DNA of 33,253 bases from Actinomycetota bacterium (lineage in GTDB: Bacteria > Actinomycetota > Acidimicrobiia > Acidimicrobiales > Acidimicrobiaceae): contig SCQM01000212.1 of assembly GCA_004298555.1 (NCBI GenBank), forward strand, positions 1 through 33,253. The letters are read 5' to 3'. Positions 1 to 33,253 of this stretch are shown here, one piece after another. A model generated the notes under the pieces. The model saw nothing but the letters and a program-made list of their open reading frames with translations, searched no databases and was not told where the DNA came from. Each line of letters begins with the position of its first letter. Within the stretch, counting starts at the first letter, position 1. Both the position numbers and the translations under genes were made by a program.

Positions 1-320
1 TCGTGTGTTACGGGGCGTTCATAGTCACGGATCCACCTCCCGAGGTTCCGAGTTCGACAAAATCGATCATCCATCTGACGCCCAACGCGTCATGCCCAGT
101 TCTTGGCCTCTTCGGAGCGGAGGACAAATATCCAAGTGTTGACCAAGTAGCCCAGCTTGACGCCGAGTTGACAAAGCACTCCAAGGAACATGAATTCCAT
201 ATTTACGAAGACGCCGGCCATGCCTTCTTCGCTGTGGACCGGCCAAGTTACAGGCCTGAGGCGGCTAAGGATGGCTGGGAAAAAATCTGGGCCTTCTTTG
301 GCAAGTATCTGGCAAGTTAG
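1..320 (+). CDS. Dienelactone hydrolase family protein, C-terminal part (5' end outside window)
   Basis: The frame is open from the first bases and ends at a stop at 318-320, so this is the last hundred or so residues of a longer gene. The GTG at base 3 is not a credible start. Members of this alpha/beta-hydrolase family hydrolyse dienelactones or related esters with a Cys/Ser-Asp-His triad. Two triad elements are visible: the Asp in GLFGAEDKYPS and the His in DAGHAFFAVDRPSYRPEA, a very typical end for actinobacterial members. The nucleophile elbow lies upstream of the window and cannot be checked. It is followed after 9 bases by a small gene, probably in the same operon. The physiological substrate cannot be told from sequence. 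Confidence 0.88.
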   Translation, partial: VCYGAFIVTDPPPEVPSSTKSIIHLTPNASCPVLGLFGAEDKYPSVDQVAQLDAELTKHSKEHEFHIYEDAGHAFFAVDRPSYRPEAAKDGWEKIWAFFGKYLAS

Positions 321-329
321 GAGCATCGG

Positions 330-596
330 ATGTGCACTTACATAACTGAGCACGTTGAAATCGCCGGATCCGGAAAAGGGGCGAATGGATGGTTCAAGGT
401 CAGCGAGGCCAGTGTTTACTATGACCATCCTGTGCACGTCCCGCTCGAGCACAGCCTCAATATCGATTTTCTACAACCGGAGCTAGGTCCATCAGCGCGG
501 GTTGCGGTTGAGCTCGACGCAGCTTCTGCGAAGCGGCTTGCCGAAGCAATTCTCTCGACTCTCTCAAGGGTACCTGACGGATTGCCAGGCAGTTAG
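330..596 (+). CDS. Small conserved actinobacterial protein (DUF6295-like)
   Basis: This 88-residue soluble protein begins MCTYITEHVEIAGSGKG and contains a YYDHPVHVPLEHSLNIDF segment. From memory that pattern matches small actinobacterial proteins catalogued as DUF6295; the name is recalled, not searched. No signal peptide or membrane segment is visible. The conserved Cys near the start and the several His residues would suit a metal or ligand site, but no function is known to me. An AGGAG lies 6 bases before the ATG, overlapping the stop region of the dienelactone hydrolase gene, so the two are very likely co-transcribed and translationally coupled. Confidence 0.75.
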   Translation: MCTYITEHVEIAGSGKGANGWFKVSEASVYYDHPVHVPLEHSLNIDFLQPELGPSARVAVELDAASAKRLAEAILSTLSRVPDGLPGS

Positions 597-654
597 CTCG
601 GAATTGGACCGTGTTGATCTGGAATAACTTGGAACCGCTATGAACTCCGCGGTT

Positions 655-2043
655 TCACTGCCGCGGCCGGTTGACTAAGAAGCGGGATAGGATCGCCCTG
701 CCCAGCTTGGTTGCATAGCGGATCGGTTGTGTTGCTCTCCAGGAGGTGGAATTCCTCAGTTCTTCGATTTCACGGCGCAGCTGGCTGTTGTCTTGCTGCA
801 GGTGGTCGAGGTGGCTATAAAGGTTTTGAATATCTTGTCCCAGGTCAGAGGTTGTTTTGTCCGAAGCCTGCCATGCCAAAATGAGATTGATGCTTTGTGC
901 CTCAGCAGTTTTCTCCGGAGGAATTGGAAGGACAATCCACGAATCTCTTGTCTGGCAGGTGAGTCTGGTTGGTTCAATGGGGGTCTCAGGCCACTTTATT
1001 TCCAGGTCGTGCACGGCAGCTTTTAGCAGCAGTGGATCATTTGGGTCCCATTGCCAGATAGCGTTGCCATCTTCGCCATTTACGGTCAGGCTCCTAAGAA
1101 GCACCGATCCTTCAACGTCTGACGGATCGAATCTCACGCTGAAAGTTTCGAAGTTAGTGAGTTCAAAATGGATTTCATGGAAGAGCTCATCCATGGCAAC
1201 TTCCGTGCCGGTGGTCTGGTCTTCAGTGAATACGAGATCCTTAGACCCCACGTAAACGGCTGGTTTGAATCGAAGGGCAGGCTTTCGGGGGGTGATGTGT
1301 ACTTCGGGCTCACGCCGGACTGATCCCGCGGGATCCCCCACCTCGAAAATAAACTGGTAGACACCGGCGTCGACCGCAGAGTTGTACACTTTCAGCTGGC
1401 TCGAATCAAGACTTTTGAAATCAAACACTCGGAATTCTGAGTCCTGGAGCGGGGTCTCGACGAGGTCAACAAGTGCACATTCCATGCCGAGGCTTTCGAC
1501 CAGCTGTTTCATCGAGCGCTCTGTAAAGAACCGAACGTGGGTGGAATCAAGCAGGCCCTGGGCGCGGTATTCGAAGTTGCCCCGGAGCATTTCCAGGCTG
1601 ATGCCAACATACGTGATGTTTGGAATCGAAACGACGATCTTTCCCCCGGTGTCAAGCAGTTCCCGAGCCTGGTTAAGAGTATTAATAGGGTCGCGCAAGT
1701 GTTCGAGTACATCGGCTAAGACGATGAAGTCGAAGGAGCGGGTTGAGTAAAGATCTGTCAGCGAGTCTTGTTCCAAGTCGGCGAGTCTTACATTGCGGTA
1801 GTGGGGGCGGGCGATCTCCAGAGCCTCGGCGCTCGAATCCACGCCATCGACCTGGCATCCTTTCTCATTTGTGAGATACTCACCAAGAGTCCCGATTGAA
1901 CAGCCGACATCTAGGACTCGCGATCCTGGTTTCACGAGCCGAGCAATCTTGACAAGGCTGTCCTGGATTTCCATGCGGTCGATATCTCGAACTATCGCGC
2001 CACGAAGGTACAGATGCGGTGTTCCATCCTGCGACGGACTCAA
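655..2043 (-). CDS. Class I SAM-dependent methyltransferase with C-terminal coiled coil
   Basis: The 462-residue protein has a Rossmann methyltransferase domain near its N-terminus: motif I is VLDVGCSIG (about 43-51), followed by an acidic VDSS strand end and FDFIVLADVLEHLRDP, the usual UbiE/Methyltransf_11 arrangement. The middle (about 240-390) is a beta-rich region of unknown role. The C-terminus has a heptad-like stretch (HLDHLQQDNSQLRREIEELR) followed by NSTSWRATQPIRYATKLG, a tail often seen on methyltransferases and glycosyltransferases of surface-polysaccharide loci. The start is TTG at 2043, chosen because GGAG lies 6 bases upstream. No polysaccharide genes are adjacent in the window, so the substrate is unknown; a glycan or O-antigen-like acceptor is a guess. 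Confidence 0.85.
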   Translation of the reverse strand: MSPSQDGTPHLYLRGAIVRDIDRMEIQDSLVKIARLVKPGSRVLDVGCSIGTLGEYLTNEKGCQVDGVDSSAEALEIARPHYRNVRLADLEQDSLTDLYSTRSFDFIVLADVLEHLRDPINTLNQARELLDTGGKIVVSIPNITYVGISLEMLRGNFEYRAQGLLDSTHVRFFTERSMKQLVESLGMECALVDLVETPLQDSEFRVFDFKSLDSSQLKVYNSAVDAGVYQFIFEVGDPAGSVRREPEVHITPRKPALRFKPAVYVGSKDLVFTEDQTTGTEVAMDELFHEIHFELTNFETFSVRFDPSDVEGSVLLRSLTVNGEDGNAIWQWDPNDPLLLKAAVHDLEIKWPETPIEPTRLTCQTRDSWIVLPIPPEKTAEAQSINLILAWQASDKTTSDLGQDIQNLYSHLDHLQQDNSQLRREIEELRNSTSWRATQPIRYATKLGRAILSRFLVNRPRQ

Positions 2044-2283
2044 TTCACAGCTCCATTCGTACCGTAGTTTCCTGGAATTCTAATTAAAATCATCGCAGAA
2101 AACCAGGCACGAGCACAACCGCCGCATTCAAACCACGTATCAATCTTTTCAAGAGCGGTTTATTAGGTTTTGCCAAGGGCTGGAATCCCTGATGCTCTTC
2201 CAGGCCTTGAACCTGTTTCCATCTGCTATTTCTTGACGGTTGTTAAAACGTCCTGTGCAACGTGTTAAAGATCGGAGATATGC

Positions 2284-2436
2284 CTACTTGGCATTCTGTG
2301 AATCAAGGCTGCACCCATTGCGATGCCCATCGGTTTCGATGGCGCCACATTCAGGGCAAACCAGATGGGCCCAACAAGCGGCATCTCCGCTTTCGATGAT
2401 CGGATCTTCTTTGGCGGCGGGCGTCGGATCTTCCAT
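2284..2436 (-). CDS. Small zinc-ribbon-like protein (50 aa)
   Basis: A 50-residue protein starts at ATG 2436 with GAGG 6 bases upstream. It contains AHLVCPECGAIETDGHRNGC: two Cys as CPEC, then a His and a Cys, which would suit one zinc site. The N-terminus is Pro/Glu rich. Longer in-frame starts exist upstream (to 2499) but lack a ribosome site as good. Its size and motif resemble tiny uncharacterised actinobacterial proteins, and it is easily missed by gene callers. It stands alone. The function is unknown; a metal-binding or nucleic-acid-associated role would be speculation. Confidence 0.55.
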   Translation of the reverse strand: MEDPTPAAKEDPIIESGDAACWAHLVCPECGAIETDGHRNGCSLDSQNAK

Positions 2437-2795
2437 GACAATCCTCTTGACATTGCGGCTAATTTTTACACTGTTGACTAGAACTTTGTGCATTATCATC
2501 TTATATCCAGCCAGTTGGACTGTGCAATGGCGATGGCGGGGAAAGTCAGATAGACCAAGGGAGGTCTTTGGCCGGTGGACCCTGAGCTGGGCGATTCAGA
2601 ACAGCAATACCAGTTGGCCCGGGCTTTCTTGGTCTAAGACAGTGCTTGGTAACGAACTCCACTGCTCTGACCCGCTGCACTGTCTTTCGTGTGGGTGTTT
2701 CAGCCTAGTTTGTATTGGCCAGCTCTACTCAGAAGTGCCAAAGTGCCGATGGCGAATTCTCATTGCTGAAATGCTATCGGAGCTGCCAGATCTTT
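2437..2795. other. Stretch without recognisable gene
   Basis: No reading frame here shows a recognisable motif or a convincing ribosome site. The long plus-strand frame from 2240 has no protein-like composition. The right edge is the truncation point of an IS256-type remnant. Confidence 0.5.
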
Positions 2796-3017
2796 GATCT
2801 CCATCTCTAGCAGCTCTTGTATGGCGGTTTGGATTATCTCTTTCAACAGATCGGGGTCTTTGGACAAAATCCCCTACACCGGTTCCAGACGATCTAGTCT
2901 TTCTAATGGTGGCCATGTAACCCTCCTTCGAGGTCTAAGTATCCAATACTTCAAATACCTAGATACCATGGCCACCACCTACCGAGACTTCAGCAGATGG
3001 AATTTGCACAAGATTCG
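2796..3017 (-). mobile_element. IS256-type element remnant, left end (copy 1)
   Basis: Read on the minus strand this segment is nearly identical to 13947-14180: the IS tip, the untranslated leader with GAAGGAGGG, and the first codons of a Mutator-type transposase (ATG at 2916, MATIRKTRSSGTG). A two-base deletion about 13 codons in shifts the frame, and homology stops near 2796 after about 40 transposase codons. The element end at 3017 is set by where the two copies stop matching. No right end is present, so it cannot move by itself. Copy 2 shows the same left end in opposite orientation 11 kb away. Confidence 0.85.
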
Positions 3018-3231
3018 TTACACAACCTTGATTTGCGTGTCAGAATGTCCCTGTGGCGCCATTGCGCTCGTTCCAGAGATGATCTGATCATTCCAGGCTG
3101 CCAGGAAACCAACCTGCACAACTTTCCAGCGCGTTGTTACGATTGAGGATGGTCATGCAGGCCATTGGTTGTGCAATCCCGAGCACATGCGGAATGCCCT
3201 AACCGGTCGAATCACCGGAAATCTGCGAGGA

Positions 3232-4050
3232 TCAGCGCAATACGGATGTACCCCCGTCCACCCAGATATTTACTCCGGTAACATAAGACGCGAGATCAGA
3301 GAGGAGAAAGAGAATGACTCCCACATAATCTTCGAATCTTCCAAGCCTTGACAGGGGAATTCTCCGGGTAGGGGTTGGATTTCCATCCGGATCCGAAGAG
3401 ACGGGAGCCTGCCCTGGCGTTTCGTCGAAGTGGCAAAGCAGGGACGGCGTTTGGCCAGGACTCATCGTGTTCACGCGGATCCCAAAATTTCCAAGTTCGA
3501 CTGCCAGCTGCCGGCTCAGATGCTCCAGCCCCGCCTTTGCGGGCCCATATGTAACCCGGTTTGGAGTGACCCGATGCCCCCCAATTGAGGAAACGTTGAT
3601 TATCGACCCTTTGGCTTGCTTCTTCATCGCGTCGGCACAGGCGCGTGCTAGATAGATTGCTCCAACCAGATTGGTCTGGAGAACAGTCGCAATCTCATCG
3701 TCGTCAACATCTTCCAGGGAACGGCCTGAGTCGCTCACGGCAGCCAGATTCACCAGTCCGTCGATGTGGCCCCATCTATCCATGGTCGACTCGACTGCGG
3801 CCTTCACCTGAGCACTGCTCGTGATATCTGCAACCAGGCCTATGACTTCACCGCCATAAGTCACGCTGTGCGCACAATCGTCTACACGCTCTCGTGAACG
3901 CCCGGTGATGGCTACCCTCGCACCCATCTTCGACAGAGCAGCGGCGGCATGGGAACCGATCGCACCGCTGCCTCCAGCAATGAGAATTACGGAATTGCCG
4001 TCTATCCCGGGAAGGACCGGAGGAATTGCGACCAGATCATTCATGACCAT
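3232..4050 (-). CDS. SDR family NAD(P)-dependent oxidoreductase
   Basis: This 272-residue classical short-chain dehydrogenase/reductase has a nucleotide-binding GGSGAIG (26-32), the structural VNLAAVS (100-106), catalytic Ser154/155 in INVSSIGG and the YGPAK pair Tyr168/Lys172. It ends with YVTGVNIWVDGG, which is usual for the family. The first 18 residues before the first strand are a non-standard extension. ATG 4050 is preceded by GGTGAGG about 5 bases upstream; ATG 4044 is possible. It lies 141 bases downstream of a cupin gene on the same strand, with a broken LysR gene beyond. That suggests a former catabolic operon with its regulator, but the substrate cannot be inferred. Confidence 0.92.
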   Translation of the reverse strand: MVMNDLVAIPPVLPGIDGNSVILIAGGSGAIGSHAAAALSKMGARVAITGRSRERVDDCAHSVTYGGEVIGLVADITSSAQVKAAVESTMDRWGHIDGLVNLAAVSDSGRSLEDVDDDEIATVLQTNLVGAIYLARACADAMKKQAKGSIINVSSIGGHRVTPNRVTYGPAKAGLEHLSRQLAVELGNFGIRVNTMSPGQTPSLLCHFDETPGQAPVSSDPDGNPTPTRRIPLSRLGRFEDYVGVILFLLSDLASYVTGVNIWVDGGTSVLR

Positions 4051-4191
4051 CTAAGCCTCACCTGGCTAGGTTCTTCTGCGCACATTCTTACTCCTTTTAG
4101 GTACTTTAAGCCGTGGAATTCACTCACAGGTTGGGCCAGCCTAAGTTATCCAAAGGCCGCTGGCAACTTCCCTTGACAGCCAGTTGGGCTG

Positions 4192-4569
4192 TTAGGGCCA
4201 AGTGGGGCGTGGTGTCTCATCAGGCCATTCAGGCGGAATCTGGCTCTCTGGGGCAGTTAGGGAATCCGGCGGCTCTTCAAAAAGAACAAGCGGGTAACAC
4301 AGTGCGCGCATGGTGTCAAGAAGTGAGTCAAATATGTGCATCCGCACAAGTTTTGCCGTTCTTTTTGGGTCATCATAGAAATGCTGGCGCCATAGGAAGT
4401 GATCTACGATTATCGTATCCCCCTTTTTCCAAGGATGTACCTCGCACTTGTCAGGCTCGGTGCCGACTATTGAGTGTCCATGGCCTTCCAAGACATAAAG
4501 CCATGCCTCTCCGGGATGCCGATGAATGAACTTTTGTCCTCTGCCAGGAGCAAACTCTCCAACTACCAT
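4192..4569 (-). CDS. Cupin domain protein, possibly N-terminally shortened
   Basis: The 125-residue product carries a cupin metal-binding first motif, HRHPGEAWLYVLEGHG (about 17-32), with His, His and Glu ligands spaced as in Cupin_2 proteins, and a later KKGDTIIVDHFLWRQHF that supplies the second-motif His. Such proteins are often dioxygenases or sensors of aromatic or sugar metabolites. The frame begins only about 16 residues before the motif; a stop codon lies four codons upstream of the ATG and the ribosome site is weak, so the gene may have lost its front when the neighbouring LysR gene decayed. It probably shares an operon with the SDR gene downstream. Confidence 0.75.
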   Translation of the reverse strand: MVVGEFAPGRGQKFIHRHPGEAWLYVLEGHGHSIVGTEPDKCEVHPWKKGDTIIVDHFLWRQHFYDDPKRTAKLVRMHIFDSLLDTMRALCYPLVLFEEPPDSLTAPESQIPPEWPDETPRPTWP

Positions 4570-4580
4570 GCTCAGACCTT

Positions 4581-4999
4581 ATGCTCCGTATCCGATTGAC
4601 CGGTCTAGAAGAAATGCGGTACGCTACCCACGAGGCGATTTTAGCAATTCAAACTTCCATGGATGGCAAGACTTTATTTGCCCCAGCTCCCGACAGCGTC
4701 TTGTGCGAAGCAGTTAACCAGTTTCTGGCAAAATACCATGTAAATCTCAAGAAAATTCTGCATGTCGCTGCTTTGGATGCCAGGGTTTAAGCGGTTGCCG
4801 GATCTACCGAGTATGTACTGTCAGCTTTTGGGAAGACAATTCCAGCACTCTCCGATTGGTTGAAGTGCCCGATGGCGAGGCAACATTGATGAGCCCCGTT
4901 TACATCATCTGGCGCGAAGACAATTATCCCAAGGAGCTGGGTGGCCTCGTATCTGCACTGAAACGCAAGTTCAATAATCAGTCTCTGCGTGCAGGTTGA
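4581..4999 (+). pseudogene. LysR-type regulator, C-terminal effector domain remnant (frameshifted)
   Basis: Two plus-strand frames give consecutive pieces of a LysR effector-binding domain. The first (4581-4790) contains LFAPAPDSVLCEAVNQFLAKYHV; the second, in another frame (about 4832-4999), reads GEATLMSPVYIIWREDNYP and ends KRKFNNQSLRAG before a TGA at 4997. The PVY-IIWRED pattern followed by a helix is typical of the last 30 residues of LysR proteins. The DNA-binding domain is absent. The fragment is divergent from the cupin/SDR pair, the usual layout of a LysR gene and its target operon, so it is probably what is left of their regulator. Confidence 0.6.
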
Positions 5000-5099
5000 A
5001 CCCAGCAGGGTCCGCCCAGTCGAGTTGCGAGTCACGGCCGTGGTGAGTTCAGCCGCGAGTCATTGAGTATGCGCCACAGCAGGCGAGGACGCCTCGGCT

Positions 5100-7658
5100 T
5101 CAGTGGAGTCGCCGGTATTTGTAGGCTTCGAACCAGGCAACACTGATCAGTCCAGCTATCAGTGTGATAGCCCATTCCCACAGACTCATCGGTCCAAAGC
5201 CGAAGGCCTGGCGGAGTATCGGAACGTTTATGAGCGCGGAAAGCACCACAATAGCCCCGGCAAGTATCCATTTGAGGTTTCGATTCCTACGCACACGAAA
5301 GAGCTGCCAGATTGGCAGTCTCTGCGACCGGTTCACCACGATTAGCGAGAGATTTCCAACCATAAGCGTGGTAAAGGTCATCGAGCGGACTATTTCGTGG
5401 GGACGTCCGCCAAGCACCGTCCAAAGGTAGACCGCAAGAACAGCGGCCAATACCACCAGTCCCTGCACACCGGAGATCGTCAGAGCTCTCCTGGAAAACA
5501 GCGGCTCGTTGAATCCTCTGGGTTTTTGGTCCATGATTCCAGGATCGATTGGTTCTGATTCAAACACGAAAGAGAGAGACGGGTCTATTATCAGCTGGAG
5601 GAATGCGATTTGCACTGGCAACAGAACGAGTGGCCAGCTGCCAACAAAAACCGGGATCAAAGACATGGCGAAGATAGAAATGTGAACCGCGAGAATATAC
5701 GACATTGCCTTGCGAAGATTGTCATAAATTCCCCGGCCCTGCCGAATGCCTCCAACGATCGATGAAAAGTCGTCGTCAGTGATGACCAGTGCTGCAGCTT
5801 CGCGTGCCACGTCGGTACCTCTTGCACCCATTGCTATGCCAATATCCGCAGCGCGCAGAGCAGGGGCATCGTTGACTCCATCGCCAGTCATTGCAACGAC
5901 CTCGCCGTTGCGTTTTAAAGCCTGTACTAGCTGTAGCTTTTGTTGTGGAACCATGCGTGCGAATACGTTCACCGTCTGAACCCGCAGGGCAAGGTCGTCC
6001 TCACTCATCTGCTCAAGCTCGTTGCCGGTCAGGCAGTCCGTACCACTGGTTAGTCCGATTTCCCTGGCTATTGCCAGCGCAGTCCCTGGATAGTCGCCGG
6101 TGACCATAATGACCCTGACTCCAGCCCGGTTGCATTCGGCGACTGCGTCGGCAACCCCGGCCCGAACCGGGTCGTGGAGACCGGCCAAACCAAGGTACTC
6201 AAACTTAAAGCCAAATGGGGTGCTTGGCAGCAAATCATTTTGGCTGAAGCTGGCCTTGGCTACGGCCAGCACGCGTTCGCCACCTGAGGTGGCCTCTTCG
6301 ACCTGTTTCATAAGCCTCGACAGCTGCGCGGAGTCCATGTCGCAGAGATTAGCAATCGCTTCCGGCGCGCCCTTGGCTGCAATCACGTAGTGGTCAAGCG
6401 CGCTTGATTTCCAAACGTGGGATAGGGCAAGCAGGTCTTCGGCTAGAGGGTACTCCCGTACCAACGCCCAATCTTCATGGCGATGGGCGGTGCCGATAAG
6501 CTGGTGGTCGCTTAGACCCCGGAAAGCCCGGTCCATCGGATCAAACGGATCAATAGGGGAAGAGAGTACTGCGTATTCGGCCAGTTCGTGATACGCTTCC
6601 GGAAGCGCGCTACCGTCCAGTTTGAAGGTCGAATTCTCAAGTATCAGATCTCTGATGGTCATCGAATTCATTGTCAGAGTGCCGGTTTTATCAACGCAAA
6701 TGGCGGTGGCCGATCCGAGCGTCTCTATCACTGGAGAGCGTCTTGCCAAGACGTTCTTTTGCGACATGCGCCAAGCTCCCAGCGCCAGAAATACCGTTAG
6801 CACAACCGGCAGCTCCTCTGGCAGCGTGGCCATCGCAGTGCCTATGCCGGCCAGGAATCCTTCTAGCCAGTGGCCTCTCGTTACACCAAATGCGACAACA
6901 ACCACTGAGGCCGCGAAGAGACTCAGCCCTGCGATGATCCAAACCAGGCGGTGGATCTTTTGCTGGAGGGGAGTCTGCACTGTTTCTATCATGCTCAGCG
7001 CGGTACCTATATGTCCCAACTCCGTTTCGATGCCGGTGTGCTTGGTCAGGGCAACTCCGTGGCCCTTTACGACCAGGGTTCCGGAGAACAACCAAGGCGT
7101 TGCATCACCGCCTGGTCGCCCCATGCTTGCGGTGGCAGCCCCATTGGTCGCGGCGCTCTTACGGACCGGAACTGATTCGCCAGTGAGAGCCGATTCGTCA
7201 ACCGACATGTTCGCGCCTCGAAGCAACACGGCATCTGCGGGGACCCTGTCACCTTCGGCCAGCAGTAACACGTCTCCGCGAACTACGTTGTGGCCAGCGA
7301 TGCGCAGACGTCGGCCATCGCGAACAACCAGAGCTCGTGGGGATGACATTTCGCGTAGCGCTGTAAGTGCGTTCTCAGTTTTGTTTTCCTGATAAATCGA
7401 TATGACTATCACGACAACCACGAAGAACATTAGTATTCCCCCATCAAGGGGTTCCGAAAGCAGAAAGTTGATCACTCCAGCTCCAAGCAGGAGGAGCAGC
7501 ATCGGTTCGCGTATCACGTCCCATGATTGTCGGCCAAGATTGCGCTTTTTTGCGGCGGGCAGTTCGTTCGGGCCTTCGGCCCTGAGCCTTAGGGTGGCCT
7601 CTTGAGAACTCAGACCGGCCATTTCAGTCTCTTCGATTGCAGCTGCACCGTGATCCAT
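5100..7658 (-). CDS. P2-type cation-transporting ATPase
   Basis: An 852-residue P-type ATPase that should pump cations across the cytoplasmic membrane at the cost of ATP. In order it shows a cation-ATPase N-terminal region (about 13-50), TM1-2 (about 50-88), the actuator TGES (159-162), TM3-4 with PEELP (280-284), the phosphorylated Asp323 in CVDKTGTLTM, the hinge GDGVNDAP near residue 600, and a six-helix C-terminal block. TM4 reads PEELP rather than the PEGLP common in SERCA-like calcium pumps, and TM6 contains IDPSLSFVFESEP, so the ion is uncertain (Ca, Mg, Mn or a monovalent cation). No CPC or heavy-metal domain is seen, which argues against Cu/Zn/Cd pumps. A GAAGG lies about 9 bases before ATG 7658. 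Single gene. Confidence 0.93.
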   Translation of the reverse strand: MDHGAAAIEETEMAGLSSQEATLRLRAEGPNELPAAKKRNLGRQSWDVIREPMLLLLLGAGVINFLLSEPLDGGILMFFVVVVIVISIYQENKTENALTALREMSSPRALVVRDGRRLRIAGHNVVRGDVLLLAEGDRVPADAVLLRGANMSVDESALTGESVPVRKSAATNGAATASMGRPGGDATPWLFSGTLVVKGHGVALTKHTGIETELGHIGTALSMIETVQTPLQQKIHRLVWIIAGLSLFAASVVVVAFGVTRGHWLEGFLAGIGTAMATLPEELPVVLTVFLALGAWRMSQKNVLARRSPVIETLGSATAICVDKTGTLTMNSMTIRDLILENSTFKLDGSALPEAYHELAEYAVLSSPIDPFDPMDRAFRGLSDHQLIGTAHRHEDWALVREYPLAEDLLALSHVWKSSALDHYVIAAKGAPEAIANLCDMDSAQLSRLMKQVEEATSGGERVLAVAKASFSQNDLLPSTPFGFKFEYLGLAGLHDPVRAGVADAVAECNRAGVRVIMVTGDYPGTALAIAREIGLTSGTDCLTGNELEQMSEDDLALRVQTVNVFARMVPQQKLQLVQALKRNGEVVAMTGDGVNDAPALRAADIGIAMGARGTDVAREAAALVITDDDFSSIVGGIRQGRGIYDNLRKAMSYILAVHISIFAMSLIPVFVGSWPLVLLPVQIAFLQLIIDPSLSFVFESEPIDPGIMDQKPRGFNEPLFSRRALTISGVQGLVVLAAVLAVYLWTVLGGRPHEIVRSMTFTTLMVGNLSLIVVNRSQRLPIWQLFRVRRNRNLKWILAGAIVVLSALINVPILRQAFGFGPMSLWEWAITLIAGLISVAWFEAYKYRRLH

Positions 7659-8107
7659 CCAACCGCCTTCAGTGAAGCGCTGTTCCAGGGGCCGAACGCC
7701 CCTCGACCCGGTGGCAAACCCGGAATGAGTAATTCATCCACCAGCCATATCCGGATCTTAGCCAAGAGCTCCTTAGTTATCAACAGACTGCAGCACTGTT
7801 GCCAGTGAATTTCGGTATTGCCAAGGTTCAGATTTCAACCCGCAAGTGGTCGGGCAAGCAGGTAATGCTCAGATCCAGGTCTTTATTAAAGTCGCCTTTA
7901 TCCCACTTCAGGTTACCGAGCAACTTTGCTGGGCGAAATCGCCACAAACATGATTAATTAAGGTTCTCGGATCCGGGCAATTGCGCAGCCATTTCACGAC
8001 GGCCGGCGAGATGCACTGGCGGCTCTGGATGCGCAAAGTCTGAGGAGCCGGATGGTTCCTCAGACTGACGGTCACTTTCGAGCCGATCGTATAAGTTGCT
8101 GCTGCAG
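7659..8107. other. Intergenic stretch, no gene seen
   Basis: Upstream of the ATPase gene and downstream of the SRPBCC gene I see no frame with protein-like features on either strand. It presumably holds the ATPase promoter, but no convincing -35/-10 pair stood out. Confidence 0.4.
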
Positions 8108-8503
8108 TTACGCCAATGCCGACTGAAGCTGTTCCACCATCCTTGGCCAACCCCAGGAAGCACCCTGGAAAGACTGCTCTCCTTCGAAGCCCCATTGCTC
8201 AAGATGCGCGCGGGTGCTTCCATCGGCTGCCTGCTCCATGGTCCAGGTGACTACGGTGTTCTCACCGCCACTTTTCCAGGAATACTGGAGCCTGTTGGGT
8301 TCTTCGATTTCGAGGACTTGGCAGTCGATGATACCGTCCCACCACTGGTTCGGCTCTGCTCGGAACTGGAATTTATGCCCTACGACAGCTCTGAAGTCAT
8401 TAGGATACACCCATTTTGACAAGATGGCCGAATCAGTCAGCGCCGCCCATACCCGGTCGATTGGACTGGCAAACTGGAAATCCAGCGAGATTCCTTTTGG
8501 CAT
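8108..8503 (-). CDS. SRPBCC (AHSA1-like) ligand-binding domain protein
   Basis: A 131-residue START/SRPBCC-fold protein. The opening ISLDFQFASPIDRVWAALTDSAILSKWV is diagnostic of the AHSA1-like branch, and the last helix (RMVEQLQSALA) closes the fold. These small domains bind hydrophobic ligands in a deep cavity. The ATG at 8503 follows the TAG of the ArsR-type gene with no gap, and AGGAGGA sits at the end of that gene, so the two are one operon. ArsR-SRPBCC pairs are common in bacteria and probably sense and handle an organic ligand, but the ligand is seldom known. Confidence 0.9.
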   Translation of the reverse strand: MPKGISLDFQFASPIDRVWAALTDSAILSKWVYPNDFRAVVGHKFQFRAEPNQWWDGIIDCQVLEIEEPNRLQYSWKSGGENTVVTWTMEQAADGSTRAHLEQWGFEGEQSFQGASWGWPRMVEQLQSALA

Positions 8504-8827
8504 CTATTTTTCCTCCTCAATGAGTCGATTTAGTGCAGCTGCTTTTTGCTTCCAGAAGTTCTCATAGTGCGATAACCAGTCTTGAACCTGCTTGAGCGGA
8601 CCTGGGTTGAGCCGGTATCTAGTTTCCCTTCCAACTTTTCTGTCGACGACCAGTTCGGCCTCTTTGAGGACTGCCAGATGTTTGGAGACAGCAGTCCTTC
8701 CCGTTGGGAAATGACTCGTCAATAAGTGGAGAGGCGACTCTTCCTTCTCGGCCAGCAAATGGATAAGCTCCCGTCTTGTCGGGTCGGCGATCGCCTCGTA
8801 TACATCATGTTGTCGCAGTCGGTACAA
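8504..8827 (-). CDS. ArsR-family winged-helix transcriptional regulator
   Basis: The HTH core is clear: ADPTRRELIHLLAEKEESPLHLL, then TAVSKHLAVLKEAELVVDRKVGRETRYRLNPGPL, as in ArsR proteins paired with SRPBCC domains. No metal-binding Cys cluster is visible, so a metal sensor is unlikely. A longer frame starts with GTG at 8860, but that codon lies inside the promoter palindrome, upstream of the predicted transcription start. The TTG at 8827 has GGGAG 6 bases upstream and is chosen, giving 107 residues. It is the first gene of an operon with the SRPBCC gene and most likely represses itself. Confidence 0.88.
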   Translation of the reverse strand: MYRLRQHDVYEAIADPTRRELIHLLAEKEESPLHLLTSHFPTGRTAVSKHLAVLKEAELVVDRKVGRETRYRLNPGPLKQVQDWLSHYENFWKQKAAALNRLIEEEK

Positions 8828-8846
8828 TGCATTCTCCCGAATACCA

Positions 8847-8874
8847 TTTATAAGCGACACCTATTGGTGTCCAA
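8847..8874 (-). promoter_or_regulatory. ArsR-SRPBCC operon promoter with 16-bp palindromic operator
   Basis: On the minus strand a TTGGAC (8874-8869) and TATAAA (8852-8847) are separated by 16 bases. Between and partly over them is a perfect inverted repeat, GACACC-TATT-GGTGTC (8856-8871). A repressor dimer bound there would block RNA polymerase. The placement argues strongly for autoregulation by the ArsR protein and fixes its start downstream at TTG 8827. Confidence 0.7.
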
Positions 8875-9535
8875 TTACTTTATGCCATCTTTTGGCGCCG
8901 TGTCAACACATGGCTGTCTTGAATATAACGATTGCTGGTGAGCTTGCATTTAAGTAGTGACCTGGCGTCATTGGTTATGATTGGGAAGGTGTGGCCTTTA
9001 CCAAAGCGGACACTACTCTCGCACGAGGCAAGCTCCGTTCTAAAGCCGGCGAATATGTCCAATGGACGAGTAAAGCGCTTTCAAGCATGCTGAACTGCCA
9101 TCTGATCGCCACCTCTGCCAAGCTGGTTGACGCGCACCTGATGTGACGGGCGCTTCGGGGAGCGCAAACCAGAGCACATCCATACCGATATGCCTGAAAC
9201 GTCATGCCAGTTCAGTTTGTCGGGTGACTCGCTGAAGCGGCTACGAGACTTTCCAGAAGATGTGCCTTTTTTGGAATCGGTTGATGGTTAAAGCTGACCA
9301 GATGTCGAATTATTTTCTAGAAATTCGGATTATCACAGCCCGACAAAGGCCCCCTAAGCGCTGCCATAGGCCGGACGCCGAAACAACTCAACGCCGCTTG
9401 ATTTTGGAGTGTGTTTGCGTCGTGGAATACCGATTCGGACTAGTTATGTTATGATCAAGGTGCAAATTAGCAAGGCGTATGGGTGTCCTCCAATGCATTT
9501 GACTTGATCTGATCGATTTCAAGTTAGGAGCGCAA
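8875..9535. other. Long intergenic stretch, no gene seen
   Basis: About 660 bases between the divergent ArsR operon and the TctC-type gene. Short frames exist on both strands, but none has a known motif or a good start site. It may contain decayed sequence. Confidence 0.4.
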
Positions 9536-10639
9536 ATGACGATATCGGGCAGGCGCGACAAGAACGCGTCACGCAAACCATTTTTATCAACCATTTCGGC
9601 CGCCATTGCAGCATTGATTCTCGCAGCTTGCGGTTCCAGTTCTTCTGCAGGTGCGGCAAAATCCTCTTCATCATCAGCTACGACATCAGCAAGTGCTGCT
9701 GCAGCTGCATACTTTAAGGGCAAGACGATTACGATCATTGCCCCTGACTCGCCAGGTGGCGATTTTGATCTCTATGCACGAATAATTGCACCGGCACTTA
9801 GTAAGGACCTTGGCGCCACGGTCAACGTGGAAAACGTGCCTGGTGCGGCCACCATAGTTGGGACAAACCAAATGGCTGCTGCCTCGCCAAATGGTTTGAC
9901 GTTGGGAATGATTGACACAAGCGCGGACATTGGCAGCCTTATCCAAAAAAAGCCCGGACAAAACTTCGATCTTGCGAAGTTGAGTTGGATCGGCCAAATG
10001 GGGACTTCGCCAGCCGTGTTCATCACCTCGCCTAAGTCGGGAGTAACGGCATTCTCCCAGTTGCTTCACATCACTACTCCTATCAACGTGCTGGATACGA
10101 GCGGCAGCCTCGGCGACCTCTTCAACAAAGCGGTTTTGGGAGCCTTCCGTATCCCTTACAAGCTGATCACTGGCTATGGTACGACCTCCGCACTCAAGCA
10201 AGCGCTCCTCGCTAACGACGGTCAGTATCTTTTTGAGAATCTGCCGCCTTTCCTCTCAATGCTGCGTGGGGGACAAGCAAAGGCTTTGCTGGTGACATCG
10301 GAGCCCACACTCTCGACCCTGAAACAAGCGGTCGGTAATGCCACGACGCTCAACCAGGCTTTGAAGTCCGTAACTCTGACATCTGCGGAAACCGCAGCTC
10401 TCAACGAGGTTCAGGCGTTGAGCAGTCTTGATTTCGATCTAGCCGGTCCTCCAGGAATCCCAGCTGCGCGCCTGGCCGTGCTCAGAAACGCATTCAAACA
10501 AGCACTGTCAGACCAGTCGACCGTTAGCAAAGCCAAGACTGAGAGTGAACCGTTGGGCTATGTCAGCGGACCACAGGTTGCATCCAACGTAACCTCAGCG
10601 ATCTCCAAAGGCTCTGCAATTCTCGTATACGTCAAGTAA
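9536..10639 (+). CDS. TctC/Bug-type substrate-binding lipoprotein (orphan)
   Basis: A 367-residue exported lipoprotein. After a basic N-terminus and a hydrophobic stretch it has the lipobox LILAAC with Cys32, then a Ser/Ala/Thr-rich linker (33-58) and the Bug fold beginning KGKTITIIAPDSPGGDFDLYAR. The family supplies the periplasmic or surface receptor of tripartite tricarboxylate transporters, taking up citrate-like or other carboxylates. AGGAG lies 6 bases before the ATG at 9536. No TctA or TctB membrane gene is in the window, so it must use distant partners or serve as a sensor or scavenger. A bulged hairpin downstream could end the transcript. Confidence 0.88.
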   Translation: MTISGRRDKNASRKPFLSTISAAIAALILAACGSSSSAGAAKSSSSSATTSASAAAAAYFKGKTITIIAPDSPGGDFDLYARIIAPALSKDLGATVNVENVPGAATIVGTNQMAAASPNGLTLGMIDTSADIGSLIQKKPGQNFDLAKLSWIGQMGTSPAVFITSPKSGVTAFSQLLHITTPINVLDTSGSLGDLFNKAVLGAFRIPYKLITGYGTTSALKQALLANDGQYLFENLPPFLSMLRGGQAKALLVTSEPTLSTLKQAVGNATTLNQALKSVTLTSAETAALNEVQALSSLDFDLAGPPGIPAARLAVLRNAFKQALSDQSTVSKAKTESEPLGYVSGPQVASNVTSAISKGSAILVYVK

Positions 10640-10694
10640 ATGCTCCGGGAAAGCGGCCTATTTCCTTAGCAGCTTTCAGCGCTAAAGGTCTGAG

Positions 10695-10721
10695 GACCCG
10701 GATGGTGTATTCCATCGGGTC
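10695..10721 (+). terminator. Hairpin downstream of the tctC-like gene
   Basis: GACCC-g-GATGG pairs with CCATC-GGGTC around a 6-base loop, a 10-bp stem with a single G bulge, about 55 bases after the stop codon. No T-run follows, so it is a possible terminator or mRNA 3'-end stabiliser rather than a classical intrinsic terminator. Confidence 0.4.
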
Positions 10722-10784
10722 TGCGCGAAGGCTTGGGGGACTTTAGCATAGGTTGCTGAAAGATCCAACGCCCCATAAACCTGG

Positions 10785-10829
10785 AGCGGGCGACGAGAAT
10801 CGAACTCGCGTTCTCAGCTTGGGAAGCTG
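10785..10829 (-). repeat. Partial tRNA-Gly copy A (att-like direct repeat)
   Basis: These 45 bp equal the 3' part of the tRNA-Gly gene at 18924-18968, from the anticodon loop to the discriminator base, in the same orientation. On the tRNA strand the copy continues CCA just past the tRNA 3' end, unlike the present gene. It lacks the 5' half and cannot make a tRNA. It is best read as an attachment-site scar at the far end of an integrated island. Confidence 0.85.
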
Positions 10830-11155
10830 TTATGAGTTCCAGATCTAAACGTTGCTCACCAGCACGTTTATTGTCAATTCCCTGGTGAGAACTAAAATAG
10901 ACTATCCAGCATTGTCCGTTACTTATCGTTATAGACCACTATTATGTGGTTTGTTTGTGGTCTGACCACGAGGTCTGTTAAGCACACGGGTCCTCATCTA
11001 GCATCCGGCGAGGTGCTGGAGACTGGTCGAACAGATGGCCGACTTGCGCGCATTGATAATACGGGTCGGTTTGAGCTTTGAAAAAAGCAACCGATTGGCT
11101 CCACGAGTCACTAATCCTTTGCGGGTCTGACATCCTGGAAATATCATCGTGAAAG
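10830..11155. other. Intergenic stretch beside att copy A
   Basis: AT-richer sequence with no supported gene. It lies just inside the proposed left edge of the island. Confidence 0.4.
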
Positions 11156-11455
11156 TCACCCTTCCTTTTGCGTTAGCGGTAATTTCGCATTGTGTCTTAG
11201 TGTGACACCAGGGATTAGCGATAGCAAGATATAGTCATCGAACAGCTCATCTTCATGGAGTGGACGTAACCGATAATCCACGACCGGGACCTCTGCTTCA
11301 GCCAACTTTATGACGAGTCTGTCAGCTTCATTGATATGATCAGTCAATTCTGTGTACTGAACCTCCGAAATAGCAGCAGGTACATCTGTTTTGTTCGCGC
11401 TGACAACAAGAGTCCTTCTCCTGTGATCCAAGGACACTTGAAGGGTTCCGTTCAT
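11156..11455 (-). CDS. Hypothetical protein, second gene of an unknown two-gene cassette
   Basis: A 99-residue soluble, acidic protein beginning MNGTLQVSLDHRRRTLVV, with a VQYTELTDHINEADRLVIKLAEAEVPVVDY core and an acidic EDELFDDY patch. I do not recognise the family. Its ATG overlaps the stop of the upstream small gene (ATGA, 11452-11455), with AGGG a few bases before, which indicates translational coupling and a real operon. No signal peptide or membrane segment is visible. The position, inside the tRNA-anchored island, and the size would fit a toxin-antitoxin or other accessory pair, but nothing in the sequence proves that. Confidence 0.55.
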   Translation of the reverse strand: MNGTLQVSLDHRRRTLVVSANKTDVPAAISEVQYTELTDHINEADRLVIKLAEAEVPVVDYRLRPLHEDELFDDYILLSLIPGVTLRHNAKLPLTQKEG

Positions 11456-11688
11456 AGAACCCTAACAGTCTCTTGGGCTTCCCCAATGAACATCGAGTTG
11501 TCCTTTAGTATCATTGGAAAGATGTTACGAAGGTGGGTAAGAACATAGTTGGAAGCCTCATCGACATAGGATTTCGCAAACTTTTCGACACAATCATCTG
11601 TGGTGAAACTTGGCTTTGCTTTGATCCCAAGGTTCATCAACCTATCAAGAATGGGCGGCACAGCGTTTTCAAAGTTGACGACCTCCAC
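11452..11688 (-). CDS. Hypothetical small protein, first gene of an unknown two-gene cassette
   Basis: A 78-residue, probably helical protein (EKFAKSYVDEASNYVLTHLRNIFPMIL) with one Cys and no recognisable domain. The frame opens at GTG 11688; a GTG eight codons further in is an alternative, because the ribosome site is not clear for either. The stop overlaps the next gene by 4 bases. A loose TTAAAC / TATACA pair with 17-base spacing lies upstream on the minus strand and could be the promoter. No function is proposed. Confidence 0.5.
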   Translation of the reverse strand: MEVVNFENAVPPILDRLMNLGIKAKPSFTTDDCVEKFAKSYVDEASNYVLTHLRNIFPMILKDNSMFIGEAQETVRVL

Positions 11689-12228
11689 GATCGGAGAATG
11701 TATATTATTCGAAAGGGCACTGTTTAAGATGGCAGGTCCCCATCAACTGGTCTGATCAATTTTTTGGGAGCCGACCAGAATCAGTCGTGCAGCACGGGAG
11801 TGAAGGATATACCGATTATAGCGCCCTCGGGTTGACTGGTAGAAAATGTCGTACAGTGCCTCTTATCCGTTAGCCGAAGAGGCAGCCCAGAAGCTTCCGC
11901 TGCAGCCAGAGAAACGATCGGTGTCTTGAATTGTCATATCGGATTGCTTGAGCGAGGAGGCCGGGAGGCCACGTCGAGTCTAATTAATCTGACACACGAA
12001 ATTTTCGATCTTCGAGCTCTGGGATATGAACAGGCCAGGTCTGGGTCGCAGCGCTGGTATCCATGGGCCTCGACCTATCATGCCCGAGGTGGAGACCGAA
12101 TTGAGATTGCAGCTGACCTTGAGCGGCAGCGATGTAATTCGTGGCGGGGAGCGGTACCTCTGGTGGCTTCGGAAGAATCAAAAGGTGCTGTCATCATTAG
12201 TCATATCCAGCGGTTAGGGAATGATCTG
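11689..12228. other. Intergenic stretch, no supported gene
   Basis: A plus-strand frame from 11926 runs through here into the 14-bp repeat, but it has no recognisable domain or good ribosome site, and the repeat length is not a multiple of three. I do not call it a gene. Confidence 0.4.
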
Positions 12229-12326
12229 GCGGATCAATTCAGCCAGATCAATTCAGCCAGATCAATTCAGCCAGATCAATTCAGCCAGATCAATTCAGCC
12301 AGATCAATTCAGCCAGATCAATTCAG
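12229..12326. repeat. 14-bp tandem repeat, seven units
   Basis: The unit CCAGATCAATTCAG is repeated without interruption six times (12243-12326), preceded by one slightly different copy. The unit length is not a multiple of three, so it is unlikely to lie in a selected coding frame. Near-perfect identity points to recent slippage, making it a likely variable-number locus. Confidence 0.95.
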
Positions 12327-12478
12327 AAGCAGATCTTTCTTCGCCTAAAAGTTCTCCACTGACAAACTATCGCTGGACCTAGAACAGGAAAAGAAATCAC
12401 CTCTTTCTCCCTAAAAAGATTTAGCACCTCGCCCGGCAGCAGGAACACTACCGGACGAGAGTTACTTGAAAAGCGTTG

Positions 12479-13858
12479 CTAGCCGATGACGTTTATGATC
12501 CGCTGTGCGTCTGCAATCAAGGCACTGGCCCTAGCCTTGCTTATCTTTTTACCAGACTGTGCGTGGACTTCATTGATGAAACCCTGAAGGATCGATTTTG
12601 CACCGTTCAGGTTGCCGGAGTTGAGATTGGAAAGTGCAAGCTGAATTTTGCTTGAGAGACTACCTCCAGGGCCAACACCTACCACAGAGGACCCCAGGCT
12701 TTGAAGCTGGCTCTTCGCACCAAGAACGTCAATGGTGAAACTTGTCGTCACAGTACTGGGGGTATCTTCGGAATCTGTGACAGAACAGTTTACAGTGGTT
12801 ACACCTACTGGAAATACCGAACCAGATGGTTGCGAGCATGTAGCCACAGGTAGGGTTGCATCATCTGGATCACTTACAACTGGCAGTGAATAGTTGACTA
12901 TTGCTCCTGAAGAGCTGGTGGCATTCACTGTCAGATTTGTCGGTGCCGTTATTGCAAGGTCATTGTCCACCTGGGAGTTTATGACCGATACGTCGCCGGA
13001 ACCTGAATTCGAAACATAGACGTCATTGTTGGCTGAGTCATACGCCACTCCGGTGGGGCCATTGCCGACAGCAACAGTTGCTATGACCGTGTTGATGCTC
13101 CCGTTTATGACCGATACGTAGTTTAAACCTAAAATCGCAACATAGATATCATTGTTGGCTGAGTCATACGCCACCCCAACGGTAGCAAATCCGATAGGAA
13201 TCGCTGCTATGACCGTATTGGTGCTCCCGCTTATGATCAATATGTCGTTGAAAATCTTATTCGTGACATAGATATCATTGTTGGCTGAGTCATACGCCAC
13301 TCCGTCTGGGTACCTGCCGACAGGAACAGTTGCTATGACCGTGTTGGTGCTCCCGTCTATGATCGATACGTCGCTGGAATACTCATTCGCAACATAGATG
13401 TCGTTGTTGGCTGAGTCATACGTCACTGCATAGGGGTTATCACCGACAGGAACAGTTGCTATGACCGTGTTGGTGCTCCCGTCTATGACCGATATGTTGT
13501 TAAAAATCTCATTCGTGACGTAGATATCATGGTTGGCTGAGTCATACGCCACTGCACGGGGGCCGCCGACAGGAACAGTTGCTATGACCGTGTTGGTGCT
13601 CCCGTCTATGACCGATACGTCGCTGGAATACTCATTCGCAACATAGATGTCGTTGTTGGCTGAGTCATACGCCACTCCAAAGGGGTTATTGCCGACGGGA
13701 ACAGTTGTTGTGACTGTGTTGGATGTTTGCCCAAAAGCTGGCGAACTCGAAAGCAAGGCTAACCCAGATGTTGCCACGACTGATAGCGAAAGCGAGACTA
13801 AGAACTTGGTGATTCTATGGGGTTTGCGCCTCACAAAAGACAAACTAACGTGCTTCAT
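12479..13858 (-). CDS. Secreted YVTN beta-propeller / HYR / FIMAH-like protein
   Basis: A 459-residue exported protein. A basic N-terminus (SFVRRKPHRITKF) and hydrophobic core end at PAFGQ, a good signal-peptidase site. Six 41-42-residue YVTN-type repeats follow (NTVIATVPVG...GVAYDSANNDIYVAN...VSVIDGST), then an HYR-like module (LAITAPTNLTVNATSSSGAIV to about 80 residues on) and a C-terminal FIMAH-like helical segment (NGAKSILQGFINEVHAQSGKKI). Such architectures belong to surface or extracellular proteins. The start is ATG 13858, with AGGGG about 8 bases upstream, rather than the GTG at 13930, because it places the signal peptide correctly. The gene is alone, inside the island. A binding or adhesion role is inferred. 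Confidence 0.9.
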   Translation of the reverse strand: MKHVSLSFVRRKPHRITKFLVSLSLSVVATSGLALLSSSPAFGQTSNTVTTTVPVGNNPFGVAYDSANNDIYVANEYSSDVSVIDGSTNTVIATVPVGGPRAVAYDSANHDIYVTNEIFNNISVIDGSTNTVIATVPVGDNPYAVTYDSANNDIYVANEYSSDVSIIDGSTNTVIATVPVGRYPDGVAYDSANNDIYVTNKIFNDILIISGSTNTVIAAIPIGFATVGVAYDSANNDIYVAILGLNYVSVINGSINTVIATVAVGNGPTGVAYDSANNDVYVSNSGSGDVSVINSQVDNDLAITAPTNLTVNATSSSGAIVNYSLPVVSDPDDATLPVATCSQPSGSVFPVGVTTVNCSVTDSEDTPSTVTTSFTIDVLGAKSQLQSLGSSVVGVGPGGSLSSKIQLALSNLNSGNLNGAKSILQGFINEVHAQSGKKISKARASALIADAQRIINVIG

Positions 13859-13946
13859 ATAGCACCCCTCTCTGACGGCAATACCATCATCTAAATAGAG
13901 ATCACGATATAGCCAGTTTTTATTTTTCACAAGAACATATCACAAG

Positions 13947-14254
13947 CGAATCTTGTGCAAATTCCATCTGCTGAAGTCTCAGTAGGTGGTGGCCATGGTA
14001 TCTAGGTATTTGAAAATGTTGGATACTTAGACCCCGAAGGAGGGTTACATGGCCACCATTAGAAAGACTAGATCGTCTGGAACCGGTGCAGTGGAGATTT
14101 TGTCCAAAGACCCCGATCTGTTGAAAGAGATAATCCAAACCGCCATACAAGAGCTGCTAGAGACGGAGATGATAGAGGCCATTGGCGCCAAAAAGGGTGA
14201 GAGAACCGAGCTGAGGCTTGGCTATCGCGCAGGTTACTACCCACGAAGCCTTGG
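13947..14254 (+). mobile_element. IS256-type element remnant, left end (copy 2) with truncated transposase
   Basis: The tip CGAATCTTGTGCAAATTCC, a leader with GAAGGAGGG and an ATG at 14049 match copy 1 in inverted orientation. The frame reads MATIRKTRSSGTG, then LKEIIQTAIQELLETEMIEA and RLGYRAGYYPRSL, which is the N-terminal region of Mutator/IS256 transposases. After about 68 codons the similarity stops abruptly near 14254 and the frame continues into unrelated DNA. The catalytic DDE region and the right end are missing, so the element is dead. The break point coincides with the start of GC-rich sequence. Confidence 0.88.
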
Positions 14255-14346
14255 TAAACTGTGCAGAAGTGATGGCCGTCCGTATGCAATTCTCGTGACC
14301 TCCAGTGTGCAGTTCTCAATGGCCGCTGACAAAAGGAGACCGCATC

Positions 14347-14880
14347 TTGTCCAAGAAGAAGCTTCGTGACACCCTGCCCAAGGCTAAGACAGGCACGGAT
14401 TGGGCTACCGCTGAGGGCCTGGTGGCGGAACCCGCACTGCGTGCGCTGTGGGGCTGGTCACCGCCGGACCTCCCGGCCGACAGCGCTCTCAAGCGCAACG
14501 TAGACCGTGCTCTGCCGCGTACGGGACTCGGATACATCATCTACTGGGCTGTCGTCATCGGGTTGGAGTTCGGCCTCGCTCCGCACCTCCCGGTGCGGGG
14601 ACGCTTGAGCGTCGAGGGCGTCGCTGCGCTGCTGGCCGGAGCGTGGTGCGGGCTCAATTTCTGGCGATGCCGCCATGCGCACTGCGCGGTGAGTGGTGCC
14701 GGATGGTCGGCGTTGGGCGGCCTCGCCCTTGTGGAAGCGGGGATGGGTCACAGCCTCATCGGCGGGTACGACCAGCTCGTGTTCATCGGGGTGTTCGTAT
14801 TCGCCTTGGTCTTCGAGGGCCTGTGGTATCGGGCTCGTGGTACGAATGCCCTTGCACGGCTCGGCAGGCCCCGTTGCTGA
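14347..14880 (+). CDS. Hypothetical multi-pass membrane protein
   Basis: A 177-residue protein from TTG 14347, supported by AGGAG about 8 bases upstream. After a charged, soluble first third it has about four hydrophobic segments (GYIIYWAVVIGLEFGLA, VEGVAALLAGAWCGLNFW, GWSALGGLALVEAGMG, LVFIGVFVFALVFEGLW). The HCRH-like CRHAHC cluster between segments two and three could bind a metal. I do not recognise the family. Its DNA is strongly GC-biased, unlike genes on either side beyond this block, which suggests acquisition from another genome. It is followed closely by a broken hydrolase gene of the same composition. Confidence 0.65.
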   Translation: MSKKKLRDTLPKAKTGTDWATAEGLVAEPALRALWGWSPPDLPADSALKRNVDRALPRTGLGYIIYWAVVIGLEFGLAPHLPVRGRLSVEGVAALLAGAWCGLNFWRCRHAHCAVSGAGWSALGGLALVEAGMGHSLIGGYDQLVFIGVFVFALVFEGLWYRARGTNALARLGRPRC

Positions 14881-14949
14881 CCGCCGTTCTCCATGGCGAC
14901 CCGGTGCCGGGTGATGGCTTTCCGAATAGCCGTGGCCGTATCTATATTC

Positions 14950-15786
14950 ATGACATCTGTCCGGGTCGATACTCTCCGCGTCGATGGCCTGACGCTCGGA
15001 TTCTGTGAGTTGGGATCGGGTTCTCCCGTCCTGCTCCTTCACGGTTGGCCGACCTCGTCGTATCTCTGACGCGAGGTGATTGTACCCATCGCTACGCTTC
15101 ACCGAGTGCTCGCGCTGGACCTTCCCGGTTTCGGCGCTTCCGACAAACCGTTGGGCACGAGTTATGTTTTCGTCTTTTTCGAACGGGCGATCAAGGGCTT
15201 TCTCGACGCGCTCGAAGTCGACCGGGTGGGCGGGGCGGGTCACGATCTTGGCGGCCCGATTGCCGTCCATTGGGCGTTCCGTCATTCAACGCGCCTGATT
15301 CGGATGGCGTTGCTCAACACGCTTCTATTCCCCCAGTTCTCCGACGCGGTCGTAGAGTTCGTGCGCACTGCCATGACGCCCGGTCTACGCGAACGCCTCA
15401 CGAGCTGGGAAGGCTTGGAGTAGGTGATGCACCTCGGGCTCGCGGACAAAGCGAAGCTGACCGAGCAGCTACTCGAAGCTCTCGAAGCCGTCACGGGACC
15501 GTTTCGCACCGAGGATGAGCGCCGCGCACTAGCCGACGCCGGAATCGGGCTCGAGGTCAAGGGCTTCGAAGAGATCGAACGCAGACTGTCATCAATGCGG
15601 GCACCCTTGGGGAAATTCTATGGAGTCCGCGATCGGATTCCGCCCGACATCAAGACGACGGTGTCGCTTATAAAGGCTGACCTTCCAGCTACCTCTGTCA
15701 TCCCGCTCGCGGACTGCGGGCACTTCGAGCAAGAGGACGCACCACAACGGGTCGGCAAGCTGCTTGCCGAGTTCTTCGCAGGCTAG
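14950..15786 (+). pseudogene. Alpha/beta hydrolase (haloalkane dehalogenase / epoxide hydrolase-like) with two in-frame stops
   Basis: A single frame of 278 codons from ATG 14950 encodes a complete alpha/beta-hydrolase: oxyanion motif LLLHGWPTSSYL, DLPGFGASDKP, nucleophile Asp in GHDLGGP, and a late His in ADCGHFEQED. It is interrupted by TGA at 15067-15069, where relatives have Trp before REVI, and TAG at 15421-15423. Nothing else is damaged and there is no frameshift, so decay is recent or these are sequencing errors. The Asp nucleophile places it with haloalkane dehalogenases and epoxide hydrolases rather than Ser esterases. Its GC-rich codon use matches the preceding membrane gene. Confidence 0.8.
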
Positions 15787-15793
15787 AGGCATC

Positions 15794-15907
15794 GTGAAGG
15801 ATCGAATCGTTCTGACGCTGCGAAGGATGGAAGTGGCCGACCTGCAGTTGGTCGAGTTCTGGCTGAATAATCTCGACGTGGCGCGATGGTTCCTGGCCCA
15901 GACGTAA
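15794..15907 (+). pseudogene. GNAT acetyltransferase N-terminal fragment
   Basis: From GTG 15794 a 37-codon frame reads LTLRRMEVADLQLVEFWLNNLDVARWFLA, the first strand and helices of a GNAT N-acetyltransferase of the aminoglycoside-6'-acetyltransferase-like sort. It stops at TAA 15905, where the DNA composition also changes, so the rest has been lost. No acetyl-CoA site is present and it should be inactive. It follows the hydrolase pseudogene by 7 bases and probably came with it. Confidence 0.5.
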
Positions 15908-16254
15908 TGATGCATTCCTACAAGGGCTTTTGTCTTGAACAATTTGCCAAAAAGTGACGCTGCCTCACATTTTCAACCGCTCAAACCTGCGTAATACCGC
16001 ATGGAATACTGTCATTTTCCGAGGTGCTGGAGCGTCCCTATCAGCGTCTACCTCTTGACTCCGAAGGTTCATGCTGCAGAGCGTCTCACCGCTCGGCTCA
16101 ACGACTGTCTCAACTGATGTAATGCATCTGTTGGAGACAATCCAGCGAGGCACTTATACTGATAGAAATAACCACAATAGAATTCGATTGGGTGGGTCAA
16201 ATCTAAATCGCTGACGTGTATCAAAAAGCGTTGCAGTTTACAAGATGAGCAAGA
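15908..16254. other. Intergenic stretch upstream of the Rieske gene
   Basis: AT-richer DNA between two GC-rich blocks, with no supported gene. It holds a candidate promoter for the Rieske gene. Confidence 0.4.
16131..16160 (+). promoter_or_regulatory. Candidate promoter of the Rieske gene
   Basis: TTGGAG (16131-16136) and TATACT (16155-16160) are separated by 18 bases, about 100 bases before the Rieske ATG. This is a fair sigma-70-type match seen by eye only. Confidence 0.4.
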
Positions 16255-16263
16255 GGAGGGGAA

Positions 16264-16647
16264 ATGAGTACTGAGGTTCGAGTCGGCTCGCTCTTCAACT
16301 TCCCCGATGGCGAGCTGACCGGGGTCGCGGTCGGCAGGCACCGGTTGATCGTCGAGCACAAGGAAAACGAGGTCCACATTGCCCGAAATCGCTGCCCACA
16401 CCTGGGCTTCTCGCTCACCCGCGGTCCCGGCGGGTTGAGGTACCAGGATGGCGTGGTGCAGTGCCCATGGCACAATTCGCGCTTCGACGTCAGCACCGGG
16501 GAGAACCTCGACTGGGTCACCGGCTTTGCCGGACGACAGATGCCGAGCTGGTCGCGGTCGTTGATTGGGCTGGGCCGCAGACCAAGAGGCCTGGACACGT
16601 TGTCAGCGACAGTGCGCGACGGCGACGTCTACGTAATCATCGACTAG
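16264..16647 (+). CDS. Rieske [2Fe-2S] ferredoxin-like protein
   Basis: A 127-residue single-domain Rieske protein. The two cluster-binding boxes are intact: NRCPHLGFSL (about 43-52; Cys-x-His) and CPWHNSRFD (about 68-76; Cys-x2-His). It lacks a signal or membrane anchor, so it is a cytoplasmic electron carrier, of the type that feeds ring-hydroxylating oxygenases or acts in small redox chains. GGAGG lies 4 bases before the ATG. No oxygenase or reductase gene is nearby; it is a lone intact gene between pseudogenes in the GC-rich block, so its partner is either elsewhere or lost. Confidence 0.9.
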   Translation: MSTEVRVGSLFNFPDGELTGVAVGRHRLIVEHKENEVHIARNRCPHLGFSLTRGPGGLRYQDGVVQCPWHNSRFDVSTGENLDWVTGFAGRQMPSWSRSLIGLGRRPRGLDTLSATVRDGDVYVIID

Positions 16648-16989
16648 GGAAGTAGCTGTACCTGCCTGGGTGACGGCACGACCCGTCGAAAGCCGGGTAG
16701 AACCGCGATGTTCAGCATCGCCGCGTTAGTGGCCGTGGCCGGTATCCAGCGGAAGACCGCTTGTCTAGAACATAACGATGGATGGTGACCTGGTATTTAA
16801 CGCTGGAATGTTGACGACAATGTGGCGCCGCGTCATTTTTATGGCCGAAAAGTAACACGATCGTGCATCTTTGCTTTCGTTTTCGTCTCGTCTCGATTTA
16901 GATTTGGCACACGAACTCAGAGCTACAAAATCAAAACTAGCAATACTCTCGCCAAAATCAGCAAACAAATGGAGCTTCGCGAGCGTTCC
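16648..16989. other. Intergenic stretch downstream of the Rieske gene
   Basis: The first hundred bases are GC-rich and could be decayed coding sequence (a short frame from 16709 reads MFSIAALVAVAG before stopping); the rest is AT-richer. No supported gene. Confidence 0.35.
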
Positions 16990-17480
16990 ATGTCAGCGCA
17001 GGACTATGTGGCCGCCACCTATCGGTGGTCAGAGCATCAAAGGCTGTCCGGTGGTCGAATCCGCTTCAAGTGCCCATTGTGTAGCGGCAGAGCCACCAAT
17101 GCCCAGCTCAACCCGAAGACTATAGCCAACCGGGACAAGGTCCCGGTCGTACAGGCTCCGGAGGGCATGTACTGCTGCTGTGCAGGAATTACGACGCTCG
17201 GCCCCAAAGACCTCGACTTCTACCAGCAGGTTCCCTGGGGCACCCATGCCTGGGCGGCCAGCTATGGCAGGAGGTAATTGGTCGAGATCGCCAACTCCAG
17301 GATCAAGCGCAGGCTGAACTCGGACAAGGGCCTGGTGTGCGCGTTCGACATGGCTGCCATGGCTGTGGGGAGTAGCGGCAATGGTTGCAGCTCTCAACAT
17401 CGATCTTTGCGTAGATCGGGCGAGCGGCGCTGAGCCGGGTGGCTCCCATTCGGCACGTCGTCGGAGAAATAGAAGAAATG
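16990..17480 (+). pseudogene. Transposase C-terminal remnant (stop and frameshift)
   Basis: One frame reads FKCPLCSGRATNAQLNP, CCCAGITTLG, then VPWGTHAWAASYGRR up to a TAA at 17275. The same frame resumes at once with LVEIANSRIKRRLNSDKGL and FDMAAMAVG, and a second frame from about 17381 gives ALNIDLCVDRASGAEPG. A Tyr/Arg-rich motif followed by a VE...KRR...G helix and a small hydrophobic helix is the typical C-terminus of DDE transposases of actinobacterial IS elements. Several disruptions mean it is dead. The family cannot be named and no terminal repeats were found. Confidence 0.5.
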
Positions 17481-17750
17481 TTGATTGGTTCCAGGTTCCT
17501 GGCGAGCCGGATCAAGTACAGTCCAGGCCTGACCCGGCTCCATTGGCCTCTAGTGCAAGTGATGGAGATAGAAACCGACGGAAGGGTTAGAAAGTTGCCC
17601 TGTTTTGCCTTTCGCAGCTTAAACCAAGACAAGTCGGGTCTTATCCCGCCTAACTTCAATCCAATAAGTCAGATCTACGGCAATTTTGCGTCCGGTCGCA
17701 CTCATCTGGCCCTGGTTGCGAATCATTTGGACTGTTGGTGGCTAACCAGT
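17481..17750. other. Intergenic stretch before att copy B
   Basis: No supported gene. Frames that run through here into the tRNA-like repeat are artefacts. Confidence 0.35.
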
Positions 17751-17755
17751 CCTGG

Positions 17756-17801
17756 AGCGGGCGACGAGAATCGAACTCGCGTTCTCAGCTTGGGAAGCTG
17801 A
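17756..17801 (-). repeat. Partial tRNA-Gly copy B (att-like direct repeat)
   Basis: The same 45 bp as at 10785 and 18924, plus one further matching base. Copies A and B also share CCTGG next to the tRNA 3' end, which reads CCA on the tRNA strand. It separates a 7-kb island from a 1.1-kb toxin-antitoxin segment. Confidence 0.85.
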
Positions 17802-18054
17802 ATGAGAAGGACTCTGTGGACGAGGATGAACTGTAATGGCTGGTTGAACGTTTATATGAAAGTTGCTGAACGATTCCGGACCTCGATGGACTGTATTGGA
17901 TGTGCCATAAATGCGCCATGGTTATTATCGAGGGTTGCTTCGTTTTGACGAACTAGAACGTCGCATTGGATTGGATTTTCACCATTATCGGGAGCGTAAA
18001 CCTTGAAATTCCAATGTTGGAACGTGTTTGGGTCGCTTTAGTGAGTTACTTTTA
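17802..18054. other. Leader region of the MNT-HEPN segment
   Basis: AT-rich sequence between att copy B and the MNT promoter. No gene seen and no trace of an integrase. Confidence 0.4.
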
Positions 18055-18106
18055 TTGTAAACGGGGTCTCTGTACAGTATCTAAGTAGATCTCTCATTAG
18101 AGAGAT
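18055..18106 (+). promoter_or_regulatory. Candidate promoter and operator of the MNT-HEPN pair
   Basis: TTGTAA (18055-18060) is followed after 17 bases by TATCTA (18078-18083). Just beyond the expected transcription start lies an 18-bp inverted repeat, ATCTCTC-ATTA-GAGAGAT (18089-18106), well placed to be an operator for autoregulation by the antitoxin complex. The -10 match is weak. Confidence 0.45.
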
Positions 18107-18120
18107 TGTTGTTTGCTAGA

Positions 18121-18432
18121 ATGTTTGGTATGCCCGATGTTAGGAGTGCTCCGACAATCGATGATATTCGCGCCATGCGTAGTCAAATTTTGCGGCTAGC
18201 TGCAGCAAGAGGCGTATCGAATATCCGAGTCTATGGCTCGGTTGCTCGCGGAACTGCGAACTCCGAGAGTGACATTGATTTGATTGTCGATGTGGAGCCG
18301 GAATGTAGCTTGATAGATTTAGCTGGGTTTCAACTCGACATGGAAGAACTTCTGGGTCACTCAGTTGATGTGACCACGAGAGTTGATTCTATTATCCGCC
18401 GTCGAGTGGAAGAACAGTCGGTTCTCCTTTGA
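18121..18432 (+). CDS. MNT-type nucleotidyltransferase antitoxin
   Basis: A 103-residue minimal nucleotidyltransferase. The catalytic signature GSVARGTANSESDIDLIVDV is complete: the Gly-Ser helix turn and two Asp of the DxD pair, with a further candidate acidic residue in VDVTTR. In HEPN/MNT modules this enzyme neutralises the HEPN toxin, in characterised cases by AMPylating it. ATG 18121 is taken as start; ATG 18130 is an alternative and the ribosome site is not strong. The stop overlaps the HEPN start by 3-4 bases. AT-rich composition differs from the GC-rich block to the left. Confidence 0.88.
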   Translation: MFGMPDVRSAPTIDDIRAMRSQILRLAAARGVSNIRVYGSVARGTANSESDIDLIVDVEPECSLIDLAGFQLDMEELLGHSVDVTTRVDSIIRRRVEEQSVLL

Positions 18433-18851
18433 ATGAAACAGATGACGTACTGTACCTTGTCCATATATGGCGAACAGCACGGCTAATTGAGCAAACGCTT
18501 GCCGTGGGGCCGAAGTCCATTGAAGCTGATCCCAACTTTAGAGACGCAACCTTTTATAGGTTGCATACACTGGCCGAGTCGACCCAAAAGCTATCGTCTG
18601 AGATCAAAGATAGGAATCCAGATATTCCGTGGCGAGAGATCGCGGGTATGCGAAATCGTCTAGTTCATGGCTACCACGAAATCCAAATGAGTCTCGTTTT
18701 GAACGCTTTAGCAGAGCTTCATTCTCTAACTGAATGTGTACAGAGAGAGCTCGGAGCGTTGGCACTCAGTAATGAAATCGATAAAGAAGTTTTGTTGGAA
18801 ATCGAGCAGTCACGCCAACCTGGTTTGGGCGACAAGTCGCTTGGGCTGTGA
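18429..18851 (+). CDS. HEPN-domain toxin (RNase)
   Basis: A 140-residue all-helical HEPN protein. The RNase signature Rx4H is present as RNRLVHGYHEI in IAGMRNRLVHGY, exactly as in DUF86/HepT-like toxins. The start is TTG 18429, overlapping the stop of the MNT gene, which is the standard antitoxin-first arrangement. As a HepT-type toxin it should cleave RNA unless modified or bound by its MNT partner. The C-terminal 20 residues are polar and less conserved-looking. This pair fills almost the whole segment between att copy B and the tRNA gene. Confidence 0.88.
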   Translation: MNETDDVLYLVHIWRTARLIEQTLAVGPKSIEADPNFRDATFYRLHTLAESTQKLSSEIKDRNPDIPWREIAGMRNRLVHGYHEIQMSLVLNALAELHSLTECVQRELGALALSNEIDKEVLLEIEQSRQPGLGDKSLGL

Positions 18852-18923
18852 TGAATGTCCTCTAACAGCAGGATCCAGCGTTAGCAGGAAGACCCTAATG
18901 GGCCGGGGAAATATATCCGATCG

Positions 18924-18994
18924 AGCGGGCGACGAGAATCGAACTCGCGTTCTCAGCTTGGGAAGCTGATGTTCTGCCTCTGAACTACGCCCGC
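18924..18994 (-). tRNA. tRNA-Gly (anticodon CCC)
   Basis: The minus strand folds into a full cloverleaf of 71 nt: acceptor GCGGGCG/CGCCCGC, D-stem GTTC/GAAC, anticodon stem TCAGC/GCTGA with loop TTCCCAA (anticodon CCC, reading GGG), and a T-arm GCGAG-TTCGATT-CTCGT. CCA is not encoded; the tRNA is followed by CGA. Its 3' 45 bp is repeated twice to the left, so it is the integration target of the neighbouring islands. Confidence 0.95.
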
Positions 18995-19035
18995 AAGCGT
19001 GCTATTTGCTTTTATATACACTATCGTGTGTACCC

Positions 19036-19602
19036 ATGATCTTGTCGGATCGAACAATAAAAGAAGAACTTGCAAAGGGCCGAATAATAATTGATCCATT
19101 CGATGAAGGATGCATACAACCTTCATCGGTTGATCTGCATGTGGACAAATACTTTCGGGTCTTTAGAAACCACACGGCACGCGTCATAGACGTCAAAGAG
19201 GATCAATCTGAATTGACCGAGCTGATTGAAATCAAAGATGACGAGGTCTTCATTCTTCATCCGGGCGAATTTGTCCTGGGTTCGACGCTCGAGAGAATAG
19301 GCATTCCAGATGACCTTGTTGGGCGTCTGGAGGGCAAGTCATCGTTGGGACGGCTCGGGCTTCTGATACATTCCACTGCTGGATTTGTGGATGCGGGATT
19401 CGATGGCAATATAACCCTGGAGCTGTCCAATGTGGCGAATCTGCCGATAACGGTATATCCAAACATGAAGATCGGCCAAATCTCATTTCTGAAGATGACA
19501 TCTGAGGCAGATTTTCCCTACGGATCAAGTGCGGTCGGCTCGAAATATCAGGGCCAAAGGGGCCCGACTCCGTCAAGATATTTTGAAAATTTCCAAAAGT
19601 AG
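19036..19602 (+). CDS. dcd: dCTP deaminase, probably bifunctional (dCTP to dUMP)
   Basis: A 188-residue trimeric-fold deaminase starting [17 protein letters not shown], with [42 protein letters not shown] and the C-terminal [16 protein letters not shown] lid. It makes dUTP or dUMP from dCTP for thymidylate synthesis. The HSTAG and GPTPS segments follow the mycobacterial bifunctional dCTP deaminase/dUTPase closely as I recall it, so direct dUMP formation is likely. ATG 19036 matches the family start; a longer in-frame TTG at 19006 lies almost in the tRNA gene and is rejected. Single gene. Confidence 0.95.
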
Positions 19603-19777
19603 TCCGACGGAGGTAAATGCGGGAGCTGTTTGGGCCGCGGTGAGTTGGGGCGAAATTGTGACAGTTGAACGAAATTTGGCTAGTGTAAGCTAACTGCATT
19701 TTTATTCAGGACCCTAATGGTGAAACAAGCCCGGGTGCGGCGGATGATCAACAAATGGGTTGCTAGGGAGGATTTCG

Positions 19778-21808
19778 TTGAGATTGCTTATAGGTGTGGT
19801 CATTGTTGTGGTGGCCGCAGTGTTCGCAGGCAGAAGACTATTGTTTCTTTACGGTCTCATTTCTTCGGGAAAGGCCGCCCCGGGGAGGACCGATAATGTG
19901 GGCGGTCGTATTTGGGCTGAGCTGTCTGAGGTCATTGGCCAGAGGAAGCTTCTGAAAAAGACTGTTCCCGGAATCGCGCATGCGCTTACATTTTGGGGCT
20001 TTATCATTCTTCTCGCCACAATTATCGAGGCTTTCGGTTCACTTTTCAGCGCCACCTTTGCCATACCGCTGATCGGCCACGATTCGTGGCTGGGCTTCCT
20101 GGAGGATCTGTTTTGCGTACTGATCCTTATTTCGCTCGTGGTGTTTGCCGTGCTCAGGATCAAGAACGCGCCCGATCGTCGCCAGAGGGATTCGCGCTTC
20201 TATGGTTCTCACACCGGTGCGGCTTGGCTTGTATTGTTGGGGATCGCACTTGTGATCGTCACACTGGTGATGTATCGAGCTGCTCAGGCTAACCTCGGGC
20301 ACTTTCCCTATGGCGATGCGGCATTCGCCTCCCATGCCGTAGCCTCATGGATTCGCGGTCTTGGCACAACTGCCAACAAGGCGATCGAGGTGGTATTTCT
20401 AGAACTCAATATCGCGGTTATCATGGGATTCCTGGTATTCGTAACCTATTCCAAGCACCTCCACATCTTTACCGCTCCCTTAAATGTGATATTTTCGCGC
20501 CGCCCAAAGGGACTGGGTGCACTTGGAACCACCCCAAATATGGATCCAGAACAGCTGAGCGAAGAAGATGTATTTGGTGCAGGGCAGATTGAGCACCTTA
20601 CATGGAAACAGAATCTCGACCTGGCTACCTGTACGGAGTGCGGAAGATGCCAGGAGCAATGCCCGGCCTGGAACACAGGGAAGCCCTTGTCTCCGAAACT
20701 GCTGATCATGAACCTCCGCGACCATCTGTTCAAGTCGGCTCCATCCCTCATTGGTCCTGGCGCCACCAAATCGACTTCGGTTCCATTGGTTCCGGACGTG
20801 ATAGTACCCGACGTCCTGTGGTCCTGCACCACTTGTGGCGCGTGCGTGGAGGCCTGCCCTGTGGATATCGAGCACGTTGACACGATCGTCGATATGCGGC
20901 GTTACAAGGTGTTGATGGATTCTGATTTTCCGACTGAAGCCAATCTGATGCTGAGGAACGTTGAGAATCAGGGCGATCCATGGGGCCTGGGTCAGTCGAA
21001 GAGGCTTGACTGGACCAAGAGCCTCGATTTTGAAGTCCCGGTCATTTCCGGTGAGATTCCAGAGGATATTGAATATTTGTTCTGGGTCGGATGTGCGGGC
21101 GCGTTGGACGAGAGGGCCTCAAAGACCACGCAGAGCATTGCGAGACTGCTTCACTCCGCTGGCGTCAAGTTCGGCGTTCTTGGTCCCAGGGAATCGTGTA
21201 CCGGTGATCCTGCAAGAAGACTCGGCAACGAGTACCTTTATCAAATGCAGGCCACGACCAACATTGAAACTCTCAATGCAGCCAAGGTCAAAAAGATCAT
21301 CGCCTCGTGTCCGCACTGTTTGAACTCTCTAGCTAATGAATATCCGTCTCTGGGTGGCAACTATGAGGTGATCCACCACTCTCAGATGCTCGAGAAGCTG
21401 GTCTCGGGAAAGAAGCTTTTGCCTGTAAGTCCAGTCAATGCCACCGTGACCTATCATGACCCTTGTTATTTGGGCAGGCACAATTCGATATATGACGAGC
21501 CAAGATCAGTGCTGCAATCCGTGCCAGGAGTGAAGGCGGTCGAGATGCACAAGCACCGTTCGAAAGGATTTTGCTGCGGTGCCGGAGGCGCACGGATGTG
21601 GCTTGAAGAAAACATCGGCAAGCGCATCAATATGGAGAGAACAGATCAGGCTCTCGTCACGGGAGCCGACATGGTATCGACCGCCTGCCCGTATTGCATG
21701 ATTATGTTGGACGACGGTGTAAAGACCCGCCAATCTGAAGGTACCGCCGGCGAGGATATGAAGGTTTTGGATGTGGCACAGATCCTGGAGCGGTCACTGA
21801 GCGATTGA
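19778..21808 (+). CDS. etfD: Membrane Fe-S oxidoreductase, EtfD/FadF-like (ETF:quinone electron transfer)
   Basis: A 676-residue membrane protein. The first ~240 residues hold about six hydrophobic segments like a nitrate-reductase gamma / cytochrome-b-type subunit. Two 4Fe-4S sites follow, CTECGRCQEQCP (about 285-296) and CTTCGACVEACP (about 350-361), then two CCG cysteine domains of heterodisulfide-reductase type (CPHCLNSL, DPCYLGRHN, GFCCGAGGARMW, CPYCMIM). This is the architecture of mycobacterial Rv0338c/EtfD, which passes electrons from the electron-transferring flavoprotein of fatty-acid oxidation to the quinone pool. TTG 19778 has GGGAGG 6 bases upstream and is preferred to TTG 19760. 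The etfAB genes are not in the window. Confidence 0.88.
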   Translation: MRLLIGVVIVVVAAVFAGRRLLFLYGLISSGKAAPGRTDNVGGRIWAELSEVIGQRKLLKKTVPGIAHALTFWGFIILLATIIEAFGSLFSATFAIPLIGHDSWLGFLEDLFCVLILISLVVFAVLRIKNAPDRRQRDSRFYGSHTGAAWLVLLGIALVIVTLVMYRAAQANLGHFPYGDAAFASHAVASWIRGLGTTANKAIEVVFLELNIAVIMGFLVFVTYSKHLHIFTAPLNVIFSRRPKGLGALGTTPNMDPEQLSEEDVFGAGQIEHLTWKQNLDLATCTECGRCQEQCPAWNTGKPLSPKLLIMNLRDHLFKSAPSLIGPGATKSTSVPLVPDVIVPDVLWSCTTCGACVEACPVDIEHVDTIVDMRRYKVLMDSDFPTEANLMLRNVENQGDPWGLGQSKRLDWTKSLDFEVPVISGEIPEDIEYLFWVGCAGALDERASKTTQSIARLLHSAGVKFGVLGPRESCTGDPARRLGNEYLYQMQATTNIETLNAAKVKKIIASCPHCLNSLANEYPSLGGNYEVIHHSQMLEKLVSGKKLLPVSPVNATVTYHDPCYLGRHNSIYDEPRSVLQSVPGVKAVEMHKHRSKGFCCGAGGARMWLEENIGKRINMERTDQALVTGADMVSTACPYCMIMLDDGVKTRQSEGTAGEDMKVLDVAQILERSLSD

Positions 21809-21833
21809 AAGCTCGATTTCAAATGGCACAGTG

Positions 21834-21861
21834 ATGGCCTGGCTCAGTTGAGCCAGGCCAT
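21834..21861 (+). terminator. Perfect 12-bp hairpin after the etfD-like gene
   Basis: ATGGCCTGGCTC pairs perfectly with GAGCCAGGCCAT around an AGTT loop, 25 bases after the stop. The following tract is only TTATT, so termination in either direction is plausible: the hairpin lies between this gene and the convergent cyclic-nucleotide-binding gene. Confidence 0.75.
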
Positions 21862-21913
21862 TATTCATGGACGAAGTCTTTTGCCCTAGAACTCAGGTAC
21901 TGATTTCGGAGGT

Positions 21914-22348
21914 TTATGCGAACGCTTTGTCGTCCGCGTCTCTTAGCCTCTTTGACATTGCTTCGAGCAGCCGCACGGCCATAGAGGGGATCTCCTCCAG
22001 GACGGATGTGAATTCTCTGGCCGGCAGCACCAAAAGGTCCATTTCCGTTTCAGCCGTGACTGTTGCGGATCTTGGAAGATGGTCGAGCAGTGACAGCTCC
22101 CCAAAGCCATCGCCGGGTCCCAAAACTGCTACCTCGTGGTTATTCTTGCTGACCTTTGCTCTGCCGGAGACGATAAGGCAGAATTCCTTGCCCACCTTGC
22201 CTTCTTCGCAGAGTATCGAGCCAGGGTGAACTGCTACCTCGTCGCATGCAGACTCGAGCATGGCGAGCTCTTTGCGATTGCAGTCACTAAAAAGCCAGCT
22301 AGACCTCAGCGCATTGGCTTTTGAATCTTTAACTTCATTTTTAGCCAT
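21914..22348 (-). CDS. Stand-alone cyclic nucleotide-binding (CRP-like) domain protein
   Basis: A 144-residue protein with one CAP_ED domain: DEVAVHPGSILCEEGKVGKEFCLIVSGRAKV, VLGPGDGFGELSLLDHLPRSATVTAETEMDLLVLP. The phosphate-binding cassette (GELSLLDHLPRSATV) has the Glu and Arg expected for cyclic nucleotide binding. No helix-turn-helix follows; the protein ends after the C-helix (EAMSKRLRDADDK). It therefore cannot act as a CRP-type DNA-binding regulator alone and may be a small sensor that acts on a partner. No Shine-Dalgarno is evident before ATG 22348. It is convergent with the etfD-like gene and divergent from the antiporter gene. Confidence 0.9.
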   Translation of the reverse strand: MAKNEVKDSKANALRSSWLFSDCNRKELAMLESACDEVAVHPGSILCEEGKVGKEFCLIVSGRAKVSKNNHEVAVLGPGDGFGELSLLDHLPRSATVTAETEMDLLVLPAREFTSVLEEIPSMAVRLLEAMSKRLRDADDKAFA

Positions 22349-22562
22349 TTACAAAAGATAACACTATTTCCAGGCAACCGAGCCAAAGAATACGTCTACC
22401 CGTTCGATTTTTCTGAACTAGTTTGTAGCTGGGCCTCCAAAAGTGCATCGCTGAAAGGATGCTGGTTCCCTTGGTCAATGTTGTTATAAGAGTTCGTCTT
22501 CGCTGTTTCACACAAAGGCATGCCCGGGCAGGGCTTCTGGAAGTTTAGGGCGGCACGGACAG

Positions 22563-23678
22563 GTGAGTTCCTCGGACGCAGTATCTGCCATTCAGCTGCT
22601 CGAGTTTGTATTCACGACCGCCGTAGCGGTGATCGTAGCCCGTTATTTGCGGGCAGTCCCGGCGATTGTTCTCGAGATCATCATCGGGATAGTCGTGGGA
22701 GCCGGGATCTTTTCGCTCACAGGCAACGGATATTGGATCAAGCTTCTGTCTGATGTCGGTCTCTTTGCGATCTTCTTCGAAGTAGGACTCGGATTCGATC
22801 TCACCGCACCGGAACTTACGAGCACAACTCCGGCGCGGGCCGCAGTGGCTGGAGTTGTGGTATCAGCGGCGTTGGTGTTCCTTGCGACCTTTGCTTTGGG
22901 CCATTCTTCGCGGTCAGCCTTGCTGGTTGGTCTCGCCACCGTCTCTACCTCGGTGTCGGTTTCGGTGTACAGTTACCGGACCCTGGGTCCGATCACACAT
23001 TTGGAGGCCAAGGCGGCTGTCGTGGCGGGTCTCTTTGATGATCTCCTTGGGCTGGTGGCTCTGGCCGTTCTGGCTTCAGTGCTGTCTAGTTCGCTCGGCG
23101 GCCTTGTTTCCCTTGCGGTGAGCCTCGCGGTGGTGATCGTGAGTTATGTGCTCAAACGGCGGCTTTCGGGAAGGTCGTTCGAGCTCGGGGTGCTTCGTCG
23201 GTATTTGCTAGTGATCGCACTGGTTGTCGCTGTCGTCTTTCTATGGCATAGATTTGGGCTTACGCTGGCTATCGCGGGCTTTGTGGCTGGAGCATTTTCA
23301 GGGCCCGTTCTTACTATTGGCGACCAGCAGGCCATCGCCAGGGTCAGCGGGGTGCTTGGTCCATTTTTTTTGGTTTCTCTTGGACTGCTGGTCAGGTTGA
23401 ATCAGGGAGTTTCGTTGACGGATGTCGTTAGCGTGGCTGTACTTTCCGCGGCCCTGGTTGTTGCCAAGTGGTCGGCAGCTTTGGCGGTCGGCAAAGAGGT
23501 CAAAGACAGGGTGCTCTTTTGGTTTTCAATGGTGCCAAGAGCAGAAGTAGCTGGGATTGGTTTAGTGCTGATAGCACCCAGGATATCGCCCTCCCTGGAA
23601 CTGCAGGCTGTCTTAGCTGTAGTCGCGACTTCTCTCGTTGCCCCGTTTGTAATCATCCGTAGGGCAAGGGCAACCTAG
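22563..23678 (+). CDS. CPA2-family cation/proton antiporter
   Basis: A 371-residue, very hydrophobic protein with about 11-12 membrane segments and no soluble C-terminal TrkA domain. The family's Asp pair is seen in VAGLFDDLLGLVALAV, preceded by the STSVSVSVYSYRTLG segment of the CPA2 helix 4. It exchanges Na+ or K+ for protons at the cytoplasmic membrane and helps pH or salt homeostasis; which cation cannot be told. Start GTG 22563. Its stop overlaps that of the convergent gpmA gene by four bases, leaving no room for a terminator between them. Confidence 0.88.
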   Translation: MSSSDAVSAIQLLEFVFTTAVAVIVARYLRAVPAIVLEIIIGIVVGAGIFSLTGNGYWIKLLSDVGLFAIFFEVGLGFDLTAPELTSTTPARAAVAGVVVSAALVFLATFALGHSSRSALLVGLATVSTSVSVSVYSYRTLGPITHLEAKAAVVAGLFDDLLGLVALAVLASVLSSSLGGLVSLAVSLAVVIVSYVLKRRLSGRSFELGVLRRYLLVIALVVAVVFLWHRFGLTLAIAGFVAGAFSGPVLTIGDQQAIARVSGVLGPFFLVSLGLLVRLNQGVSLTDVVSVAVLSAALVVAKWSAALAVGKEVKDRVLFWFSMVPRAEVAGIGLVLIAPRISPSLELQAVLAVVATSLVAPFVIIRRARAT

Positions 23679-24364
23679 TCGAGCTGATGGGTCTTGACCG
23701 CTTTGAAATTCCTGTCGAACTCGTAGATAATTGGTACTCCGTTGGGAATTTCCAGATCCAGGATTTCTTCGTCGCCAATGTCTTCGAGATGCTTGATAAT
23801 GGCCCTGAGCGAGTTTCCATGGGCGGAAACCAGAACATTCCTGTCGGCCATAAGATCTGGCACGATCCCGTCGAAGAAGTAGGGGAGCATCCGCTCCAAG
23901 ACGTCTTTCAAGCACTCGCCTCTTGGCAGAACATCCGGAGCGAGATTTTGATACCTGGGGTCAAATCTTGGATGCCTTTCGTCGTCCAAATCCAGCAACG
24001 GGGGACGCACGTCATAGCTTCTTCTCCAAATTCTGACCTGCTGGGCGCCGTGTATCTCCGCCATTTCAGCTCTGGAATGACCCTGTAGGGCTCCGTAATG
24101 CCTTTCATTAAGGCGCCAGTGCTTATAGACAGGAACCCATGATCGGCCATATGCTAGAAGTGTGGCATCAACGGTGCGGATGGCTCGCAATAGAACGGAG
24201 GTGTGCACGACATCGATGGGAATATTTTCTGCCAAAAGCCGTCGGCCTGCCTCGTAGGCCTCTTCCACGCCTTTTTCCGTCAGATCGACATCAATCCAAC
24301 CGGTGAAGCGCTCTTCGAAGTTCCAGGTGCTCTGACCATGACGGAGGAGTATCAAACTTGCCAT
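23675..24364 (-). CDS. gpmA: 2,3-bisphosphoglycerate-dependent phosphoglycerate mutase
   Basis: A 229-residue histidine phosphatase superfamily enzyme of glycolysis that interconverts 3- and 2-phosphoglycerate. It has LILLRHGQSTWN (catalytic His9), FTGWIDVDLTEKG, the NERHYGALQG motif with the catalytic Glu, and the second His in LVSAHGNSLRA. Length and the C-terminal INLEIPNGVP-like segment (LDLEIPNGVPIIYEF) fit the dPGM class. ATG 24364 is taken; GTG 24370 is possible. It is transcribed away from dnaK, and the intergenic region must serve both. Confidence 0.96.
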   Translation of the reverse strand: MASLILLRHGQSTWNFEERFTGWIDVDLTEKGVEEAYEAGRRLLAENIPIDVVHTSVLLRAIRTVDATLLAYGRSWVPVYKHWRLNERHYGALQGHSRAEMAEIHGAQQVRIWRRSYDVRPPLLDLDDERHPRFDPRYQNLAPDVLPRGECLKDVLERMLPYFFDGIVPDLMADRNVLVSAHGNSLRAIIKHLEDIGDEEILDLEIPNGVPIIYEFDRNFKAVKTHQLD

Positions 24365-24431
24365 GATCACAAAATAGTCTAAATCGTTGGCGATGAGCCA
24401 ATTTATTGACCTTGATACAAGAAAATAAGAA

Positions 24432-24465
24432 AAGTTGATAAGACCACACTCAACTTAGCTATAAT
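24432..24465 (+). promoter_or_regulatory. dnaK promoter with HAIR-like HspR operator
   Basis: A perfect TATAAT (24460-24465) lies downstream of TTGATA (24435-24440, 19-base spacing). Overlapping the -35 is the inverted repeat AAGTTGA-N11-TCAACTT (24432-24438/24450-24456). The HAIR consensus CTTGAGT-N7-ACTCAAG has the same TTGA-N11-TCAA core and the same symmetry, so this is a probable HspR-binding site. The hspR gene is the fourth gene of the operon it would control. Confidence 0.7.
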
Positions 24466-24508
24466 GGTTTCTATAAATTTGTACAAGCTTTTATAAGGAG
24501 GCCTCAAA

Positions 24509-26347
24509 GTGCCAAAGGCCGTAGGCATAGACTTGGGAACAACTAACTCAGTGGTTAGCGTGCTTGAGGCAGGCGAACCAGTAGTGATTCCAAACGCAGA
24601 AGGTGGACGGACGACCCCCTCGGTAGTCGGATTCGCAAAGAACGGGGAGGTGCTGGTTGGCGAAGTCGCCAAGCGCCAGGCAATTACCAATCCCGACCGA
24701 ACGATCAGGTCCGTCAAGCGCCAGATGGGTACTAACTGGTCGATTGATATCGACGGCAAGGCATACACTCCGCAGGAGATTTCCGCCAGGATCCTTGCCA
24801 AGCTGAAGCGGGATGCGGAAAGTTATCTCGGCGACACGGTGAACCAGGCTGTCATTACCGTCCCGGCATATTTCGATGACGCTCAGAGAACCGCAACCAA
24901 AGAAGCAGGCCAGATAGCCGGTCTTGAAGTTTTGAGGATTATAAATGAACCGACTGCAGCCGCTCTTGCCTACGGGTTGGATAAAGAAGGCCAGGAGCAG
25001 ACTGTTCTGGTTTTCGACCTTGGCGGAGGAACCTTCGACGTCTCCATTCTTGAAATTGGTGAGGGCGTCTTTGAAGTCAAGTCAACATCGGGCAATACCC
25101 ATCTCGGTGGAGATGACTGGGATCAGAGAGTCATTGATTGGCTGGTGAAGTCTTTCAAAGATACCGAGGGTGTGGACCTTTCAACCGACAAGATGGCTTT
25201 GCAGCGTCTCAAGGAGGCTGCAGAGAAGGCCAAGATTGAGCTTTCGTCTGTGCAGGAAACCAATGTTAACCTGCCATTCATAACCGCCACTTCTGAAGGG
25301 CCCAAGCACCTGGACTTCAAGCTCACCAGGGCAAAGTTCCAGGAGCTGACCCACGACCTTACCGAGGCCTGCAGAGGGCCATTCGATCAGGCTATTAAAG
25401 ACGCCGGGCTGAGCAAGAACGAAATCGACCACGTGATACTGGTTGGCGGTTCCACCCGCATGCCTGCCATTCAGGAGCTGGTCCAATCATTGACAGGCAA
25501 AGAGCCGCACAAGGGCGTGAACCCGGATGAGGTTGTAGCTGTTGGTGCCGCGGTTCAAGCCGGTGTGCTAAAAGGAGAAGTCAAGGATGTTCTTCTCCTC
25601 GACGTGACTCCATTGAGCCTTGGCATCGAGACCAAGGGCGGCGTGATGACAAAGCTCATCGAAAAGAACACCACTATTCCTACCCGCCGGTCAGAGGTCT
25701 TCACAACTGCAGATGACAATCAGCCTTCTGTGGAGATTCACGTTCTTCAGGGCGAGCGGGAGATGGCGATGTACAACAAGACGCTTGGAAAGTTCCAGCT
25801 GGTTGGACTGCCTCCAGCACCGCGTGGAATTCCTCAGATCGAAGTTACGTTCGACATTGATGCGAACGGGATCGTTCATGTCTCTGCAAAGGACCGGGCA
25901 ACGAACCAGGAGCAGTCGATAACCATAACCGGACAGTCGTCTTTGTCTAAAGAGGACATCGAGCGCATGGTCAAGGATGCCGAAGCTCATGCGGAGGATG
26001 ACAGAAGGCGAAAGGAAGAGGCGGAAACCCGCAACAACGCCGACACACTGGTCTACCAGACTGAAAAGCTGCTCAAGGATCAGGGAGACAAGATAACCGG
26101 GCCTGAGAAGGAGTCGGTTGAAAGCGCTCTGGCCACGTTGAAGAAAGCTCTAGAAGGAAGCGATATTGAGTCGATCAAGACCTCAACCGAGGGCCTGATG
26201 ACTGCCAGCCAGACATTTACGCAGAGGCTTTACGAGGAAGCGTCGAAGAATGCAAGCGCGGCCGAGACGCCCGGCTCAGAGTCGACAGCATCTGGCTCAG
26301 ACGATGAGATAGTTGATGCAGAAATAGTCGATGAGGATAAGAACTAG
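24509..26347 (+). CDS. dnaK: Chaperone DnaK (Hsp70)
   Basis: A 612-residue Hsp70. The N-terminal ATPase begins [32 protein letters not shown] and [13 protein letters not shown] mark the phosphate and adenosine sites; [20 protein letters not shown] starts the substrate-binding domain; the acidic tail ends [13 protein letters not shown], as in DnaK rather than HscA. It folds and protects proteins with DnaJ and GrpE, and in actinobacteria also acts as HspR co-repressor. Start GTG 24509, with AAGGAGG about 8 bases upstream. First gene of the chaperone operon; a large hairpin separates it from grpE. Confidence 0.98.
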
Positions 26348-26358
26348 AGATATTGGCT

Positions 26359-26391
26359 GTCCAAGGGAGCCCTAGCGGGCTGCCCTTGGAC
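26359..26391 (+). promoter_or_regulatory. Large hairpin between dnaK and grpE
   Basis: GTCCAAGGG-AGCCC pairs with GGGCT-(g)-CCCTTGGAC around a TAGC loop: 14 bp with one bulged G, 11 bases after the dnaK stop. No T-run follows. It may attenuate read-through or protect the 3' end of a processed dnaK mRNA, giving more DnaK than GrpE. Confidence 0.65.
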
Positions 26392-26411
26392 CCCAACTGG
26401 ATAAAGAGAAC

Positions 26412-26999
26412 ATGAGCGAATTTGAGAATGAAAATTCAGAGTTCCCGGAGGAAAACATAGAGATTCCAGACGACTTGTCCTCTCTTGACGAGGATGCCGA
26501 TGTCATAGAAGCAGAACTTGTTAAAGAAGAGGACGAGGTCGCGGAGGAGTCGGCTTTGGACGATTTGGTTGAAAAGCTTTCGGCCGAACGCGACGACTAT
26601 CTGAAGGCGCTTCAGCAGACTGCGGCTGACTTCGATAATTACCGAAAGCGGGTCACCAAGCAGTTCCAGGATGCCGGGGACCAAAAGGTGGAGAGCTTGA
26701 TGATAAAGCTTCTCCCGGCGTTAGACAATATAGAGCTGGCTTTGGCCCATTCAAAGGACAACGCTGAGCTGGGTTCCGTACTTGTGCAAATATCGAACGG
26801 AATTCGCGACGTTTTGGTTAAAGAAGGCTTGGAACCGATAAGTGATGCAGATGTCGATTTCGATCCGACTTGCCACGATGCGGTGATGCACGAGCCAGGC
26901 GAAGGCCCCGCCAAGGTTTCAGAGGTTCTGCGTTCCGGTTACAAGTGGAAGCAAAGGGTAATTCGTCCTGCAATGGTAAAGGTAGTCGGACAGGGATAA
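26412..26999 (+). CDS. grpE: Nucleotide exchange factor GrpE
   Basis: A 195-residue GrpE. The very acidic N-terminal third is disordered-like, followed by the long dimerising helix (LSAERDDYLKALQQTAADFDNYRKRV), LPALDNIELAL, and the beta-domain with FDPTCHDAVMHEPGEGP and VSEVLRSGYKWKQRVIRPAMVKV. It releases ADP from DnaK. The ATG follows GAGAAC, a modest ribosome site, 20 bases after the hairpin. dnaJ begins 9 bases after its stop. Confidence 0.97.
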   Translation: MSEFENENSEFPEENIEIPDDLSSLDEDADVIEAELVKEEDEVAEESALDDLVEKLSAERDDYLKALQQTAADFDNYRKRVTKQFQDAGDQKVESLMIKLLPALDNIELALAHSKDNAELGSVLVQISNGIRDVLVKEGLEPISDADVDFDPTCHDAVMHEPGEGPAKVSEVLRSGYKWKQRVIRPAMVKVVGQG

Positions 27000-27008
27000 G
27001 GCTTGGCG

Positions 27009-28139
27009 ATGGCTGCGCAGCGTGAGTGGTTTGAAAAGGATTATTACAAGGTATTGGGCGTCTCGAAGACTGCGACCGACAAGGAGATTACCCGTGCCTA
27101 CAGGAAGCTAGCCAAACAGTACCATCCCGATACCAATCCCGGGAAAGAAGATCTTTTCAAGGATGTGTCTGCAGCATACGAAGTGCTGGGAGATGCTGCC
27201 AAGCGCAAGGAATACGATGAAGTCCGCTCCATGGCAGGCTCCGGCGGCTACGGCTTTGGTGCCGGTGCAGGCTCCGGCGGCGGGTTTGGCGGGACTCGCG
27301 TAGAGGACTTGAGTGATTTGATCGGCGGCCTGTTCAACCGGGGAAACCGGCGCTCTTCAGGTGCGCGTGGCCCGGTCAGGGGCGCCGATCTGGAAGTCGA
27401 AGCGCACATAAGCTTCGAAGATGCCGCCAACGGAGTGACCACAACTTTGAACATGGTCTCAGACGTAACGTGTGGGACCTGCCATGGAACTGGCAGTGCT
27501 CCGGGTACCGCTCCCGTGGTATGCGCCAGATGTCAAGGAACCGGATCGGTATCCGACAATCAGGGATTCTTTTCGTTCTCGGTTCCCTGCCCCGCTTGTG
27601 GCGGAAGGGGAATACGAATAGAAAAAGTCTGTCCGACCTGCCATGGAAGCGGTGTGGAGTCTAGAAACCGTCAGATAAGGGTGAGGATTCCCCATGGCGT
27701 GGAGGACGGGTCCCGGATACGTCTGAAGGGCAAGGGCAGCGCTGGTGCAAATGGAGGACCGGCTGGCGACCTTTACGTGCTCATACACGTATCTCCGCAC
27801 AAGATTTTCAACAGGCGTGGTGCAGATCTGCTTCTGACGGTTCCTATAACATTCGCCGAAGCGGCCCTGGGGACAACTTTGACAGTTCCCACCTTGGACG
27901 GTCAGGTCTCTCTCAAGGTCCCCGCTGGAGCTAAATCAGGTCTTACTTTGAGAGCAAGGTCGAAGGGGCTTCCGAAGACCGGCAAGACTAATGAAATGGG
28001 GGATCTTTTGGTGACGGTGGAAATCGACGTTCCAAAGCGTCTGTCAAAAGAGCAGCAGAAAGCAGTTGAAGAATTTGCGCAGGCCACGAAAGAGTCTCCC
28101 AGAGAGTATTTGGAGGTTGAATCAAATGCTAGAAAATGA
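27009..28139 (+). CDS. dnaJ: Chaperone DnaJ (type I Hsp40)
   Basis: A 376-residue DnaJ with all type I parts: J-domain with HPD in KLAKQYHPDTNPG, a Gly/Phe-rich linker (GSGGYGFGAGAGSGGGFGG), four zinc-binding repeats (CGTCHGTG, CARCQGTG, CPACGGRG, CPTCHGSG) and the C-terminal substrate-binding beta domains. It delivers clients to DnaK and stimulates ATP hydrolysis. ATG 27009 is preferred to TTG 27003 because AAGG lies 7 bases before it. Its last codons overlap the start of hspR by 14 bases. Confidence 0.97.
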   Translation: MAAQREWFEKDYYKVLGVSKTATDKEITRAYRKLAKQYHPDTNPGKEDLFKDVSAAYEVLGDAAKRKEYDEVRSMAGSGGYGFGAGAGSGGGFGGTRVEDLSDLIGGLFNRGNRRSSGARGPVRGADLEVEAHISFEDAANGVTTTLNMVSDVTCGTCHGTGSAPGTAPVVCARCQGTGSVSDNQGFFSFSVPCPACGGRGIRIEKVCPTCHGSGVESRNRQIRVRIPHGVEDGSRIRLKGKGSAGANGGPAGDLYVLIHVSPHKIFNRRGADLLLTVPITFAEAALGTTLTVPTLDGQVSLKVPAGAKSGLTLRARSKGLPKTGKTNEMGDLLVTVEIDVPKRLSKEQQKAVEEFAQATKESPREYLEVESNARK

Positions 28140-28536
28140 GGGATATCTGCAGTCGAGCGGAGGAACGCTCAAGGCAGTCTATGTAATTTCAGTGGCCGCT
28201 GAACTGGCTGGCATGCATCCCCAGACATTGCGTATCTACGAGCGAAAGGGACTCGTCTATCCATTGAGGACAGACGGCGGTTCAAGGCGCTACAGCGAAG
28301 AGGACGTCCGGAGGTTGCGCCGAATCCAGGAGCTCACAAATGCAGGTCTGAACCTGGAGGGCGTGAAGAAGCTGATGGAGATGGAAAACGAGATAGCGGC
28401 ACTGAAGAACGAGCTCGAAATGACAAAGGCCGAGCTGAAACGGCAGAAGGAAGAGGCCGATCGTCTGTATAAGAGCGAGATCGTTCCCTTTTCCCAGGGC
28501 CTGAGAATTTTTCGCAACTATCTGGGGCAGGGTTGA
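28126..28536 (+). CDS. hspR: Heat shock repressor HspR (MerR family)
   Basis: A 136-residue MerR-fold protein: a winged HTH (VISVAAELAGMHPQTLRIYERKGLVYPLRTDGGSRRYSEEDV), then a coiled-coil dimerisation helix (MEMENEIAALKNELEMTKAELKRQKEEADRLY). In actinobacteria HspR binds HAIR sites and represses dnaK and clpB operons with DnaK as co-repressor. ATG 28126, with GGAGG 9 bases upstream, sits inside the end of dnaJ, so translation is coupled. A site fitting its consensus lies on the dnaK promoter, closing a feedback loop. Confidence 0.95.
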   Translation: MLENEGYLQSSGGTLKAVYVISVAAELAGMHPQTLRIYERKGLVYPLRTDGGSRRYSEEDVRRLRRIQELTNAGLNLEGVKKLMEMENEIAALKNELEMTKAELKRQKEEADRLYKSEIVPFSQGLRIFRNYLGQG

Positions 28537-28559
28537 TGGTTTTAAGCAGGAGGTAATAG

Positions 28560-31058
28560 ATGCCAGGCACTGATCCGAATCGGTGGACTATAAAAACTCA
28601 GGAGGCAATTGCTCAGGCTGCTTCAAGTGCCAAGAGCACCTCATCATCGGAAATAACTCCCGCACACCTGCTACTTGCCCTTATGGCCCAACCCGAAGGC
28701 CTGACTCTCCCCATTTTGGACAGGGTTGGGGTTTCCCCAATGTCACTTCGCAACACTCTGACAGATGCCACCTCGAAGATGTCGAAGGCATATGGCACTG
28801 AACCTCAATACTCCCGCTCTTTCATCGAGGTTCTCAACGGTGCCGATTCGCTGAGGCAGGAAATGGGTGACGAATATATATCAGTCGAACATTTGCTGGT
28901 CAATTTATCCGATCTGATAGGTGTTTCAAGGGAGAATCTGATGCTTGCCCTCCGCGACATCAGAGGTTCCCACAATGTGACTTCCCAGAATCCCGAAGCA
29001 GCATACCAAGCTCTGGAAAAGTATGGGCGCGATCTGACAGATCAAGCTCGCAAGGGCAAGATTGACCCGGTAATCGGGCGCGACGACGAAATCAGGCGGA
29101 TAATCCAAGTTCTGTCGAGGCGCACCAAGAATAATCCAGTAATAATTGGCGAGCCTGGCGTTGGAAAGACGGCAATAGTCGAGGGTCTCGCTAAGAGGAT
29201 TGTGGAAGGCGACGTGCCAGAGTCGCTGAGGCACAAGAGACTGATAGGTCTTGACCTTGCAGCTATGGTTGCCGGCGCAAAATTCAGAGGAGAGTTCGAA
29301 GAGCGGCTTAAGGCTGTGCTCAAGGAAATATCTGATTCCGGTGGTGATGTGATCACCTTCATCGATGAGATGCACACGGTTGTTGGTGCCGGAGCCACCG
29401 AGGGTTCAATGGACGCGTCAAACATGCTTAAGCCGATGCTTGCCAGGGGTGAACTTCGGATGATTGGGGCTACCACTCTTGATGAGTACCGAAAATACAT
29501 TGAGAAAGACCCTGCACTTGAGAGAAGATTTCAAAAGGTCATCATCGAGCCGCCCAGCGTAGACGCAACCGTCGCGATACTCCGGGGCCTGAAAGAAAAA
29601 TACGAGGTACACCACGGTGTGCGCATTCAGGACTCAGCCCTCATCGCAGCTGCAGTCTTTTCCGACCGTTATATAACAGACAGGTTTCTTCCCGACAAGG
29701 CAATTGACCTCATAGACGAGGCTGCGTCAAGGCTCCGGATTGAGATCGATTCGATGCCTACTGAAATTGACGTGGTCAACAGAAAAATCAGGCAGCTTGA
29801 GATCGAGAAAATTTCTCTCGAAAAGGAGACTGACAAAGCCTCGGAAGAGCGTTTGGCCCGGTTGGAAAGCGAAATCGCCAACCTGAACGAGGAGTTCAAC
29901 GTTCTAAAGGCGCGCTGGCTCTCCGAAAAAGAGGCGATCGATGCAATCAGGTCGACCAAGGAAAAGCTCGAGGGAGTCAAGGATGAGGCAGAGAGATTTG
30001 AGCGCGAGGGTCACCTTGGCAAGGCAGCCGAGCTGCGCTATGGCGAGATTCCCCGTTTGACTAAAGAGGTTGAAGCGGTGACTGCCAAACTGATCGATCT
30101 TCAGGCACACGGCAGAATGCTCAAAGAAGAAGTTGATGACGAGGACATAGCTGAAGTGGTTTCCAAGGCCACAAATATTCCGGTTTCGAAGCTCCTGGAA
30201 AGTGAAATTGCACGGCTGGTCCACATGGAGGAATACCTTCACAACCGGGTGGTTGGCCAGGATGAGGCTGCCTCTGCGGTTGCCAACGCCATCAGGCGTT
30301 CCCGCGCGGGATTGTCCGATCCTCACCGACCTATAGGTTCCTTCCTTTTCATGGGACCAACCGGTGTTGGCAAAACTGAGATGGCGAGAACATTGGCGGA
30401 GTTCCTTTTCGATGATGAAAGGGCCATGATTAGGATTGACATGAGCGAATATCAGGAGCGCCATACCGTTTCGCGTCTAGTTGGCGCGCCCCCGGGATAT
30501 GTTGGCTTCGACGAGGGTGGTCAGCTGACCGAAGCGGTGAGAAGGCGCCCCTATTCGGTTGTATTGCTCGACGAGGTTGAAAAGGCGCATCCGGATGTGT
30601 TCAATGTGCTGCTCCAGGTACTCGATGACGGGCGCTTGACTGATTCGCAAGGGAGAACCGTCAACTTCACGAACACCGTCCTGATCATGACTTCCAATAT
30701 CGCTGGCGAGCCCTCGACGGTATTCAGGCCTGAATTCATAAACCGAATTGACGAGATCATAAGGTTCCATGCGCTTAGCGAGCAGGATCTGGAAAAGATA
30801 GTCGAGCTGGTGGTCAATTCGCTTCGCAGGCGGCTGGGCGATCGTTCGATAGATCTCCAACTGACTGACAACGCAAAGAAATGGCTGGCAAAAGCCGGAT
30901 ACGATCCGGTGTATGGCGCCCGCCCCCTCAAGCGCGTGGTGCAAAGGGAGCTGGGAGATCCAATAGCCATAGCCCTGTTGGAGAACCGTTATTTGGAAGG
31001 TTCAGTCATCGAGGTCGACGTTCCCGCATTAGATGCGCCTCATCTTGTTCTATCTTGA
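28560..31058 (+). CDS. clpB: ATP-dependent disaggregase ClpB, slightly short
   Basis: An 832-residue Hsp100. It has the Clp N-domain ([16 protein letters not shown]), first AAA+ module with Walker [14 protein letters not shown] and Walker [15 protein letters not shown], the coiled-coil M-domain (about 400-520) that distinguishes ClpB from ClpA/C, and a second AAA+ module with [13 protein letters not shown] and [14 protein letters not shown]. It ends with [13 protein letters not shown]. It resolves aggregates with DnaK. The segment between MTSN and FRPEFINR is only 8 residues, about 20 shorter than in E. coli. An AGGAGG precedes ATG 28560, 23 bases after hspR, so it should be part of the HspR-controlled operon. 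Confidence 0.97.
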
Positions 31059-31084
31059 GATGCCAGACAGCTAGTATTTATAAT
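31055..31084 (+). promoter_or_regulatory. purA promoter
   Basis: TTGAGA (31055-31060) and a perfect TATAAT (31079-31084) with 18-base spacing; the -35 overlaps the clpB stop codon. It would give a leader of about 75 bases before purA and makes the purine genes independent of the heat-shock operon. Confidence 0.65.
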
Positions 31085-31097
31085 CTGTGCCGAATAA

Positions 31098-32441
<1,344 letters not shown>

Positions 32442-33253
32442 GTGGAGATAGCTGTTTATGGCTCTGGCGGCAGGGAACATGCATTGGTTTCCGCCTTCAT
32501 AACTCATGGCCATAAGGTCACGGTTTTTCCAGGAAATCCAGGGATAGCGAAAATTGCGGCAGTTTCGCCGGGGCCATTCGAGGATATTGAGGCTGACCTG
32601 TATGTGATCGGGCCCGAGGCTCCGCTTGTCGATGGAATGGCCGACAGATTGCGGGCGAAAGGGAAGCTGGTGGTTGGGCCAGGAAGCGAAGGGGCCCGAC
32701 TCGAAGGATCAAAGGCCTGGATGAAAGAGATCCTGGCAAGTGCCAAGATCCCGACTGCTTCATTTAGAACCTTTACTGACGCGGCATCAGCCGTAGAATA
32801 CCTGAACTCCTACGAAGGTCCATACGTGATCAAGACTGATGGCCTTGCTGCGGGGAAGGGGGTGCTGGTTACCCGGGATAGGGGACAAGCTATTCGCGAC
32901 GTTATGGAAAAGCTCAGTGGCGCAGCATTCGGTGCCGCTGGAACCAAAGTGGTCATCGAAGAAGCGATGGAGGGTCCCGAGCTCTCCCTTCTCGTGCTTT
33001 GCGATGGTACCAGAGGCGTTGCTCTGTCGCCGGCACAGGATTTCAAGCGGATCTATGATGGTGACAAGGGTCCCAATACCGGAGGGATGGGTGCATTCAG
33101 CCCTGTGCCTGGCGTGGGCGATGACCTGGTGGAAAAGATACTCAAGGAATCGGTCGATCCGCTGATAGCCGAGTTCAAGAATCGTGGAATCGACTACCGG
33201 GGCATTTTATATGCTGGACTTATGCTTACCGACTCGGGTCCCAGAATCGTCGA
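32442..33253 (+). CDS. purD: Phosphoribosylamine--glycine ligase, 5' part (runs off the window)
   Basis: From GTG 32442, directly after the purA stop, the frame is open to the window end (270 codons). It starts VEIAVYGSGGREHALV and contains VFPGNPGIAKIAAV, VIGPEAPLVDGMAD, the ATP-grasp YVIKTDGLAAGKGVLV and NTGGMGAFSPVP, which identify GAR synthetase of de novo purine synthesis. Family proteins are about 420 residues, so roughly a third lies beyond the edge. It shares the purA promoter. Confidence 0.95.
   Translation, partial: MEIAVYGSGGREHALVSAFITHGHKVTVFPGNPGIAKIAAVSPGPFEDIEADLYVIGPEAPLVDGMADRLRAKGKLVVGPGSEGARLEGSKAWMKEILASAKIPTASFRTFTDAASAVEYLNSYEGPYVIKTDGLAAGKGVLVTRDRGQAIRDVMEKLSGAAFGAAGTKVVIEEAMEGPELSLLVLCDGTRGVALSPAQDFKRIYDGDKGPNTGGMGAFSPVPGVGDDLVEKILKESVDPLIAEFKNRGIDYRGILYAGLMLTDSGPRIV

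Follow-up and report, generated by a model that had tools for sequence, protein, structure and literature searches.

Two small overlapping genes that resemble nothing known raise the question of whether they are genes at all and, if so, what they contribute to the island that carries them. They are located in a window of 33,253 nucleotides (the whole stretch of DNA that was analysed), which is an entire contig (C209) of the 2.5 Mb draft genome of an Acidimicrobiaceae bacterium with 213 contigs and an estimated completeness of 92.4%. A preliminary description of the locus had reported a coupled pair of 78 and 99 codons in a tRNA-anchored island and had compared it to toxin-antitoxin or small defence or anti-defence modules. 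Both genes were present where they had been placed, on the minus strand. The upstream frame (11452-11688, GTG start) has 78 codons and the downstream frame (11156-11455, ATG start) has 99, and the two share the letters ATGA in a 4-base start/stop overlap. The pair and its surroundings comprise the following features:

10780-10829, no strand: putative outer boundary repeat with 46 bases of the tRNA-Gly 3' end, 50/50 identical to 17751-17800
10830-10968, no strand: arm-like region with repeated GTGGTCTG/AGACCAC motifs, adjoining the outer tRNA-end copy
11156-11455, minus strand: downstream gene of the pair (P0001), 99 aa, ATG start, ATGA overlap, probably coding by its score, no homologue in the searched collections, model pLDDT 48.9
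11452-11688, minus strand: upstream gene of the pair (P0002), 78 aa, GTG start, probably coding by its score, no homologue in the searched collections, model pLDDT 47.2
11730-11777, no strand: short dispersed repeat with inverted ends of the TGGCGGGTCCC...GGGAGCCGGCCA type, about 40 bases upstream of the pair
17751-17800, no strand: putative inner boundary repeat, the second copy of the direct repeat, 50/50 identical to 10780-10829
18923-18994, minus strand: tRNA-Gly (CCC), likely integration site, with homology in the genus beginning at its 3' end in 5/7 loci

Whether the two frames are coding was assessed by their composition. A 3-periodic Markov coding score was trained on 104 long open reading frames (ORFs) of the same genome and tested against shadow and random ORFs. 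The 78-aa frame reached a score of 0.174, a level seen in no shadow ORF (0/207) and in one random ORF (1/1,849). The 99-aa frame scored 0.069, and here 5.8% of the shadow ORFs (n = 207) and 21/1,849 random ORFs were at least as high. Of the held-out real-gene pieces, 61% had scores no higher than the 78-aa frame and 23% no higher than the 99-aa frame. For comparison, the Markov scores of the MNT and HEPN genes close to the tRNA gene (0.055 and 0.038) were slightly below those of both frames of the pair. A simpler score based on codons (15 ORFs of the window for training, 31 spurious ORFs with a mean of -0.14 for comparison) agreed, at 0.134 for the 78-aa frame and 0.036 for the 99-aa frame, with 0/31 and 2/31 spurious ORFs above them, respectively. 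Across the stretch of each gene, the frame was the sole stop-free one among six and also had the top score.

Length and arrangement were compared with chance in first-order random sequences with the dinucleotide make-up of the 1.5 kb region (2,000 per test). A lone ORF of at least 99 aa appeared in 1,022 of the 2,000 sequences of a separate set, and length alone therefore means little. Two ORFs of these sizes on one strand, with start and stop overlapping by 4 or 1 bases and any start codon accepted, occurred together in 19 of 2,000 sequences. As this is an event of approximately 1% per 1.5 kb, one such coupled pair could arise by chance somewhere in the 33 kb window. Composition is the stronger evidence for genes, and both frames are probably genes. 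With regard to expression signals, promoter calling gave no consensus site immediately upstream of the pair, and no terminator was called in 10700-12400. A search for Rfam families in 10700-12500 found none at E-values up to 1. Shine-Dalgarno-like sequences of the pair, judged by eye, are weak or absent.

The statement that the pair matches nothing known held up in all profile collections. Neither protein belongs to a family in Pfam or NCBIfam at E-values up to 10, or in PADLOC at E-values up to 1, and the rows obtained elsewhere were at chance level. These were phrog_8772 (unknown function), the only PHROGs row at E-values up to 10, with an E-value of 0.059 for the 78-aa protein, and one row per protein in the PDB sequence searches (2.2 and 0.72); all three were rejected. 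Using tblastn against phages and plasmids, nothing was found for either protein at E-values up to 1. Co-occurrence of the pair in other genomes, one of the checks named in the preliminary description, was then considered. Each protein was found in its own genome only, thus in 1 of 98 genomes, the 97 others including 41 other genomes of its family, and the pair occurs once in its own genome. A joined query of both proteins likewise found the own genome only among 397 genomes of the order. In the class sample, 33 of 395 genomes (own included) matched at E-values up to 1, and in the phylum sample 2 of 396 (own included) matched at E-values up to 0.01. Other than the own genome, the top rows were G526 in the class (0.0068) and G952 in the phylum (0.0058); both were partial matches inside longer frames and were dismissed as chance level. 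The E-values are given per genome, and rows of this size are therefore expected by chance over approximately 395 genomes. The order, class and phylum samples overlap and were drawn from larger groups. Pattern scans of contig collections, which detect close relatives only, matched 137 and 20 stretches for the two proteins in genome_contigs and 10 and 4 stretches in viral_contigs, and none of them encoded a relative.

Structure prediction, the other check named there, was run for each protein and gave no usable fold. AlphaFold2 without relatives reached a mean pLDDT of 48.9 for the 99-aa protein and 47.2 for the 78-aa protein, which is too poor for use. In these low-confidence models, the 78-aa protein is all helical and the 99-aa protein is mixed alpha/beta. 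A Foldseek search with the two models returned best E-values of 0.24 and 6.8, which were treated as meaningless. The preliminary description had also held that a lack of homologues with conserved frames would refute its reading. Within the searched collections, such homologues were indeed lacking, but the frames are not random by the composition test.

The placement in a tRNA-anchored island was borne out by the repeats. The pair lies between the two tRNA-end repeats that start at 10780 and 17751, and the tRNA's own copy of this 50-bp sequence (18919-18968) is 94% alike. Seven of eight other genomes of the genus yielded the locus with a neighbouring gene, which we read from its protein as dcd-like. 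In five of the seven, the stretch homologous to the window starts at 18922-18923, the end of the tRNA. For G008 the start is at 18868, and the MNT gene lies farther outward in this locus; the G004 contig stops short of the tRNA. For the six loci that reach the tRNA, homology with the window ends at or near it, and the flanks beyond are unlike the window left of 10780, with the exception of one distant match of window positions 3-550 in G006. The tRNA anchor of the island is thus well supported, and the repeats would represent the integration boundaries. No empty site was found, as the window left of 10780 was in no relative seen joined to the tRNA, and the outer boundary is therefore defined by the repeat alone.

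Of the features by which an integrative island is recognized, the direct repeat of the tRNA 3' end is present at the boundaries, and an integrase is absent from the contig in a PF00589 search (five matches are located elsewhere in the own genome, G000). The repeated GTGGTCTG-like motifs of 10830-10968 may be integrase arm sites. Together with the tRNA end, this region has matches of 72-75% in G002, G024 and G037. When 10830-10968 is considered alone, the identical columns amount to 93/139 in G002, 91/139 in G024, 85/139 in G037 and 89/139 in one G003 copy; this identity of 61-67% in the four best copies without the tRNA end is a moderate likeness. Within the family, the arm-like copies span three genera (G002, G003 and G005; G024; G037). 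In G002, a weak integrase fragment (E-value of 7.4e-5) lies between the arm-like copy and the tRNA, and it was the only integrase match of the PF00589 search on contigs with arm-like copies. The ORFs beside the tRNA or the arm-like sequence in five loci from relatives (L014, L015, part of L016, L022 and L024) are different cargo.

Several further elements were observed inside the island. Copies of the dispersed repeat at 11730-11777 are 81-92% identical in G002, G003 and G005 of the same genus, and one copy of 84% was found in G041 of another genus. A second copy in the own genome was found neither in the repeat search nor in 20 of its own stretches. The adjoining 11778-11838 has a separate 90% match in G003. 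At 12232-12326, there is a perfect tandem array with a 14-base unit in 6.8 copies, and 12479-13930 encodes a beta-propeller (NHL/YNCE-like) protein with internal repeats of approximately 126 bases in 5.9 copies. A Mutator-type transposase frame is truncated, its match extending over no more than positions 13-69 of a 379-position profile. A hydrolase frame is interrupted by a stop at 15421-15423, after which the same frame resumes; by eye the resumed stretch resembles the C-terminal half, and it has no Pfam match of its own. The hydrolase looks broken, and we read the island as old and eroding.

A known system in the window offers a comparison. At 18106-18851, between the inner repeat and the tRNA, lies an MNT-HEPN (MntA-HepT) pair with a 4-base overlap and matches to the Pfam families PF01909 and PF01934. 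Judged by its sequence, it is the recognizable toxin-antitoxin pair of the window. The MNT protein matches the PADLOC candidate models PDC-S09 with an E-value of 8.6e-27. The motifs GSX10DXD and RX4HXY, which we take to be the motif names of MNT-HEPN, appear intact by eye. According to one study, MntA is an adenylyltransferase and modifies the HepT RNase (PMC7641770). On our reading, the motifs found here would fit this description of MntA and HepT. By the same tRNA, G008 carries an MNT antitoxin gene (L018:181-498) whose protein is 93% identical, and no HEPN gene was found beside it by tblastn in 1.3 kb, making it an apparent orphan antitoxin.

Like HepT-MntA, the orphan pair comprises two small genes that overlap by 4 bases, and both pairs lie near the same tRNA. 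Unlike HepT-MntA, it has no Pfam family, neither a nucleotidyltransferase nor a HepT-like domain being detected in the pair by Pfam, and it lies between the two repeats rather than between the inner repeat and the tRNA. Compared with type II toxin-antitoxin systems in general, the layout of adjacent, small, overlapping genes in one direction is present. However, the Pfam, NCBIfam, PADLOC and PHROGs profiles revealed no recognizable toxin or antitoxin domain, and the pair was not found as a unit elsewhere in the 98 genomes, the 397 genomes of the order, or the class and phylum samples. The pair also resembles the lineage-restricted orphan genes of the 'dark matter islands' described in PMC4158269, in that the genes are short, have a narrow distribution, lie in a variable region and lack detectable relatives, whereas those islands are archaeal and have no sequence link to the orphan pair.

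We consider it fairly probable that the pair is a genuine coupled two-gene orphan operon, carried as cargo between the tRNA-Gly-end repeats of a decaying integrative island, and we file it as a lineage-specific orphan gene pair. Ribosomes finishing the 78-aa protein could restart on the 99-aa protein via the ATGA overlap, so that both proteins would be made together and would probably act together. We infer that the pair is transcribed, coupled and interacting. The main rival is that the frames are remnants or products of chance, namely a decayed gene or one gene split by a frameshift, without functional proteins. Since other island genes look broken, such as the hydrolase with its internal stop and the transposase reduced to a short part of its profile, the pair could itself be a leftover; the absence of relatives from the searched collections, the weak start signals and the dispersed repeat just upstream point in the same direction. 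However, both frames score as coding, and the exact ATGA junction is rare in the random sequences. We regard remnants or chance frames as unlikely.

If the pair is indeed an orphan operon, a toxin-antitoxin-like or defence role would be the likeliest single function, tentative as this is, given that islands often carry such modules and that these evolve rapidly. In an undescribed module of this type, one protein would poison a process of the cell or a phage, its partner would neutralise it, and the coupling would fix their ratio. This is a special case of the orphan operon, with which its probability overlaps, and we consider it doubtful. The small size and overlap of the genes and their place in a tRNA island that also holds MNT-HEPN are consistent with it, but the pair has no match in Pfam, NCBIfam or PADLOC, no usable fold and no second genome in the searches, and nothing in either protein sequence itself points to such a role. 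The preliminary description's comparison with toxin-antitoxin, defence or anti-defence modules is backed by context only; a family, a usable fold or a pairing conserved in another genome was not found for it. As the gene unit nearest to the boundary repeat and the arm-like sequence, beginning approximately 190 bases from the latter, the pair might instead be accessory to the integrative element itself, for example as a helper of excision or transfer. However, G002 and G024 carry related arm-like sequences beside other ORFs, and neither protein was found in these two genomes; this role appears very improbable. A bolder extension, which we think quite unlikely, is that the orphan pair would be the first-seen member of a fast-evolving two-protein toxin-antitoxin or phage-defence family on the tRNA-Gly islands of this bacterial family, which would have integrase-arm sequences in common and may be moved by an integrase in trans.

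The orphan pair illustrates that gene-like composition can be revealed by sequence alone, and that the assignment of a function needs relatives or experiments. If it is real and functional, the pair would add another accessory module to those of tRNA islands, whose gene pool is poorly known.
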